Source: Nocardia brasiliensis IFM 10847 | GTDB lineage: Bacteria > Actinomycetota > Actinomycetes > Mycobacteriales > Mycobacteriaceae | Reading direction: 5' to 3' | Length of the DNA: 64,000 nucleotides | Assembly: GCF_000710915.1 (NCBI RefSeq) | Contig: NZ_BAUA01000209.1 | Coordinates: 1-64,000 of the forward strand | Shown here: positions 1 to 64,000 of the stretch, piece by piece | How the letters are laid out: each line of letters begins with the position of its first letter | Numbering within the stretch: position 1 is the stretch's first letter | Translations under genes and position numbers: made by a program | Notes under the pieces: model-generated | Database searches by the model: none | The model's input: the letters and a program-made list of their open reading frames with translations, nothing else | What the model was told of the DNA's origin: nothing

Positions 1-170
1 AGAAGAACAAGGACAATCTGGACCGGTTGCTTTCGCTGATGCCGCCGACGGTGCGCTACCTGGCGAACTCCTGGGGCGGCAGCGGACCGTACGGCGACGT
101 CGGCCTCCCGTGGCTGTTCCCGGACAACTGGTTGTGCTTCGCCAACGCGATCGAGGGGTGCCAGGGATGA
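1..170 (+). CDS. MCE family protein, C-terminal fragment (MceC position)
   Basis: The reading frame enters from outside the window at base 3 and ends in a TGA that overlaps the next start as ATGA. Only the last 55 residues are visible. They end in a Trp/Pro-rich tail (PWLFPDNWLCF, then a final Cys), like the C-termini of MceC-type proteins. Its place just before an MceD-MceE-MceF series supports MceC, a substrate-binding subunit of an Mce lipid importer at the cell envelope. The MCE domain itself lies upstream and cannot be checked. Confidence 0.75.
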   Translation, partial: KNKDNLDRLLSLMPPTVRYLANSWGGSGPYGDVGLPWLFPDNWLCFANAIEGCQG

Positions 171-1276
171 GCTTCGCCAAGACCGTCAAACTCCGTTCCC
201 TCGCCAAGCTGCTGCTGGTCAGCGCGGCCGCACTGACCGTCGGAAGCTGCTCGCTGGTGCCGACCTCGGTGAACAACGCGCTGGGCCAGACGATTCGGAT
301 CACCGCGGACTTCGAGAACATCGCGGGCATCTACGAGGGCAACCCGATCACCGTGCTCGGGCTCGATGTCGGCAAGGTCGAGAAGATCGTGCCGAAGGGC
401 ACCCTCGTCGAGGTGCACATGTCGATCGACAACGACGTGAAGATTCCGAAAGACGCGATGGCGGCGATCATTTCGCCGTCCATCGTGACCGACCGGCACG
501 TCGAGCTCACCCCGGTCTACACCAAGGGCGACACGCTGGCCGACGGTGCGCACCTGCCGCTGGCCAAGACCAGGACGCCGGTAGAGCTGGACACGATGAT
601 CAAGACCATCGATCAGTTCGCCGCCGCGCTCAAGCCGGAACCGGGCAGCGAAGGCATCGGCCCGCTCTCGGGCCGGGTGCTGTACCCGATGGTGAACGGC
701 AACGGCGAGAAGATGCGTGACACGCTCAACGCCCTGTCCAGCGCGCTGAAGATCGGTGTCGACAACAAGGACGCGGTGTCCAACATCATCGTGAAGCTGA
801 ACGAGCTGACCACGATGCTGGCCGACAACGACCAGTCGGTGCGCGATTTCAGCAACCGGATGACCCAGCTCACCGGGCTGCTCGCGGAGCAGTCCCCCGG
901 TCTGCAGGCGACGTTGAACCAGATCAACGACTTCCTCGCCAACACCAGCACGACCCTGGTGCAGTACCAGGACCAGCTGGCGGGTTCGATGGCCGGACTC
1001 ACCAATGTCACCCAGCAATTGCGTGACAACGCCTACGGCATCACCGAGGTCGTCGACGTGGCGCCGCTGGCCTTCCAGAACGTCGACAAGATCATGAACC
1101 GCGAGCACGGCTACGTGCGCCTGCACGCGGTCATCGGCACGGCCCTGACCGGCGACATCCTGAGCCTGTTCTGCGAACGCATCCAGATGAAGGCGGAGGG
1201 CTGCCGTACCGGATACGGCCAGGACTTCGGGCCGGACTACGGCCTCACCGCAGCGCTGCTCGGACTGACGAAATGA
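167..1276 (+). CDS. mceD: MCE family protein, MceD position, possible lipoprotein
   Basis: 369 residues. The ATG at 167 overlaps the preceding stop (ATGA); the longer frame from 110 is rejected because it would run far into the upstream gene. The N-terminus has a Lys/Arg stretch, a hydrophobic segment (LLLVSAAALTV) and GSC, which resembles a lipobox although Gly at -2 is not ideal. An MCE domain follows (about residues 40-120, with YEGNPITVLGLDVGKVEKI). The long helical region after it fits the coiled-coil needle known for actinobacterial Mce proteins. It is the fourth subunit by operon order. It is expected to help form the lipid or sterol import tunnel; the substrate cannot be read from sequence. 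Confidence 0.85.
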   Translation: MSFAKTVKLRSLAKLLLVSAAALTVGSCSLVPTSVNNALGQTIRITADFENIAGIYEGNPITVLGLDVGKVEKIVPKGTLVEVHMSIDNDVKIPKDAMAAIISPSIVTDRHVELTPVYTKGDTLADGAHLPLAKTRTPVELDTMIKTIDQFAAALKPEPGSEGIGPLSGRVLYPMVNGNGEKMRDTLNALSSALKIGVDNKDAVSNIIVKLNELTTMLADNDQSVRDFSNRMTQLTGLLAEQSPGLQATLNQINDFLANTSTTLVQYQDQLAGSMAGLTNVTQQLRDNAYGITEVVDVAPLAFQNVDKIMNREHGYVRLHAVIGTALTGDILSLFCERIQMKAEGCRTGYGQDFGPDYGLTAALLGLTK

Positions 1277-2376
1277 CGTATCGAATGACGATCAAGGCAC
1301 GACGGGCGCTGATGGCGGTGGCGGCGGTGGCGGCCGTGTCGGTCACCGCCGGGTGCGGTCTCACGGTGGAGAAGCTGCCGCTGCCCAAACCGGGTGTCGG
1401 CGGCGAAACCTACACCGTCCACGCGGTTTTCGAGAACGCGCTGAACCTGCCCGATCAGGCGAAGGTGAAGATCGGCGGCTCGGATGTCGGCGTGGTCTCC
1501 AAGATCACGACCAAGAACTTCCAGGCGGTCGTCGACCTGCAGATCAGCAAGGACATCGAGTTGCCCGAGGGCAGCACGGCCGAGCTGCGCCAGGCCACTC
1601 CGCTCGGTGACGTGTTCATCGCGGTGTCCAAGCCGAAGACCGAGGCGGGCACGACCATGCTGCGCGACGGCGCCACCCTCGGGCTGGACAAGACCTCCGC
1701 GGGCGCGACCGTCGAACAGCTGCTGATCTCGATCTCCATGCTGTTCAACGGCGGCGGCGTCGCCAGCCTGAGCAAGCTGACCTCGGAGCTGGACTCCATC
1801 GTCGGCGGGCGCGGCGGCCAGCTTTCCCACCTGATCACCGAAATGACCGGGGTGATCGGCAGTTTGAACGACAACAGCGCGAAGGTGGACGGGGTGCTGA
1901 CCGAGTTCAGCGCGCTGGCCAACACCATCGAGACCCGGCGCAACGAACTCGGCCAGGTGGCCGACACGCTGCCGCAGATGATCGGTGCGATCGCCGAGAA
2001 CAACCGCGCCATCGGTGATCTGCTGACCAAGGTGTCGACCACCAGCGCCGCACTCGGCGACTACGCCAACACCTCCGGCGAGCAGCTCGGCAGTCTGCTG
2101 GACAACACCCGCCAGCTGATGGACGCGCTCTCGGCCACCGGCGACAACCTCGAGATCCTGCTCGATCGGGCACATGTGTTGCGGCCCAAGCTCGACGCGA
2201 CCTTCAAGGGCAAGAGCTTCGCGGTCTACGCCACCGCGACCAACCTCGACCTCAGCGCGCTGACCGACCCGGAGCACGGCAGGCTGCAGAACGTGCAGGA
2301 TCTGCAGGACTTCGCGGGCAGCCTGATCCAGGTGCTGCAGATCGTGCAGTCCCGAGTGCAGGGGGGTCACCGGTGA
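1273..2376 (+). CDS. mceE: MCE family lipoprotein, MceE position
   Basis: 367 residues, overlapping mceD by 4 bp (ATGA). A second in-frame ATG lies at 1285. The N-terminus has a basic stretch, a hydrophobic Ala/Val segment and the lipobox VTAGC, so it should be lipid-anchored, as MceE (Lpr) subunits are. The MCE domain covers about residues 40-120 (KVKIGGSDVGVVSKI), followed by a long helical region. It sits between mceD and mceF with no gap, so the subunits are probably made together for one importer complex. Confidence 0.88.
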   Translation: MTYRMTIKARRALMAVAAVAAVSVTAGCGLTVEKLPLPKPGVGGETYTVHAVFENALNLPDQAKVKIGGSDVGVVSKITTKNFQAVVDLQISKDIELPEGSTAELRQATPLGDVFIAVSKPKTEAGTTMLRDGATLGLDKTSAGATVEQLLISISMLFNGGGVASLSKLTSELDSIVGGRGGQLSHLITEMTGVIGSLNDNSAKVDGVLTEFSALANTIETRRNELGQVADTLPQMIGAIAENNRAIGDLLTKVSTTSAALGDYANTSGEQLGSLLDNTRQLMDALSATGDNLEILLDRAHVLRPKLDATFKGKSFAVYATATNLDLSALTDPEHGRLQNVQDLQDFAGSLIQVLQIVQSRVQGGHR

Positions 2377-3545
2377 TCGTGAAGCTCAAGGAGCACAAGC
2401 TGATCCTGTCGACCATCGGCCTGGTGCTGGTGTTCGTCATCGGCGCCGCCTATCTGATGGTGAGCGTCATGCGGGTCAACCCGTTGCGGTCCAACTACAC
2501 CGTCACGGTGAACCTGGATCGATCCGGCGGGCTGCAGCCGGGCAACGACGTGACGTTGCGCGGCTATCGCATCGGCAAGGTGACCTCGATCGAACTCACC
2601 GATCGCGGCCAGGCCATCGCGGCGTCGGCCCAGATCGAGAGCAAGTTCAAGATCCCGGTCGACACCGATATCTCGGTGCAGGCGCTCTCCGGTGCGGGCG
2701 AGCAGTACATCGACTTCCGACCCGGCACCGAGCAGGGCCCGTACCTCGGCGACGGCGCGGTGATCAAGTTCGATGCCGCCAAGATCAAGACCCCGACCCC
2801 GGTCTGGTCCGTGCTGGACAATTCCAGCGCCCTCATCGCGCAGGTCGACCCGGACAAGTTCGGCGTGATCCTCAGCGAGCTCGACACCGCGCTCAGCGGC
2901 GGCCCGGATCAGTTGCGCGGCATGGTCAACGGCATCAGCCTGGCCATGGCCGGTTTCGACAGCCTGTTGCCGCAGACCACCAACTTGATCAGCAACCTGC
3001 GCACCATCGCGGAGACCACCTCCAACGCCCAGCCCGACCTCGCCACGCTGACCCGCAACTCCGGGACGCTGTTCGAGCAGTTCAACAACGCGAACGCCGA
3101 ACTGCAGGGCGTGCTGGAGCGGGCGCCGGGGCAGCTGGCCGGGCTCGGTGCGGTGCTCGACAAGACCAGCGACCCGATCACCAGCCTGGCCGCCAACTTC
3201 TCGGCGATGACCAAGGCCGCGCAGCTGCGGTTGCCCGCGCTGCGCGCGCTGTTCCCCTCGCTCGCGGCCGGTGCCGAGGCGCTGGGTGTGCCGGCGCACG
3301 ACGGCGAGTTCCACGCGATCCTCGATCTGTGGCCGCGCCCGTTCTGCACCTACAACACCCCGCAGATCCGTAACGAGACTGTGCAGGACGGCTCGATTCC
3401 GAAGTGGAACTACTGCGAGAATCCGCCTCCTGGCATGTACATTCGCGGCGCCGCGAACGCGCCGCGGCCAGATGTGCCGAACAACGGCGCGCACATGCCG
3501 CCGGGTGTCGATCCGAACGAACGGACCATGCCCCCGGTGCGGTGA
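2373..3545 (+). CDS. mceF: MCE family protein, MceF position
   Basis: 390 residues. It starts with GTG at 2373, overlapping the mceE stop (GTGA). A single N-terminal membrane helix (about residues 10-32, LILSTIGLVLVFVIGAAYLM) has no lipobox, as expected for MceF. The MCE domain follows (GGLQPGNDVTLRGYRIGKV), then a long helical region and a Pro-rich C-terminus (PGVDPNERTMPPVR). This is the last of the six core Mce subunits by order. Confidence 0.88.
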   Translation: MIVKLKEHKLILSTIGLVLVFVIGAAYLMVSVMRVNPLRSNYTVTVNLDRSGGLQPGNDVTLRGYRIGKVTSIELTDRGQAIAASAQIESKFKIPVDTDISVQALSGAGEQYIDFRPGTEQGPYLGDGAVIKFDAAKIKTPTPVWSVLDNSSALIAQVDPDKFGVILSELDTALSGGPDQLRGMVNGISLAMAGFDSLLPQTTNLISNLRTIAETTSNAQPDLATLTRNSGTLFEQFNNANAELQGVLERAPGQLAGLGAVLDKTSDPITSLAANFSAMTKAAQLRLPALRALFPSLAAGAEALGVPAHDGEFHAILDLWPRPFCTYNTPQIRNETVQDGSIPKWNYCENPPPGMYIRGAANAPRPDVPNNGAHMPPGVDPNERTMPPVR

Positions 3546-3677
3546 GTGGCCCCCGGCCCCGCGTCGATCGCGCGGGTCCGGGCATACTCGCCGGTAGAAC
3601 GCGTACGGTTCGCCCGAGATGCGGGCCCGTCAGTCGATCGGTGCGCCCGCGCGCCGGGAAAGTGCAGGTTTGTATCG

Positions 3678-4493
3678 ATGTCCACCGACGACGCCGACAC
3701 CACCAAGGACGCCGAGACCGCGGCCGATGCCACGAAGGATGCGGGCGAGCGGCCCGAGCCCGCGGCAGCCGCGCCCGAGCTGTCCAAGACCGAGGCGGCA
3801 CCGGCCGACGAGGCCGACAAATCCGAGCGGGTCGCCACGCCCAAGACCGATCTCGGTAAGGGCGCGGGCCAAGCGGCCGCGTCGGGCCGGTCCGGCTCGG
3901 TGCCGCTGATCGCGGCCTTCGTGGCGGGCGTGCTCGCGGTCGCGGCGATCACCGCGGTGGTGGTGTTCTTCCTGCAGGGCAAGGATCGCGGCGACAAGCT
4001 CGACGCGATCCGGGACGCGACCAACGCCGCGTGCTCGTTCGGCAAGGACGTTTCGATCTACGACTACTCCAAGGACCTCGACGGCTACTTCACCAAGGTG
4101 AAGGCCGGCGCGAGCGGCGAATTCCTGAAGGAGTTCGACGACGCGACCAAGGCGCTCAAGGACGCCATGGTGCAGGCCAAGGTGAAGTCCTGGGTGGACG
4201 ACGTGCAGTGCGGTTACCAGTCCGGCGACAAGACCTCGGCGAACGTGCTCGTCACGCTGACGCAGTACCGGACCAACTTCACCCAGTCGAACCCGGAGCG
4301 GCAGTTCGTCGTGGTGATCGCGCAGCTCACCAAGTCCGGCGACAAGTGGCTGGTCGAGAAGCTCGATTCGCCGATGCTGAAGGGCGCGGGCACCGGCCTG
4401 CCCGGCGCGCCCGCCCCGGCGCCGAACGCGCCTGCCGGACCGGAGGGTCAGCCCGCTCCGACCGAGCCGCCCACCCCCGCCCCGGGCAACTGA
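3678..4493 (+). CDS. Mce-associated membrane protein (Mas)
   Basis: 271 residues. I chose the ATG at 3678; the frame is open from 3546, but the upstream part looks like non-coding Arg-rich translation and would almost touch mceF. The first 75 residues are acidic and Ala/Lys-rich, probably cytoplasmic. One membrane helix follows (about 78-97, PLIAAFVAGVLAVAAITAVVVF), then a folded extracytoplasmic domain and a Pro/Ala-rich tail. This layout is typical of the Mas proteins encoded after mceF, which are proposed to stabilise the Mce transporter. It is the last gene before a strong terminator. Confidence 0.82.
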   Translation: MSTDDADTTKDAETAADATKDAGERPEPAAAAPELSKTEAAPADEADKSERVATPKTDLGKGAGQAAASGRSGSVPLIAAFVAGVLAVAAITAVVVFFLQGKDRGDKLDAIRDATNAACSFGKDVSIYDYSKDLDGYFTKVKAGASGEFLKEFDDATKALKDAMVQAKVKSWVDDVQCGYQSGDKTSANVLVTLTQYRTNFTQSNPERQFVVVIAQLTKSGDKWLVEKLDSPMLKGAGTGLPGAPAPAPNAPAGPEGQPAPTEPPTPAPGN

Positions 4494-4518
4494 TCCCGGG
4501 ACGGTAACGCACCGAGCG

Positions 4519-4553
4519 CCTCCGGCGGTGGGCCGAGCCACCACCGCCGGAGG
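4519..4553. terminator. Bidirectional hairpin ending the mce operon
   Basis: A perfect 13-bp inverted repeat (CCTCCGGCGGTGG at 4519-4531, its complement at 4541-4553) with a 9-nt loop lies 25 bp after the last mce-operon gene and 25 bp from the end of convergent rnhA. It has no long T run, as is usual in high-GC actinobacteria. Confidence 0.8.
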
Positions 4554-4578
4554 TCATTCGGGCGGCCATTCCTCGAAA

Positions 4579-5190
4579 TCAGAACAGCGTCAATGCCTGT
4601 GGCGCCGACGGCGCGGCCGCCTTCCCCGCGGCCTGTCCCGACACGGCAGCCGGTGTGCGTAACCGTTCGGGCTTCTGCTGCAACACTTCCGGCACCGCCG
4701 GCGCTTCTTCCACAGTCACCGCGGGGATTTCCGCGGTGTTCGCCTCGGCGACGGCTGCCGAGGCGGCCGCCTTCCGAGCCGCTTCTCCGGCAAGCGCGTC
4801 GGCCTGCTCGTTGAAGTAGTTGCCGACATGGCCACGGACCCAACGGAATCGAACCGGGCCGGGCCTGCTGGCGATTGCTTTGTCGATCTGGCGGATGAGT
4901 TCGACGTTCTTCACGGCGCCGCCGGTCGAGGTGCGCCAGCCGTTGAGCCGCCAGCTGGAGATCCACTCCGACGCGCACTTGATCGCGTAGAGCGAATCGC
5001 TTTCGATCAGTAGAGGTTCCGAACCGGGATGGGCGAGAATCGCTTCCAGTACCGCGCGCAATTCCGCGACCTGGTTCGTGCCGGACGCGCCGCCGCCGCT
5101 GGCCGAGGAGCCCTGATGATTGACCCACGCCCAGCCGATGGCGCCGCCGGGGTTGCGCAGGCAGGATCCGTCGGTGCTCACGATGATCAT
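4579..5190 (-). CDS. rnhA: Ribonuclease HI with C-terminal extension
   Basis: 203 residues from the ATG at 5190; the 10 codons upstream do not belong to the fold. RNase HI cuts the RNA strand of RNA:DNA hybrids. The active-site carboxylates are visible: D7 (STDGS), E43 (AELRAV), D65 (ESDS) and D131 (NEQAD), with H121 in the flexible loop. The catalytic domain ends near residue 140. About 60 residues of Ala/Pro-rich sequence follow, ending in LTLF, which is longer than the 155-residue E. coli enzyme. The gene starts 10 bp after the stop of the upstream SRPBCC gene, so the two are probably co-transcribed. Confidence 0.93.
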   Translation of the reverse strand: MIIVSTDGSCLRNPGGAIGWAWVNHQGSSASGGGASGTNQVAELRAVLEAILAHPGSEPLLIESDSLYAIKCASEWISSWRLNGWRTSTGGAVKNVELIRQIDKAIASRPGPVRFRWVRGHVGNYFNEQADALAGEAARKAAASAAVAEANTAEIPAVTVEEAPAVPEVLQQKPERLRTPAAVSGQAAGKAAAPSAPQALTLF

Positions 5191-5200
5191 GGCTGGCACC

Positions 5201-5674
5201 CTACGCAATCCGACCGACAAGATCGGTACCGTGGAATTCTTCTATCTCCCTTCGCAATTGGGACTCGGTGCGGCGGAGCGCCGATTTCACGGCGGAATCC
5301 ACCAGACCGACGCAGAGGCGCCCCGCGAAGCCGCGCGGTGGACTGTACTCCGCCTCCGACGTCAGCACCGACCTCCCGTAACCGAGTGGGTCGAAGCGCA
5401 GCGTCAGAGTCCCCGATAAACGCCCACGCAGCGTATACCCGATCACGACGTTGCGGCGATATTCGGTGACCTCGCATGTCATGGCCGGCCGCCAGACCAT
5501 CAGCAGCCGGGTGGCGGCGGTGAACGTGGCGCCGAGGCCGTGGTCGAGCTCCCCGTCGGGTTCGAAGCCGGCGACGCCGAACATCCAATCCGGTACGAAC
5601 AGATGGTTGTTCGTATAGGTGAAGGCGACCTCGACAGGCGCTCCGACGTCACTCGCGTACTTGATATGGCCCAT
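5201..5674 (-). CDS. SRPBCC family protein (polyketide cyclase/START-like fold)
   Basis: 157 residues from the ATG at 5674, which has GGGAGG four bases upstream; a GTG at 5692 and an ATG at 5686 in the same frame are alternatives. Features include an N-terminal beta strand of the type seen in SRPBCC proteins (GHIKYASDVGAPVEVAFTYT), a central sheet and a long C-terminal helix (SALRRTESQLRREIEEF). The family binds hydrophobic ligands in a deep pocket. No specific ligand can be named. It lies directly upstream of rnhA. Confidence 0.72.
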   Translation of the reverse strand: MGHIKYASDVGAPVEVAFTYTNNHLFVPDWMFGVAGFEPDGELDHGLGATFTAATRLLMVWRPAMTCEVTEYRRNVVIGYTLRGRLSGTLTLRFDPLGYGRSVLTSEAEYSPPRGFAGRLCVGLVDSAVKSALRRTESQLRREIEEFHGTDLVGRIA

Positions 5675-5842
5675 GGGCCCTCCCATTTCCACGACTGGCG
5701 TTAAAAGTACTACAGCTCTCCTCTTTATTGGCGGGGTTGCGCGGTATTTGGCACAGGCCTTTTTCGCATGGCGACCGGGCGGTTGCTTGGTTGCTCGCGG
5801 CCGGTCAACCGGCTTATAGAACCGTCTGGTCTGTTCTCTGGG

Positions 5843-7033
5843 TCAGAGCTGAGCGACGATGTGCTCGGCGATCGGCATCGCCGAGGTGGCCGCGGGCGAC
5901 GGCGCGTTGAGCACGTGCACCGAGCGCGGCGTGCGCTCGATCATGAAGTCGTGCACCAGGGTGCCGTCGCGCAGCACCGCCTGCGCGCGGATGCCCGCCT
6001 CGCGCGGCCGCAGATCCGCCAGCGTCAACTCGGGGCAGTATTTGCGGCACTCGGCCAGATAGCCCCGCTTGAACACCGAGTTGCGCAACTCGCGCAGCCC
6101 GGTCCGGATATTGGCCCTGGCCACCCGGTGCACCCCGGGAAACCCGAGCACGGCGCCGGCGTCCTTGGCGTCGAAACTGCCCTTGCGATAGCCCTCTCTG
6201 GCCAGCCCGAGGACCGCGTTCGGACCGACGGTCAGGGTGCCGTCGATGGTCGGGCTGAGGTGGACGCCGAGGAACGGCAGCTCCGGGTCGGGAATCGGAT
6301 AGATGAGCGTGCGCACCAACCCGGCCCGTTCCGGCGGCAGCTGATAGTACTCGCCGCGGAACGGCACGATCCGAAAGTCGTTGCGCAGCCCGGCCATCCG
6401 GGCCAGCCGATCGGCCTGCAGGCCCGCGCACACCACCAGGGTCCGCGCCGACCACGAGCCGGCCGGTCCGGCCGCGGTGACCGCGCTGTCGGTCTCGGTG
6501 AGCGCGGTGACCTCGGCGCCGAACACCAGTTCCCCGCCCGCCGCGGCGACCTCGGCGGCCAGCGCGGCGGTGATCCGGGTGTAGTCGACGATGCCGGTGT
6601 CCGGCACGAACAACGCGCCGACACCGCGCACCTTCGGCTCCCGCCTGCGGAGTTCGGTGGCATCGATCAGCTCGACCGCCACCCCGTTGGTCACCGAGCG
6701 CTCATGCAGCGCCAGCATCCGCTGCTGCTCGGCCGCATCCGTGGCGACCAGCAGCTTGCCGCAGACCTCGAACGGAATCCCTTGGGCCGCCGCGAATTCC
6801 TTCGTCCAGCGCGCGCCCTGGCGGCACAGTCGCGCCTTCAGGCTGTCCGGCGGATAGTAGATGCCCGAGTGGATGACCCCGCTGTTGTGCCCGGTCTGGT
6901 GCGTGGCCAGGGCGGCGCCCTTCTCCAGCATCACCAGGGTCGCGCCGGGGTGTTTGCGCAGGATGCGGTGCGCGGTGGCCACCCCGACGATGCCACCACC
7001 GATCACGCAGAAGTCGTACATGCTGTGCGGCAT
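5843..7033 (-). CDS. lhgO: L-2-hydroxyglutarate oxidase
   Basis: 396 residues, a DAO-fold flavoenzyme. It has an N-terminal FAD-binding motif IGGGIVG (residues 11-17), an early HQTGHNSGVIHSGIYY segment typical of LhgO, and the late segment RPREAGIRAQAV. LhgO oxidises L-2-hydroxyglutarate to 2-oxoglutarate and passes electrons to the quinone pool. ATG at 7033 is used; M5 at 7021 is possible. The upstream gene for a secreted protein ends 16 bp before, so they may share a transcript. The large FAD/Fe-S dehydrogenase at 23.5 kb could handle the D-isomer, but that is inference. Confidence 0.88.
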   Translation of the reverse strand: MPHSMYDFCVIGGGIVGVATAHRILRKHPGATLVMLEKGAALATHQTGHNSGVIHSGIYYPPDSLKARLCRQGARWTKEFAAAQGIPFEVCGKLLVATDAAEQQRMLALHERSVTNGVAVELIDATELRRREPKVRGVGALFVPDTGIVDYTRITAALAAEVAAAGGELVFGAEVTALTETDSAVTAAGPAGSWSARTLVVCAGLQADRLARMAGLRNDFRIVPFRGEYYQLPPERAGLVRTLIYPIPDPELPFLGVHLSPTIDGTLTVGPNAVLGLAREGYRKGSFDAKDAGAVLGFPGVHRVARANIRTGLRELRNSVFKRGYLAECRKYCPELTLADLRPREAGIRAQAVLRDGTLVHDFMIERTPRSVHVLNAPSPAATSAMPIAEHIVAQL

Positions 7034-7049
7034 ACGAGCACCCTAGGGG

Positions 7050-7739
7050 CTACACCGTGACGCTGGGTTGCCCACCGTGCGGGGTGCCTCCGCCCGACAG
7101 CGCGGCAGCGGGTTCGGGCGCCACGGATTCGTCCGGCCCGGCGGTCGCGCCGGTGCCCGCCTGCGCGGCGCGATCGATCCGCAGATCGTGCTCGCCGAGC
7201 TCCGGGTCGGTCAGCAGCAGCACGACCGCGCCACTGCGCGTGTCGAATTCGGTGCGCAGCCGGGTGACCGCTGTCGTGTCCCGCCGCGGGTCGGCGGGCA
7301 GCAAACCGGTGAGCACGGTTACTGCGTTGGTATCGACCGTCAGTGAGATCGTGTCGTCGGGCACCGCGGCGAGTTGCGCGCCGACGTAGGTGTCGCCGAA
7401 CCGCAGCCGGCCGCCGACACCGGCGTTATGCGTGGTGAATGTCGAATGCAGCTGCGGGTCAGTCACTTTCGGGGCCACCTCGACGACACCGCGCGGCTGT
7501 GCGAGCACGGGCAGTTCGTGACTGCCCGCGGTGAGCACGGTCTCGGCGTGCACGGGCTCGCCGTCGAATTCCTCGGCGGGCAACGCCGGTGGTGCGGCGG
7601 CCGGGCCCGCGGGCCGCTCGGTCTCGGCGATCTGGTGCACGATGTAGGCGCCCGCGACCACGGTGAGACTGAGGCTCGCGGCACCGGCGAGCACGACCGC
7701 GGCATGCCGCGCGATATGGGCAGGCTTGTGTGTTCTCAC
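7050..7739 (-). CDS. Hypothetical membrane-anchored or secreted protein
   Basis: 229 residues from a GTG at 7739, chosen because GGAAGGA sits seven bases upstream; an ATG start at 7787 has no such site. A basic N-terminus is followed by one hydrophobic segment (about residues 14-36, VVLAGAASLSLTVVAGAYIV) that is a signal peptide or anchor. The exported part is Pro/Ala-rich, then carries a probable beta domain, and ends in a Gly/Pro-rich tail. I do not recognise a family. It is followed at 16 bp by lhgO. Confidence 0.6.
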   Translation of the reverse strand: MRTHKPAHIARHAAVVLAGAASLSLTVVAGAYIVHQIAETERPAGPAAAPPALPAEEFDGEPVHAETVLTAGSHELPVLAQPRGVVEVAPKVTDPQLHSTFTTHNAGVGGRLRFGDTYVGAQLAAVPDDTISLTVDTNAVTVLTGLLPADPRRDTTAVTRLRTEFDTRSGAVVLLLTDPELGEHDLRIDRAAQAGTGATAGPDESVAPEPAAALSGGGTPHGGQPSVTV

Positions 7740-8071
7740 GATGCGTTCCTTCCGTCCGCTCAGTTCCCTGGCAGCAGCCCGCATCATTGAAAGCCGTACA
7801 GTTGTCCAGGTTACGGCGCGGGCCCGGAGCGTGCCGGGTCCGGGAGAGCAGGATCACATCGCGGTGCGGACCGGTCGCCGGGCATCGATCCCGAATCGTC
7901 GGAGTCGTTTATGTTTCCAGCAGGTCGAGCGCGGGTAACCATTAGTTCAGCTGGCGAGCGTCATTCTCGACTGCCACATCGAGACACCCGGCCAATGGCG
8001 TCCGGCCGATACGAACGGCGCACCCAAGTGTGGCGCTCGCCGGCTCCCGAATCCTCGGAATTGGTCGGGTG
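7740..8071. other. Intergenic region without a supported gene
   Basis: About 330 bp between two minus-strand genes. No frame has both a ribosome site and coding character. It should hold the promoter of the 7739 gene, but I see no convincing -35/-10 pair. Confidence 0.4.
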
Positions 8072-8072
8072 C

Positions 8073-8108
8073 CGACGACGGCCGGATGCATACATCCGGC
8101 CGTCGTTG
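8073..8108 (-). terminator. Hairpin terminator after the DinB-fold gene
   Basis: A perfect 14-bp inverted repeat (8075-8088 and 8093-8106, core GACGGCCGGATG) with a 4-nt CATA loop lies 16 bp beyond the stop of the 8124-8915 gene. Two more pairs extend the stem when a G-U pair is allowed. Confidence 0.82.
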
Positions 8109-8123
8109 TCGTCGGGGGGAAGG

Positions 8124-8915
8124 TCAGGCGAACTGTCCGGCGGTCCGGCCCGCGCCCGTCGGCCCGGCGAAAGCCTGTGCGAGGGTGAGCCATTCGGCGG
8201 CGTCCGGACCCGTGGCGACGATCGCGAGATCGTCCGGGTGGCGGCGCTGGGTCACCAGCAGGCAGAAATCGAGCGCTGGTCCGCTCACCCGCTGTGCGGC
8301 GTCCTCGGGGCCCCAGGACCAGCTCGTGCCGTCGGGCGCGGTCAGTTCCACCCGGAATTCCGCAGCAGGCGCGGTCTTTCCGTGCACGGTGTAGGCGAAG
8401 TTCCTGGTGCGGACGCCGATATGGGCGACCGTGCGCAGCCGGGCGGTCGGCTCTCGGGTGACGCCCAGGGTGTCGGCCACGTCCTGGCCGTGCGCCCAGG
8501 TCTCCATGATGCGGGCGGTGATCATCGAGGCCGCGCTCATCGGCGGGCCGAACCAGGGCAGCTTGGTGCCCGCGGGCACCGCACGCAATGCGTCGGTGAG
8601 TGCTTTGCGGCCTCGGTGCCACCGGTCCAGGAGTTCCGCGGCGGGTGCGGTCGCGGCCTCCTCGGCCGCGTCGTCGACGAAGGTCAGCACCTTCGGTCCG
8701 GCCTCGGTCACCAACCGCTGGAATTCCACGGCATCGGTGGCGGCGACCGTGGCGATCTCGTCGGTCCAGGCCAGATGGCCGATCTGATGGGCGATGGTCC
8801 AGCCGGGCGCCGGGGTGGCGCGAGTCCACTCGGCGGCCGCCAGCGGGGCGACGATTCGTTCCAGATCGGCGCATTCCGCGGCGAAATCGCCGAGCAGCGC
8901 TTCGAGGTCAGCCAT
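8124..8915 (-). CDS. TIGR03084-type metal-binding protein (DinB/mycothiol maleylpyruvate isomerase-like fold)
   Basis: 263 residues. The N-terminal four-helix bundle has H47 (AHQIGHLAW), E138 and H142 (METWAHGQD). Their spacing matches the metal ligands of mycothiol-dependent maleylpyruvate isomerase (His...Glu-x3-His). A C-terminal domain from about residue 165 belongs to the same actinobacterial family. Mycothiol-dependent chemistry is plausible, but the substrate is unknown. A 16-bp palindrome lies 83 bp upstream of the start, which suggests control by a TetR-like repressor. Confidence 0.8.
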   Translation of the reverse strand: MADLEALLGDFAAECADLERIVAPLAAAEWTRATPAPGWTIAHQIGHLAWTDEIATVAATDAVEFQRLVTEAGPKVLTFVDDAAEEAATAPAAELLDRWHRGRKALTDALRAVPAGTKLPWFGPPMSAASMITARIMETWAHGQDVADTLGVTREPTARLRTVAHIGVRTRNFAYTVHGKTAPAAEFRVELTAPDGTSWSWGPEDAAQRVSGPALDFCLLVTQRRHPDDLAIVATGPDAAEWLTLAQAFAGPTGAGRTAGQFA

Positions 8916-8997
8916 CTGTTCCCCAGCTCCTTACCCGCCGGGCACACCGCCTCGGGTGCCCGCGCCGGTTCAGCATCGCAGCGGCCTCAGAAAAATG

Positions 8998-9013
8998 CAA
9001 GCACGCGTGCTTG
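8998..9013. promoter_or_regulatory. 16-bp perfect palindrome, candidate operator
   Basis: CAAGCACGCGTGCTTG reads the same on both strands and lies 17 bp after the DUF445 gene and 83 bp before the start of the DinB-fold gene, both on the minus strand. The size and symmetry fit a TetR-family site. It is too small to be a terminator with a normal loop. The regulator is not adjacent. Confidence 0.5.
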
Positions 9014-9030
9014 TATTTGGTGCCGCGGCT

Positions 9031-10386
9031 TCACCAGCCGAAGACGATCAGGTGCGAGGCGCCGACCACGAGTCCGAGCACCGCACCGTGCAGGTAGAGC
9101 AGCCACGCGTCCTGCTCGACCGAGGCATAGAACATCTCCATGAACTCCCCCGGCGTCAGCTGCCGCAGCTTGCGGGCCGCGAACACATCGATGGTCTTCG
9201 CCTGCTCGAGCGTGAACTCCTCGTCCTCGACCAGCGTCGGCGCCAAGCCGACCGCCGCGCCGGCCGCCCCGGCCTTGAGATTGTCGAACTGGCGTCGCCC
9301 GAGCGCCGCGCGGACGAACGAGGTGGTCGGGCCGAGCTGCCGGTGGATCTCGTCGGAGACCAGTCGTTCCAGCAATTGACGGGTCTTGTCACCGTTGGGG
9401 CCGTCCAGCAGTTCCTTGGACAGGTTCGGCAGGGTGAGCACCTGGTAGGCCAGAATGTGCGCGAGATCGGTCGCCGCCTGCGGCTGCCGTTTGGCCAGCA
9501 GGGCCTGCTGCCACAGGTACTTGTACCAAGGTTGCGGATCGCCGGGCTCGAACACCATTTTCACCGCGATGACGTTCACGATCACCCCGATCGCCGCCGA
9601 AGCGAGCAGCACGATCACCCACCCCGGCACCCAGCCCAGCACCGGAATCCGGTGGTGCACATGCATGTACAGCGCCAGCGCGAGCCCGAACGGCGCGCCC
9701 AGCAGGCCGATCCGGACCATGAACCGCAGCTCGGGCGCCGCGATCGTCGTGGTCAGATCCTTGAGGATGTCCGGGTTGTCTTGCAGGTACCGAATGACGA
9801 AGCTCTTGATATCGATCAGCTGATCGACGTTGTCGCCGAGCGATTCGAACGCGCGCCGCGAGAGCGCGGGCAGCTCGCGGTCCACCCGCTGGTAGATGAT
9901 CTGCTTGGCGGCGCGCGGGACCGTGCGCCACAGGTCCGGGTTCTCCCGGTACATCAGTTCGTCGACCAAGGGCTGCACCTGTTTACGGGCGAGCACCGCG
10001 ACGTAATCCGCGATGCCGTCCAGGTCCAGTTCGTGGATGAAATCGCGCGGGCTGCCGATCCGCATCAGCGCCTTGTCCACGCAGATGCTGGCCATCTTCT
10101 CGGCCCGCGCCGGAATGAAGCCCTGGAAACCCAATCGGCGCCCGTCCCCGGAGAACGTCGGCAGCACCTGCACCCGGCGCGGGAAATACGGGTAGAGCAC
10201 GTGCAGTCCCGGGATCCGGAAACCGCGAAACCGCACCGGCCAGAACAACATCAGCACGCCGGTCCAGTTGGTGAGCCAGCCCGCCAGCGCGCTGAAGATC
10301 GGGAACGTGATCAGGTCGACCACGAACTTGGACTGGCCGGTCAGCTCCTCCCAATCGATGAACACGCCAGCGGCGAGCGAACTCAT
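9031..10386 (-). CDS. DUF445 domain-containing membrane protein
   Basis: 451 residues. An N-terminal membrane segment carries the signature FPIFSALAGWLTNWTGVLML typical of DUF445. A second hydrophobic block lies near residues 230-275 (VPGWVIVLLASAAIGVIVNVIAVKM) and a C-terminal helix ends the protein (GAVLGLVVGASHLIVFGW). Long helical stretches lie between them. Function is not established. Start at the ATG at 10386. Confidence 0.82.
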   Translation of the reverse strand: MSSLAAGVFIDWEELTGQSKFVVDLITFPIFSALAGWLTNWTGVLMLFWPVRFRGFRIPGLHVLYPYFPRRVQVLPTFSGDGRRLGFQGFIPARAEKMASICVDKALMRIGSPRDFIHELDLDGIADYVAVLARKQVQPLVDELMYRENPDLWRTVPRAAKQIIYQRVDRELPALSRRAFESLGDNVDQLIDIKSFVIRYLQDNPDILKDLTTTIAAPELRFMVRIGLLGAPFGLALALYMHVHHRIPVLGWVPGWVIVLLASAAIGVIVNVIAVKMVFEPGDPQPWYKYLWQQALLAKRQPQAATDLAHILAYQVLTLPNLSKELLDGPNGDKTRQLLERLVSDEIHRQLGPTTSFVRAALGRRQFDNLKAGAAGAAVGLAPTLVEDEEFTLEQAKTIDVFAARKLRQLTPGEFMEMFYASVEQDAWLLYLHGAVLGLVVGASHLIVFGW

Positions 10387-10503
10387 CGATGGATCTCCCT
10401 AGGCCGAACCGACGGAACCGCCGGTATGAGGTATCAAGGCCCCAACATTGTCATTGCGCCGAAGCGAGTGTCAACGCGGCCCGGGGTTATCGACAGGACG
10501 GGG

Positions 10504-11568
10504 TCACGGCACACGGATACCGGAACCCGCACCGGCTTCCTGCACCCACTCCAGCAGCACGCGTTGCCGGCGCAGCTGTAGCCGGCGGCTGTACTGACCG
10601 CTCAGCTGTTCCGCCTTGCGGGCCTTGCGCCTGCTGCGCCGGGTCACCAGCGTGCTCAGCTCGCCGGCCGGCGCGATGCCGCGGGTCACCGCCCAGTCCA
10701 CCACGGCGCGGAACCAGGCTCGCTCGGTGTGCACCACCCAGGCGTAGACCGCGGCGAAGATCAGCACGTACAGCACCGTGCGCAGCAGGATCGAGCCGAC
10801 CGGGACGTGCGCGGGGCTCGGTGCGTCCCAGCCGAAATGCAGTGCGGCGCCGAGCAAGTAGCACAGCAGGAAGGCCTGGGCGCGCCGCCGGGCCGGCCAG
10901 TCCGTGCGCGCCACCGCCAGCACGATGCCGATCCCGGCCAGCGCGGTGAGCATCCAGTGCGAGGTGACCCCGGTGAGCAGCCGCACGATGCCGACCAGTA
11001 CCGCGTAACCCGGATCATGCTGTGCGGACAGCAATCCGGCGTTGGCCTCGTAGGTGAGATTCTCGACCACCTGGAATCCGAGGCCGGTACAGCCGCCGAG
11101 CAGCAGCCCGTGCATCGGCCGGTACAGCAGCGGCCGGGCCAGACAGGCCACCGCGAAAACGCCGACGCCCTTCACCGCCTCCTCCACGATCGCCGCGGAG
11201 ATCGGGGCCTGCCAGTCGATGGCGAACGCGTCGCCCGCCAGGTTCTGGATCACCCGCATGTTGTGGTCGTTGGCGAACATCGCGATGCCGGGGCCGGCCA
11301 GCGCGCCCCAGAGAAAGCCGAGCAGCAGCGGCGCCCGGATCCGCCGACGGGCCCGGAGCCGATCCAAATGCAGTACCAGCCAACCGAATACGGCCAGGGT
11401 GGCCAGCGTGAACGGCAGTCCGACCAGGACGTCACGCCAGTTCAGCGCCACCACCGGCGCCAGCTGCACGATCAGCCCGGCCAGGCCGAGCACCGCGATC
11501 AGCCAATACGACCAGAACAGCGCCGACCTCGGCCGCCACCACCGCAGCGGCGTGGCCGTCGTGCTCAT
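10504..11568 (-). CDS. PrsW family intramembrane protease
   Basis: 354 residues from the ATG at 11568, whose codon overlaps the stop of the upstream gene (ATGA). At least seven hydrophobic segments are visible. PrsW motifs are present in order: EExxK in IVEEAVKGVGVF, then HGLLLGGCTGLGFQVVENL with its Glu, then a His in GVTSHWMLTAL. PrsW proteases cut membrane proteins such as anti-sigma factors. A basic cytoplasmic tail (RRSRRKARKAEQ) closes the protein. The overlapping upstream gene encodes a membrane-anchored protein that could be a partner or substrate, which is inference. Confidence 0.85.
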   Translation of the reverse strand: MSTTATPLRWWRPRSALFWSYWLIAVLGLAGLIVQLAPVVALNWRDVLVGLPFTLATLAVFGWLVLHLDRLRARRRIRAPLLLGFLWGALAGPGIAMFANDHNMRVIQNLAGDAFAIDWQAPISAAIVEEAVKGVGVFAVACLARPLLYRPMHGLLLGGCTGLGFQVVENLTYEANAGLLSAQHDPGYAVLVGIVRLLTGVTSHWMLTALAGIGIVLAVARTDWPARRRAQAFLLCYLLGAALHFGWDAPSPAHVPVGSILLRTVLYVLIFAAVYAWVVHTERAWFRAVVDWAVTRGIAPAGELSTLVTRRSRRKARKAEQLSGQYSRRLQLRRQRVLLEWVQEAGAGSGIRVP

Positions 11569-12098
11569 CGCCGCACTCGCAGGGTCTCGACGAGCGGGGT
11601 CAGCTCGGCCAGGGTGGCGTCCGCGCCGATCAGCACCAGCGTGACGGCCAGGTTGTCGTTGCCGAGGATGGCGCACACCCCGGCACGGTCCGTGCCGCGA
11701 CAGGTCGGTCCGCCGAAACCGTTGGGCGTCTTCATCTCTCCGCCGTCGAAGGAGCCGTCGAAGCCTTGCACGCCGAGCACCCGTAACCGCCATGCGGCCG
11801 CCGCGGGGAAGTCCGTGACGCCGTCCACCACGCTGACCGCCAGGCGCGCGCCGCTCGGCGCCACCAGCACCGCGGTGGTCTGGTCGCCGGTCGGCCTGCG
11901 CTGCCAGCCGCCGACGCCTCCGAATTCGATCGTGTCCGGCGCCTCCCCCGGTGCGGTGAGCGCGATCTCGGCGTCGGGGGCCAGCGTCGTCTCCCGCACC
12001 GGCACGAGCGCGGCGAGCACCGTTGGGACCACGATCAGCGCGGCGACCACCGCGAGCAGTACCGCGGCCGGTCCGCCGTCGCGGCTCGATCCCGTCAT
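11565..12098 (-). CDS. Hypothetical protein with one N-terminal membrane anchor
   Basis: 177 residues from the ATG at 12098, which has GGGGAG six bases upstream; the longer frame is rejected because it crosses the intergenic promoter region. One hydrophobic segment (about residues 11-32, AVLLAVVAALIVVPTVLAAL) precedes an extracytoplasmic domain with two Cys (PTCRGTDRAGVC) that may pair. The stop overlaps the PrsW start by 4 bp, so the two are translationally coupled. No family recognised. Confidence 0.65.
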   Translation of the reverse strand: MTGSSRDGGPAAVLLAVVAALIVVPTVLAALVPVRETTLAPDAEIALTAPGEAPDTIEFGGVGGWQRRPTGDQTTAVLVAPSGARLAVSVVDGVTDFPAAAAWRLRVLGVQGFDGSFDGGEMKTPNGFGGPTCRGTDRAGVCAILGNDNLAVTLVLIGADATLAELTPLVETLRVRR

Positions 12099-12327
12099 AC
12101 CGTGCTCCCCTCGGCGCAGCTTTACCGAGAAACCGCGTCCGACCTGCGGCGCAGCCGGATCAACGATAGAACAGGACGGACCGGTTCGGTGGGACGCGAG
12201 CCGCGTATCGCGCGTGGACCGTGCAGATCGGAAACAACCGTAAACAATCCGTAAGCCCCCTCCGGCACTGTGAACGCACACCAGAACAGCGGGCCCGCAC
12301 CGGGCCCGGCCGCGAAAGGAAAACCCG

Positions 12328-12894
12328 ATGCGCAAGCTCAAGCTCCAGGTCCAGACCACCGTCGACGGCTACATGGCGGGCCCGAACGGCGAGATGGACT
12401 GGATGACGTTCCCCTGGACCAACGACGTCGGCGCCTACATCGCCAAGATCATGGAGCCGGTCGACACCATCGTGCTCGGCCGCAACCTGGCCGAGGGCTT
12501 CATCCCCACCTGGGCCTCCCGGACCCCGGAGGACGGCGAAGATCAGGAAACCATCGACTGGATGAACAACACCCCCAAGGTCGTCATCTCCAACTCGCTC
12601 ACCGAATCCCCCTGGGAGAACGCCACGGTCGCGGGCGGTGACCTGGCCAAGATCATCACCGATCTGAAGTCCCAGCCCGGCGGCGATCTGATCGTCTACG
12701 GCGGCGGCACCCTGGTCTCGGCCCTGCTCGCCGAGGAACTCGTCGACGAAATCCACCTCTTCGTCAACGCCACCGCCATCGGCACCGGCATGCCGGTCTT
12801 CGCCCCCGGCGCCTACCAGCGCCTGCGCGCCGCCGGCGCCACCCCCTTCGACTGCGGCATCGTCGCCCTGCACTTCGAGCCGCAGCGTTCGTGA
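12328..12894 (+). CDS. Dihydrofolate reductase/RibD-fold family protein
   Basis: 188 residues with AAAGGA upstream of the ATG. It has the RibD C-terminal/DHFR-like fold pattern: KLKLQVQTTVDGYMAGPNG at the start, VDTIVLGRNLAEGF, a nucleotide-binding turn DLIVYGGGTLVSALL, then VDEIHLFVNATAIGTG. The family binds NADPH, but members such as this often act on substrates other than folate. It stands alone between a divergent gene pair and lon. Confidence 0.82.
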   Translation: MRKLKLQVQTTVDGYMAGPNGEMDWMTFPWTNDVGAYIAKIMEPVDTIVLGRNLAEGFIPTWASRTPEDGEDQETIDWMNNTPKVVISNSLTESPWENATVAGGDLAKIITDLKSQPGGDLIVYGGGTLVSALLAEELVDEIHLFVNATAIGTGMPVFAPGAYQRLRAAGATPFDCGIVALHFEPQRS

Positions 12895-13013
12895 CCCCTG
12901 CGCCCCCCGGACCCGGGTGAGCTACCCGCACCCGGTTCGGGACGTCACGGCCCGCGTCGTCTTCGCCGTCAGCGAACACCGGGATCGGGCGGAACAAAGG
13001 GGGTGGGGGTGGG

Positions 13014-13034
13014 GTTGAGTTGGTATCGCTCAAC
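13014..13034 (+). promoter_or_regulatory. HAIR-like HspR operator upstream of lon
   Basis: GTTGAGT-N7-GCTCAAC lies 20 bp before the lon start codon. The known HAIR consensus for the heat-shock repressor HspR is CTTGAGT-N7-ACTCAAG. The 7-7-7 spacing and the TTGAGT and CTCAA cores are kept; three outer positions differ. HspR controls lon in Streptomyces. The left half could also act as a -35 element. Confidence 0.75.
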
Positions 13035-13053
13035 TTTTGGAAGGGTCGAAGAC

Positions 13054-15477
<2,424 letters not shown>

Positions 15478-15485
15478 TCCGGAGC

Positions 15486-15518
15486 CGAAGGGCCGGGCAC
15501 ACGGTGCCCGGCCCTTCG
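15486..15518 (+). terminator. Terminator of lon
   Basis: A 15-bp perfect stem (15486-15500 and 15504-15518, core AAGGGCCGGGCAC) with a 3-nt loop starts 9 bp after the lon stop codon. Confidence 0.85.
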
Positions 15519-15571
15519 CCGTGTCACCGGGACGCAAGCCCGGTGCAAGCGGCTGCGACCAGGGTGGGCGC

Positions 15572-17245
15572 ATGACATCCACGCAGCACACACCGGTACT
15601 CATCGCCGGCGGCGGCCCGGTCGGGCTGTGCGCCGCGCTCTTTCTCGAATACCACGGCGTCCCTTTTATTCTGGTCGAGAAGCGAACGGCGGCGTCGGCG
15701 CTGCCGCGCTCGCGCGGCCTGCACGTGCGGACCGTCGAGCTGTTCCGGCAGCTCGGCATCGAAACGAAGGTGCAGCAGGTCGCGGCGGGCGTGCTGAAGG
15801 CGGGACATTTCGGCGGCGCGAGCCGGGGCGCCACGCTGACCACGGCCGAGCGACTGGATCTCACCGCCTTCGTCCGCGGCCTGGCGCAGCACGATCCCAG
15901 CCCGTCGTCCTTCTGTTTCCTGCCGCAGGCCGAACTGGAGCCGTTGCTCGCCGAACTCGCCCGCACGCGCGGCGGCGACCTGCGCTTCGGCGTCGAGCTG
16001 GTGGACGTGGCGGCCGATGACGACGGCGTCACGGCGACCCTGCGGGACCGGGACGCGGGCACCACGATCGTCCGGGCGGATTATCTGATCGCCGCCGACG
16101 GTGGCGGCAGCTCGATCCGGCGGCGGCTCGGCATCACCGGTTGGACGCTGCCACCCACGCACCACTACATCAACACCTTCGTCCGGACCGACCTCACCGA
16201 CGTGCTGCACGGACGGACGTTCAGCCAGTGCGAGATCGTCAACGACGCGGTGCGCTGCCTCGTGCTCACCAAGAACAACACCGACGAGTGGTCGTTTCAC
16301 CTGGAATACGACCCGGCGCAGGCGAGTTCGTCCGATTACACCGGGCAACGCTGCGTCGAGTTGGTGCGCGCGGCGATCGGCGTCGCCGACATCGATGTCG
16401 AACTGCTCGGCCGAACCGCCTGGGACACCGGTGTTTTCGTGGCCGACGAGTACCGTCGCGGCCGCGTCTTCCTCGCCGGTGACGCCGCGCACCGGCACGC
16501 GCCGTGGGGCGGCTACGGCGCCAACACCGGAATCGCCGACGTACACAACCTGACCTGGAAGCTGGCGACGGTGCTGTCCGGCACCGCGGGCCCGGACCTG
16601 CTCGACAGCTACCAGGCCGAACGCCGTCCGCGTGCGCTCGTCGCGGCCGAACAGGCCCGGCTCGGCACCGATTTCGACACCCGGTACGCCGTTCCCACGC
16701 CGGACAACGCGGCCGATCTCGCCAGGCAGCTGAGCACCGACGCCGTGATGACCAGGTTCCGATACTGCTCGGCCGCGCTGTTCGGCGGCGCGCCAGGCGA
16801 AGCGCACGTCGATCGGCTCACCGGTCAGGTCGGTACCAGGGTGCCGCACCAGTGGATCGATCGGGCGCAGCAGATTTCGACGCTGGACTTGAACGGGCCG
16901 GGGTTCGCCCTGATCGTCACGGGCACGTCGGCGGCGTGGCGGGACGCGGTCTGGGCAGCCCAGTGGGACACCGGTATCGACATCACGGTGCACGCGATTC
17001 CGACCGTGGAGTGGGCCGCGTGCACCGGCTTGCCGGAAGGCGGTGCGCTGCTCGTCCGGCCGGACGGCATCGTTGCCGGTCGGTCCGACGCGGGCCTGCA
17101 CCCCGGGTCGCTCGCCGCGGTCTTGCGCCGCATCGTCGGTATCCCCGCGGGCGTCGAGAATTCCTACGGCACAGCCGATGCCGACGATGCCCGGACCACG
17201 GCGGACGGACCTGTGGCACACCATCGCACGGTGGCGAATTCCTGA
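15572..17245 (+). CDS. FAD-dependent aromatic monooxygenase (PheA/TfdB-like)
   Basis: 557 residues from the ATG at 15572; the open frame upstream lies inside lon. The order is typical of class A flavin hydroxylases: VLIAGGGPVGL at residues 9-19 for the FAD ADP part, a central YLIAADGGGSSIRRRLGI (DG motif), and RVFLAGDAAHRHAPWGGYGAN (GD motif). The C-terminal domain (about 400-557) is thioredoxin-like, as in phenol hydroxylase relatives. Such enzymes hydroxylate aromatic compounds or antibiotics with NAD(P)H and O2; the substrate cannot be told. It is monocistronic, between two hairpins. Confidence 0.86.
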   Translation: MTSTQHTPVLIAGGGPVGLCAALFLEYHGVPFILVEKRTAASALPRSRGLHVRTVELFRQLGIETKVQQVAAGVLKAGHFGGASRGATLTTAERLDLTAFVRGLAQHDPSPSSFCFLPQAELEPLLAELARTRGGDLRFGVELVDVAADDDGVTATLRDRDAGTTIVRADYLIAADGGGSSIRRRLGITGWTLPPTHHYINTFVRTDLTDVLHGRTFSQCEIVNDAVRCLVLTKNNTDEWSFHLEYDPAQASSSDYTGQRCVELVRAAIGVADIDVELLGRTAWDTGVFVADEYRRGRVFLAGDAAHRHAPWGGYGANTGIADVHNLTWKLATVLSGTAGPDLLDSYQAERRPRALVAAEQARLGTDFDTRYAVPTPDNAADLARQLSTDAVMTRFRYCSAALFGGAPGEAHVDRLTGQVGTRVPHQWIDRAQQISTLDLNGPGFALIVTGTSAAWRDAVWAAQWDTGIDITVHAIPTVEWAACTGLPEGGALLVRPDGIVAGRSDAGLHPGSLAAVLRRIVGIPAGVENSYGTADADDARTTADGPVAHHRTVANS

Positions 17246-17251
17246 ACAAGA

Positions 17252-17290
17252 CCGGGCCGGGCAACCCCTCGTCTGCTCGGCCCGGCCCGG
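17252..17290. terminator. Hairpin between convergent genes
   Basis: CCGGGCCGGG at 17252-17261 pairs with 17281-17290 across a 19-nt loop, between the stops of the monooxygenase and the convergent thioesterase gene. Confidence 0.6.
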
Positions 17291-17291
17291 G

Positions 17292-17732
17292 TTACGCGTC
17301 GTGGGTCGCGAGCGCGCGGTCGACCACCCGCGTGGTGCCCTGCGCCACCGCGCACAACACCCTTGTGCCATCGGCACTCTCGGCGTAGATCTCGCAGCGG
17401 ACCACCGCTTGGCGGCGGGTCGCGTCGGTGACCGTCGCCTCGGCCCGCAGTCGCACTCCGGCGGCCGGGCGCAGATAGGTGATGGTGAATCCACCGGTGA
17501 GCACGTTGGCGCCGAGTGCGGTGCCGGCCGCGAAGGTGAGCGCGTTGTCGGCCGCGTAGGACAGCACGCCGCCGTGCACGAAGCCGAATTGCTGGCCGAG
17601 TTCGGGTCGGATCGGGATGGTGAGGGTCACGGTGCCGGGACCGAAACCGGTGATCTCGGTGCCGACCAATTCGGCGAAAGGCTGTGCGGCAAGGACCTTT
17701 TCGGCGAGGTCCAGGTCGATGGGCGTGGTCAT
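17292..17732 (-). CDS. PaaI-type hotdog thioesterase
   Basis: 146 residues of a single hotdog domain. The hallmark FGFVHGGVLSYAADNAL (HGG motif plus the following acidic residue) and the later strand TGGFTITYLRPA fit PaaI-like acyl-CoA thioesterases. It should hydrolyse acyl- or aryl-CoA esters. The start overlaps the stop of the upstream TetR gene by 4 bp, so the TetR protein probably controls it. Confidence 0.85.
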   Translation of the reverse strand: MTTPIDLDLAEKVLAAQPFAELVGTEITGFGPGTVTLTIPIRPELGQQFGFVHGGVLSYAADNALTFAAGTALGANVLTGGFTITYLRPAAGVRLRAEATVTDATRRQAVVRCEIYAESADGTRVLCAVAQGTTRVVDRALATHDA

Positions 17733-18334
17733 GAGCTGCCTTTCGTGCGCGTGCCGGAGCCCGGCCGCGCGGCATCGGAGGGTGTCGCGGCCAGGCTCAG
17801 CCAGGCGGCTTCGGCGAGTTCACCGGCGACGTCGAGGGGGCTGGCCGCTACTGCGCCGCTGAGCCACTGCCGCGAATACTCTTGCGTCGCACCGAGCCAC
17901 AGCGCGTAGACCAGATCCAGCGGCAGGTCGCGGACCGCGCCGTAGCCCGCGTGCGTGCGCCACCAGCGGGCGACATCGCGCAGGAACTCGCGATTGCTCT
18001 CGCTCTCGCGCACGCCCGGCGGCCGAGCGGACAGGAGAACCTGTGCCCGGTACTGGTTTTCGGCCACCCAGCGCAGGTGCTCGCGGACTCCGGCCGTGAC
18101 GCCCGCGCGCGCGTCGGCGCTCTCGCTCACCACCGCCCAGAAATGCCGCTGGTAGTCGGCCAGCGCGTGCGCCCACACCTGGCGGTAGAGCTCGGCCTTG
18201 TCCGGGAAATGGTGATAGAGCGCGCCGACGCTCGCGCCCGCGGCCTCGCGGATCTGCGCCAGGGTCGCCTCCAGCGCGCCCCGTTCCGCGAACTGCCGCT
18301 CGGCTGCCAGCAGCAACCGATCTCGAATCTTCAC
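17729..18334 (-). CDS. TetR family regulator of the thioesterase gene
   Basis: 201 residues from a GTG at 18334. The N-terminal helix-turn-helix (about residues 9-50, with LAQIREAAGASVGALYHHF) is clear; the rest is a helical ligand domain. It is followed with 4-bp overlap by the thioesterase, so the ligand may be an acyl-CoA. A palindrome CAGAA-N5-TTCTG lies 4 bp upstream of the start and is a likely autoregulatory operator. Confidence 0.87.
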   Translation of the reverse strand: MKIRDRLLLAAERQFAERGALEATLAQIREAAGASVGALYHHFPDKAELYRQVWAHALADYQRHFWAVVSESADARAGVTAGVREHLRWVAENQYRAQVLLSARPPGVRESESNREFLRDVARWWRTHAGYGAVRDLPLDLVYALWLGATQEYSRQWLSGAVAASPLDVAGELAEAAWLSLAATPSDAARPGSGTRTKGSS

Positions 18335-18337
18335 AAC

Positions 18338-18352
18338 CAGAATTTAGTTCTG
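18338..18352. promoter_or_regulatory. Candidate TetR operator
   Basis: CAGAATTTAGTTCTG is a 15-bp imperfect palindrome just upstream of the TetR/thioesterase operon. Being so close to the start codon, repressor binding would block transcription start or early elongation. Confidence 0.55.
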
Positions 18353-18395
18353 TTTTCGCGGCAAGGCAATGGTGCGCGCGGAGTTCGAGGAAACG

Positions 18396-19049
18396 TCAGA
18401 CGGTGGGGCGCGGACGGCCGCGTAGCCAGTCCGCGAAGGAGCGCCGCGGCCGGCGCGGATACTTCGCGAGCAGGGTGCCCGAACGGACCTGCCCGTCGAC
18501 CCGCAGCAGCGGCGCACCCGGCCGCACCGGCCCGATCGCCTTGTTCCGCACGCTGCCGCTCTTGCTCTGCACGCGATCGAGATCGACCCACCAGCCGCGC
18601 GGCACCAGCAGCGTGATCTTGCCGGACCCGACCGCCGCGTGCACCGTGACCTCGCGATGCGGGCAGATCGCCTGTGTGAAGTCGATGACGATACTGCCGG
18701 ACGAACATTCGGCGGTGATCTCGGCCGGGACGATCCACTGCCCCGCCTTCTTACGGGTGCCGCTGCCCGTGCGCAATTCGATCGGCTCCCCCGCGACGGC
18801 GGCGCTCGGCAGATCCGAGGTCACGGCCGCCAGGTCGGCGCTGGTCTGCGCGGAGTAGACCAGGACCAGTCTGCGGTCCAGTTCGGGCAGGTCCAGCCGG
18901 CCCTCCTCGACCGCGAGGTGCAGCAGCCGCGCGGCGGTCTCCCGGTCGGCGTCGCCCACTCGGATCGCGGGCAGTCGAGCGGGCTGGGCTGCGGGCACAT
19001 CGGGCACCCGGGCGCTGCCCGTCGGATCGCCGCCGCGCCGCTTCGCCAT
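18396..19049 (-). CDS. DUF1707 domain-containing protein
   Basis: 217 residues. The DUF1707 region (about residues 28-80) shows the signature IRVGDADRETAARLLHLAVEEGRLDLPELDRRL. This helical domain is common at the N-terminus of actinobacterial envelope and regulatory proteins. The second half is beta-rich (ECSSGSIVIDFTQAI, AAVGSGKITLLVPRGWWVDL), like the repeats that follow DUF1707 in cell-wall-active predicted proteins. No membrane segment is visible, so it is probably cytoplasmic. Function unknown. Confidence 0.8.
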   Translation of the reverse strand: MAKRRGGDPTGSARVPDVPAAQPARLPAIRVGDADRETAARLLHLAVEEGRLDLPELDRRLVLVYSAQTSADLAAVTSDLPSAAVAGEPIELRTGSGTRKKAGQWIVPAEITAECSSGSIVIDFTQAICPHREVTVHAAVGSGKITLLVPRGWWVDLDRVQSKSGSVRNKAIGPVRPGAPLLRVDGQVRSGTLLAKYPRRPRRSFADWLRGRPRPTV

Positions 19050-19169
19050 CGATTGCCCCCTTGTTCCGGATCAGGAAAATGGTACGTCCGGGGACCGCTC
19101 GCGGCCGCCGTCAGCAGCCGATCGTGCGGAAATCCGCTGCATGTCGCCCCTGTGCGGTAAGACGGAGCT

Positions 19170-20240
19170 ATGGCCAGATGGCTGTTGCACGTCGATCTCG
19201 ATCAGTTTCAGGCGGCGGTGGAGTTCCGCCGCCATCCGGAACTGCGCGGCCTGCCGGTCATCGTCGGCGGCAACGGCGATCCGACCGAGCCGCGCAAGGT
19301 GGTCACCTGCGCGTCCTATCCGGCGCGTGCGTACGGCGTCCGGGCGGGCATGGCGTTGCGCAGTGCGCAGCGCAAATGTCCGGAAGGGGTGTTCCTGCCG
19401 TTGGACATGGCCACCTACGAGGAGGCCTCGGACGAGGTCATGTCGCTGCTGCGCACCTTTCCCGGCCGGGTCGAGGTGTGGGGCTGGGACGAGGCATTCC
19501 TCGCCGCCGACACCGATGACCCGGAGGCGCTGGCCGCCGAAATCCGCAGCGCCATCGAGGAATTGGAGCTCACCTGCGCGGTCGGCATCGGTGACAACAA
19601 ACTCACCGCCAAGCTCGCCACCGGTTTCGCCAAGTCCACCGGCAAGACCGCCGCCGGACCGGACACGGGTGCGGGTGCGGCCGCCGGGGTCTTCCGGCTC
19701 ACCGCCGCGAACTGGACCGAGGTGATGGCGCACCGTCCCACCAACGCGCTGTGGGGCATCGGCGCGCGGATCGCCACCCGCCTCGCCGACCTCGGCATCG
19801 AAACCGTCGCCGACCTCATGGCCGCGGACCGGCAGCGCCTGGCCGCCGAGTTCGGCCCCACCACCGGCCCGTACCTCTGGGTGCTCGGCCACGGCAAAGG
19901 CGACACCGACGTCACCACCGAACCGCGAGTTCCGGTGGGCCGCAGCAAATCCGAGACGTTCCCGCGGGACCTCACCGAGCCGGGCGAGATCCGCGCCCAG
20001 GTCGCCCGGCTGGCCACCGAGGTCGCCGAGGAGATGGCCGAGGCGGGCCGGATCGGCACCCGGGTCTCGGTCACCGTCCGGACCAACACCTTCTACACCC
20101 GCAGCAAGCAGGAAAAGCTGCGGGTGCCCACCATCGACCCCGCCGAGATCAGCGAGACCGCGCTGCGCATCGTCGATCGCTTCGACCTCACCCGCCCGGT
20201 GCGGCTGCTCGGCGTGCGGCTCGAACTCGTCCCGGAGTAG
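19170..20240 (+). CDS. dinB: Y-family DNA polymerase, DinB2/DinP type
   Basis: 356 residues. Palm and finger motifs are clear: HVDLDQFQAAVEF (metal ligand D9), RKVVTCASYPARAYGVRAGM, and VEVWGWDEAFLAA with the second metal pair D-E. The WGWDEA form and overall pattern match mycobacterial DinB2 (Rv3056 type). The C-terminus ends LLGVRLELVPE with no beta-clamp-binding tail, also like DinB2. This type is known to tolerate ribonucleotides because its steric-gate position is not bulky aromatic. Here that position is Q14 (after F13), whereas DinB2 has Leu. It probably works in damage tolerance or repair. No LexA-type site was found upstream. Confidence 0.9.
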   Translation: MARWLLHVDLDQFQAAVEFRRHPELRGLPVIVGGNGDPTEPRKVVTCASYPARAYGVRAGMALRSAQRKCPEGVFLPLDMATYEEASDEVMSLLRTFPGRVEVWGWDEAFLAADTDDPEALAAEIRSAIEELELTCAVGIGDNKLTAKLATGFAKSTGKTAAGPDTGAGAAAGVFRLTAANWTEVMAHRPTNALWGIGARIATRLADLGIETVADLMAADRQRLAAEFGPTTGPYLWVLGHGKGDTDVTTEPRVPVGRSKSETFPRDLTEPGEIRAQVARLATEVAEEMAEAGRIGTRVSVTVRTNTFYTRSKQEKLRVPTIDPAEISETALRIVDRFDLTRPVRLLGVRLELVPE

Positions 20241-20321
20241 GTGCGAGGACCGCTTCACCGGTTGAGATCGGCGCGGTCCGAAGCCGGGCTCCGGACGCGC
20301 TGTCCCACTAAGCTCGTCCGC

Positions 20322-21317
20322 ATGGAGTTCTGGGCGATGGTGGCGCATGAATCGGATAGCGGGATCGTTCTCACCAAGCAGGAGGTGGGGGAGGAATTCC
20401 TCGGGCCTGGCGATGTGACGATCAAGGTGCACTACTCCAGTGCGAACTTCAAGGACGGGCTGGCCATCACGCCCGGCGGCGGGGTGGTCCGCAAGTACCC
20501 GATCATTCCGGGCATCGATCTCACCGGCGAGGTGGTCTCCTCCGAAGACGATGCCTTCACGCCCGGCGACCTGGTGGTGGCGCACGGCTACGAGATCGGC
20601 GTCTCGCAGCACGGCGGGTTCGCCGAATACGCGCGGGTGCCCGCCGAGTGGGTGGTGAAGCTCGACGGCCTGAGCCCGCGTGACGCGGCCGCGCTCGGCA
20701 CCGCCGGTTTCACCGCGGCGCTCAGCGTGCAGGCGCTGCTCGACCGCGGGCTCACCGTGGAGGACGGCCCGGTGCTGGTCACCGGCGCGACCGGCGGCGT
20801 CGGCAGCGTCGCCATCGATATCCTGTCCGGCCTCGGCTACGAGATCGTGGCGTCCACCGGCAAGACCGACGCCGGCGATCTGCTCAGCGAACTCGGCGCC
20901 AACGAGGTGATCGGCAGGCTGCCCGAGGACCCCGACGCCAAGCCGCGTCCGCTGGGCAAGGCGCGCTGGGCGGCGGCGGTGGACAGCGTCGGCGGCAAGT
21001 CGCTCGCGCACGTCCTGAGCACCGTCAGCTACGGCGGAGCCGTCGCGGCCAGCGGCTTGACCGGCGGCGCCGAACTGCCGACCACGGTGCTGCCGTTCAT
21101 CCTGCGCGGTGTCGCCCTGCTCGGCATCGACTCGGTCAACCTGCCGATCGAGAAGCGCCGTGCCCTCTGGACCCGCCTCGGCAACGAGTTCCGCCCGCAA
21201 CACCTTTCGGCCCTGACCCAGGTCGCCCCGATCACCGAGGCCGCCAAGGTCCTGCACAGCATCCAGAGCGGATCGCACACGGGCCGCACGGTATTCGGCG
21301 TACTCGGCGAATTCTGA
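20322..21317 (+). CDS. MDR-family oxidoreductase, AcuI/YhdH type (acryloyl-CoA reductase-like)
   Basis: 331 residues from the ATG at 20322; upstream in-frame codons look non-coding. The GroES-like N-terminal domain has YSSANFKDGLAITPGGGVV, typical of AcuI/YhdH. A Rossmann domain follows with VLVTGATGGVGSVAIDIL. No zinc ligands are seen. AcuI reduces acryloyl-CoA to propionyl-CoA with NADPH, which fits detoxification of reactive enoyl-CoAs. Assignment beyond the subfamily is inference. Confidence 0.85.
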   Translation: MEFWAMVAHESDSGIVLTKQEVGEEFLGPGDVTIKVHYSSANFKDGLAITPGGGVVRKYPIIPGIDLTGEVVSSEDDAFTPGDLVVAHGYEIGVSQHGGFAEYARVPAEWVVKLDGLSPRDAAALGTAGFTAALSVQALLDRGLTVEDGPVLVTGATGGVGSVAIDILSGLGYEIVASTGKTDAGDLLSELGANEVIGRLPEDPDAKPRPLGKARWAAAVDSVGGKSLAHVLSTVSYGGAVAASGLTGGAELPTTVLPFILRGVALLGIDSVNLPIEKRRALWTRLGNEFRPQHLSALTQVAPITEAAKVLHSIQSGSHTGRTVFGVLGEF

Positions 21318-21344
21318 CCCTTCTCCTTCCGTTACGAACCATGT

Positions 21345-21374
21345 GCACAACGTTCGCAGCTGCGAACGTTGTGC
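21345..21374. promoter_or_regulatory. 30-bp perfect palindrome, operator of the TetR gene at 21406
   Basis: The left half GCACAACGTTCGCAG (21345-21359) is followed directly by its exact reverse complement (21360-21374). TATGCT at 21377-21382 is a plausible -10 box, so the palindrome would cover the -35 region. The position is ideal for autorepression by the TetR protein encoded 31 bp downstream. Confidence 0.8.
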
Positions 21375-21405
21375 GCTATGCTCGTCCGGGACGGAAGGAG
21401 ACGGC

Positions 21406-22137
21406 ATGCCCGCCGAGCAGCATCAGGTCGGATCGGTGTGGACGCGGCCGCGTAAGGGTCGCGAACAACCAGCTCTGACCAGGGAGCACATCGTGACCGA
21501 GGCGGTCGTGCTGCTCGATGCCGAGGGCATGGAGGCGCTCACCATGCGCCAGCTCGGTGCGCGGCTCAACGCCGGTGCGACCTCCCTGTACCGGCATGTC
21601 GCGAATCGGGACGAGCTGATCGAGCTGGTGGTCGACGAGGTCTACGGCGAGATCCGGCTGCCCACCGCCGGCGATCCCACGGCCTGGCGCGCGGCGGCGA
21701 CCCAGTGCGCCGACGAGTTGCGCGCGATGATCCTGCGGCATCCGTGGATCGCCTCGACTCTGGGGCAGGTCGGCCTCTATTATCTGGGCCCGAACGTGAT
21801 GCGGATGAACGCGCGGATGGCCGAGGTGTTCGCCGCGGGCGGCTTCGCGACCGAGGAGGTCTCCGACGCGATCGGCACCCTGCTCGGCTACATCATCGGC
21901 GTCGGCATCACCGAGGCCGCGTGGCTCTCGTTGCTGGCCCGCAGCGGCCAGACCGAGCCGGAACTGCTCGCGAGCCTGCGACCCGCCGCCGAACGGGCGG
22001 CCGACGAGTTCCCGCAATTGCGGGCGACGACCCCCGACGCGGAGTGGAACACCGATCCCGCGCAGATCCGGGACAAGCGTTTCGCCTACGGGCTTGACCG
22101 GGTACTCGACGGGCTGGACACCCAGCGCAATCGCTAG
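21406..22137 (+). CDS. TetR/AcrR family regulator
   Basis: 243 residues from the ATG at 21406, preceded by GGAAGGAG; the frame open from 21343 would read through the palindrome. The DNA-binding domain lies at about residues 28-72 (TREHIVTEAVVLLDAEGMEALTMRQ...GATSLYRHVANRDEL). The large C-terminal ligand domain resembles the TetR_C-type of drug-responsive repressors. It stands alone, so it may control itself plus distant genes. The stop is 5 bp from the convergent glycosylase stop. Confidence 0.9.
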   Translation: MPAEQHQVGSVWTRPRKGREQPALTREHIVTEAVVLLDAEGMEALTMRQLGARLNAGATSLYRHVANRDELIELVVDEVYGEIRLPTAGDPTAWRAAATQCADELRAMILRHPWIASTLGQVGLYYLGPNVMRMNARMAEVFAAGGFATEEVSDAIGTLLGYIIGVGITEAAWLSLLARSGQTEPELLASLRPAAERAADEFPQLRATTPDAEWNTDPAQIRDKRFAYGLDRVLDGLDTQRNR

Positions 22138-22142
22138 TGAGC

Positions 22143-23090
22143 TCAGTGCCAGGTGTGATCGGTGATCGGGGTGCGCGGCCCGAATTTGGGCCGGTGCGCC
22201 TGGCCGCTGATCTCCAGCAGCCGGACCGCCCGATAGCGGTGCGGCCGTAGCGGTTCCAGGTATTCGACCATGGTGTCGTCGTCGATCGGATGGCCGAGCA
22301 GCGTCCAGCCCACCACGGCCGCGAGGTGGAAATCGCCGACCGACAACGCGTCCGCGTCGCCGAATGCCCGCTGGGCGATCTCGGCGGCGGTCCACACCCC
22401 GATACCGGTGATGGTCCGTACCCTGCGTGCCGCCTCTACCGGGTCGACGTCGGCCGCACGTTCCAGCGAACTCGCCACCCGGGCCGCGCGCACGATGGTC
22501 TGCGCGCGCTGCGGGCCGACGTTGGCCCGGTGAAAAGCCCAGGACGGCACGTGCCGCCAGGTCTGCGCGTCCGGCGCCACCCGCATGCCCTCCGGCGCCG
22601 GCCCCGGCGCGGGATCGCCGAACTGCCGCACCAGCTTTCGCCACGAGGCGCGTGCCGCGACGGTGTGCACCTTCTGCTCCAGCACCGCCGGTACCAGCGC
22701 CTCGAACACCAACCCGGTGCGCAGCATGCGCAAACCGGGGAATCGGCGATGGGCCTCGACCAGCTTGGGATGATCCGGCGCGAAGCCGTCCAGGTCCTCG
22801 TCCAGGCAGAGCATGTGCGCGAGCCCGTCCAGGAATTCTTCGGCCCCGGAGCCCCAGGCCTGCGCCCGCACCGCGCACGGGCCCGACTGGGTCAGCCGGT
22901 AGGTCACCGGTCCGGACGTCATGCGGGAGGCGTGCCAGTGCGCGCCGTCCGGGGTCGTGCGATGGCACGGGTCGCCGGCGCCGCGGCGCAGCGGGGCGAT
23001 GGTGCTGGCCAGGTCGATCGGACGGTCGGAGCTGACGGTCCTGGTCCGGCCGGTGGGACCGGTTCCCGGCTCGACCGTCGCGCTGTGCAT
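22143..23090 (-). CDS. DNA-3-methyladenine glycosylase 2 family protein (AlkA-like)
   Basis: 315 residues. The HhH-GPD fold is recognised by RTITGIGVWTAAEIAQRAFG (helix-hairpin-helix) followed by ALSVGDFHLAAVVGW, which holds the catalytic Asp. The middle part (VFEALVPAVLEQKVHTVAA) matches AlkA-type glycosylases. The enzyme would remove alkylated bases to start base-excision repair. The first 60 residues are poorly conserved and the true start may lie inside. It is tail-to-tail with the TetR gene. Confidence 0.86.
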   Translation of the reverse strand: MHSATVEPGTGPTGRTRTVSSDRPIDLASTIAPLRRGAGDPCHRTTPDGAHWHASRMTSGPVTYRLTQSGPCAVRAQAWGSGAEEFLDGLAHMLCLDEDLDGFAPDHPKLVEAHRRFPGLRMLRTGLVFEALVPAVLEQKVHTVAARASWRKLVRQFGDPAPGPAPEGMRVAPDAQTWRHVPSWAFHRANVGPQRAQTIVRAARVASSLERAADVDPVEAARRVRTITGIGVWTAAEIAQRAFGDADALSVGDFHLAAVVGWTLLGHPIDDDTMVEYLEPLRPHRYRAVRLLEISGQAHRPKFGPRTPITDHTWH

Positions 23091-23338
23091 CGGACCATTC
23101 TGCCCGACCGTCCGAACCGGTCGTATTCAGCTCCCACCGCAGCTCGGCAAATCGTGCGCGCACAACACTATTCGGCACTTCTGCTATGCCGACAAAGCAT
23201 CACCGCAGCGTACCGGTATTTTGTAACGCGAAGAATAGGGGTCGCGATATTCGAGCGATCGGCAAACACCTGGCAGAGTTGTTCGCTCTGGTCGGTTCGC
23301 GCCGAGTATCGTCCCCGGTCGCTGTATGGAGGTATCGC

Positions 23339-23443
23339 ATGATCACCAACCTGCTCAACTGGTTGCTCAACGCCTGGGGTGGCGTTTCCGCAGGCAGCTC
23401 GGGTTACCAGATCCCGCCGGGCACCCTGCCTTTCGGCAGCTGA
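23339..23443 (+). CDS. Small ORF encoding a 34-residue peptide
   Basis: The ATG at 23339 has a strong ribosome site, GGAGG six bases upstream. The peptide has a hydrophobic/amphipathic N-terminal helix (ITNLLNWLLNAWGG) and a Ser/Gly/Pro-rich tail that includes YQIPPGTLPFGS. The shift from a helix to an uncharged tail looks designed rather than random. It lies in an otherwise empty stretch between the glycosylase start and a convergent dehydrogenase. No known family; it could be a membrane-associated small protein. The surrounding 23091-23338 holds no other gene. Confidence 0.55.
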   Translation: MITNLLNWLLNAWGGVSAGSSGYQIPPGTLPFGS

Positions 23444-23492
23444 TCGGGGTGGTGCGCGCGTCGTGTTCGCACCCGACGCGGGCTTGAAAATC

Positions 23493-26309
23493 TCACTCCT
23501 GCACCAGGAACTGCGCCAAATGGCGGGCGGGGCGGCCGGCCAGCTGGGCCGCCTGGGTACGGCAGGAGAAGCCGTCGGCGAGGAACACCGCCTCCCCCGC
23601 TGCGGTCCGCAGGGTGGGCAGGAGGCCGTTCTCGGCTACCGCGACCGAAATGTCGTAATGGCCGCGTTGCATTCCGAAGTTTCCGGCCAGACCGCAACAG
23701 CCGGTGATTTCGGTCACGGTAATTCCCATTTTGGTTAACAGTCGGCGATCGGCGTCGAAGCCGAGCACCGCGTGCTGGTGACAATGCGGCTGCACCACCA
23801 CCGAATGGTCCGGTCGGTGCGGTGGGCGCCAGTCCGGTTGATCGGTCAGAAATTCGGCGAGTGTGCGCACCGCCCGTGCCGTCGGCGCGGCGCGCGGATC
23901 GTCCGGCAGCAGTTCGGGCAGGTCGGAGCGTAGGACGGCAGTGCACGAGGGTTCCAGGCCGAGCACGATGCCGCCGCCGCGAACGTGCTCGTCCAGCGCG
24001 TCCAGCGTGGCGCGCAACCGCGCCCGCGCACCGTCCAGTTGCCCGGTGCTGATCCAGGTGAGCCCGCAGCACACCCGCCGTGCGGGAATGCGCACCCGAT
24101 AGCCGAGCGAGTGCACCAATCGCGCTGCGGCCATGGCTATCTCGGGGTCGAAAGCGTCGGTGAAGGTATCCACCCAGAGCATCACCTCGGGCCGTTCCGC
24201 CGCCGCGTCGGCGGTATCGGGATGTGCTCGGCCGGGCGCGGGCAGCACGCCGCCGAGGTCGCGCCACCGCCGCCGGAAGCTGCGGTCCGCCAGCCGGGGT
24301 ACCGGCCTGCGCGGATCGATCCCCGCCGCGCGCAACCCGATTCGCCGCAGGGGGCCGATCTCGGCGAGCGTGTTGGCGGCCCGCGGCACCTTTGTCGCCA
24401 GCGACAACCACCGCGGCAGCCACCCGAGGGAATAGTGATCGATCGGCCGCGGCCTGCGCCGGTAGCGGCGATACAGCGCCTCGGATTTGTAGGTGGCGAC
24501 GTCGACCCCGGCCGGGCAGTCCGAGGCGCAGGCCTTGCAGGACAGGCACAGATCCAGGGACTCGGCCACTGCGTCGGACGACCACGTCAGCGCGCCACGG
24601 GCCACCTCCTGCAGCACCCGCGACCGGCCGCGGGTGCTGTCCTTCTCGTCCCGGGTGGCCAGATACGACGGGCACATGAAACCGCCGCTCGCGCGGGTGT
24701 CCGCGCGACACTTCCCGACGCCGACGCAACGGTGCACCGCGGTACTCAGATCGCCGTTGTCGTGCGGGAACGCGAAACCGCCCGCGGCGGGCAGCACCGG
24801 CAGCCCAGCTACCCGTAGATCGGCGTCGAGCGGTCGCGGCGTCACCAGCACACCCGGGTTGAGTACGTTGTCCGGATCGAAAAGCGCCTTGTACCCGGCG
24901 AATACGTCGAGCACCGGCCGGGAGTACATGAGCGCGAGCAACTCCGAGCGCGCGCGTCCGTCGCCGTGTTCTCCGGACAGCGAGCCGCCGTGGCGCACCA
25001 CCAATTCGGCGGCGTCGAAGAGGAAGCGCCGGAAACGTTGCGGGGCCTCGACGATCGGAAGGTCGAGCCGCACATGAATGCAACCGTCGCCGATGTGGCC
25101 GTACAGCAACCCGTCCACCCCGTGGGCCCGCGTCAACTCGGCGAAATCCCGCAGATAGGAGCCCAGGCGTTCCGGCGGCACCGCCGCGTCCTCCCAGCCG
25201 GGCCAAGCCGGATGTCCGTCCGGGGTGCGACCGGCCAACCCCGCCCCGTCCGCGCGGATGTGCCAAAGCGACGCGGCCGCAACCGGATCCGTGACGATGC
25301 GCGCGTCCACCGCCGCGACCGAGCGGCAGAGCTGGTCGGCCGCGGCCATGGCCTCGTCCCGGCTCTGGCCCGCGGTCTCCACGAACAACCACCCGCCGCC
25401 GCGGGGTAGTTCGGGCACGGTGCCGCGGTGGGCGCGGACCGCGTCGACCAGCCGGGCATCGATGCCCTCGACGGCGGTCGGTTCGCACGCCAGCACGGCG
25501 GCGACATCGTCTGCGGCAGTAGCGATGTCGGGGTAACCGAGCACCGTCAACACGGTCGCCCGCGGTAGCGCGACCAGCTCGACCGTGGCGTCGAGCAGCA
25601 GGCCGCAGGTGCCCTCCGACCCGACGAACGCCTTCGCGACCGACGAACCCCGTTCGGGCAGTAGGTGTTCGAGTCCGTACCCGGACGCCTGCCGGTCGAA
25701 GCGACCCAGGTCGGTGCGCAGTACCGCGAGGTTCGCCCCGGTGAACTCGGCCAGTCCCGGCAGCACGGACAACTCGTGCGCGAGCCGCCGCTCAGCGCCG
25801 GTGCCGTCGAGAATTCGCAGTTCCCGCACCGTATCCGAGGTGCGTCCCCAGGCCACCGCGCGCGGGCCGCAGGCGTTGTTGCCGATCATCCCACCGAGGG
25901 TGCACCGGTTCTGCGTGGACGGGTCGGGTCCGAACCGCAGCCCGTATTGCTTTGCCGCGCCCTGTAATTGCGCCAGCACCACGCCGGGCTGCACCCGGGC
26001 GGTGCGGGCTTGCGGATCCAGTTCGATGATCTGGCGCATGTGCCTGCTGAAATCCAGCACCAGCCCGGGGCCGATCGCATTGCCCGCCACCGACGTGCCG
26101 CCGCCGCGCGCGGTCACCGGCAGGCCTTCGTCGCGGGCGAACGCCAGCGTGGTCCGCACGTCCTCGTCGCCGCGCGGGAAGATCACGGCCCGCGGCGGCA
26201 CTCGGTAGTTCGACGCGTCCGACGAATACTCCGCCCGTCGCCGCTCGGACGTGTCGACCTCACCCGTGAGTCGCCCCCGCAACGCCGCCAGCACCCGGTC
26301 CTCGGTCAC
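23493..26309 (-). CDS. FAD-binding and (Fe-S)-binding oxidoreductase (D-2-hydroxyacid dehydrogenase, GlcD-GlcF-like fusion)
   Basis: 938 residues from a GTG at 26309. The N-terminal PCMH FAD domain (about 35-270) has PVTARGGGTSVAGNAIGPG and GGMIGNNACGPR. A FAD-oxidase C-terminal domain follows, ending near residue 520 (SGEHGDGRARSELL). Then come two ferredoxin-type Cys clusters (CVGVGKC...MCPSY and CLSCKACASDCPAGVD), and two CCG-type motifs (CCGLTWIS and CCGLAGNFG). This is the single-chain form of D-lactate, glycolate or D-2-hydroxyglutarate dehydrogenases that feed the respiratory chain. The exact substrate is open. A long inverted repeat lies 12 bp upstream of the start. Confidence 0.88.
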   Translation of the reverse strand: MTEDRVLAALRGRLTGEVDTSERRRAEYSSDASNYRVPPRAVIFPRGDEDVRTTLAFARDEGLPVTARGGGTSVAGNAIGPGLVLDFSRHMRQIIELDPQARTARVQPGVVLAQLQGAAKQYGLRFGPDPSTQNRCTLGGMIGNNACGPRAVAWGRTSDTVRELRILDGTGAERRLAHELSVLPGLAEFTGANLAVLRTDLGRFDRQASGYGLEHLLPERGSSVAKAFVGSEGTCGLLLDATVELVALPRATVLTVLGYPDIATAADDVAAVLACEPTAVEGIDARLVDAVRAHRGTVPELPRGGGWLFVETAGQSRDEAMAAADQLCRSVAAVDARIVTDPVAAASLWHIRADGAGLAGRTPDGHPAWPGWEDAAVPPERLGSYLRDFAELTRAHGVDGLLYGHIGDGCIHVRLDLPIVEAPQRFRRFLFDAAELVVRHGGSLSGEHGDGRARSELLALMYSRPVLDVFAGYKALFDPDNVLNPGVLVTPRPLDADLRVAGLPVLPAAGGFAFPHDNGDLSTAVHRCVGVGKCRADTRASGGFMCPSYLATRDEKDSTRGRSRVLQEVARGALTWSSDAVAESLDLCLSCKACASDCPAGVDVATYKSEALYRRYRRRPRPIDHYSLGWLPRWLSLATKVPRAANTLAEIGPLRRIGLRAAGIDPRRPVPRLADRSFRRRWRDLGGVLPAPGRAHPDTADAAAERPEVMLWVDTFTDAFDPEIAMAAARLVHSLGYRVRIPARRVCCGLTWISTGQLDGARARLRATLDALDEHVRGGGIVLGLEPSCTAVLRSDLPELLPDDPRAAPTARAVRTLAEFLTDQPDWRPPHRPDHSVVVQPHCHQHAVLGFDADRRLLTKMGITVTEITGCCGLAGNFGMQRGHYDISVAVAENGLLPTLRTAAGEAVFLADGFSCRTQAAQLAGRPARHLAQFLVQE

Positions 26310-26320
26310 CCCGCCAGCCT

Positions 26321-26483
26321 AGGGCCTGTTTCATGAGTCACGGCGGCGCCTTCGGGGTCCAGCTCGCCGCCTGGCCGCGTTGTCGTCGTCGCCGATACAA
26401 CCCCGGTATCGGCTCCTCCTCCGCCTTGCCAGGCGACGAGCTGGACCCCGAACGCATCCACCGTGACTCATGAAACAGGCCCT
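26321..26483. repeat. 163-bp MITE-like inverted repeat
   Basis: The outer 23 bp are perfect (26321-26343 against 26461-26483, starting AGGGCCTGTTTCATGAGTCA). The arms continue imperfectly to about 26375 and 26428, with the shared core TTCGGGGTCCAGCTCG. The central loop contains its own hairpin GCCGATAC...GTATCGGC. No transposase is present and I see no clear target-site duplication. The layout fits a miniature inverted-repeat element derived from an IS. It sits between two divergent genes and could affect both promoters. Confidence 0.75.
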
Positions 26484-26576
26484 GCGCGCGGCCCGGCCAC
26501 CGGCGCTCGCCGCGGGGAAGCCGCAGCATTGCGGTTTCGCTGTGCGCAGAAGAAGTGCCCGCGGGATGGGCTTGTG

Positions 26577-26592
26577 CTCAACCTTTGTTGAG
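26577..26592. promoter_or_regulatory. Candidate operator upstream of the ABC transporter
   Basis: CTCAAC-CTTT-GTTGAG is a 16-bp inverted repeat with a 4-bp spacer, 54 bp upstream of the GTG start of the exporter gene. No regulator gene is adjacent. Confidence 0.45.
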
Positions 26593-26646
26593 GTCTTAGT
26601 GTCGGTGCCGAGGGCTTGAATGGGCGGGGAGTGAAAGGACTCAACA

Positions 26647-28527
26647 GTGAGTATCGAATCGGTGGCGTGGAGCCAGATGTACCGGCGGGCCAACGCGCCG
26701 GAGGAACAGCGGCCGTTCCGTCTGGCGACCGCGCGCCGCATTCTCCGGTTCGCCGCCCCGCACCGGCGGCGGATCGGCGCGTTCCTGCTGTTCAGCGTGC
26801 TCGCCGCGCTGCTCGGCGTGGCGACGCCGGTGCTGGCCGGGCGGGTGGTCAACGACATCGTCGGCGGGGCCGCGCCGCGCGTCGTGATCACCCTGGCCGT
26901 CGTGATCGGACTGATCGCCGTGGTCGATGCCGTGCTCGGCGTGCTGATCCGATGGTTGTCCTCGCGCATCGGCGAGGGCTTGATCCTGGACCTGCGGACC
27001 GCGGTGTTCGACCACGTGCAGCGGATGCCGGTCGCGTTCTTCACCCGGACCAGGACCGGCGCGCTGGTCAGTCGGTTGAACAACGACGTCATCGGCGCGC
27101 AGCGCGCGTTCAGCGACACGCTGTCCGGGGTCATCACGAACCTGGTGACCTTGGCGCTCACCCTCGCGGTGATGGTGCGGATCTCGTGGCAGATCACCCT
27201 GCTGGCCCTGGTCCTGCTGCCGGTCTTCGTGGTGCCCGCACGCCGGATGGGCAACCGGCTGGCCGGCCTGCAACGCGAGGCGGCGGGACTCAACGCGGCC
27301 ATGAGCACCCAGATGACCGAGCGGTTCTCCGCGCCGGGCGCGACCCTGGTGAAGCTGTTCGGTCGGCCGCGGCAGGAGTCCGAGGAGTTCGAGCTGCGCG
27401 CCCGCCGAGTCCGCGATATCGGCATCCGGACCGCGATGTTGCAGACCGTGTTCGTCACCTCGCTGACCCTGGTGTCGGCGCTCGCGCTCGCGCTGGTCTA
27501 CGGCCTCGGCGGGTGGTACGCGTTGCGCGGCCAGCTCGACGCGGGTGCGGTCGTCTCGCTGTCGCTGCTGCTCACCCGCCTCTACACCCCGCTGACCGCG
27601 CTGGCCAGCGCCCGGATGGAGATCATGGCCGCGCTCGTGAGCTTCGAGCGGGTGTTCGAGGTGCTGGATCTGAAACCGCTCATCGAGGACGCGCCCGATG
27701 CGGTCGCGGTGCCAGAAGGGCCGGTCGCGGTCGAACTGGACGATGTCACCTTCGGCTACCCCGCCGCCGACAAGGTCTCGCTCGCTTCGCTGGAAGACGT
27801 GGCGACGCTGGACACCCGCGGCGGGGTCGACGTGCTGCACAACGTCTCGCTGCGCGCCGAGCCCGGCCAGCTCGTCGCGCTGGTCGGCTCGTCGGGCGCG
27901 GGCAAATCCACGGTCGCGCAGCTGGTTTCGCGACTGTACGACGTGGACAGCGGCGCGGTGCGGCTCAACGGCACCGACGTCCGGGACCTGAGCACCACCT
28001 CCCTGCGCGACACGGTGGGCCTGGTGACCCAGGACGGGCACCTGTTCCACACCACGATCCGCGCGAACCTGGCGCTGGCCCGCCCCGAGGCGACCACGGA
28101 GGAACTCTGGGATGCCTTGCAGCGCGCTCGGTTACGCGACCTGGTCGAATCGCTGCCCGACGGGCTCGACACCGTGGTCGGCGAGCGGGGTTACCGCCTC
28201 TCCGGCGGCGAACGACAGCGCCTGACCATCGCCCGCCTGCTGTTGAAGCAGCCGCGCGTCGTCATCCTGGACGAGGCGACCGCCTCGCTCGACTCCACCT
28301 CCGAAGCCGCGGTGCAGGAGGCGCTCTCGGAGGCACTGGCGGGCCGGACCGCGCTGGTCATCGCGCACCGGTTGTCCACCATCCGCGCCGCCGATCAGAT
28401 CCTGGTGCTGGAGGACGGCCGAATCATCGAGCGCGGCAACCACGCCGAGCTGCTGGCCGCCGAGGGACGGTACGCCGAGCTGTACCGGACCCAGTTCGCC
28501 GACGAACCGGCGACGGCCGCGGCCTGA
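26647..28527 (+). CDS. ABC transporter, fused permease and ATPase (exporter type)
   Basis: 626 residues from a GTG at 26647 with AAAGGA upstream. The N-terminal membrane domain (about 35-330) has six predicted helices. The ATPase domain (about 360-615) has Walker A GSSGAGKST, signature LSGGERQR, Walker B VVILDEAT and the H-loop IAHRLST. One chain carries one membrane and one ATPase domain, so it works as a homodimer or half-transporter. The family exports lipids, drugs or peptides. It is alone, with a 16-bp inverted repeat upstream and a strong terminator after it. Confidence 0.9.
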   Translation: MSIESVAWSQMYRRANAPEEQRPFRLATARRILRFAAPHRRRIGAFLLFSVLAALLGVATPVLAGRVVNDIVGGAAPRVVITLAVVIGLIAVVDAVLGVLIRWLSSRIGEGLILDLRTAVFDHVQRMPVAFFTRTRTGALVSRLNNDVIGAQRAFSDTLSGVITNLVTLALTLAVMVRISWQITLLALVLLPVFVVPARRMGNRLAGLQREAAGLNAAMSTQMTERFSAPGATLVKLFGRPRQESEEFELRARRVRDIGIRTAMLQTVFVTSLTLVSALALALVYGLGGWYALRGQLDAGAVVSLSLLLTRLYTPLTALASARMEIMAALVSFERVFEVLDLKPLIEDAPDAVAVPEGPVAVELDDVTFGYPAADKVSLASLEDVATLDTRGGVDVLHNVSLRAEPGQLVALVGSSGAGKSTVAQLVSRLYDVDSGAVRLNGTDVRDLSTTSLRDTVGLVTQDGHLFHTTIRANLALARPEATTEELWDALQRARLRDLVESLPDGLDTVVGERGYRLSGGERQRLTIARLLLKQPRVVILDEATASLDSTSEAAVQEALSEALAGRTALVIAHRLSTIRAADQILVLEDGRIIERGNHAELLAAEGRYAELYRTQFADEPATAAA

Positions 28528-28531
28528 CGGG

Positions 28532-28567
28532 TTCGGCCCCGATGCCTGAGGGGTCATCGGGGCCGAA
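28532..28567. terminator. Hairpin between convergent genes
   Basis: TTCGGCCCCGATG (28532-28544) pairs perfectly with 28555-28567 across a 10-nt loop. It serves the ABC exporter and probably also the convergent hydrolase gene. Confidence 0.8.
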
Positions 28568-28578
28568 TGCCGTCGGTG

Positions 28579-30108
28579 TTATTTCGCCGCCGCGCTGTCG
28601 GCGGAGCAGTCCACGTCGGTGTCGGGCAGGGCACCTTCGGCGAAGTAGGTGTTGATCGCGTCGTTCACACAACTGCTCAGGTCCGGCCGAAATGTCAGGT
28701 GGATTCGCACGTCTCGCAGCGTGACCAACTTCGACGCGCTCACCTGCTGGTGCAGCCGCAGCGCGTGCTGGTACGGCGTGCGCGGGTCCCCGGTCGACTG
28801 CACGATCAGCGCGGGCACCGCATTGCGCACCACCGTCGGCGCCTCCACCGGCCCCGGCCAGAACGCGCACGGTTGGATATTGCCCGCCATCGCACCGAAA
28901 ACCGGCTGGGTGGCGCGGGTTTCCTCGATCGTGCGCCAGTACCAGCCCGGGTCCCGCGGCACACCCGCGTCACCGCAGGCGATCTGGGCCAGCGTCGAAT
29001 TCTCACCGTCGCGCAGCGCGGTCAGGATCGCGGCGAGCCGGGGCGTGCGGGCCTCGGCCGGTGCGCCGCCCGCCGCGTCGGCGATCTCCCGGATGGTCTG
29101 GGCCAGTGCGTCGTTCAACCGGAAGTTCATCAGCATCCCGTGCAGCACGAACGGCAGCCAGTGGTCGTCGATGGCGAAATCACCGATGACGATCGGCTGC
29201 CGTGCGGCCGTGCGGATCAGCTGCTCGACTGTCGCCCGCACCTGCTGCGGCGTACCACCGAACCGGTAGGTCTCGTCTTTCGTCGCGGCCCAGGCGGCCC
29301 AGTCGTCCAGCGCGCTCTCGTCCGCCGGCCCCCAATCCTGCACCAGTCCCGCCCAATACCGGTCCGGGTCGATGGCGCTGTCCAGCACGATCCGCCCGCT
29401 GCGGTCCGGGAACAGTTGCGTGAACACCGCGCCCAGGTAGGTGCCGTAGGACGTGCCGTAGTAGTCGAGCGTCGGTTCGCCGAGGACACCGCGCACAACG
29501 TCCATGTCCCGAGCTGTGTTGCGGGTGGTGAACTGCCGCATCATCTCCGGGTCGTGCACCAGGCAGCCGGCGGCCATGCCCGCCGACTGCACCGTGTCGT
29601 GCACGAAGCCGGACAGATCCAGACCCGCCGACCGAACCATCTCACCGACCGGCCAGCCGCAGCGCTTGCTGCGCCCGGATGCGCCGACGCCGCGTGGATC
29701 CATCCCGATCAGATCGTGAGTGGCCAGCACGTCCGAGGACAGCACGTCGCCGAGCAGATCGATGCTGTCCAGCCCTTCGGCGCCGGGCCCGCCCGGGTTC
29801 GCCAGCAGAATCCCCTGCCGCCGGGTGGGTTCGGTCGCCTTGACCCGGGAGATCGCCACCGTCATGGTGCGGCCGTCGAGCCTGCCGTAGTCCAGCGGCA
29901 CCAGCACGTCCGCGCACTCGCCGCCTGCTTTGTCCAGATTGTCGATGCCGCAAGGTTTCCAGGCGAGCTGCTGGCGATAGAACCGCTCCATGCCGCCGGG
30001 CGCCGGGTCCGCGCCGGGCGCGGCGCTGCCGTACCCGGCTACCGGTGCCGTGGCCAGCAGCGACACCGTCAAGACCGCCAACGAACGCCGGAACAGTCGC
30101 ACCACCAC
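28579..30108 (-). CDS. Secreted alpha/beta hydrolase, tripeptidyl aminopeptidase-like
   Basis: 509 residues from a GTG at 30108, chosen because GGAGAGG lies nine bases upstream; an ATG at 30138 would add 10 residues. A signal peptide is clear (RLFRRSLAVLTVSLLATAPVAG). The hydrolase core has LLANPGGPGAEGLDS (oxyanion region), HDLIGMDPRGVGAS, and the nucleophile elbow YYGTSYGTYLG. The C-terminal TAP-like domain contains the late Asp and His regions (QSTGDPRTPYQHAL). The family includes SlpD/SlpE-type exported peptidases. Confidence 0.87.
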   Translation of the reverse strand: MVVRLFRRSLAVLTVSLLATAPVAGYGSAAPGADPAPGGMERFYRQQLAWKPCGIDNLDKAGGECADVLVPLDYGRLDGRTMTVAISRVKATEPTRRQGILLANPGGPGAEGLDSIDLLGDVLSSDVLATHDLIGMDPRGVGASGRSKRCGWPVGEMVRSAGLDLSGFVHDTVQSAGMAAGCLVHDPEMMRQFTTRNTARDMDVVRGVLGEPTLDYYGTSYGTYLGAVFTQLFPDRSGRIVLDSAIDPDRYWAGLVQDWGPADESALDDWAAWAATKDETYRFGGTPQQVRATVEQLIRTAARQPIVIGDFAIDDHWLPFVLHGMLMNFRLNDALAQTIREIADAAGGAPAEARTPRLAAILTALRDGENSTLAQIACGDAGVPRDPGWYWRTIEETRATQPVFGAMAGNIQPCAFWPGPVEAPTVVRNAVPALIVQSTGDPRTPYQHALRLHQQVSASKLVTLRDVRIHLTFRPDLSSCVNDAINTYFAEGALPDTDVDCSADSAAAK

Positions 30109-30192
30109 CAGAGTTCGCCTCTCCCGCACACACCTCATCGCGCAGGCAACGGTAACGGATCGGCGCGGGTACGGCTCAGGTCGCGCAGGCGC

Positions 30193-30399
30193 TCAGCAGG
30201 GCAGTGCGCGTTCGTCCAGGACGCAGCGGCCCTCCTCGACCAGCGTGGTCCGGGCTCGCCGTCGCACTCGGCAGCGGTCCACGGTGCAGTCGAGGTGCAA
30301 TTGCATTGCCGCGTGGGCTTGTTCGACGGTCATGATGCCGGGGTCGGCGCCGCAGGCCAGCATCGCCGCCACATGCATGTTCAGATTGGTGAGCTGCAT
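30193..30399 (-). CDS. Hypothetical 68-residue protein, Cys-containing
   Basis: The ATG at 30399 overlaps the upstream stop by one base (TGATG), so it is translationally coupled to the 106-residue gene. The sequence has a helical first half (NLNMHVAAMLACG), then HLDCTVDRCRVRRRART and a final ALPC. Five Cys, three of them in the second half, could bind metal, but no standard motif fits. No family recognised. Its partner and a divergent XRE regulator are its only context. Confidence 0.55.
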   Translation of the reverse strand: MQLTNLNMHVAAMLACGADPGIMTVEQAHAAMQLHLDCTVDRCRVRRRARTTLVEEGRCVLDERALPC

Positions 30400-30719
30400 C
30401 AGGCGACTCCCGCCGGCTGGGCCGTGGCTCGCCACCGATGTCGAGAAGGAACCGGATGCTCGGTTTCCCAGGATGATTGCCGCACCGCCATCCCGACCGC
30501 CTCCAGCGCGGTGAGCCCGACCTCGTCGGCGAGATCACCGACCACGTCCAGCAGCGCCGGCACCACTTCGGCAACCCGCAGCGCGGCCACGGCCTGTGCA
30601 CACGTCAACGTGCGGCCCGGTAGGTAGGACACCACCCAGCTGCCGTCTCCGACGCTGCGTGCTCGGTGCGTAGTGAGATCGCTGGTCATCAAGGACGACG
30701 CAATGACATGTACAGCCAT
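30399..30719 (-). CDS. Hypothetical 106-residue protein
   Basis: I used the ATG at 30719; M10 at 30692 is an alternative and the open frame further upstream runs into the divergent promoter region. The first third looks like a small beta unit (GDGSWVVSYLPGRTLT), followed by a helical part (QAVAALRVAEVVPALLDVVGDLADEVGL). No family recognised. It is transcribed away from the XRE-DUF5753 regulator, which may control it. Confidence 0.55.
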   Translation of the reverse strand: MAVHVIASSLMTSDLTTHRARSVGDGSWVVSYLPGRTLTCAQAVAALRVAEVVPALLDVVGDLADEVGLTALEAVGMAVRQSSWETEHPVPSRHRWRATAQPAGVA

Positions 30720-30989
30720 GACTCCTCGTTCCTGCGGGCGACTCCTGGTGAGTGCTCGGACAACGCCGGGCATACTTCCAGCACACCATTGCCGGGGAGG
30801 TGAAACAACGCCCGCGATGGATATCCAAAAATTTCGCGCGAATTCCCAGCACGAAAACCAGCCGGGAGGGCAGGATTCTCCATAGTGGACGAAAGAGCCC
30901 GCTGCCCAAGCGAAGTGACGGGGAACCGAGCTTGCTGGTTGCCCCCGCCTGCCCGCGGGTGAGCAGCCGAACACAGAACGGAGCGTGCT

Positions 30990-31943
30990 GTGTCAGCGAG
31001 TTCGGCAAGAGCGTCAACGAGTTCGGAGCGAGTGTCCGGAAATCACGACAGACCGTCCGGTACCGAGAGCGCTTCCTCTACCCTACCGCGCCGGCAGCTG
31101 GGTCGGTACCTACGCGATTGGCGCACCCAGGCGGGCCTCACCATCGCCGAGGCCTCGCGGCTGATGGAGTGGGGCGCAAGCACTTTGCAGCGGTTGGAGA
31201 AGGGGCAGGCCGATCGTATCCGCACCATCGACATCCAAGAGCTGTGCCGCATCTACGGTATTCCGGACGAACTGGCCGACGGTCTCAAGGGCCTGGCCCA
31301 GCAGGCCGCGGTCAAGAGCTGGTGGCATGCCTACGGTGACCTGATCCCCGAAAACTTCGATGTCTACGTGGGTTTGGAGGCATCGGCCCAGCAACTCAGT
31401 TCCTACCAATCGGAACTGGTACTGGGTCTGCTGCAAACCGCGGACTACGCAAAGGCTCTGCATCGCCTCGGCTATCCCGGCGATTCCGAGGCGGAACTGG
31501 AACGCCGGGTGCAATTGCGGTTACAGCGGCAGGCCCTGATCTCCCGGCGGGCCTCCCCCGCGACCGTTGCCGTGGTGTTGCACGAGTCGGTTTTGCGCCG
31601 CGTGGTCGGTGGCGCCAAAGTGATGGCGGCGCAGCTACGACATCTTGCGGATTTGAGTACCAACGACAATGTTGCTGTGCGTATCCTGCCGTTCGCGGCC
31701 GGCATTCCGCTCGGAGATTCCACGGGGCCTTTCACCGTGCTCGAGTTCGGCACAGATAGCAAGGGACATCCAGTAGAGCCCCCAGTTGTGTATGTAGAAG
31801 GCTTCACCGGGGATCTCTACCTCGAAAGACCGGTCGACGTGCAGCGGTACCATCGGGCACACGCGTGCCTCCAGCGCGCCGCGCTGGATATTCAAACCAG
31901 TAGACATCTGCTCCGGCAGGTAGCGAAGGAGTTTGCGGCATGA
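30990..31943 (+). CDS. XRE family regulator with DUF5753 domain
   Basis: 317 residues from a GTG at 30990 with GGAG six bases upstream. After a Ser-rich leader, an HTH_31-type DNA-binding domain covers about residues 35-95 (LGRYLRDWRTQAGLTIAEAS and GASTLQRLEKGQ). The rest (about 110-300) is DUF5753. Such regulators are almost always paired with DUF397 genes in Actinobacteria, as in the WhiJ/abaA-type loci of Streptomyces linked to development and antibiotic control. The stop overlaps the first DUF397 gene by 4 bp. Confidence 0.9.
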   Translation: MSASSARASTSSERVSGNHDRPSGTESASSTLPRRQLGRYLRDWRTQAGLTIAEASRLMEWGASTLQRLEKGQADRIRTIDIQELCRIYGIPDELADGLKGLAQQAAVKSWWHAYGDLIPENFDVYVGLEASAQQLSSYQSELVLGLLQTADYAKALHRLGYPGDSEAELERRVQLRLQRQALISRRASPATVAVVLHESVLRRVVGGAKVMAAQLRHLADLSTNDNVAVRILPFAAGIPLGDSTGPFTVLEFGTDSKGHPVEPPVVYVEGFTGDLYLERPVDVQRYHRAHACLQRAALDIQTSRHLLRQVAKEFAA

Positions 31944-32143
31944 GTATCGATCTGGCTGGGGCGCAGTGGTTTACGAGCACCCGCAGTGGTAGCAAGGATT
32001 GTGTCGAGGTGGCCTTCCTCGACGGCGGACAGGTCGGCGTGCGCGACAGCAAGAATCCCGGCGGCCCGGCCCTGGTTTTCACCCCCACGGAATGGGACAT
32101 ATTCACCTCCGGTGTGGCCGGCGGCGAATTCACCCGCGCCTGA
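31940..32143 (+). CDS. DUF397 domain-containing protein (first copy)
   Basis: 67 residues, the whole protein being one DUF397 domain: WFTSTRSGSKDCVEVAFLDG, VGVRDSKNPGGPALVFTPTE and a C-terminal WDIFTSGVAGGEF. The start overlaps the regulator stop (ATGA). DUF397 proteins are thought to modulate the cognate XRE-DUF5753 regulator, possibly as antagonists. Confidence 0.88.
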   Translation: MSIDLAGAQWFTSTRSGSKDCVEVAFLDGGQVGVRDSKNPGGPALVFTPTEWDIFTSGVAGGEFTRA

Positions 32144-32173
32144 GCGCGTGGCGCTGAGCAAGGAGTTCGACTC

Positions 32174-32398
32174 GTGAGTGTCAACAGTGGTGCGAATGTC
32201 GACCTGTCCGGCGCGACCTGGCGCACGGCGGGCGAAACGGCGGGTAACGACAGCGTCGAGGTGGCGCTGCTGGCAGCGGGGCACGTCGCCCTGCGGGACG
32301 GCAAGAATCCGGACGGACCCGTGCTGGTCTTCACACCCGCCGAGTGGGCGGCATTCACCGCGGGCGTGCAGGACGGCGAGTTCGACCGGCCCCAATAG
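32174..32398 (+). CDS. DUF397 domain-containing protein (second copy)
   Basis: 74 residues from a GTG at 32174. It is clearly related to the preceding gene (DSVEVALLAAGHVALRDGKN, PDGPVLVFTPAEWAAFTAGV) but diverged, and it lacks the Cys found before VEVA in the first copy. It probably arose by tandem duplication. A 9-bp hairpin follows. Confidence 0.87.
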   Translation: MSVNSGANVDLSGATWRTAGETAGNDSVEVALLAAGHVALRDGKNPDGPVLVFTPAEWAAFTAGVQDGEFDRPQ

Positions 32399-32410
32399 CC
32401 ACCACAGGAC

Positions 32411-32440
32411 AGCCCGGCCGCGGCGGACGCGGGCCGGGCT
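32411..32440 (+). terminator. Probable terminator of the DUF397 operon
   Basis: AGCCCGGCC (32411-32419) pairs with 32432-32440 across a 12-nt loop, 12 bp after the second DUF397 stop codon. Confidence 0.6.
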
Positions 32441-32498
32441 CGTCGGCGCGCCGTAGTCGAGCGTTTCGCTTGGATAACATTTGGGTAGCCCATCCTTT

Positions 32499-32696
32499 AT
32501 GGACCGTGGGTTGAAAAACTCCCACTCCCCGTACAAGAAATTGCGTCCGGGCGATTGGGTGGAATGGCTGATCGTCGCGTTGCTGTTCGCGGTGACATCG
32601 ATCGGCGTCTTCCTCCTCACCGGTTCACTGGTGCAGGCGTTGCTGGTCGGCGCGCTGGTGTGGGTGGTGGCCCTCGGCGTGGTCGCGATCTTGTAA
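32499..32696 (+). CDS. Small membrane protein, two helices
   Basis: 65 residues from the ATG at 32499; a TTG at 32481 is an alternative. Polar N-terminus, then two membrane helices (VEWLIVALLFAVTSIGVFLL and LVQALLVGALVWVVALGVVA). No family recognised. A possible -10 (TAACAT at about 32475) lies so close that the transcript would have a very short leader. It is followed by a strong hairpin. Confidence 0.6.
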   Translation: MDRGLKNSHSPYKKLRPGDWVEWLIVALLFAVTSIGVFLLTGSLVQALLVGALVWVVALGVVAIL

Positions 32697-32719
32697 TAGG
32701 GCGGGCCCGGAAACAGCAG

Positions 32720-32754
32720 TGCGCACCGGCCGAGAATGCCTCGGCCGGTGCGCA
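32720..32754. terminator. Bidirectional terminator before sdhB
   Basis: A perfect 15-bp stem (TGCGCACCGGCCGAG at 32720-32734, complement at 32740-32754) with a 5-nt loop lies between the small membrane protein gene and the convergent sdhCAB operon end. Confidence 0.85.
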
Positions 32755-32764
32755 TCCGGGGTTT

Positions 32765-33511
32765 TCAGCGGCGGAACAGCTTGTTGCCCAACCACACCAG
32801 CGGATCGTATTTCCGGTCGGCCACGCGCTCTTTCATCGGGATCAACGCATTGTCGGTGATCTTGATATGTTCCGGGCAGACCTCGGTACAGCATTTGGTG
32901 ATATTGCAGAGGCCGAGGCCCTGCTCGTCCTGCGCCAGGTTGCGCCGGTCGCCGACGTCGAGCGGATGCATCTCCAGCTCGGCGATCCGCATCAGGAACC
33001 GCGGACCGGCGAACGACTTCTTGTTCTCCTCGTGGTCACGCACCACGTGGCAGGTGTTCTGGCACAGGAAGCATTCGATGCACTTGCGGAACTCCTGCGA
33101 GCGTTCGACGTCCACCTGCTTCATCCGGTAGTCGCCCGGTTTCAGATCCGCGGGTGGGGTGAACGATGGAATCTCGCGCGCCTTCTGGTAATTGAAGGAG
33201 ACGTCGGTGACCAGATCCTTGATCACCGGGAAGGTGCGCATCGGGGTCACTGTGATGACCTCGGCCTCGGTGAAGGTGGACATCCGGGTCATGCACAGCA
33301 GTCGTGGTCGCCCATTCACCTCGGCCGAGCACGATCCGCACTTGCCCGCCTTGCAGTTCCAGCGCACGGCCAGATCGGGGGCCTGCGTGGCCTGCAGCCG
33401 GTGGATGATGTCGAGCACCACCTCGCCCTCGTTCACCGCCACGGTGAAGTCGTGCAGTTCGCCGCCCTCGAGATCGCCGCGCCACACGCGGAATTTGGCG
33501 TCGTAACCCAT
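32765..33511 (-). CDS. sdhB: Succinate dehydrogenase/fumarate reductase iron-sulfur subunit (Sdh1 type)
   Basis: 248 residues, the same length as Rv0247c. The 2Fe-2S cluster motif CKAGKCGSC is in the N-terminal ferredoxin domain; the C-terminal domain holds CIECFLCQNTC and CNITKCCTEVCPEH for the 4Fe-4S and 3Fe-4S clusters. It carries electrons from the flavoprotein to the membrane anchor. The ATG at 33511 is 2 bp after the sdhA stop, confirming the operon; the longer open frame lies inside sdhA. Confidence 0.94.
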   Translation of the reverse strand: MGYDAKFRVWRGDLEGGELHDFTVAVNEGEVVLDIIHRLQATQAPDLAVRWNCKAGKCGSCSAEVNGRPRLLCMTRMSTFTEAEVITVTPMRTFPVIKDLVTDVSFNYQKAREIPSFTPPADLKPGDYRMKQVDVERSQEFRKCIECFLCQNTCHVVRDHEENKKSFAGPRFLMRIAELEMHPLDVGDRRNLAQDEQGLGLCNITKCCTEVCPEHIKITDNALIPMKERVADRKYDPLVWLGNKLFRR

Positions 33512-33513
33512 CG

Positions 33514-35454
33514 CTACGCCTCTCGCTCTGTCGAATTCCCGGCTGTCGCCGGGTGCCCGGCGAGTTCGGCCGGGGTGTAGTACTTTTCGAGCTCGCCGAG
33601 ATCGAAAAGGGCGAGCAGCTCCGGCCGCATCGGAACCTGGTCCTTCGGCGTCACTGTGACGTCGGGGATGGCCTGGCCCGCCGTGCTCTGATCCACCGCA
33701 CAGACCAGCAGCTTGTTCCGCCAGTCGGCATCCATCGAGGGATGGTCGTCGCGGGTGTGCCCGCCGCGGCTCTCGGTGCGCAGCAGCGCCGCCTTCGCCA
33801 CGCACTCGCTGACCAGCAGCATGTTCTCCAGGTCGAGCGCGAGGTGCCAGCCCGGGTTGAACTGGCGGTGCCCCTCGACGGTGACCTGCTTGAACCGGGC
33901 ACGCAGCTCGTCGAGCTTGGTGAGCGCCTCGCGCACCTCGTGTTCCTTACGGATGATCCCGACCAGGTCGTTCATCGTCTGCTGCAGATCGGTGTGCAGG
34001 GTGTACGGGTTCTCGCCCGCGCCCTCGGCCGGCGGATCGAACGGTGCCAGAGCCACTTTCGCCGCCGCGCTGATATCGGCATCCGAGACCGTGGGACGGT
34101 CGGTGAGCCGCTCGACGTACGCGGCCGCGCCCAGGCCGGCCCGGCGGCCGAACACCAGCAGATCCGACAGCGAGTTGCCGCCCAGCCGGTTGGAGCCGTG
34201 CATGCCGCCGGAACACTCACCGGCCGCGAACAAGCCGGGCACCGTCGCGGCGCCGGTATCGGGATCGACCTCGACGCCGCCCATCACGTAGTGACAGGTC
34301 GGGCCGACCTCCATCGGCTCCTTCGTGATGTCCACGTCGGCGAGCTCTTTGAACTGGTGGTGCATGGAGGGCAGTCGCCGCACGATCTCCTCGGCGGGCA
34401 TCCGTGAGGCGATATCGAGGAACACGCCGCCGTGCGGGGTACCGCGCCCGGCCTTGACCTCCTCGTTGATCGCCCGCGCGACCTCGTCGCGGGGCAGCAG
34501 GTCGGGCGTGCGGCGCGCGGAATCGTTGTCGCGCAACCACTGATCGGCTTCTTCCTCGGTCTCGGCGTACTGCCCCTTGAAGACCGGCGGGATGTAGTCG
34601 AACATGAACCGCTTGCCTTCGGTGTTCTTGAGCACTCCGCCGTCACCGCGCACACCCTCGGTGACCAGGATGCCCTTGACGCTCGGCGGCCAGACCATGC
34701 CGGTCGGGTGGAACTGCAGGAACTCCATGTTGATCAGCGTCGCCCCGGCGCGCAGCGCGAGCGCGTGACCGTCGCCGGTGTACTCCCACGAATTCGAGGT
34801 CACCTTGTACGACTTGCCGATGCCGCCGGTCGCCAAAACCACTGCGGGCGTTTCGAACAGGATGAAGCGGCCGGATTCGCGCCAGTAGCCGAACGCGCCC
34901 GAGATGCGGTCGCCGTCCTTGAGGAGTTCGGTGATCGTGCACTCGGAGAAGACCTTGATCCGCGCCTCGTAGTCGCCGGTCGCCGCGAAGTCCTCCTGCT
35001 GCAGCGAGACGATCTTCTGCTGCATGGTGCGGATGATCTCCAGACCGGTCCGGTCGCCCACGTGCGCCAGCCGCGGGTAGGTGTGGCCACCGAAGTTGCG
35101 CTGACTGATCCGGCCGTCGGCGGTCCGATCGAACAGCGCCCCATAGGTTTCCAGCTCCCACACCCGGTCGGGCGCCTCCTGGGCATGCAATTCGGCCATG
35201 CGCCAGTTGTTGAGGAACTTGCCGCCGCGCATCGTGTCCTTGAAATGGGTCTGCCAGTTGTCCTTCTCGTTGGCATTACCCATCGACGCGGCGCAGCCGC
35301 CTTCGGCCATCACGGTGTGCGCCTTGCCGAACAAGGATTTGCACACCACCGCGACGGAATGGCCGTGTTCTCTGGCCTCGATCACCGCGCGCAATCCGGC
35401 GCCACCGGCTCCGATCACGACGACGTCGTACTTGTGCCGTTCCACTTCTGGCAT
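33514..35454 (-). CDS. sdhA: Succinate dehydrogenase/fumarate reductase flavoprotein subunit (Sdh1 type)
   Basis: 646 residues, identical in length to Rv0248c. Rossmann motif VVVIGAGGAGLRAVIEA, the AHTVMAEGG segment near the covalent FAD His, HPTGM in the capping region, and the C-terminal FAD segment GGMHGSNRLGGNSLSDLLVFG are all visible. It oxidises succinate to fumarate, linking the TCA cycle to the respiratory chain. It sits between the membrane anchor and sdhB genes. Confidence 0.95.
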   Translation of the reverse strand: MPEVERHKYDVVVIGAGGAGLRAVIEAREHGHSVAVVCKSLFGKAHTVMAEGGCAASMGNANEKDNWQTHFKDTMRGGKFLNNWRMAELHAQEAPDRVWELETYGALFDRTADGRISQRNFGGHTYPRLAHVGDRTGLEIIRTMQQKIVSLQQEDFAATGDYEARIKVFSECTITELLKDGDRISGAFGYWRESGRFILFETPAVVLATGGIGKSYKVTSNSWEYTGDGHALALRAGATLINMEFLQFHPTGMVWPPSVKGILVTEGVRGDGGVLKNTEGKRFMFDYIPPVFKGQYAETEEEADQWLRDNDSARRTPDLLPRDEVARAINEEVKAGRGTPHGGVFLDIASRMPAEEIVRRLPSMHHQFKELADVDITKEPMEVGPTCHYVMGGVEVDPDTGAATVPGLFAAGECSGGMHGSNRLGGNSLSDLLVFGRRAGLGAAAYVERLTDRPTVSDADISAAAKVALAPFDPPAEGAGENPYTLHTDLQQTMNDLVGIIRKEHEVREALTKLDELRARFKQVTVEGHRQFNPGWHLALDLENMLLVSECVAKAALLRTESRGGHTRDDHPSMDADWRNKLLVCAVDQSTAGQAIPDVTVTPKDQVPMRPELLALFDLGELEKYYTPAELAGHPATAGNSTEREA

Positions 35455-35484
35455 GGCCGCGAATACTCCTGGGGTTGAGGCGGA

Positions 35485-36315
35485 TCAGTTGATGAACCGC
35501 AAGTCCGAAATCGTCTTGCTGGCCACCAACATGACGTAGAAGTCGGTCAGCACGAGGGTGCCGAGCGTGGTCCAGGCCAGCGCCATGTGCCGGGTGTTCA
35601 ATTTGGAGACCTGGGTCCAGAACCAATAGCGCACCGGATGTGCGGAGAAGTTCTTGAGCCGACCGCCCGCGATATGCCGGCAGGAATGGCAGGACAGGGT
35701 GTAAGCCCACAGCAGGATCACGTTGACCCACAGCACGATATTGCCGAGGCCGAAACCGAAACCGCCGTCCTTGCCGTGGAACGCGACTGCCGCGTCATAG
35801 GTGTTGATCACCGAAACGAGCAGCGCCACATAGAAGAAGTAGCGGTGCGCGTTCTGGATGATCAGCGGCAACCGGGTCTCGCCGGTGTACTTGGCGTGCG
35901 GCTCGGCGACCGCGCAGGCGGGCGGGGAGAACCACACGGCCCGGTAGTAGGCCTTGCGGTAGTAATAGCAGGTCAAACGGAAGCCGAGCAGGAACGGCAG
36001 CACGACGAAGCCGAGCGGCAGGATCGCGGGCAGGTCGCCGAACGGCGTGCCGAAGTGACTGGACCCCTCGACGCACGAGGTGCTCAGGCACGGGGAATAG
36101 AACGGCGTCAGGTAGTGGTAGTCCGGTACCCAATATGCCGTTCGCACATAGGATCTGATCGTCGCGTAGATGACGAACGCGCCGAGCCCGAGCACCGTGA
36201 TCAACGGCGGTACCCACCATCGATCGGTACGCAGCGTGCGCTCGGAGATTCGGGCCCTGGTCTTGCTGAAGACGCCGGTCCCCGTCTCCGGGGTGGCGGT
36301 CGGTGCGGCACTCAC
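35485..36315 (-). CDS. sdhC: Succinate dehydrogenase membrane anchor/cytochrome b-like subunit (Rv0249c type)
   Basis: 276 residues from a GTG at 36315, close to the 273 residues of Rv0249c; the open frame upstream is not coding-like. Five or more membrane helices are visible (VPPLITVLGLGAFVIYATI, LPLGFVVLPFLLGF, FFYVALLVSVINTY, LWVNVILLWAYTLS, LGTLVLTDFYVMLVA). Conserved His residues (NAHRYFF, CHSCRHIAG) could bind heme. This single-subunit anchor is typical of mycobacterial Sdh1. It is the first gene of sdhCAB. Confidence 0.9.
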   Translation of the reverse strand: MSAAPTATPETGTGVFSKTRARISERTLRTDRWWVPPLITVLGLGAFVIYATIRSYVRTAYWVPDYHYLTPFYSPCLSTSCVEGSSHFGTPFGDLPAILPLGFVVLPFLLGFRLTCYYYRKAYYRAVWFSPPACAVAEPHAKYTGETRLPLIIQNAHRYFFYVALLVSVINTYDAAVAFHGKDGGFGFGLGNIVLWVNVILLWAYTLSCHSCRHIAGGRLKNFSAHPVRYWFWTQVSKLNTRHMALAWTTLGTLVLTDFYVMLVASKTISDLRFIN

Positions 36316-36733
36316 AGGTGGATGCCTCGCTCTGCTGTGCGGGGGGATCGATTCCCTCTGCAATCGAATGTGATGCCCAGCACCATACGACACCCCTGCT
36401 ATCGCGCGAGCGGGGTCCCGGCATTCCGGACCCGCCGGGATGCCCGTGATTTGCGCCACATTCCATGTCGCTTCAACAGACAGCGCGGAGCGGTGAACGG
36501 ACCGCAAACACTTCGAACTCGATTAAAACGGAACAGGATTCGAGCAAGCTCGCCCGGAACAAAACCGTGGGTTGAAATCACGACGCGCCGATCGTCACAC
36601 GGCGGCAACAAATCTGTGGTCACCTTTCCCCGAGATGTACCCGCTGACGTGCACCGATGGGCACGGCAGCGGCCGCGTCCACCCGACCGGCGGCGCCGGT
36701 GGGTGCGGGCGCGGCCGGGGGAAGGAGAGCCAG
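36316..36733. other. Divergent intergenic region, sdhC to thiolase
   Basis: 418 bp holding both promoters. It is less GC-rich in the middle (GATTAAAACGG near 36530) and has a small palindrome CGAGCAAGCTCG near 36543. I found no convincing sigma-70 box pair and no classic CRP site. No gene is supported. Confidence 0.4.
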
Positions 36734-37969
36734 GTGAGAAGAGCCGCGATCGTCGCGCCGGTCCGCACGCCGAGTGGGATCGAAGGAGGCGCACTGTCGG
36801 GGATGCCGCCGGGATGGCTGGCCTCGACCGTACTCGCCGCAGTGCTCGAACGTTCCGGGATCGACCCGGCCCGGGTCGAAGACGTCGCGCTGGCCTGCGT
36901 CGACGGCGGGCTACCCGCCGGGCCCGAACTGAGCAGAGCCGCCGCGCGGGGCGCGGGTCTGCCGTTCGCGGTGCCCGGCTTTCTCACCGATCGGCGCTGC
37001 GGCAGCGGCCTGCAGGCCGTGCTCACGGCGGCGATGATGGTGCAGACCGGCGCCGCCGACGTAGTGGTGGCGGGCGGTGTGGAATGCGCCCCGGAGGTCA
37101 ACGCTCGTCCCGGCGTGCCGGTCGCCGCCGCCGATCTGGCGAATGCCGAGAACCTGGCGCGCTACTACGGCATCAGGCGGGCCGACGCCGATGAGTTCGC
37201 GGTGGCCAGTCACCGTAAAGCGGCGCGCGCCTGGCGGCAGGGAAAGTTCTCCGCCGAGGTGATTCCGGTCGGGGTGACCGGCGAGCCGGGCCACGGTCTG
37301 CGCGGGCGCGATCGAGGCGGCGAAGACACTGGGGGACACCGGATCCTGCGCGATGAGGGGGTCGACGACGAGGTCTCCACCTACACCTTGGCGGCGCTGC
37401 GTCCGTTGCGATCGAACGGTGTGGTGACCACGGGCAACATGAGCGCACACCGGCGCGGCGCGGCCGCCTGCCTGGTGGTGGCCGAGGATCGGCTCGCGGA
37501 TCTCGGCCTGACCCCGATGGCGTACCTGGTCGGCTGGGCCGCGGCCGGAAGTGATTCGGGCCCGGCGACTCTCGGTGCCGCACCGGCGGTGGCCAAGCTG
37601 CTCGGACGTACCGGGCTGCAGCTCGACGACCTCGATCTGGTCGAGGTGGACGAGGGGTTCGCGGTGCAGGTGCTGGCGTTGGCCCGGGCCTGGGATTTCG
37701 ATCCGCGGGAACGGCTCAACGTGAACGGTTCGACCATCGCGCTCGGGCATCCGGTCGGCGCGACCGGCCTGCGCATCATGACCACGATGCTGCACGAACT
37801 CGCCCGGACCAACGGCAGTTACGGACTGGAGGCCATCGCGCTCGGCCGTGACCACGGCATCGCGGCGCTGTTCGAATCAGCCGGGTCCACCCCGGTGCCG
37901 GACGTCCCCCGCGGCGCCCGGTTCCACGGTGCGCGGCCGAATCGTCGCTTCGGCCGGCACCGGGCCTGA
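36734..37969 (+). CDS. Thiolase-family protein with degenerate active site
   Basis: 411 residues from a GTG at 36734 with GAAGGAG upstream. The thiolase fold is clear: the nucleophile region DRRCGSGLQAV holds C89, and the His motif GSTIALGHPVGATGLR is present. Two normally conserved features are lost: the NEAF motif reads VDEGF (Asn to Asp), and the C-terminal Cys-Gly-Gly-Gly region reads EAIALGRDHGIAA, so the second catalytic Cys is Ala. The reading frame is intact around both. It may be a specialised or weak acyltransferase, or a thiolase-like binding protein. It is monocistronic and divergent from sdhCAB. Confidence 0.85.
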   Translation: MRRAAIVAPVRTPSGIEGGALSGMPPGWLASTVLAAVLERSGIDPARVEDVALACVDGGLPAGPELSRAAARGAGLPFAVPGFLTDRRCGSGLQAVLTAAMMVQTGAADVVVAGGVECAPEVNARPGVPVAAADLANAENLARYYGIRRADADEFAVASHRKAARAWRQGKFSAEVIPVGVTGEPGHGLRGRDRGGEDTGGHRILRDEGVDDEVSTYTLAALRPLRSNGVVTTGNMSAHRRGAAACLVVAEDRLADLGLTPMAYLVGWAAAGSDSGPATLGAAPAVAKLLGRTGLQLDDLDLVEVDEGFAVQVLALARAWDFDPRERLNVNGSTIALGHPVGATGLRIMTTMLHELARTNGSYGLEAIALGRDHGIAALFESAGSTPVPDVPRGARFHGARPNRRFGRHRA

Positions 37970-37982
37970 GCACACAGCACAT

Positions 37983-38013
37983 CGCGGGCCCACCGGCACG
38001 GAACGGGCCCGCG
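37983..38013. terminator. Hairpin between convergent genes
   Basis: CGCGGGCCC (37983-37991) pairs with 38005-38013 across a 13-nt loop, between the thiolase stop and the convergent 95-residue gene. Confidence 0.65.
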
Positions 38014-38029
38014 AAGTACCTGCCAGGAC

Positions 38030-38317
38030 CTACTTGGTGCGTGGCCGGGAGTGGAAGCCCAGGCCCTCGTCCTGTGCGCCCATCCAGGCGGCCTCGTCGG
38101 ATTTGCTGTCCGGGACGTAGATGGTGTCCTGCGGACGGCGCTTCACCTCCGGCGGCGGAGCCTGCTCGATCTCGTCGGCGTCGATGACGAGCCGTTCGAG
38201 GTCGTTCTCCAACCGGCGCACCATGTTCGCGTCGCCATAGTGCGTCCGCAGTGCGCCGATGGATTGCCGGAGCTGGCCGACCGCATAGCGGAGTTCCGCG
38301 ATTTCGCTGCGTGTCAT
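38030..38317 (-). CDS. Conserved hypothetical 95-residue protein
   Basis: The ATG at 38317 has AGGAGGT just upstream. The first 60 residues look like a coiled-coil helix pair (IAELRYAVGQLRQSIGALRT and VRRLENDLERLVIDADEI). A Pro-rich linker and a charged tail (DSKSDEAAWMGAQDE) follow. No family can be named; it may mediate protein-protein contacts. Confidence 0.72.
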   Translation of the reverse strand: MTRSEIAELRYAVGQLRQSIGALRTHYGDANMVRRLENDLERLVIDADEIEQAPPPEVKRRPQDTIYVPDSKSDEAAWMGAQDEGLGFHSRPRTK

Positions 38318-38509
38318 CGATACCTCCTGTGTTCCTGGCGGCACATGCGAACTCGGTGGGTAGCGGTTCGTTCCATGGTCTGCCAGGAAACGCGCGTCAC
38401 CAAGCCGTGTGACTCACCACACAACGTGATCTCTAACACAGTACAGAAGGAATCGGTTTCTGGCTCGTCGAGCAGCGATCTTCGGTAGTTCGCCCAAAAG
38501 TTGCCCGTG

Positions 38510-38548
38510 ACCGGCCGTCGGCGCTGGTGCGAAAGACCGACGGCCGGT
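38510..38548 (-). terminator. Terminator after the alpha/beta hydrolase
   Basis: ACCGGCCGTCGG (38510-38521) pairs perfectly with 38537-38548 across a 15-nt loop, directly after the hydrolase stop on the minus strand. Confidence 0.75.
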
Positions 38549-38551
38549 GCG

Positions 38552-39520
38552 TCAGCCGGCGACCGCGTACTCCGGGCCCGGCCCGCGCAGGGTGCCGACG
38601 ACCTGATCGACCAGTCCGGCGAGGGACAGCGCCACCTCCTCGGCGCGTTCGAAGATCACGCTGTGCCCCGCGCCCTCCAGCGGCACCAGTTGCGACCCCG
38701 CCAGTTGCGACGCGAGCACCACCGAGTGCGCGAACGGCACCACGATGTCCGCGGTGCCCGCGAGCACCAGCGCGGGGATGCTGCCGAGCCGGTGCAGGGT
38801 CGCCGTCTCGTCGAAGGTCATCAGCGAGGCGAGGAAGCTCGACATGGTCAGCAGCGGGGTCTCGTTCAGCATGGCGGTCGCGACCGCGACCATGCGCGGA
38901 TTGACCCGCCTGGTACCGGAATTCGCCGCGCGCATGATCGGCTCGAAGATCCGGCGCGACATCCGCTTGGAGCCCTGCATCACGCGGGGCGCGCGCACCA
39001 CCGCCACCTGCAGCGAGCGCACCGCGCGTCGCTTCAGGAAGCGGCCGAGGCCGACCTCGGTGAGGCCGTTGGCGGCGCCGGCGATCAAACCGACGCCGAC
39101 GATGCGGGTGCCGATCGTCTCCGGGAAGAGCCGGGCATAGGCCAGTACCACCATCGCGCCCATCGAATGACCGACCAGCACGACCGGCCCGGTCGGTGCG
39201 ACCGTGCGCAGCACGGTGTCGAGGTCGTGCCCGAGTTGGTCGATGGTGTAGGTCGAGGGGTGGGCCTCGCCGGATTCGCCGTGCCCGCGATGGTCGTAGA
39301 ACACCATCCTGGTGTCGGCGTCGGCCCAGCGGCGCAACAGATGATCGCGCAGGAACGACCACGATTCGGTGCGTAAACAGTGCCCGTGCGCGAACACCAC
39401 GGTCACCGTCGCGGTATCGCCGCCGAACACGCGGACCGACAGCGGGACGCCGTCTGTAGCCGTCACCGTGACACGGTGACCGTCGTAGTCGGCAGCGCAG
39501 CGCGAAATAGTCATGGACAT
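38552..39520 (-). CDS. Alpha/beta hydrolase
   Basis: 322 residues from the ATG at 39520, which has AGGAGGT upstream; the longer frame is not coding-like. The core has VVFAHGHCLRTESW (oxyanion region), VFYDHRGHGES, the nucleophile elbow VLVGHSMGAMVV, and late acid and His segments (LAGTADIVVPFAH, EGAGHSVIFE). A helical cap lies in the middle. It resembles lipase or lysophospholipase-type hydrolases of mycolata; substrate unknown. It is transcribed from a repeat-containing 400-bp intergenic region. Confidence 0.84.
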   Translation of the reverse strand: MSMTISRCAADYDGHRVTVTATDGVPLSVRVFGGDTATVTVVFAHGHCLRTESWSFLRDHLLRRWADADTRMVFYDHRGHGESGEAHPSTYTIDQLGHDLDTVLRTVAPTGPVVLVGHSMGAMVVLAYARLFPETIGTRIVGVGLIAGAANGLTEVGLGRFLKRRAVRSLQVAVVRAPRVMQGSKRMSRRIFEPIMRAANSGTRRVNPRMVAVATAMLNETPLLTMSSFLASLMTFDETATLHRLGSIPALVLAGTADIVVPFAHSVVLASQLAGSQLVPLEGAGHSVIFERAEEVALSLAGLVDQVVGTLRGPGPEYAVAG

Positions 39521-39920
39521 GACGACCTCCTGTGGAGGGTGCATCCAAGCGGATCGTTCTTGCCCGGTTGTCGATAGATATTTCCGCCCCGTTACCCCCA
39601 CATACCAGGCGTTACGCACAAGTTGTCCAACCGAAGCCGACACGTACCCCCACCCCCTACCGCTCCCCCGAACCGCAGACTCTACGAATTTATAGCCATG
39701 CAACTAGATTGCGATAGATAGTCCTGTGGACCTCGCTCAGCGAGTCTTGGGGGTATCAAGACGATTTCCTAGAGAGGCCTAGATTTCGCCATCGTGCGCA
39801 GGCCGTCACGATCAGGCGAATCTATCTCTATCTAGCGTTTTGCTGATAGTCGCGAATATTTGCCGGTTCGGGGCATGGCGGGGTCGCGCTCCGGGTGGGG
39901 GCGCGACGGTGCCGGTTGGG
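39521..39920. promoter_or_regulatory. AT-richer intergenic region with GATAGATA repeats
   Basis: 400 bp between two minus-strand genes, clearly lower in GC than the neighbours. CGATAGATA occurs at 39572-39580 and 39712-39720, and a related inverted form (TATCTCTATCTAG) near 39823. CTCGCTCAGCGAG near 39730 is a small palindrome. TAGATTTCGCC and GGCGAATCTA (39779-39822) can pair with one bulge. TATAAA on the minus strand (about 39692) could be a -10 for the hydrolase. No gene is supported. Confidence 0.5.
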
Positions 39921-41873
39921 TCAGGGGGTTGGTTTGCGGGTGGAGGGGAGGAAGGGGCGCAGGAGGTTTTGTTCGGTGGAGGGGCCTACCTGCCATTCGG
40001 CGATCCAGGGGCCGGTGCCTTCGCTGGGGTCGAAGACGCCTTCCTCGAGCCAGGTGTAGCGGCCGTCGAGGACGCCGCGGGTGAGGGTGCGGTCTTCGGC
40101 GTCGGTGTTGTCCCAGAGTGCGTCGAACAGTTCGCGCACGCGGACGCGGGATTGTTTGGCGAAGACGTCGGCGAGTTCTTCGGCGGCCGCGGCCTCGGGG
40201 GCATTCGCGGTGCGCAGCGCGTGCGCGCGCACGCAGGCCGCCGAGATGGCGAACAGTTCGGCCGCGATATCGACGATGCGGCCGAGGAAGTTCTGCTTGT
40301 ACTCCAGACCCGCCTGCCAGCGGCCCATGGCGTACATCAGCGACCGCGCCTGCTTGCGCGAGCTGCGCTCGACGAACCGCAAATGCTTTGCCAGCACCCC
40401 GAATTCGGAGAACGTGGCCGGTGTGGTGCCCGCGCCGACCGCCAGCTGCGGGAACCACTTCGCATAGAAGCCCGCCGCGCCCACGGCGGCTTTGGCCTTG
40501 TCCTTGAACTCTGCCTTGCGGTCGACCAGCGCACCGGCCGCGGTCATGTGCGCGTCGGCCATTTCCCGGGCGATCAGCAGCCGCATGATCTCGCTGGAAC
40601 CCTCGAAGATGCGGTTGATGCGCAGATCCCGGACGAGCTGTTCCGCGCCGACCGCGCGCTCGCCGCGGGCCGCGAGCGAGGCCGCCGTCTCGTAGCCGCG
40701 GCCACCACGGATCTGCACCAGCTCGTCGGCGATGGTGCAGCTCATCTCGCTGGCCCACAGTTTGGCCAGAGCCGCCTCGATCCGGATGTCGTTGCGCGCC
40801 TCGTCGCACATGGCGGCGGAGAGGTCCAGGGCGGCTTCCAGCGCGTAAGTCGTTGCGGCGATGAAGGATATCTTCTGCCCGACGGCTTCGTGCTCGCCGA
40901 CCGGCCGCCCCCATTGCACCCGTGCGGCGCTCCATTCCCTGGCGATCTTCAGCGACCATTTGGCGGACGCGGTGCACAGCGCGGGGATGGCGAGCCGGCC
41001 CGCGTTGAGGGTGGTGAGCGCGATCTTCAGGCCGTCGCCCTCACGGCCGATCAGGTTGGCTTTGGGCACCCGAACGTCGTGCATCCGGGTGACACCGTTT
41101 TCGATGCCGCGCAGACCCATGAACGCGTTGCGCCGCTCTACCGTGATGCCCGGCGAGTCGGCTTCGACGACGAACGCGGAGATGCCGCCGCGGTGCCCTT
41201 CGCTCTTGGGCACCCGCGCCATCACCACGAGCAGTTCGGCGACAACGCCATTGGTGGTCCACAGCTTGACCCCGTTGAGCAGGTACGCCTCGCCGTCGTC
41301 GGTCGGGACGGCCGAACTCGCCATCCGGGCCGGGTCGGAGCCGACGTCGGGCTCGGTGAGCAGGAACGCGCTCACCGCGCCCGCGGCGCAGCGGGGCAGG
41401 AACTCGGCCTTCTGTTCCGCGGTGCCCGCGAGCTTGAGCGGTTCGGGCACCCCGATCGACTGGTGCGCCGAGAGCAGCACGCCGAGGCTGGGGTGCGCGG
41501 AGCCGACGAGCATCAACGCGCGGTTGTACCCGAACTGGGAAAGTCCTTGACCACCATGGGATTCCGGAATCTTGAGCCCGAAGCAGCCGAGTTCGGCCAG
41601 ACCTTTGACGTATTCGTCCGGAATCCGGCCCTCGGTTTCGATCACCCGTCCGTCGATGGATTCGCAGAACGGCCGCAACCGGGCCAGGTAGGCCTCGGTG
41701 CGCGCGGTGTCCTCCGCGCTGGGCCGTGGGTAGGGGTGGATCAGATCCAGCCGGAACCGTCCGAGAAACATCTCCTTGGCGAACGATGGTTTGGCCCAAG
41801 TGGTTTCGCGGGATTCCTCGACCAGTGCGCGGGCCTGTTCTTCGGTGGCGTCGACTTTCGCGGCAGTCGCCAT
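39921..41873 (-). CDS. Long acyl-CoA dehydrogenase (FadE family)
   Basis: 650 residues from the ATG at 41873, which has GAGGAGG upstream. The acyl-CoA dehydrogenase core spans about 60-450: FLLTEPDVGSDPARM (FAD/substrate), LWTTNGVVAELLVVMARV, and RIFEGSSEIMRLLIAREMA with the Glu in the catalytic-base position. A 200-residue C-terminal extension makes it VLCAD-like in length, suggesting long-chain acyl substrates and possible membrane contact. It would catalyse the first step of beta-oxidation. A 12-bp palindrome upstream suggests TetR-type control. Confidence 0.88.
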   Translation of the reverse strand: MATAAKVDATEEQARALVEESRETTWAKPSFAKEMFLGRFRLDLIHPYPRPSAEDTARTEAYLARLRPFCESIDGRVIETEGRIPDEYVKGLAELGCFGLKIPESHGGQGLSQFGYNRALMLVGSAHPSLGVLLSAHQSIGVPEPLKLAGTAEQKAEFLPRCAAGAVSAFLLTEPDVGSDPARMASSAVPTDDGEAYLLNGVKLWTTNGVVAELLVVMARVPKSEGHRGGISAFVVEADSPGITVERRNAFMGLRGIENGVTRMHDVRVPKANLIGREGDGLKIALTTLNAGRLAIPALCTASAKWSLKIAREWSAARVQWGRPVGEHEAVGQKISFIAATTYALEAALDLSAAMCDEARNDIRIEAALAKLWASEMSCTIADELVQIRGGRGYETAASLAARGERAVGAEQLVRDLRINRIFEGSSEIMRLLIAREMADAHMTAAGALVDRKAEFKDKAKAAVGAAGFYAKWFPQLAVGAGTTPATFSEFGVLAKHLRFVERSSRKQARSLMYAMGRWQAGLEYKQNFLGRIVDIAAELFAISAACVRAHALRTANAPEAAAAEELADVFAKQSRVRVRELFDALWDNTDAEDRTLTRGVLDGRYTWLEEGVFDPSEGTGPWIAEWQVGPSTEQNLLRPFLPSTRKPTP

Positions 41874-41925
41874 GATGTCCTCCTCGGACGTGATCAGGAT
41901 CACATTCGAGTGTAAGAACTTTAGT

Positions 41926-41937
41926 TACCGGCCGGTA
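41926..41937. promoter_or_regulatory. 12-bp palindrome upstream of fadE-like gene
   Basis: TACCGGCCGGTA lies 53 bp before the start codon, next to AT-rich sequence that could be the promoter (AACTTTAGT). It is a typical size and place for a TetR-family fatty-acid regulator. The regulator is not encoded nearby. Confidence 0.5.
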
Positions 41938-42012
41938 GGGCTTCGGGTCGATTGGTTTCTAGGGATCTCTAATGATCTTGATAGACAGCCCGATTCGACG
42001 CTCGCGCCGATC

Positions 42013-43194
42013 TCAGACGCTACGGAGGTAGCGGCCGAAATGCGGGACCGTGAAGCCGATGGTGCCGCGCTCGGCCGAATAGATCAGCCCCTTCTTGATC
42101 AGCCCGTCCCGGGCCGGCGAGAGCGAGGCCGGTTTGCGACCGAGTTCGCTGGCCACCGCCGCGGTGGCGACCGGACCGTCGTCGCCGGCCAGATCGGCCA
42201 TGGCGCGCATGTACTCCCGTTCGGCGGGTGTCGCCCGTTCGTAGCGGGAACCGAAGAAGCCGACCGCTAATTCCTCTTCCGCGCTCGGCGCGGCCACGTC
42301 CACGTCCTCGGCGGTGATCGGGCTCTCCGGCGCCTGGTCCCAGGCCGCCTTGCCGTAGGCCTGCACGAAGTACGGATATCCGTCGGCTCGCTGGTATAGC
42401 GCGTCCAGGGCGTCGTCGGTGAACTTCACCTCTTCGCGCTGCGCGGGCGCGATCAACGCCAGATCGGCGGCCGCGCGGTCGAGCCGGTCGATGCGGTGAT
42501 AGCTGAACAGGCGCTCGGAGTAGCTCTTCGAGGCCGACAGCACCGCGGGCAGGTGCGGCAGGCCGGCGCCGACCACGATGAGCGGCGCCGCGTCCTGGCT
42601 CAATTCGTGGCAGGCGCCGCAGATCGCGGAGATGTCGGCCGGGCCGAGATCCTGCATCTCATCGATGAAAATCGCGATCCCGACACCGATTTCGCCGGCC
42701 AGTGCCGCGGCCTCGACCAGCAGCTCGACCAGGTCGATCTCGATGTCACCGGAATCGGCGCGACCGGTGACCGCGGGCACGTCGATGCCGGGTTGCCATC
42801 GTTCCCGCATGCCCTTGTCCGCGGTGGCGCGCAGCGCGAACGCCTTGAGGATGCCGAGGAAGTCGTCGACCCGTTCCGGATTGCGGTGCGCCATCGCGAT
42901 CGCGCGCACCGCCATGTGCAGCGCGGAGGACAGCGGGCGGCGCAGTTCCTGGTCCGGCCGGGCCTCGATCTTGCCGGTGCCCCAGCCGCGGGAGATGGCG
43001 GCGGAGCGAAGTTGGTTGAGCAGCACCGTCTTTCCGACGCCGCGCAGCCCCGTGAGCATCACGCTGCGTTCCGGACGGCCCCGCGCGACGCGCTCCAGCA
43101 CGATGTCGAAAGCGGTGAGTTGCTTGTCGCGCCCGGCCAATTCGGGTGGGCGCTGTCCGGCTCCGGGAGCATACGGATTCCGCACGGGGTCCAT
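42013..43194 (-). CDS. AAA-family ATPase (Orc1/Cdc6-like or STAND-type)
   Basis: 393 residues. Walker A is GLRGVGKT (49-56) and Walker B is IAIFIDEMQD. The segment after it (LSQDAAPLIVVGAGLPHLP) is a sensor-like region. The C-terminal part (about 310-393) looks like a winged helix (VASELGRKPASLSPARDGLIKKGLIYS). Such ATPases are common in Actinobacteria and usually have no known partner. No toxin, nuclease or phage gene is adjacent, so a defence role is not supported. Confidence 0.82.
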   Translation of the reverse strand: MDPVRNPYAPGAGQRPPELAGRDKQLTAFDIVLERVARGRPERSVMLTGLRGVGKTVLLNQLRSAAISRGWGTGKIEARPDQELRRPLSSALHMAVRAIAMAHRNPERVDDFLGILKAFALRATADKGMRERWQPGIDVPAVTGRADSGDIEIDLVELLVEAAALAGEIGVGIAIFIDEMQDLGPADISAICGACHELSQDAAPLIVVGAGLPHLPAVLSASKSYSERLFSYHRIDRLDRAAADLALIAPAQREEVKFTDDALDALYQRADGYPYFVQAYGKAAWDQAPESPITAEDVDVAAPSAEEELAVGFFGSRYERATPAEREYMRAMADLAGDDGPVATAAVASELGRKPASLSPARDGLIKKGLIYSAERGTIGFTVPHFGRYLRSV

Positions 43195-43341
43195 ACCAGC
43201 ACACCGTAGCTCGTCCGGTCCGGAAAATCTGCCGATATCTACGGCGTGTCCTAGATGCGGCTAGCGACGGGTATTGCACGATTGCTCTTGTACTGCGGAA
43301 GTCACTACGCTGAGGGCGATTCCAGCGAGTATCGGAGGGGC

Positions 43342-43617
43342 ATGTCCGACGAACCCACCCCGACCACCGCCGAGGTGGTCGAGTCCTGGAACGTACCGCA
43401 GGGCGCCACCGTGGCGCGGCGCATCCGGTCCAACATCCTGGTCGCGATAGAACGCGGCTATGACGATCCCCAGCTGGTGGCCGATCTCGCGGTGGGACCG
43501 CTGGTGATGGCGCTCGGCCAGCTCGAGGTCGGCTTGGCCGACGCGCAGCGCCGGATCGTCGAGCTGGAGCAGGCGCTCGGCGGCGACGGCACCCGTCGCG
43601 CCGGTCGCGAATTCTGA
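43342..43617 (+). CDS. Hypothetical 91-residue protein
   Basis: The ATG at 43342 is preceded by GGAGGGG. The sequence is mostly helical (ATVARRIRSNILVAIERGYDD, MALGQLEVGLADAQRRIVEL) with a basic end. No family recognised. It is divergent from the ATPase gene. Confidence 0.62.
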   Translation: MSDEPTPTTAEVVESWNVPQGATVARRIRSNILVAIERGYDDPQLVADLAVGPLVMALGQLEVGLADAQRRIVELEQALGGDGTRRAGREF

Positions 43618-43766
43618 GGTCTCCCTGTCCGATTCGTCCCGTCGTGCGCCGTTCCGTGACATCCGCGCACGGCACGATATCGTGTCGTGACCCGCTGGGC
43701 GTGTCGGGATTTCGGGCGATCGTCCAGGCACTTTCAGTTCGGCTTAAAACATGCTGGTCTGTGCGC

Positions 43767-43993
43767 TGGACAACACCGCGTCGGCATCGTAATCTCTTCG
43801 TGACTTAGTGGAGTCCTGTCGTTTCGAAAGAGAAGCGGCGCCACGGAGTTACCGCCTTATCGGCTGTCGGGGCCATCTACCCGGCTGTCGTGCCGGGATC
43901 ACCCGAGAGTGTTGGCGACGGTGATGCCTTGCGGCCATTTTCTGGTCAGCTGCCCGGTCGGCGGGAGAGCACGAAGATCGGAGACGTAGCTCG
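43767..43993 (+). promoter_or_regulatory. Sigma-70-like promoter with about 190-nt leader before the NlpC/P60 gene
   Basis: TGGACA (43767-43772) and TAATCT (43790-43795) are separated by 17 bp, a good match to the primary sigma consensus. Transcription would start near 43802, giving a leader of about 190 nt. The leader contains a small hairpin (CCCGGC 43880-43885 with 43892-43897). It does not show the conserved core of the c-di-AMP riboswitch that often precedes cell-wall hydrolase genes. The rest of the 43618-43993 gap holds no gene. Confidence 0.6.
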
Positions 43994-44659
43994 GTGGGTA
44001 AACACAGCTTGCAGCGGGATTCTCGCTTGCCGAATTCCGTCAAGGGTGCCGTCGTGATGGGCGCGCTGGCCGCGACGACCGGGGCCATGCCCGCGATCCC
44101 GGCGATGGCCGCGACCATCAACATTCCCGGCGTCGGCAACTTCGATGTTCCTGTTCCGCAGGAATACGAAGCGCCGGTCCAGCAACTCAATCAGCAGATC
44201 CAGCAGGCTGTCTCGGCGATGCCGAACGCGCAGGCCCCCGGCGCCCAGCAGCAGGTCGCCCCCGGCGTGCCGAACTTCGCGCCGAACATGCCCGGGATGT
44301 TCAACCCCGCGCCCAGCGCCAGCGATATCGCCCTGGACGCCGCCAAGACCAAGGTCGGCGCGATGTACTCCTGGGGTGCCGCGGGCCCGTCGAACTTCGA
44401 CTGCTCGGGTCTGGTCCAGTGGGCCTACCGTCAGGCCGGCATCGAACTTCCCCGCACCAGCTTCGAGCAGTCGCACGTCGGCGCTCCGGTGGCCTTCCAC
44501 AACCTGCAGCCCGGAGACATCGTCGTGACCAACGGCGGCGGCCATGTCGGCATCTACGCGGGCGACGGCAAGCTGCTGAACGCGGTGCAGTCCGGCGAGC
44601 CGGTGTCCTACACCCCGCTGCGCGCCGACCAGGTGGTCACCGCACGCCGTATCGTGTAA
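43994..44659 (+). CDS. Secreted NlpC/P60 peptidoglycan endopeptidase
   Basis: 221 residues from a GTG at 43994 with GGAGA upstream. A signal peptide ends near residue 40 (LAATTGAMPAIPAMAA). A Gln/Pro-rich linker (about 55-108) precedes the NlpC/P60 domain with catalytic C137 (FDCSGLVQWAY), H184 (GGGHVGIYAG) and N196. It cuts peptide stems of peptidoglycan during growth and division, like mycobacterial Rip proteins. The long leader suggests control after transcription starts. Confidence 0.9.
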   Translation: MGKHSLQRDSRLPNSVKGAVVMGALAATTGAMPAIPAMAATINIPGVGNFDVPVPQEYEAPVQQLNQQIQQAVSAMPNAQAPGAQQQVAPGVPNFAPNMPGMFNPAPSASDIALDAAKTKVGAMYSWGAAGPSNFDCSGLVQWAYRQAGIELPRTSFEQSHVGAPVAFHNLQPGDIVVTNGGGHVGIYAGDGKLLNAVQSGEPVSYTPLRADQVVTARRIV

Positions 44660-44661
44660 GC

Positions 44662-45117
44662 GTGCCCTCCGCCGATAACGGCATCCGTACCCACGGAACT
44701 ACGAACACCGCGACGCAGGCCCGAGTCGATTCCTGGACTTGGGCCGTGCGTCTGTTCAAGACGAGATCCGCCGCCGCCGAAGCGTGCCGCGGCGGACACG
44801 TTCGCGTCAACGGCACCGCGGCCAAGCCGGCCCAGCCGGTCAAACCCGGCGACGAGGTGCACATCCGCAGCGGCGGCATCGAACGCATCGTGATCGTCGA
44901 GCGCATCGTCACCAAACGGGTCGGCGCTCCGATCGCCGCGCAATGCCTGATCGACCGCTCCCCGCCGCCGCCCTCGCGCGAACTCCTCGCCGCCATGCCG
45001 CGCCGCGATCGCGGCTCGGGCCGTCCCACCAAACGCGAGCGGCGCGAGACCGACCGCCTGCTCGGCCGCACCGACGACCTCGCCCCGCTCGACGACCTCG
45101 GTCGAGCCGACGACTGA
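44662..45117 (+). CDS. S4 domain RNA-binding protein (Hsp15-like)
   Basis: 151 residues from a GTG at 44662, two bases after the NlpC/P60 stop. The S4 domain lies at about residues 20-75 (ARVDSWTWAVRLFKTRSAAA, then GHVRVNGTAAKPAQPVKPGD), followed by a basic, Pro-rich tail. Hsp15-like proteins bind stalled 50S ribosomal subunits or structured RNA. The close spacing implies read-through from the NlpC/P60 gene; the functional link is unclear. Confidence 0.82.
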   Translation: MPSADNGIRTHGTTNTATQARVDSWTWAVRLFKTRSAAAEACRGGHVRVNGTAAKPAQPVKPGDEVHIRSGGIERIVIVERIVTKRVGAPIAAQCLIDRSPPPPSRELLAAMPRRDRGSGRPTKRERRETDRLLGRTDDLAPLDDLGRADD

Positions 45118-45144
45118 GCACACCCCGCTGAACGCGCCGGGATC

Positions 45145-46296
45145 TCAACGCTCGTTTGTGCTGTCCGCCTTCGCCGCCCGGGCCGCGAGCCGGCTCGCCG
45201 CGACCGCGCCGCCGGCGATCGTGCAGAGCGCGCCGAGCATCAATGCCGCGGCCTCCCCGGCAACCAGCACGTGCAGCTCGGTGCCGACGGTGACGGCGGC
45301 GACCGGCACGCCGATCTGCGCGGCCGCGAGCGCGCCGTAACCGACCGGTTGCCCGGCCGCCCGCAGGGCCAGGTGGACCAGGAGCGCGCCGGCGCCGAGG
45401 GCCAGACCCAGGGCGATGAGTTGCGGATCCTCGCCGAAGTCCCGCAGATTGAGCCGGGCGCCGAGCCAGACGAAGAACAGCGGCGCGAGGAAGCCGTCGC
45501 TGATGGCGAAGAGCTGGCGCGCCACCCGCCGCGGTTCGCCGACCGCGGCCACGGCCAGCCCGGCCGCGAAACCTGCCAGCATGATCGACACCCGGGTCTG
45601 CGCGGCGACCGCGCACAGGGCGAACAGCACCGCGAGGCTGACGCGCAGCTCCAGGGCGAGTCCGCGTTCCTCGGAGATCCGGTGCACCCGCCGCCGCGCA
45701 CCCGACTGCTCCACCCAGCGCAGGAGCGCGAAAAGTACGACGGCACAGGCGGATACCGCGAGCGCGCCGAGGGCGGCCCGCCCCGCGTGCCCCGGATCGA
45801 TCGCCAGCGGCAGTGCGACCACACAGACGGTGTCAGCGATCGCGACCTGTGCGGTCAACGCGAGCACCGGCTTTCCACGCAGCCCGAGCGAGTCGATGAT
45901 CGGCAGCACCAGAGCGGCGGAGGACGACGCGAGCAGCACGGCGTACATCGCGCCGTGCCCGGTGCCGAACCAGTGCGCGATACCGAAACCCGCCGGCACC
46001 GCGAGCAATCCGACGAGCACCGCCCGCAGCGCGCCGGCGCCGAGCGCGGCGCGCACCGTCGGATCGCGCACCGGCACGTGGGTGCCCGCGACGAACATGA
46101 CCACGGCGAAACCCATGTCCGCCAGGAACGTGAAGATCGGATCCGCGCTGTGCAGCACGCCGAATCCGGTGGCGCCGAACATGATTCCCGCCACCACCTC
46201 GCCCAGCACCACCGGCAGGTGCCAGGCGCCGCGCAGCGCGAGCAGCGGGCCGCACAGGCCGAGCGCGAGCACCAGCGCGAGGGTGGAGAAGGTCAC
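45145..46296 (-). CDS. Cation:proton antiporter (CPA2/KefB-like)
   Basis: 383 residues from a GTG at 46296, overlapping the upstream stop (GTGA). Ten or more membrane helices are visible. The family signature near the start is LPVVLGEVVAGIMFGATGFG; later helices include FLADMGFAVVMFVAGTHVPV and FLAPLFFVWLGARLNL. It should exchange Na+ or K+ for protons. No C-terminal TrkA domain is present. It is coupled to the ParB-like gene upstream. Confidence 0.84.
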   Translation of the reverse strand: MTFSTLALVLALGLCGPLLALRGAWHLPVVLGEVVAGIMFGATGFGVLHSADPIFTFLADMGFAVVMFVAGTHVPVRDPTVRAALGAGALRAVLVGLLAVPAGFGIAHWFGTGHGAMYAVLLASSSAALVLPIIDSLGLRGKPVLALTAQVAIADTVCVVALPLAIDPGHAGRAALGALAVSACAVVLFALLRWVEQSGARRRVHRISEERGLALELRVSLAVLFALCAVAAQTRVSIMLAGFAAGLAVAAVGEPRRVARQLFAISDGFLAPLFFVWLGARLNLRDFGEDPQLIALGLALGAGALLVHLALRAAGQPVGYGALAAAQIGVPVAAVTVGTELHVLVAGEAAALMLGALCTIAGGAVAASRLAARAAKADSTNER

Positions 46297-46682
46297 GGCA
46301 GGGCGGCGATCTTCGCGGGAATGGCGATATTCTCGTCGGCCCAGTGGATGGCGCACACTCGGTGGTAGCCGTCGGCGATCACCAACGGGGCGCCGGTGCG
46401 AAAGTCGCCGCGCACCAACAGGATCGGTGACAGCGACTTGCCATTGTTGATCTTGATCAGGTCCCGCCGCACATGCGCGTTCTCCGGCGGCAGCAGCTCC
46501 AGCCGGGCGGCGCGCAGAATATCCTTGGCCTTCTTGTACGACACGGGTGCGGCCCGCAGGTCGTCCACCACGGCGCGCACGATCTTCGGCCCGGCCAGCA
46601 ACTCCAGGTAGTCGGCCGCGGCCGGATAGTCGTGCTCCTCGGGCTCGGCCTTCCATTGCACGGAAATCGTCTCGGTCGCCAT
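46293..46682 (-). CDS. ParB-like domain hypothetical protein
   Basis: 129 residues. The C-terminal half (GKSLSPILLVRGDFRTGAPL, then VIADGYHRVCAIHWADENI) resembles the ParB/sulfiredoxin fold, with DGYHR in place of the usual GxHR. The first half is helical (KKAKDILRAARLELLPP). It is not next to a parA gene, so chromosome partitioning is unlikely. Its stop overlaps the antiporter start by 4 bp. Confidence 0.68.
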   Translation of the reverse strand: MATETISVQWKAEPEEHDYPAAADYLELLAGPKIVRAVVDDLRAAPVSYKKAKDILRAARLELLPPENAHVRRDLIKINNGKSLSPILLVRGDFRTGAPLVIADGYHRVCAIHWADENIAIPAKIAALP

Positions 46683-46743
46683 GCCCTCATTTTGGCGGCC
46701 GCCGCCCCTGATCAGCGGGACCTCGGCGGTGTTTCGGCGCAGG

Positions 46744-48481
46744 TCAGATCATCGCGACGGGGTCGAGACGCCCGGCGAGGTAGCGGGCCCGGCACTCGCC
46801 GCGTCGCAGCTTGCCGCTGGTGGTCTTGGGTATGCGGCCCGGTTCGACCAGCAGTACCGCGCCCGGCAGCACCTCGTGCGCGGCCGCGACCGCCGCGCGG
46901 ATCCGGCGGGCGAGCACCGAGAACTCGGTGGGTTCGACGACTTCGACGGTGCTCAGTTCCGCGACCACCACGAGGTCCTCTCGGCGTCCGTCGTCGTGCC
47001 CGAACACCGTCACGTGTCCCGGCCTGACCTCCGGCGCGCACGCCTCGACCGTCGCCTCGATATCGGGCGGATAGTGATTGCGGCCGTCGACCACCACGAC
47101 GTCCTTGCGGCGACCCGCGATGTAGAGCTGGTCGTCGAACCAGAAACCGAGGTCGCCGGTGCGCAACCAGTGCACGTCGCTGCCGGCCAGGGCGGCATGG
47201 AAGGTCTCGGCGGTGGCGTCGGGCCTGCCGAAGTAGCCGTCGCAGACATTGTCGCCCGCCACCCAGATCTCCCCGACTCGGCCGGTCGGCAGCTCGACCT
47301 GGGTGAGCGGGTGCACGATCCGCACGTCCTGTCCGACGGGCACGCCGCAGCCGACGAGCGCCGCGCCGCCGAACGGTTCGTCCCCGGGCACCAGCGCGAC
47401 CACCCGGCCCTCGGACAGCGCGGCACGGTCGAAGCGCTGCGCCACCGGCTCTTCGTCCCGGGCGCAGACGGTGACCGTCAGCGTGGCTTCGGCGAGCCCG
47501 AAGCCGGGCGTGTGTGCTTGCTGCCGGAAGCCGTAATCGAGGAAGGCGGTGCTGAATTCGTCGAGCGCCTCGGCGCGCACCGGCTCGGAGCCGTTCAGCA
47601 GCAGATCGAGCCCGGACAGGTCCAATCCCGCCCGCTCCTGCGGCGTGGTCGCCGAAACCGTCAGGGAGAGACCGAAGTTCGGCCCGCCGGTGATGCCGAC
47701 CCGATAGTCGCTGACGGCACGCAGCCAGCGGATCGGCCGCTTCACGAACTCGGCGGGCGCCATCGTATAGCCGGGCACGCCGCAGTAGAGCGGGAGTGAC
47801 AGCCCGAGGATCAGACCCATGTCGTGGAAGAACGGCAACCAGGTCAGAATGGGCTTGTCCGGTGTGGGAGCCAGCGCGTGGCACAGCTGTTCCAGGGCCG
47901 CGGCCATGTTGGCGTGGGTGACCTGGACGCCGGTCGGCGCCTGCGTCGACCCGGAGGTGTACTGCAGGTAGGCCAGCGTGCCGCGCAGCGGGTCGAGCAC
48001 GGGCGCTGCCGAATTGCCCGGTGGCACGGCGGTGGTCACGGACACGTCGGGTGGCAGCCGCACCACTTGGCCGAGTCCTGGTCCGAGCACCGCCGGACTG
48101 GTCACGTCGCTGTGCGAGAGCAGGGCGGCGGTCGGTCGGGCGTCGGCGAGCACGGCGTGCAACCGCTCCCGGTTCCGCGTGCCCGCGGCCGGAAACAGCG
48201 GTACCGCAATGCGATTGCTGTACAGGCAGGCGAGAAACGCGACGGCGTAGTCGAGTCCGTGCGCACAGAGGATGGCGACCCGGTCCCCCCGGCGCGCTCG
48301 CGCCGCGCAGTCGTGCGGCGAGTTCTCCTGCCGCGGTGTGCAAACGGGCGTAGGTGATCGAGTGCGGCAGGCGTTCGTGCATCCGGTACCGCAGCTCGGT
48401 GTACGCGATGACGTCGGGGTGCGCCGCGGCCTGTTCGGCGACTCGCACGGCGAGACTGTTGCGCATCGGGTCGGTCGTCAC
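46744..48481 (-). pseudogene. Fatty-acyl-AMP ligase (FAAL), frameshifted
   Basis: The GTG at 48481 overlaps the PKS stop (GTGA). The N-terminal 69 residues (YTELRYRMHERLPHSITYAR) and the rest (from RVAILCAHGLDYAVAFLACL) lie in different frames. Removing one G from the six-G run at 48285-48290 joins them into a 578-residue protein, the normal FAAL size. Visible motifs are QYTSGSTQAPTGVQVTHAN (P-loop), GFGLAEATLTV, LRTGDLGFWFDDQLYIAGR, and the C-terminal Lys in PKTTSGKLRR. FAALs adenylate fatty acids and load them on an acyl carrier protein for a PKS, which fits the operon. It may be a true pseudogene, a phase-variable gene or a sequencing error. Confidence 0.85.
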
Positions 48482-51400
48482 GGGACCTCGCACGCCGGTA
48501 CCGGAGCGACCTCGTCGGTCGTCAAAAGATAGGTGTCGCTGTAGCGCAGCACCTGGGTGAGCAGCCCCGCGCCGCGCCGGGCGGCACCGGTGCGGGGCAG
48601 CGCGCTGCCGTCCGGGTCCGCCATCGACCGGTCCCAGCCGATGCTGAGCACCCGGCGGCCGACGTATACCGAGGCCAGCGCGTCCATCGCGGCATTGGCC
48701 GCGGCGTGCGCCGCTCTACCCGGCGCGCCGAGCGCACCGGTGGTGGCCGAGCACAGCAGGACGAAGTCGGTCGGGTCGGCGGCGGTCAGCTCGATCAGGT
48801 TGCGAGCCGCGTGCAGTTTGGGCGCGAACATCGTGGTCAACTGGGCGGGCGTGACGGCATCGAACGCCGCGTCGGTACCGTCGGCGGCCGCGTGCACGAC
48901 GCCGCGGATGGTGGAACCGCACTCCCGGATGTCGTTGAGCGCATTGGCGAGATCCGCACGGTCGGCGGCGTCGCAGCGCACGACCACGATCCGGTCCTCC
49001 CATCCGTCGAGCAGTGCGGGAATCGGTCGTGGCGCCCGGGTGAGCACCACGACGTCGCGAGCGCCGGAATCGAGCAGCCAGCGCACCGCGATCGAACCGA
49101 GTACGCCCAAACCGCCGGTGACCACGTAGGTTCCGCCGATATCCACGGTGGCCGGGAGTGCGCGGCGGCGCGCGTGCGCGAACCGGCGTACCGCGAAAGT
49201 ATCCGTGGACAACCGCAATTCGGCCGGTACACCGGGGGCATCGGTGACCAGCAGGCGGCACAGCGCGGGCACGTCCGCGGTATCGGTGTCGGCCCATACC
49301 AGCCGCACCGTCCGGTCGGACTCCAGTTGCAGCGACCGCACCAGCCCGGCGATACCGAACGAGGTCGCGAGTTCGCCGAAACGCGGCATCCCCGCGGCCG
49401 GGTCTCGTGGTGCCGGTAGCACGATCGTCACGGTGCGCGGGTGCGCCGCCGCGAGTACCTGCTGGAGCAGCACCAGCACGTGGCCGACGGACGCCGCGCT
49501 GTCCGTCACCGCAGTGCCGTCGAATTCGACAGCGGCCGAACTGGTTTCGGTCCAGACCAGGACCAGTGCGGCAGGTCCGTGCGCGAGCGCCGCCGCGACC
49601 AGCGGCCGCGCTGCCTCGGGTCCGTGTGGAATTCGATCGGTGGGCACTACCGCGCCGAGTGCGGTGCTCAGCCGGACGGCCAGATCCGAGTCGCCGATGA
49701 TCAAGGCGCGCTCGACGAGTGGGTCCTGGGCCAGGCCCGGGAGATCCCCCCGGCTGCCATGTCTCCTGACGGAACGAGAACGGGCGCTCGACGGGCCGCG
49801 GTGCGTCGACGGCCGGAATGTCGGGTGCCGCGAACCGGATCCGCACGCCGGAGAGGGCCAGACACGGAACACCATGCTGGTCGGTGCCGATCACGTCGCC
49901 GAGCAGGCCGGTCGTGCTCCGCGTGCGCAGGAACGCGTGCGCCTCCAGCACGGTCCGGCGGGGTTCAGCAGAGAGCCAGGCCGATTCGATGCCGACCGGC
50001 AGCGGGATCGCGTCGGCCGGTGCGTCCTCGTACCCGGTCGCCGCGAGTAGTTGCAGACAGCCCTCGACTGTTGCGGTGCTGTGCAATTCGGCGGCGTCGA
50101 ACAGGCCGACGGCCCGCTCGGGGCCGAGCGCGATGCCGCGCAGCACGCGCAGGCGCGGACCGTAAGCCAAACGCCGGCACTGCAACTCGTCGTAGAACGC
50201 CGCGGGCGCGACGACCCGCATCCGGTGCCGCCCGGCCCGGTTGATATCGACCACCCGCATCCATGCGACGATATCCGCGGGTGTGGGGTCGCCGCCCAGC
50301 CGGGCCGAAGCCAGCGCTCCGCCGTCGGTGACCTCCGCCCGCAGACTTCCCGCGCTGTCGAGGGCGCGGTAGTGGACCCGGGCCAGCACCCCGAATTCGG
50401 CCTGCTCGTGCACCACGAAATCGCTCAGCACGGTCGCGTCGGCACCCGCGTGCCGAAGCAGGATCCGCAGCCAGAAGGACGCGGGCACGGTGGGCGTGTC
50501 GCACACCACGTGATCGACGAGATCGTCTGCGGGCAGGGTCGGTTCGGCCGGCTGCGGGTCGGGCAGCGTGCGTGGCCTGCGCCAGATCCGTCGCGGCGCC
50601 GCGACGAACGGCCCCTGCGCGGACCACTCGATCGGCCGTCCGTCGAGGTGCAGCCGTGCCAGACAGGCGAGAAAGTCACCGGCCTCGTCGGCGCGGGTCG
50701 CCACCGGGTACACCGCATCGCGGAAATCGGGATAGGCCCGGACCGCCGGGCTCAGCACGGGTTGCGGCGCGATCTCCACGACCGTGGTCACGCCGTCCAC
50801 CGCCGCGTGCGCCAGCGCGGCGGCGAGTTGTACGGTGCCCGAGGCGTTCTCGGCCCAATACCGGCCGTCCGCCGCCGGGCCGGTGAGCACCGCGCCGTGC
50901 CGGACCGTCGAATACATGGGTGTATGCGGTGCCGCCGGACGCAGATCCGTGAGCGCGTCGAGGAAACCCGTGGGCACAGTGCCGGTCCGGCCGTGCGGGT
51001 CGGCATCATCGGTGAGGCGTCGGGCGAACATGTCGCGGCGCTTGGCCCGACGGATCACGGTGTCGATATAGCGGGCACTGCCCGTGACGAGCACGGCCCG
51101 CGGACCGTTTACCGCCGCGAGGTGGACCTGTCCGCGCAGCGGCTCGATCAGCTTGGCCGCATCCTCCGGGGTGGCGGTCAGCAGGGCCGCCGCGGTACTG
51201 CCCGGCGCGGGCAATCTGCTGTGCTGCACCACGATCCGGGCGGCATCGGCGAGCGGCAGTGCACCGCTGACCGCGGCCGCGGCCAGCTCGCCGAGCCCGT
51301 GTCCGGCCACGGCGTCGGGCCGAATCCCCCACGCCGACAGCAGTTCCGTCAGCGCCACCTGGAAGGTGAACAGCGCGGGCACGACGAGCGCGCTCGGGTG

Positions 51401-52702
51401 CGCGCCGCTCGCGGCACGGCCGCCCGCCGCAGCGAGCGCGAAGCCGTGCTTCGGTGTCCAGCTGCGTGGGCCACCCGCCGCGACGATCGTCTCGGCGGTC
51501 TCGGCCAGTGCGGCGGCGAAGACGCGGTGCCGGGCGGCGAGCGCGCGGCCCATCGCGACGTGTAGTGCGCTCTGCCCGGAAAACAAGAACAGCAGACGGC
51601 CCGGCCGTCGTGCCGAGGACGGGCCCAGCACCGCGGTGCTCGCCTCGCCATGCGCCAGCGCGTGCAACTGCGTCATCGCGTCGTCGCGGTCCTGGGCCAG
51701 GACCACCGCGCGCGTCCGCTCCGGTATCAATCGTGCTGTGGCCGCGGCGAACTCGCGCACCGAAGCGCCCGCGGCGCCGGCGCGCTCGAGCCGCATCGCG
51801 TAACGCTGGGCTTGCGCGCGGAGTTCGGCATTGTCCCGGCCGGTCACCGGGATCAGCACCGGCGGCTCATAGCCGCGATCGGCGCCGGTGGCCTGGCTGC
51901 CGCGCAACACCACCTCGGCATAGGTGCTGGCGCCCGCGCGGACGCTCACCCGGACGAGCGCTGCGGCGGCCGCGGGTGTCTCGGCCGCATCGGGCGCGAG
52001 CGGGCGATCGCCGTGATAGACCCGGAGGGCGGCCTCGATCAGCTCGCCGACGGTCGCGACGGGCGGTGCCGCCGCGCTGCTCACTCGCTCCGGCGCAGCC
52101 CCGGCGTGGCCGTTCGAACCGAAGGCCACCTCGGTGATCTGTGCGTACTGGCGATTACCGTCGCGGGCCGCGTCCGCGGTGCGTTGCAGGATCACCACCG
52201 CGCAGTGGTCGGGCTCGGTGCCGTTGGCCTGAATCTCGTTGGTCGACACGGGATTCGGTGGCGGCGCGGTGACATCGCCGACGATGGCGAACGGTACCGA
52301 CGCGTCGTCGAGTAGCCGTACCGCCATGCCGAGGGCGGTCAGGAACGACGCCTGCGCGCTGTCCAGCGTGAGGCTCGGCCCGTGCAGATCCAGCGCCGTG
52401 GACAACAGGTCGGCCGGGCCCGCGCCCGCGCCGAAGAGCACGGCGGCGCTGGAACCCGGTGCCCGGTAACCGATTCCGGCGTCGTCGAGCGCCTCGACCG
52501 CGACCGTCATGGTCAGCCGCTGCGGTCCGGCCATGGCCGCGTGCTCGCGCGCGGACAGGCCGAACCAGTCGTGGTCGAACGGCTCGATGCCCGCGGCGGC
52601 GCCCGGTGGCCGGGTGTGCAGCATTCGCCAGTATTCCTCGGCGCTCGCGGCCCCGGAAATCCGGCAGCCGATGCCGACGATCGATACCCCCGCTGCTGTC
52701 AT
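48478..52702 (-). pseudogene. Polyketide synthase (truncated KSQ-like, AT, DH, KR), frameshifted and catalytically degenerate
   Basis: The ATG at 52702 overlaps the ACP stop. Domains in order: a short KS-like region (1-240) with Gln117 where the Cys should be (TLDSAQASF) and without the later His motifs; AT (about 365-700) with GHGLGE at 467-472 instead of GHSxGE; DH (about 725-960) with H731 and P740 but Gly replaced by Asp735; KR (about 1190-1350) with TGGLGVLG intact but RAAHAAANA where the Tyr is expected. A frameshift occurs in the six-G run at 49746-49751; with one G fewer the protein is 1407 residues. There is no internal ACP or thioesterase. The acyl carrier and ligase are separate overlapping genes. 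Confidence 0.85.
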
Positions 52703-52955
52703 CGCATCGCGAGATACTCGACCAGTCGATCGATGTCGGGGTGGTCGTAGATCGTCGCGAGCGAGATCTCGACCCCCATGGCGTCCTCTAATAGCGCCGT
52801 GAGCCTGGCCAACTGGTGGAGTTCAAGCCGAGATCGGCGAAGGGCGCGTCGGTGGCGACGGTGGTCGCGTCCACGCCGAGCAGTTCGGCCACCGCCGTGA
52901 CCGCCGCGGTGGTGAGCGTCACACGCCGACTGTGCACCATTGAGCTCCGATCCAT
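52699..52955 (-). pseudogene. Acyl carrier protein, frameshifted
   Basis: From the ATG at 52955 the frame reads TAVAELLGVDATTVATDAPF then ADLGLNSTS, where S46 is the phosphopantetheine site (LGLNS for LGLDS). It then runs into a premature stop at 52788. Adding one base near 52809-52814 continues as LARLTALLEDAMGVEISLAT and YDHPDIDRLVEYLAMR, giving a normal 85-residue ACP whose stop overlaps the PKS ATG. Both halves are clearly ACP-like. It would carry the acyl chain for the PKS/FAAL. Confidence 0.83.
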
Positions 52956-53113
52956 CCCAACACGCTCGACCCCCGTTACGACGACTTCATGCCGGTCGCC
53001 CGGGCACCCCCAGCGATTATGCCGAGATATCCGACGGTGGAGAAGAGTCTTTTGCTCGGCCTTCGCTCCGGACCCGCGCACGGTCGGCACGGGCCCGGTC
53101 GAGCGTGCGGCGA

Positions 53114-53569
53114 TCAGCCGGCGCGCAGTTCGATCCGCAGGCCGTCCTTGGTGCAGGCCGAGGGCGTGCGGGGGTCGGGTTGGGCGTGGCACTGCCAACC
53201 CTGGACGGTTTGCGCGTCGGTGTTGCTGACGGTCTGCGCGTATTCGGTTGCCACATTGACAGCTTCGGTGCAACCGACGCGCCCGGCCGGCGTGCCCGGG
53301 GCGATGACGGTGCGGGTGCCGCCGCCCGCGTCGGTGACCGGGCCGCAGTTCACGTCCTCGACGATATTGCCCGGGGCCGGGGTCACGCTCGGATCGGCGG
53401 CGTCCTTCGTCGTAGCGGCCGGAGTCGCGAGGGTGGCGGTGCGAGCCGGATCGGCGGCAGCGGAGGTGGCGTGGGCGGAATGGTCGGTGTCGTTCGTACC
53501 GCAACCGGTCGCCGCGCCGACGACCGCGAACGCGGTGGCGGCGCAGACCGCGAGGTGGGTGAGTTGCAC
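53114..53569 (-). CDS. Secreted lipoprotein, unknown function
   Basis: 151 residues from a GTG at 53569 with AGGAG upstream; the longer frame is non-coding-like. The signal sequence (LAVCAATAFAVVGAATGC) ends in a lipobox-like GAATGC. A Ala/Thr-rich linker is followed by a small domain with four Cys (VNCGPV, GCTEAV, WQCHAQ, ACTKDG) that could form two disulfides. It resembles small exported lipoproteins of mycolata but no family can be named. The 158 bp between it and the ACP gene hold no gene. Confidence 0.72.
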   Translation of the reverse strand: MQLTHLAVCAATAFAVVGAATGCGTNDTDHSAHATSAAADPARTATLATPAATTKDAADPSVTPAPGNIVEDVNCGPVTDAGGGTRTVIAPGTPAGRVGCTEAVNVATEYAQTVSNTDAQTVQGWQCHAQPDPRTPSACTKDGLRIELRAG

Positions 53570-53670
53570 TGTGCTGGCTCCTGATCTCGAGGCGACTACC
53601 GAGTTCCGTAGCCGTGGTGTTGCCGAGCCGGGGGAACGGTAAACCTGATGGTGCCGAGCCGCACCGGACC

Positions 53671-54276
53671 TCAGCGGCGCGCGAGCAACTCCAGCGCACG
53701 CGCGGCGGTGAGCGAGCCCGCGGTGGTGAGTTCGAGGTCGGCCAGCGACGACTCGTGTGCCGCCGGGTCGGCCGCGGCCACGCAGTCGGCCACGGGATGC
53801 ACGGTGAAACCCAGATCGGTGCCGTGCCGCGCGGTTTGTTCCACGGTCAGGTTGGTCGCGACCCCGGTGAGGAACAACGTGTCGATGCCGCGATCGGCGC
53901 ACCAGGCGGGCAGCTCGCTGCCGGCCAGTCCGGACAGCTTCTGATTGTCGAACACCGCGGACGGTTGTCCCGCCATCTCCGGGATGATCTGGCTACCAGG
54001 CGAATTCGGTCGGAATTCGGTCTGCGCCGCGGCGACCGAACGCATGAAGCCGGTGTTGCGCACCAGCTGACCCTCGCCCACCGGGACGGTGAAGCGGGTG
54101 AACAGCACCGGCACATCCTGGGCCGCAACCGCTTCGTGGAAGCGCACCGCCCGGTCGAGCACGCCGGAGGCGGCCACCGGCGCGGCGAGCATCGGCCCGA
54201 AGAAGCCTTCGGGCTTGATCACGTTCACCTGCCAGTGCAGCGCGAGGACGGCCGCGCGGATACGAGGAATCGCCAT
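53671..54276 (-). CDS. Isochorismatase-fold protein lacking the catalytic Cys
   Basis: 201 residues with the isochorismatase-like cysteine hydrolase fold: VFDNQKLSGLAG (K113) and LFLTGVATNLTVEQTARHG. The catalytic triad Asp-Lys-Cys is mostly gone: the usual Asp (VIDMQ) reads ALHWQ with H14, and the Cys of TNxCV is T144. It is therefore unlikely to be a normal amidase or nicotinamidase. The start is 29 bp downstream of the FadD-type gene's stop, so both may be on one transcript. Confidence 0.82.
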   Translation of the reverse strand: MAIPRIRAAVLALHWQVNVIKPEGFFGPMLAAPVAASGVLDRAVRFHEAVAAQDVPVLFTRFTVPVGEGQLVRNTGFMRSVAAAQTEFRPNSPGSQIIPEMAGQPSAVFDNQKLSGLAGSELPAWCADRGIDTLFLTGVATNLTVEQTARHGTDLGFTVHPVADCVAAADPAAHESSLADLELTTAGSLTAARALELLARR

Positions 54277-54305
54277 CCGACCGACCGTACCTCAGCGCAG
54301 CGCGG

Positions 54306-55907
54306 TCAGGATGAATAATCCTTGCGCAGTTGTACTTTCACGACCTTGCCGCTGGCATTGCGGGGCAGTTCCGCGACGACCACCAGATCCTTGGGATGCT
54401 TGTACCGCGCGAGATTCTCGTTGAGGAAACCCGTCAGTTCGTCGAGGGTCAGTTCGTCGTCGGGACGGTGCAGCGCGACGACCGCGACCGGGACCTCGCC
54501 CCACTTCTCGTGCGCCCGGCCGATCACCGCGGCCTCGCGAATCTTGGGATGGCCGAAGAGCACGTTCTCCACTTCGGCGCAGTAGATGTTCTCGCCGCCG
54601 GAGATGATCATGTCCTTCTTGCGGTCGACCACCCAGATGAAGCCCTCCTCGTCCTGGCGCACCAGGTCGCCGGAGTGGAACCAGCCGCCCGCGAACGCCT
54701 CCGCCGTGGCTTCGGGCTTGTTCCAGTAGCCCTGCATGAGTGTCGGTCCGCGATAGACGATTTCGCCGATCTCGCCGGGGGCGACGTCGTTCATCTCGTC
54801 GTCGACGATGCGGGCCTGGATGGTCGGGATCGGCTTGCCGACCGAGCCGAGCTTGCGCAGCGCGTCCTTGCCCTCGAGCACGCAGGTGATGGGCGACATC
54901 TCGGTCTGCCCGAACACCGCGACGTTGAACGCGTTCGGAAAACAGTTCGCCATCGCCCGCAGGACCGAGTCGGAGGCGGGCGCGGCGCCCCAGCTGAGTG
55001 ACTCGAGCGCCAATTTGCGGTCGCGGACTGTCGGTTCGGCGCAGATCGCCTGCCACTGCGCGGGCACGCAGAACGCGCCGGTGGCCTGTTCCCGTTCGAC
55101 CGCATCGAGGAATTCGGTGGCGTCGAAGGCGCCGAGCGGATGTAGCACGGTTTTCGCGCCGAGCACGAAATTGGCCGCGAGACTACCGAGTCCGGCGATG
55201 TGGAACAGCGGCGAGGTGCAGAAGGCGATCGACTCGGAGGTGGCCGCCAGCGCCCGGATCACGGTGAACGCCTGCGCGTTCATGTTCGCGTAGGACAGGA
55301 TCGCGCCCTTCGGGCTGCCGGTGGTGCCCGAGGTGTACATGATCAGCGCCGGTGTGTCCTCCGGGATGTCGAGCGGCGTGTGCGGGGCGCCGTCCTCGGC
55401 GAGCACGTCCTCGAAGCCGAGGACGCCGTCCGCACTCGCCCCGCCGATCACGAAACATGTTTCCAGCGTGTCCGATTGGGCGAGCACCGCGGTGGCGAGC
55501 GGTTGCAGCAGGGTGTCGGTGACGATCGCCTTCGCGCCGCTGTCGCTCACGATGTAGGCGACCTCGGGCGGGGTGAGCCGGAAATTGACCGGGACGGCGA
55601 TCGCGCCGAGCGCGTTGATGCCGAACACGGTCTCGATGTACTCGGGGTAGTTCAACGCGAGGATCAGCACCCGGTCGCCGAAGCCGATGCCGCGGCGGGC
55701 CAGCGCGTCGGCGAATTTCGACGAGCGTTCGTGCAGCTGCCGCCAGGTGGTGTCGGCGCCACGGAACCGCAGCGCGACCGCGTCGGGCCGCATCTGCGCG
55801 TGCCCGGCGATCTGGTTGTTCCAGTGATTGCGCCGCGACCGGAGCGGCTCGTCGAGCGCGGTGCTCACCCGCCCCGACTGCGATCCACCATGCGCACCGA
55901 TGGTCAT
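54306..55907 (-). CDS. Long-chain acyl-CoA synthetase (FadD family)
   Basis: 533 residues from the ATG at 55907, with AGGAG eight bases upstream; the longer frame runs through the promoter. Adenylation motifs: IMYTSGTTGSPKGAILS (P-loop), VFGQTEMSP, WFHSGDLVRQDEEGFIWVVD and the C-terminal Lys in PRNASGKVVK. There is no FAAL-specific insertion visible, so CoA ester formation is expected. A promoter and internal palindrome lie upstream. Confidence 0.9.
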   Translation of the reverse strand: MTIGAHGGSQSGRVSTALDEPLRSRRNHWNNQIAGHAQMRPDAVALRFRGADTTWRQLHERSSKFADALARRGIGFGDRVLILALNYPEYIETVFGINALGAIAVPVNFRLTPPEVAYIVSDSGAKAIVTDTLLQPLATAVLAQSDTLETCFVIGGASADGVLGFEDVLAEDGAPHTPLDIPEDTPALIMYTSGTTGSPKGAILSYANMNAQAFTVIRALAATSESIAFCTSPLFHIAGLGSLAANFVLGAKTVLHPLGAFDATEFLDAVEREQATGAFCVPAQWQAICAEPTVRDRKLALESLSWGAAPASDSVLRAMANCFPNAFNVAVFGQTEMSPITCVLEGKDALRKLGSVGKPIPTIQARIVDDEMNDVAPGEIGEIVYRGPTLMQGYWNKPEATAEAFAGGWFHSGDLVRQDEEGFIWVVDRKKDMIISGGENIYCAEVENVLFGHPKIREAAVIGRAHEKWGEVPVAVVALHRPDDELTLDELTGFLNENLARYKHPKDLVVVAELPRNASGKVVKVQLRKDYSS

Positions 55908-55980
55908 GCCACGAACTCCTCTCGGACCGCCGGTGAGCGTCTGCCACGATGGCCGACCGCGCCGACGGCTGAACGACCGC

Positions 55981-56010
55981 AGAATAGCAAGTAACTTATC
56001 GCACAGACAA
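55981..56010 (-). promoter_or_regulatory. Promoter with internal operator for the fadD-type gene
   Basis: On the minus strand TTGTCT (56005-56010) and TATTCT (55981-55986) are 18 bp apart. The spacer holds the palindrome AAGTTACTT (55989-55997), where a repressor would block RNA polymerase. Transcription would start near 55974. The 339-bp divergent region 55908-56246 also holds the promoter of the nitronate monooxygenase-like gene, which I could not place. Confidence 0.55.
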
Positions 56011-56171
56011 GGCTTGCGGAGCTGAACCGCCGTTAATCCGGCCAAAGCGGTGTCGCGTCGCAGAAAGTGCAACTGAGCTGGATTTTTCCTGCTTATGGGC
56101 TTGCTGCGCACCGCGCGCGAAGGCCATCGGAGATGTTGAACCATGCGAATGACGGCTCACTTAGGAGTTGA

Positions 56172-57224
<1,053 letters not shown>

Positions 57225-57242
57225 GCTTTCGCCGACAGGGCG

Positions 57243-59615
57243 TCAGAGCATGTCCTTCGCCGTCATCCAGCGCATGGTGAACCAGCCGCACAGCACCGGC
57301 AGCCAGCAGGTCAGCACGCGGTAGAGCAGCACCGAGGGCACGGCGACTTCCAGTGGTACGTCGAAGGTGCCGAGGCCACCGATCAGCGCGGCCTCGACCG
57401 CGCCGACCCCGCCCGGGGTCGGCGCGGCGGAGGCCAGGGTGCCGCCGATCATCGTGACGATGGTGACGGTGACGAAGGTGGTGCCGCCGCCGAAGGCCTC
57501 CACGCTGGCCCACAGCGCGCCCGCCATGCCGAGGGTGATCGCGGCGCAGCCCAGGATGATCACCGAGAAGCGCTTGGGGTCGCGCGCCAGTTCACCGAGT
57601 TCGCCGAGCACCTCCTGCAGCTGCGGGCGCACCGAATTGTTCAGCCAGCGCCGCAATTGCGGCACGAACATGAACGTGCCGATGATCCCGACGCCGACCC
57701 CGGCGATGAGGTACAGCACCGTGGCGTCCGGCACGAAGTGGGACAGGTCTGCCGAGGTGCCCGCCGCGATACTGAACACCACCAGCAGGCTGACGTGCGT
57801 GATCACCTGCACCGCCTGCTGCAGCGCCACCGCCGCGGTGGCGCGCACCGCGCCGACCCCGCCCTTCGTCAGGAAGCGCACGCTGAGTGCGAGCCCGCCG
57901 ACCCGGGCCGGGGTGGTGGTGGCCGCGAAGGTGTTCGCGATCTGCATGATCACCAGGTTCCGGAAACTCACCGCGCCCGACGCGCAGGCCCACAGTGCCG
58001 CCGCCGCACCGATATACGTCAGGCACGAGACGGCGAGACCGAGCAGCGCCCACCACCAGTTGGCGGTCTTCAACTGGGTGAAGAAGGTCGGCACCGCGCT
58101 GATGAACGGGTACGCGACGTAGACGAGCCCGATCAGCAGCACCAGCTGGATGATCTGGTTGCGGGTGAACCGGGTGATCTGCTCGGCCTCGATCCGATCC
58201 TGCCCGGTCTGCTTGCGCACCTCCTCGCGCGCCGCGGACAGCGCGCCTTTCCAGTCGGGCACCGACTTGCGCAGCCCGGCGGGCATGGCGGATTTGGTGA
58301 GCCGGCTCGCCGCCGCGAGCACCGACTGCCTGCCGAGCGAGTCCAGCGCCGTGCGTACCGCCGGTTCCTTGCCGAAGAGCGCGGTGGTCGAGACCAGCAG
58401 TTGCGCGATATCGGACTGCTGCTGTTTGGCCGAGGCGCCGAATTCGGAACTGGAGAAACCGCCGAACAGCGTGGCGCCGTCCTGGATCCGGATCTCGGTC
58501 GGGCGCAGGTCGCCGTGCGCGATCTGGCCGCCGTGCAGCGCGTCCAGCCCCTGCCACACGCTCGGTAACTGCTCGGCGGACAGCTCGGTGATCGGCGCGC
58601 CCTTGGGCATGGTGTGCGCGTGCAGCATCCAGCCGCGGTCGAGGGCCGCGACGGCGACCGGGGTGCTGCTGGCCAAGCCGAGTTCGTCGACCGCGATCGC
58701 CATCAGCGCCCGATGCTCGACGGCGCGATGCATCGAGCCGTGCATCGCCGCGGTTTCGCTGGCCCGGAAGGTGAGCCAGCGCCAGAGTTGGCGCAGCGCA
58801 CCGAAACTGCGCTGGTTCTTGCCGTACATCTCGACGACGAGTTCGCGTTCGGGCCCGTCGATCGCGGCGGCCAGCACCAGCGGGCCCCGCCCGGCCGGAT
58901 GCACCACGGTGAATCCGGTGACCGTGTGCCCGCGTTTGGCCAGCACCCGCACTGCGGCGTCGAGGGGCACCTCGAGCGCGGGCGTGCCGACCACGAGCAC
59001 GATGATCGCGCCGACCAGCCAGCCGACCGCGAGCCCGAACATCGCGCGGGCCGGCACGACGGTACTGACGACCAGGTGGATCGGCGCGAACGCGAGCAGC
59101 AGGAACCACAGGTAGCGGCGCGGCCGAGTGGGCAACCACGGACTCGACACCGTCAGCACGGCCGCGAGCATGGCGATCCAGCGCGGGTCGTCCAGGAACT
59201 GGGACAGGAAGGTGTCGAGGCGATCGGGTACCTGCAGATGCCATTTCGGCGCCGAGAGGCCGGTGCCGGTGATCGAGAGCAGCAGCCCGGCGGTCAGCCC
59301 CGCCGCCGCGTAGCCGGCCAGCAGCTTCCACTGCCTGCCGATGATCAGCTCGATCAGGATGGCGAACGGCAGCGCGAGAATGGCCATGCCGTAGACGAGG
59401 TACACCAGGTTGGACTGGTCGGGATTGAGGAAGCCGACGATATTGGAGACCGAACGTTCCAGGGCGAGCCATTCCGGGCGGGTGATCACCGAAGCCGCGA
59501 TCACGATGGCCACCCACACTGCCGCGAGCACGACGCGGATGATGTCGCTGGTGCGCCGGATCATCGGCTGTAGCAGGTTGCCGGTGACCGGGATTTCCCG
59601 CCCGTCCACTCGCAT
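57243..59615 (-). CDS. Large membrane protein: kinase-like domain fused to a flippase-like (UPF0104/MprF-type) domain
   Basis: 790 residues. The N-terminal 220 residues hold six or seven membrane helices. A cytoplasmic part (about 225-450) resembles aminoglycoside phosphotransferase/kinase folds, with HGDLRPTEI in place of the HxDxxxxN catalytic loop and LFGGF where DFG is expected, so activity is doubtful. The C-terminal 300 residues (NQIIQLVLLIGLVYVAYPFI, ATTTPARVGGLALSVRFLT, APTPGGVGAVEAALIGGL) match flippase-like domains related to MprF and AglD. It may move or modify an envelope lipid. Confidence 0.8.
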   Translation of the reverse strand: MRVDGREIPVTGNLLQPMIRRTSDIIRVVLAAVWVAIVIAASVITRPEWLALERSVSNIVGFLNPDQSNLVYLVYGMAILALPFAILIELIIGRQWKLLAGYAAAGLTAGLLLSITGTGLSAPKWHLQVPDRLDTFLSQFLDDPRWIAMLAAVLTVSSPWLPTRPRRYLWFLLLAFAPIHLVVSTVVPARAMFGLAVGWLVGAIIVLVVGTPALEVPLDAAVRVLAKRGHTVTGFTVVHPAGRGPLVLAAAIDGPERELVVEMYGKNQRSFGALRQLWRWLTFRASETAAMHGSMHRAVEHRALMAIAVDELGLASSTPVAVAALDRGWMLHAHTMPKGAPITELSAEQLPSVWQGLDALHGGQIAHGDLRPTEIRIQDGATLFGGFSSSEFGASAKQQQSDIAQLLVSTTALFGKEPAVRTALDSLGRQSVLAAASRLTKSAMPAGLRKSVPDWKGALSAAREEVRKQTGQDRIEAEQITRFTRNQIIQLVLLIGLVYVAYPFISAVPTFFTQLKTANWWWALLGLAVSCLTYIGAAAALWACASGAVSFRNLVIMQIANTFAATTTPARVGGLALSVRFLTKGGVGAVRATAAVALQQAVQVITHVSLLVVFSIAAGTSADLSHFVPDATVLYLIAGVGVGIIGTFMFVPQLRRWLNNSVRPQLQEVLGELGELARDPKRFSVIILGCAAITLGMAGALWASVEAFGGGTTFVTVTIVTMIGGTLASAAPTPGGVGAVEAALIGGLGTFDVPLEVAVPSVLLYRVLTCWLPVLCGWFTMRWMTAKDML

Positions 59616-59861
59616 GTGCTGGTCCGCCTCTCCGCGGCTCGTCCGCCTCTCCGTGCCTCAACGTACCGTCGCGGGCCTGCGGAGCACGGCATCGCCGAGT
59701 TCCGTGCGTCCCCGGCGAGTTACCGGGCCGCCCGCGACATCGGCTGTCGTGTCCGCCGGGCAAATGTACACACCGGGGCACGGTCGTCCGGGTAGGCAAA
59801 ACCGTTCTGGGGCAGCGTAGGGCCCGGATTGTGCCCGATGTCACCCTTGCCGGAGTTGAAG

Positions 59862-59877
59862 CTGACATTGATGTCAG
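59862..59877. promoter_or_regulatory. Candidate operator upstream of the deacetylase-like gene
   Basis: CTGACA-TTGA-TGTCAG is a perfect 6-4-6 inverted repeat ending 17 bp before the ATG at 59895. The place suits repression by a GntR- or TetR-like protein. It overlaps an alternative upstream ATG at 59871, which argues for the later start. Confidence 0.5.
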
Positions 59878-59894
59878 GTCCGACAATCGGCGGT

Positions 59895-60770
59895 ATGGAC
59901 AACGACCTCTTCGACTACAGCCCGATCGTCGATCGCGCCCCGATCCACTGGCCCGGCGGTGCGCGCGTCGCGTTCTACGTCGGTCTCAACGTCGAGCACT
60001 ACCAGGTGGATCGGCCGTCGACGAGCATCTTTCCCGGCACCGCGGGATTGACGCCCGATCCGCTGAACTACGGCTGGCGCGACTACGGGCCCCGCGTCGG
60101 CTTCTGGCGGGTCGCCGCCGCGCTCGACCGGCACGGCGTCCGCGCCAGCGTGCTGTTGAATTCGGATGTGGTCCAACGCAATCCGCAGCTCATCCGGGCG
60201 GGCGTGGACCGGGACTGGGTGTGGCTGGCACACGGGAAGAACAACTCGATCTTCCAGGCGGACATGACCGTCGACGAGGAGCGCGCCTATCTGACCGAGG
60301 TGGTCGAGACCATCGAGCGCGGCACCGGCCGCAGGCCGCGCGGCTGGATGGGGCCCGCCCTCACCGAAACCTTCCATACCCCGGCACTATTGGCCGAACT
60401 CGGCCTGAACTACGTGCTGGACTGGACCAACGACGATCAGCCCTACCGCCTGAACATCCCCGGAATGCTCAGCGTCCCTTATACGGTCGAGCTGAACGAC
60501 AACTCGTTGTTCCTCGCCAAGGGCACCAGCGGCCCCGACTTCGTGCGGATCGTCACCGATCAGCTCGACCAGCTCTACGCCGAATCCGCCGAGAGCGGCC
60601 GGGTGCTGGCGTTGGCGCTGCATCCCTTCGTGATCGGTCAGGCGTTCCGGGCCAAGTATCTGGACCAGGCGCTCGAGTATGTGGTGAACCACCCCGGCGT
60701 GTGGACGACCACCAGTGACGAGATCGCGGCGCACTATTCGAGCGCTTCGCCCCTTGCCGAATCCGGCTAG
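59895..60770 (+). CDS. Polysaccharide deacetylase family protein (PuuE/allantoinase-like)
   Basis: 291 residues from the ATG at 59895. The NodB-like barrel starts at VAFYVGLNVEHYQVD, with RVGFWRVAAALDRHGVRASVLL, then GRRPRGWMGPALTETFHTPALL and LALALHPFVIGQAFRAKYL. This layout is that of PuuE-type enzymes rather than chitin deacetylases. The HGKNNS segment replaces the usual HxxxH, so metal binding may be altered or absent. It would act on a small amide such as allantoin, which is inference. The SDR gene follows 44 bp later. Confidence 0.8.
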   Translation: MDNDLFDYSPIVDRAPIHWPGGARVAFYVGLNVEHYQVDRPSTSIFPGTAGLTPDPLNYGWRDYGPRVGFWRVAAALDRHGVRASVLLNSDVVQRNPQLIRAGVDRDWVWLAHGKNNSIFQADMTVDEERAYLTEVVETIERGTGRRPRGWMGPALTETFHTPALLAELGLNYVLDWTNDDQPYRLNIPGMLSVPYTVELNDNSLFLAKGTSGPDFVRIVTDQLDQLYAESAESGRVLALALHPFVIGQAFRAKYLDQALEYVVNHPGVWTTTSDEIAAHYSSASPLAESG

Positions 60771-60814
60771 GCCGAAGACGATCAGGTCGGACAACCGATG
60801 CCCAGGAGGCAGCT

Positions 60815-61663
60815 ATGGCTGAAGCAGACCAGGATCTGACCGGCAAGACGGTGGTACTGACCGGCGCGAGTTCCGGTATCGGCGCGGTGGCCGCCGCGCG
60901 CCTGGCGGCCCGCGGCGCCACCGTCGCCGTGGTGGGCCGTTCCCCGGAACGGACGGCCGAGGTGGCGGCCGCGGCGGGTGCCGACCATTTCCTCGCCGAT
61001 TTCGCCCGCTTCGACGAGGTGCGCAAACTCGCCGACCAACTGCTCGACCGGTACCCGCGGATCGACGTGCTGGCCAACAACGCGGGCGGTTCGTGGCCGA
61101 AGCGGACCGCCACCGTCGACGGCAACGAGCTCACCTTCCAGGTCAACCACCTCTCGCCGTTCCTGTTGACCAGCCTGCTGCTCGACCGGCTGGTGCAGTC
61201 GTCGGCCAGGGTGATCAACACCTCCAGCATGACCTACCGGATGGCCCGGCTGGATCTGGACAAGGTCAACGCCACCTCGGGCTCGTTCAACCAGATGGGC
61301 GCCTACGCCGCGTCCAAGCTGGCGAATCTGCTGTTCACCCGGGAATTGGCGCGGCGCACCGAGGGCACCGGATTGCGCACCGCCGCTTTCCATCCCGGCG
61401 CGGTCGCCACCCACGTGTACGACAACGCCCCGCTCGGACTCGGCGCGCTCATCCGCTCGCCGCTGTCGCGACCGTTCTTCATCCGCCCGGAGAAAGGCGC
61501 GCAACCGTTGGAGCACTTGGCCACCACCGCAGAGTTCGACAGCGGCGACTACTTCCACCGCTTCAAGCTGGAGCGGCCGAGCAACAAGCAGGCCGTCGAT
61601 GCCGTACTCGCCCAGCAACTCTGGGAACTGTCCGAGCGGGTCACCGGCGCGGCCAAGGCCTAG
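60815..61663 (+). CDS. SDR family NAD(P)-dependent oxidoreductase (retinol dehydrogenase-like)
   Basis: 282 residues with AGGAGG upstream of the ATG. Cofactor motif TVVLTGASSGIGAVAAARL, NNAG in VLANNAGGSWPK, Ser in VINTSSMTYRM and the catalytic YAASK. The long C-terminal part (about 205-282) is typical of the retinol dehydrogenase/WWOX-like subgroup. Substrate unknown. It probably shares a transcript with the PuuE-like gene. Confidence 0.87.
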   Translation: MAEADQDLTGKTVVLTGASSGIGAVAAARLAARGATVAVVGRSPERTAEVAAAAGADHFLADFARFDEVRKLADQLLDRYPRIDVLANNAGGSWPKRTATVDGNELTFQVNHLSPFLLTSLLLDRLVQSSARVINTSSMTYRMARLDLDKVNATSGSFNQMGAYAASKLANLLFTRELARRTEGTGLRTAAFHPGAVATHVYDNAPLGLGALIRSPLSRPFFIRPEKGAQPLEHLATTAEFDSGDYFHRFKLERPSNKQAVDAVLAQQLWELSERVTGAAKA

Positions 61664-61681
61664 GTTCCGTCGCGGCAGGAA

Positions 61682-62425
61682 CTAAGCGTCGGCGAGTTCG
61701 GTGTTGATCCCGACCCCGAACACCCCACCGGTGAGCGTGCTGCTCTGATCGAGTTCGATGATCGCCCGCGCCACCTGCTCGGTCGGCACCAGCGCCGGAA
61801 AGGTCGTGGGCGCAATGGCATTCGCGCGCACGCCGAACTCGGCGAACTCGGCCGCGATGTTGCGGGTGAGCTGGTTCAGCGCCGCCTTCGACGCGGAATA
61901 CAGCGTCTGCCCGGGATACACCTCCGAGCCGGAGATGCTGGAGACGTTGACGATATTGCGGTTGCGCGCGCGGTTCTCGGGCCCGGCGTGCATCCAGGCC
62001 CGCTGCCCGAGCCGGGCGCACAGCCGAAGTGGCACCGCGACATTCAAGGTGAAGTGCGGATCGAACTGTTCCAGTGCGGCCTCGCCGTCGACGATGCCGC
62101 GCGGCTGCAACTGCACGTGGGCGGCATTGTTGACCAGCAGGTCGACCCCGCCGTACCGCGCCAGCGCGAGGTCGACCACCCGCTCGACCTCACCCGGCTG
62201 GGTGAGGTCGGCGCGGATCACGAACAGGCGCGAATCATTCTCCGGCACCGGCTTCTCCGGCTCCAGCGGATCGACGAACCACTCCAGCTGGGACGGGGCG
62301 GCCGGGGTGCGGGTGTGGCAGACCGCGACGATGTCGTAGTCGGTGTAATAGGAGCGGCAGAACAGATCGCCCAGGGTGCCGCTGGCACCGGTGAGCAAGC
62401 AGACCCGGCGGTCACCAGTAGACAA
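61682..62425 (-). CDS. SDR family oxidoreductase coupled to a 2OG-Fe(II) oxygenase
   Basis: 247 residues from a TTG at 62425, supported by GGGAGGAG six bases upstream and by the absence of a better start. Motifs: VCLLTGASGTLGDLFC, LLVNNAAHVQL, IVNVSSISGSEVYPGQ and the catalytic YSASK. The C-terminus (TLTGGVFGVGINTELADA) is complete. The start lies inside the end of the upstream oxygenase gene (14-bp overlap), so translation is coupled. The pair may work on the same substrate. Confidence 0.85.
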   Translation of the reverse strand: MSTGDRRVCLLTGASGTLGDLFCRSYYTDYDIVAVCHTRTPAAPSQLEWFVDPLEPEKPVPENDSRLFVIRADLTQPGEVERVVDLALARYGGVDLLVNNAAHVQLQPRGIVDGEAALEQFDPHFTLNVAVPLRLCARLGQRAWMHAGPENRARNRNIVNVSSISGSEVYPGQTLYSASKAALNQLTRNIAAEFAEFGVRANAIAPTTFPALVPTEQVARAIIELDQSSTLTGGVFGVGINTELADA

Positions 62426-63206
62426 TGTTGTCTCCTCCCCAGCGCTGTACCGCGTCCTCCTTGGTGCGGTGCACCCACATGACCACGCTACTGCGCTCGC
62501 GCCGGTTGTTGCCCGCGAAGGTGTGCCAGGTCCGCGGCGTGACCTCGAACAGGATCAGCGAATTGTCCAGCGGCGGAACCAGAGTCAGGTTCGGCATGGT
62601 CTCGCCCTCGGCGAGGTTGTCGTACAGCGCGGTCTCGCCGCCGTCGCCGGGCTGCCAGTCCGGGTTGCCGAAATAGAACAGCACGGCCACCGCCCGCACG
62701 TTCGCGCGCGCGGTCACGCCCGGCGGGTGTTCGCCGGTCTTGGTGTCCACCCCGTCTCCCGGCAGCCGCACCTCGTCCGGGCCGGGCGGATCGCCCGGGA
62801 ACCAGGCGGGATTGAGGTCGTTGTGCGGCCAGCCGTACGGCGCGCCCGGGGCGTGGTGATGCACCGACCCTTCGACGTCGCCCGTCGCGGTGACGCCCGC
62901 GACCCCGGCGACCAGATCGTGCCATTCCCGCGAGGTGAACACCGCGAACGGGCCGTCCCGCAGTTCGGCGAGCCCGAGCCCGTCCGCACTGTAATTCGCG
63001 GCGACCCTGCCGAACCGGTCCGCCTCCTCGCGCCGGACCCGGCTGAACTCCTCGGTGAGTCGCTGATAGAACTCCGGCACGAACACGTCTCGCGCGTACA
63101 CGTGCGGGAACGGCTGGGTGCGGCGGATCCAGCGCCGATGGGCGAACAGGTCGGCGAACCACTGCGGCACCGCGGGCGCCGCCGTCGAGATCGACTCCGT
63201 TGTCAC
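62412..63206 (-). CDS. 2-oxoglutarate-Fe(II) oxygenase family protein
   Basis: 264 residues from a GTG at 63206 with GGGAGGGAG upstream; the longer frame is not coding-like. The iron ligands H128 and D130 (GWPHNDLNP) and H228 (RTWHTFAG), and the 2-oxoglutarate-binding R238, are in the right order. The jelly-roll strand FYFGNPDWQPGDGGETALY is typical of prolyl-4-hydroxylase-like enzymes. It would hydroxylate a small molecule or peptide. It overlaps the SDR gene by 14 bp, which suggests a hydroxylation-oxidation pair. Confidence 0.85.
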   Translation of the reverse strand: MTTESISTAAPAVPQWFADLFAHRRWIRRTQPFPHVYARDVFVPEFYQRLTEEFSRVRREEADRFGRVAANYSADGLGLAELRDGPFAVFTSREWHDLVAGVAGVTATGDVEGSVHHHAPGAPYGWPHNDLNPAWFPGDPPGPDEVRLPGDGVDTKTGEHPPGVTARANVRAVAVLFYFGNPDWQPGDGGETALYDNLAEGETMPNLTLVPPLDNSLILFEVTPRTWHTFAGNNRRERSSVVMWVHRTKEDAVQRWGGDNIVYW

Positions 63207-63364
63207 CAGCACTCCCTCCCGAACGAACCTCTGGCGATCATATGCCCGGTTCCGGGCAGTGGCGCCGGGTGTTCGTTTTGTGCGGCGGTCGCAGCCCTGG
63301 TGCCTGCCGATACGGTTGCGGTTCCGCCGAACCCCCTCGTGTTCCGGAGGTCGCGACCGGGCGA

Positions 63365-63778
63365 CTACGCGCTCGCGGCGACGGGCGTCCTGGCCTCCAC
63401 CTGCGGGCTGGTCGCCGGCTGTCCCGTGGGCCGCGCGCCGGCGAGCCGGGACGCGAGGAAGGCGAGATAGGCGATGAAGCCGACCGAGCCGATCGGCCTG
63501 CTCCGCCGGAAGGTGATCGCGAGCCCGAGCGCCATCTCGGTGAACCCGTTGCGATAGGTCCAGCGCCGGGTCGCGCGCGGGAACGCTCGCGCGGTCAGCG
63601 GGTCGAACGCGCGGGGCGCGGTGAAGTGGGCCGCGCCCGTGCCCGCGAGGCCGAGCCCGAAGGCGCGCGCCCGGACGCTGTCCGGTGGTCGCTGGATCCG
63701 TACCACCGGACGCGGTGTCGCTGTGTTCGCCGCGATCGCTGTGCGCCCTGTGCGACGGCCGAAGATTTTGCGGCGCAT
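63365..63778 (-). CDS. Conserved small membrane protein (DoxX-like)
   Basis: 137 residues from the ATG at 63778 with GGAG upstream. A basic N-terminus is followed by three or four short membrane segments: AFGLGLAGTGAAHFTAPRAF, RNGFTEMALGLAITF and VGFIAYLAFLASRLAG. The HF...P...NG.tE pattern matches a DoxX-like family common in Actinobacteria. Function unknown. It has no close operon partner. Confidence 0.72.
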   Translation of the reverse strand: MRRKIFGRRTGRTAIAANTATPRPVVRIQRPPDSVRARAFGLGLAGTGAAHFTAPRAFDPLTARAFPRATRRWTYRNGFTEMALGLAITFRRSRPIGSVGFIAYLAFLASRLAGARPTGQPATSPQVEARTPVAASA

Positions 63779-63892
63779 GTTTCTCCTCTGGGTGCGAGCG
63801 CTGAGCCTGCGGGGGTCTCTGTCGGTGTGCCGAGTACCGACGATAACACTGTCCCAGACAGACTTGCCAGGGCTCTGCCCGCACCGAGAAAG

Positions 63893-63913
63893 CCCGCACC
63901 GAACCGGTGCGGG
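63893..63913 (-). terminator. Terminator of the gene at the window end
   Basis: CCCGCACCG (63893-63901) pairs perfectly with 63905-63913 across a 3-nt loop, 16 bp beyond the stop of the partial minus-strand gene. Confidence 0.7.
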
Positions 63914-63929
63914 CGTCCGAAGGCGATAG

Positions 63930-64000
63930 TCAGCCGACCGACATCTGCCGGTCGTCCGCGTCGGCCCGGCGTTTGCGGACGGCGGCCAGATCCACCGGCC
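63930..64000 (-). CDS. C-terminal fragment of an unidentified protein
   Basis: The last 22 codons of a minus-strand frame run in from the window edge and end in TGA at 63930. The tail reads VDLAAVRKRRADADDRQMSV, basic then acidic. The hairpin just beyond the stop supports a real gene end. Too little is present to name a family. Confidence 0.5.
   Translation of the reverse strand, partial: PVDLAAVRKRRADADDRQMSVG

Follow-up and report, generated by a model that had tools for sequence, protein, structure and literature searches.

FAALs of the FadD32, FadD23 and FadD28 kind in Mycobacteriales are paired with a partner PKS, which in mycobacteria has its full set of catalytic functions. An ACP-PKS-FAAL operon of Nocardia brasiliensis IFM 10847 shows the same pairing, and chains of FadD32, FadD23 and FadD28 were among the PDB matches of the N. 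brasiliensis FAAL, but the partner PKS is here without AT, KR and mostly KS residues. The PKS is related in sequence to the NCBIfam models PKS_plus_SDR, Pks13 and Pks2, most strongly over the AT part, with scores that fall far below the curated cut-offs even for a live relative. Ketosynthases with a Gln in place of the Cys are found in KSQ loading modules and in chain-length-factor subunits, and the KS of this genome and of three sister species (G067, G056 and G008) resembles them in carrying a Gln. Unlike those proteins, however, the N. brasiliensis PKS lacks both KS His as well as the AT nucleophile, on which grounds a KSQ loading module was rejected, and a fourth sister (G049) has an Arg at the same position.

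A search of an open-access library for dead or pseudo PKSs gave as its relevant match a single inactive AT, irumamycin AT12, which is proposed by its authors to be purely structural (passages on AT12 in PMC11672594). In that case a single domain is inactive within an assembly line that works, whereas here nearly all domains are affected in the sole module of an operon. The Nocardia type I PKS clusters of Komaki et al. (2014) include those of N. brasiliensis NBRC 14402 and HUJEG-1 (PMC4035055), and a 2020 survey of the genus found mono-modular PKS families to be abundant and possibly to modify fatty acid precursors (PMC7413640). Neither the results-and-discussion text of the former nor the consulted passages of the latter describe an ACP-PKS-FAAL operon or a residue loss of this type. 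Genome mining is expected to label such a locus as a PKS cluster and to predict a polyketide.

The window analyzed here is a 64,000-nucleotide stretch of the N. brasiliensis IFM 10847 genome, and the features of the operon are listed in Table 1. Indels were called with N. brasiliensis NBRC 14402 and N. vulneris as references. The sequence-only reading had proposed one frameshift per gene, and a one-base indel was indeed found in each of ACP, PKS and FAAL; all other gaps within the genes are of 3, 6 or 9 bases. It had also predicted that the restored proteins would have 85, 1407 and 578 residues and had suggested a comparison with sister strains. In the four close sister species (G067, G056, G008 and G049) all three genes are open, with 85 aa for ACP, 1402–1409 aa for PKS and 576–582 aa for FAAL (the last varying with the start codon picked by the script), in agreement with the restored lengths. 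The overlap between ACP and PKS is 4 bp in all four; three genes give two junctions rather than the three originally counted. The three frameshifts are therefore private to this assembly. A second copy of the operon was not found in this genome: the PKS part gave a single match with an E value of 1e-60 or lower, and at the DNA level only matches of 46–267 bases were found besides the operon itself.

Table 1. Features of the ACP-PKS-FAAL operon and of its surroundings (positions in the window).
Feature	Position	Strand	Remark
FAAL gene	46744..48481	-	one-base insertion, C run 48285-48290
PKS gene (shrunken KS, AT, DH, KR)	48478..52702	-	one-base insertion, C run 49746-49751
KR domain (PF08659)	48634..49134	-	3' of the frame break; Ala and His in place of the catalytic Ser and Tyr; nucleotide-binding motif kept
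DH domain (PF14765)	49835..50218	-	His kept, Asp replaced by Glu
AT domain (PF00698)	50738..51589	-	GHSxG changed to GHGLG, nucleophile lost
KS remnant (about residues 1-280, limits approximate)	51863..52702	-	Gln at the active-site Cys
ACP gene, free-standing	52699..52955	-	one base lost at about 52817, directly behind the phosphopantetheine serine codon
Private one-base deletion of this genome	52973		G/C run just upstream of the ACP gene

The domains of the two smaller genes were scored on the reference N. brasiliensis copy. The FAAL product has an AMP-binding domain (PF00501, 1.2e-53) and a DIP2-like C-terminal AMP domain (PF23024, 1e-11), and its best NCBIfam model was a fatty-acid--AMP ligase subfamily, at 447 of 775 bits and thus below the cut-off; with both domains and its nearness to FAAL models, the protein is a predicted FAAL. 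The ACP product combines a PP-binding domain (PF00550, 6.8e-16) with the attachment serine, as predicted for an acyl carrier protein, and this serine is kept in the free ACP of all nine sisters as LGLNS or LGLSS. Searching 150 Nocardia genomes, this one included, gave 75 relatives with a PKS match at E 1e-120 or better, and residues were read in 47 of these loci, most of them high-ranking matches. An ACP gene with the same 4-bp overlap was present in 42 of the 47, and a FAAL frame of at least 529 aa followed the PKS in 42. The ACP-first order with a terminal FAAL, at first thought unusual, is hence the usual one at this locus in Nocardia. No ACP was observed in five of the 47 loci, and in two of these five, L122 and L134, the stretch ended at or inside the PKS start. 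Flanking genes are shared between species in the same place. G050 and G090 retain only short FAAL matches, and stretches of about 10 kb around the PKS of G051, G072 and G139 gave no match to either ACP or FAAL.

A census of catalytic residues, taken over the 47 loci and this genome (whose KR residues come from a separate reading), separated a ten-species group, made up of this genome and nine sisters, from the other relatives. The group has 100/100 support in a tree built on the AT-DH part. Of the relatives outside it, 36 have the KS, AT, DH and KR residues of a single-module type I PKS: KS Cys, first KS His, AT Ser, AT His, DH His, DH Asp, KR Ser and KR Tyr are each present in all 36, and the second KS His in 35. 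Within the group, by contrast, the AT Ser is absent from every member (GHGLG in 10/10), while AT His is found in four, KS Cys in two, the first KS His in three and the second in two. KR Ser and KR Tyr are each kept by one member, in different species, so that they occur together in none. A C-terminal ACP motif on the PKS was seen in 32 of these 36 relatives and in none of the nine group members tested. In the N. brasiliensis PKS, about 200 KS residues that include both active-site His are absent relative to the complete relatives, and the set expected of a competent type I PKS (KS Cys with two His, AT GHSxG, KR Ser with Tyr) was not found. Taken at the level of residues, the PKS of the ten-species group looks catalytically dead, and the loss of its catalytic residues, which the sequence-only reading had missed, is older than the frameshifts. 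Two species outside the group, G072 and G139, have also lost the AT Ser and the KS Cys; with no ACP or FAAL alongside, this reads as plain loss of function. A structure prediction for the first 720 PKS residues, made from a three-row alignment, had a mean pLDDT of 30 and was not used.

The apparently dead PKS has nevertheless been retained. Its frame is open in all nine sisters of the group, and among 27 hand-picked pairs that share branches, pairwise PKS dN/dS was 0.24–0.44 for the ten group pairs and 0.17–0.26 for the 17 live pairs. These open frames and ratios indicate that selection still maintains the protein, and a pseudogene for the whole group was rejected, the dN/dS values not being near 1. 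The PKS values are higher in the group than in the live relatives, as is expected from relaxation. For FAAL the same comparison gave 0.04–0.21 in the group and 0.19–0.34 in the live pairs, ranges that meet at 0.19–0.21; several live FAALs carry variable extra stretches, which may raise their dN/dS. FAAL and ACP are under tighter constraint than the PKS in the group.

Retention of a gene that has lost its key catalytic residues suggests a non-catalytic job for the PKS. A different reading is that the group's PKS is alive, relying on a trans-acting acyltransferase and on a reduced chemistry by KS in a few members and by DH in some. G129 and G084 retain the KS Cys and both KS His and could still carry out condensation if malonyl groups were delivered in trans, and the DH His is found in all ten members, together with the Asp in four. 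On the other hand, the KS Cys is absent from eight of the ten members, the first KS His from seven and the second from eight, the KR pair is never complete and the C-terminal ACP motif is gone from all nine members tested; we consider a living trans-AT enzyme unlikely. More generally, some residual chemistry is possible because the DH His, some DH Asp, some AT His and the KR nucleotide-binding motif persist, which speaks against a fully dead PKS. We instead favor an inherited, coupled ACP-PKS-FAAL locus in which the group's dead PKS is probably a non-catalytic partner for acyl-ACP. The further proposal, that a whole single-module type I PKS lost AT, KR and, repeatedly, KS catalysis and became a pseudoenzyme, kept by selection for structural or regulatory work on a FAAL-ACP pair that has itself come under greater constraint, falls a little short of an even chance.

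The sequence of events may have been as follows. A translationally coupled ACP-PKS-FAAL locus would have been passed down in place among Nocardia species. In most relatives, judging from the protein families, the role of the FAAL is presumably to activate a fatty acid and pass it to the free-standing ACP, and one KS-AT-DH-KR module, mostly with its own ACP, would extend and reduce the chain. By parsimony on the tree, the AT catalytic serine was probably lost in the ancestor of the ten-species group; KR, KS and in part DH have lost residues as well, with probably more than one loss in KS, and no C-terminal ACP is left. The group's FAAL would most likely still load a fatty acyl chain onto the ACP, while the dead PKS would serve as a platform, docking or holding protein for the acyl-ACP instead of a chain-extending enzyme. 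If this is true, the group makes no polyketide via this locus, and a protein of 1400 residues has been retained for something else. The locus would then offer a series of stages, with complete modules at one end, a KS about 200 residues shorter at the other and an AT-dead form that retains the full KS triad in between, that would allow tests of the change from megasynthase to pseudoenzyme and of how a lone FAAL's acyl-ACP is used.

The frameshifts of the operon were set against the background of its genome using 18 contig samples compared with N. vulneris. The test covered 253 gene comparisons and 362 kb of coding DNA, counted a gene as broken when at least 75 bases were out of frame, and left out genes with fewer than 300 aligned bases, ACP among them. 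Four of the 253 genes were broken, two of which are the operon's PKS and FAAL. The third is a repeat-rich gene on contig C190 with a one-base deletion, and the fourth, on contig C3, has a short shift of 87 of 825 bases. Based on the two non-operon breaks, 0.034 breaks would be expected in the operon, giving P(3 or more) of about 7e-6, for a sample that is not random because it was anchored on AMP-binding genes. Frame breaks thus cluster in the operon beyond the background of this genome. Other non-triplet gaps on the same contig lie where genes were called to start or end (near 17200, 19053, 36631-36716, 45115 and 69180), and none reached 75 bases out of frame.

The sequence-only reading had asked whether the locus was freshly decaying, switchable or badly sequenced. 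Between very recent mutation and local error in the consensus, the odds are near even and lean to error. The codons of the broken operon carry no sign of relaxed selection: changes unique to this lineage, synonymous to nonsynonymous, number 3/1 in ACP, 32/9 in PKS and 19/2 in FAAL, comparable with three sisters, and the breaks are therefore either very recent or errors. That the draft contains local consensus errors, for example over a low-coverage stretch, and that the strain's operon is intact has about an even chance of being correct. The absence of relaxed selection fits, as does the GC content: the operon's 71.9% was reached by only 3 of 309 sampled 6.2-kb windows, the operon included. 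In a 24-kb three-way comparison this genome had eight private non-triplet indels against four and two in two relatives, and six of the eight alter the length of a short G/C run by one base, half of these six lying outside the operon genes. The difference between eight and four or two is small, however, the two other windows of such GC (contigs C147 and C162) have no broken genes, and one error would be needed in each of three genes. In addition, over about 404 kb, one-base G/C-run differences from N. vulneris are rare and symmetric, with 12 longer and 12 shorter here (the PKS break being one of the longer), and 162 of 163 runs of at least five bases with identical flanks, a filter that excluded the operon's own two sites, are of equal length. 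These figures, with sampled frames that are nearly all open, do not support poor sequence quality as a general property.

Real, recent indels in an operon that is dispensable in this strain and decaying are only slightly less probable than errors. All three cistrons of one unit were struck while neighboring genes were spared, and losses at this locus are seen repeatedly within Nocardia (G050, G090, G051, G072 and G139). Fresh decay, as originally suggested, is possible, but nonsynonymous changes are not in excess on this lineage. Ordinary slow decay is disfavored, since the joint probability of three frameshifts with so few nonsynonymous changes is at most 0.0018, or 0.009 with the ratio halved, given 11.2 substitutions per non-triplet indel as measured in non-coding DNA. 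Programmed frameshifting or phase variation at G runs, which would make the operon switchable, is very improbable. Two of the three breaks do lie in six-base C/G runs. Against this, there is no long run at the ACP break, N. vulneris has no five- or six-base run at the FAAL tract, the four sisters have their frames intact, and the operon would need three switches acting independently. Neither a conserved slip site nor relatives out of frame were found. Elsewhere in this genome, NRPS frames of 11801 and 8718 aa are open.

Aligned with N. brasiliensis NBRC 14402 and N. vulneris NBRC 108936, its two closest named relatives for this locus (94.6% and 93.7% DNA identity, respectively, over 7.2 kb), the operon shows three one-base indels, one each in the ACP, PKS and FAAL genes. 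The remaining gaps inside the genes were whole codons only. The single apparent frameshift per gene proposed by the sequence-only reading of this Nocardia draft genome (9.15 Mb, 223 contigs) was thus borne out. All three genes are open in each of the four sister genomes compared (G067, which is NBRC 14402; G008, which is NBRC 108936; G056; and G049), and their sizes match those predicted for the intact genes.

Features discussed in the text, with their locations and details
Feature	Location	Strand	Detail
ACP-PKS-FAAL operon	window 46744-52955	minus	one frame break in each gene
ACP gene	window 52699-52955	minus	deletion at ~52817
PKS gene	window 48478-52702	minus	insertion in C run 49746-49751
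FAAL gene	window 46744-48481	minus	insertion in C run 48285-48290
Non-coding stretch	window 39753-39896		private indels
PKS match with internal stops	G022:C197:3183-4382		one TAG, one TAA
Ten-species group			own genome, G067, G056, G008, G049, G025, G087, G119, G084, G129

A PKS match (E-value of 1e-120 or better) is present in 76 of 150 Nocardia genomes, our own included. A free-standing ACP gene with a 4-bp PKS overlap was found at 42 of the 47 loci examined, as was a FAAL frame of at least 529 aa behind the PKS (42/47). The ACP-first, terminal-FAAL order, initially taken to be unusual, is instead the rule at these loci. Flanking genes are common in place to N. brasiliensis, G049, G087, G119, G031 and G072. 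ACP and FAAL matches were absent from the stretches fetched around the PKS genes of G051, G072 and G139. At two loci, L119 (G050) and L120 (G090), the ACP and PKS are followed by short FAAL matches only; both PKSs keep nearly all catalytic residues, the G090 protein being without the second KS His. Longer FAAL frames of 656-762 aa occur at L106, L107, L110 and L112, which have additional segments of some 60-170 residues near N. brasiliensis FAAL residue 150-165. The G022 match with two internal stop codons may be a pseudogene in a different Nocardia species.

A census of the PKS protein alignment split the catalytic residues sharply between a ten-species group, which includes our genome, and 36 other relatives. 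All 36 relatives have intact residues in the KS (Cys and first His), AT (Ser and His), DH (His and Asp) and KR (Ser and Tyr); 35 also keep the second His of the KS, and 32 show a C-terminal ACP motif. In the group, the AT Ser is Gly in 10/10 and the AT His is kept in 4/10; the KS retains its Cys in two species, the first His in three and the second in two; the DH His is kept by all and the Asp by four; and the KR Ser and Tyr are each kept once, in different species (our own KR residues were read from the PKS piece past the frame break). The C-terminal ACP motif was found in 0 of the 9 members tested. The ten species form a single group with 100/100 support in a tree of the AT-DH part. The KS Cys and both His residues survive in G129 and G084, which lie on different sides within the group, so that, if this tree is right, the KS has been lost at least twice; the number of losses is uncertain, since bootstrap support at the inner forks is only 84-93. 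The G129 protein (L141) is an intermediate, in which the KS triad is intact while the AT Ser and His, DH Asp, KR Tyr and C-terminal ACP motif are gone. Outside the group, and separately from it, the AT Ser is replaced by Gly and the KS Cys is lost at L128 (G072) and L146 (G139).

The PKS frame nevertheless remains open over 1402-1603 codons in all nine sisters of the group. Pairwise dN/dS, from hand-chosen pairs that share branches, was 0.24-0.44 for the PKS across ten pairs from the group and 0.17-0.26 across 17 pairs of live relatives (those keeping the catalytic residues); for the FAAL it was 0.04-0.21 and 0.19-0.34, ranges that meet, some live FAALs having variable extra stretches. By these values the dead PKS is somewhat less constrained than the live one, yet far from neutral, and the adjoining FAAL tends to be under more constraint than beside a live PKS.

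Beyond the observed residue loss, open frames, constraint and gene order, family membership suggests that the FAAL would form an acyl-AMP and then load the ACP. More tentatively, the dead PKS may work with the acyl-ACP without extending the chain, as a platform, docking partner or holder. The operon holds no fourth gene for release or export of the acyl chain. By domain models the N. brasiliensis FAAL and ACP fit their families, the FAAL below NCBIfam cut-offs. The PKS is related in sequence to single-module type I synthases, but its residues are not those of a competent type I synthase; they also ruled out a KSQ module. The available text of two Nocardia cluster papers (PMC4035055, PMC7413640) describes neither the operon nor the PKS residue loss. 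Searches of open literature for dead or pseudo PKSs yielded nothing closer than the single inactive AT of irumamycin, for which a structural role is proposed (PMC11672594).

Whether the three breaks are local consensus errors or very recent real mutations is close to an even call, leaning slightly to error. As background, 18 contig samples of our genome were compared with syntenic N. vulneris stretches (253 genes, 362 kb coding); this sample is non-random because it was anchored on AMP-binding genes. Only 4/253 genes were out of frame for at least 75 bases, the PKS and FAAL of the operon included. The others were a short shift of 87 bases and, relative to N. vulneris, a one-base deletion within a long gene rich in repeats (L069, contig C190), the clearest non-operon break. 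The reverse comparison flagged 2/255 genes, namely the C190 gene and the uncorrected PKS frame of our genome, the same places from the other side. From this non-random, AMP-binding-anchored sample, 0.034 operon breaks are expected (P for three or more ~7e-6).

Consensus error is favored by the lack of relaxed selection through the operon in our lineage, whose unique changes (synonymous/nonsynonymous) are 3/1 in the ACP, 32/9 in the PKS and 19/2 in the FAAL; the corresponding values are 2/0, 20.5/10.5 and 17/0 for N. brasiliensis, 0/1, 20/13 and 11/1 for G056, and 1/1, 24/13 and 12/1 for N. vulneris. Real mutations accumulated by ordinary decay would have to combine three frameshifts with so few nonsynonymous changes, for which the joint P is at most 0.0018, built on the 11.2 substitutions per non-triplet indel in non-coding DNA, or 0.009 at half that ratio. 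Against an error that is systematic, however, the rest of the background sample is clean, including two other windows matching the operon in GC, and one-base G/C-run differences are rare and longer as often as shorter. In a three-way comparison over 24 kb, our genome has 8 private non-triplet indels and the relatives 4 and 2; six of the eight alter a short G/C run by a single base, and three of these six lie outside the operon genes. One non-coding stretch of the window holds three private one-base indels in or beside short C/G runs.
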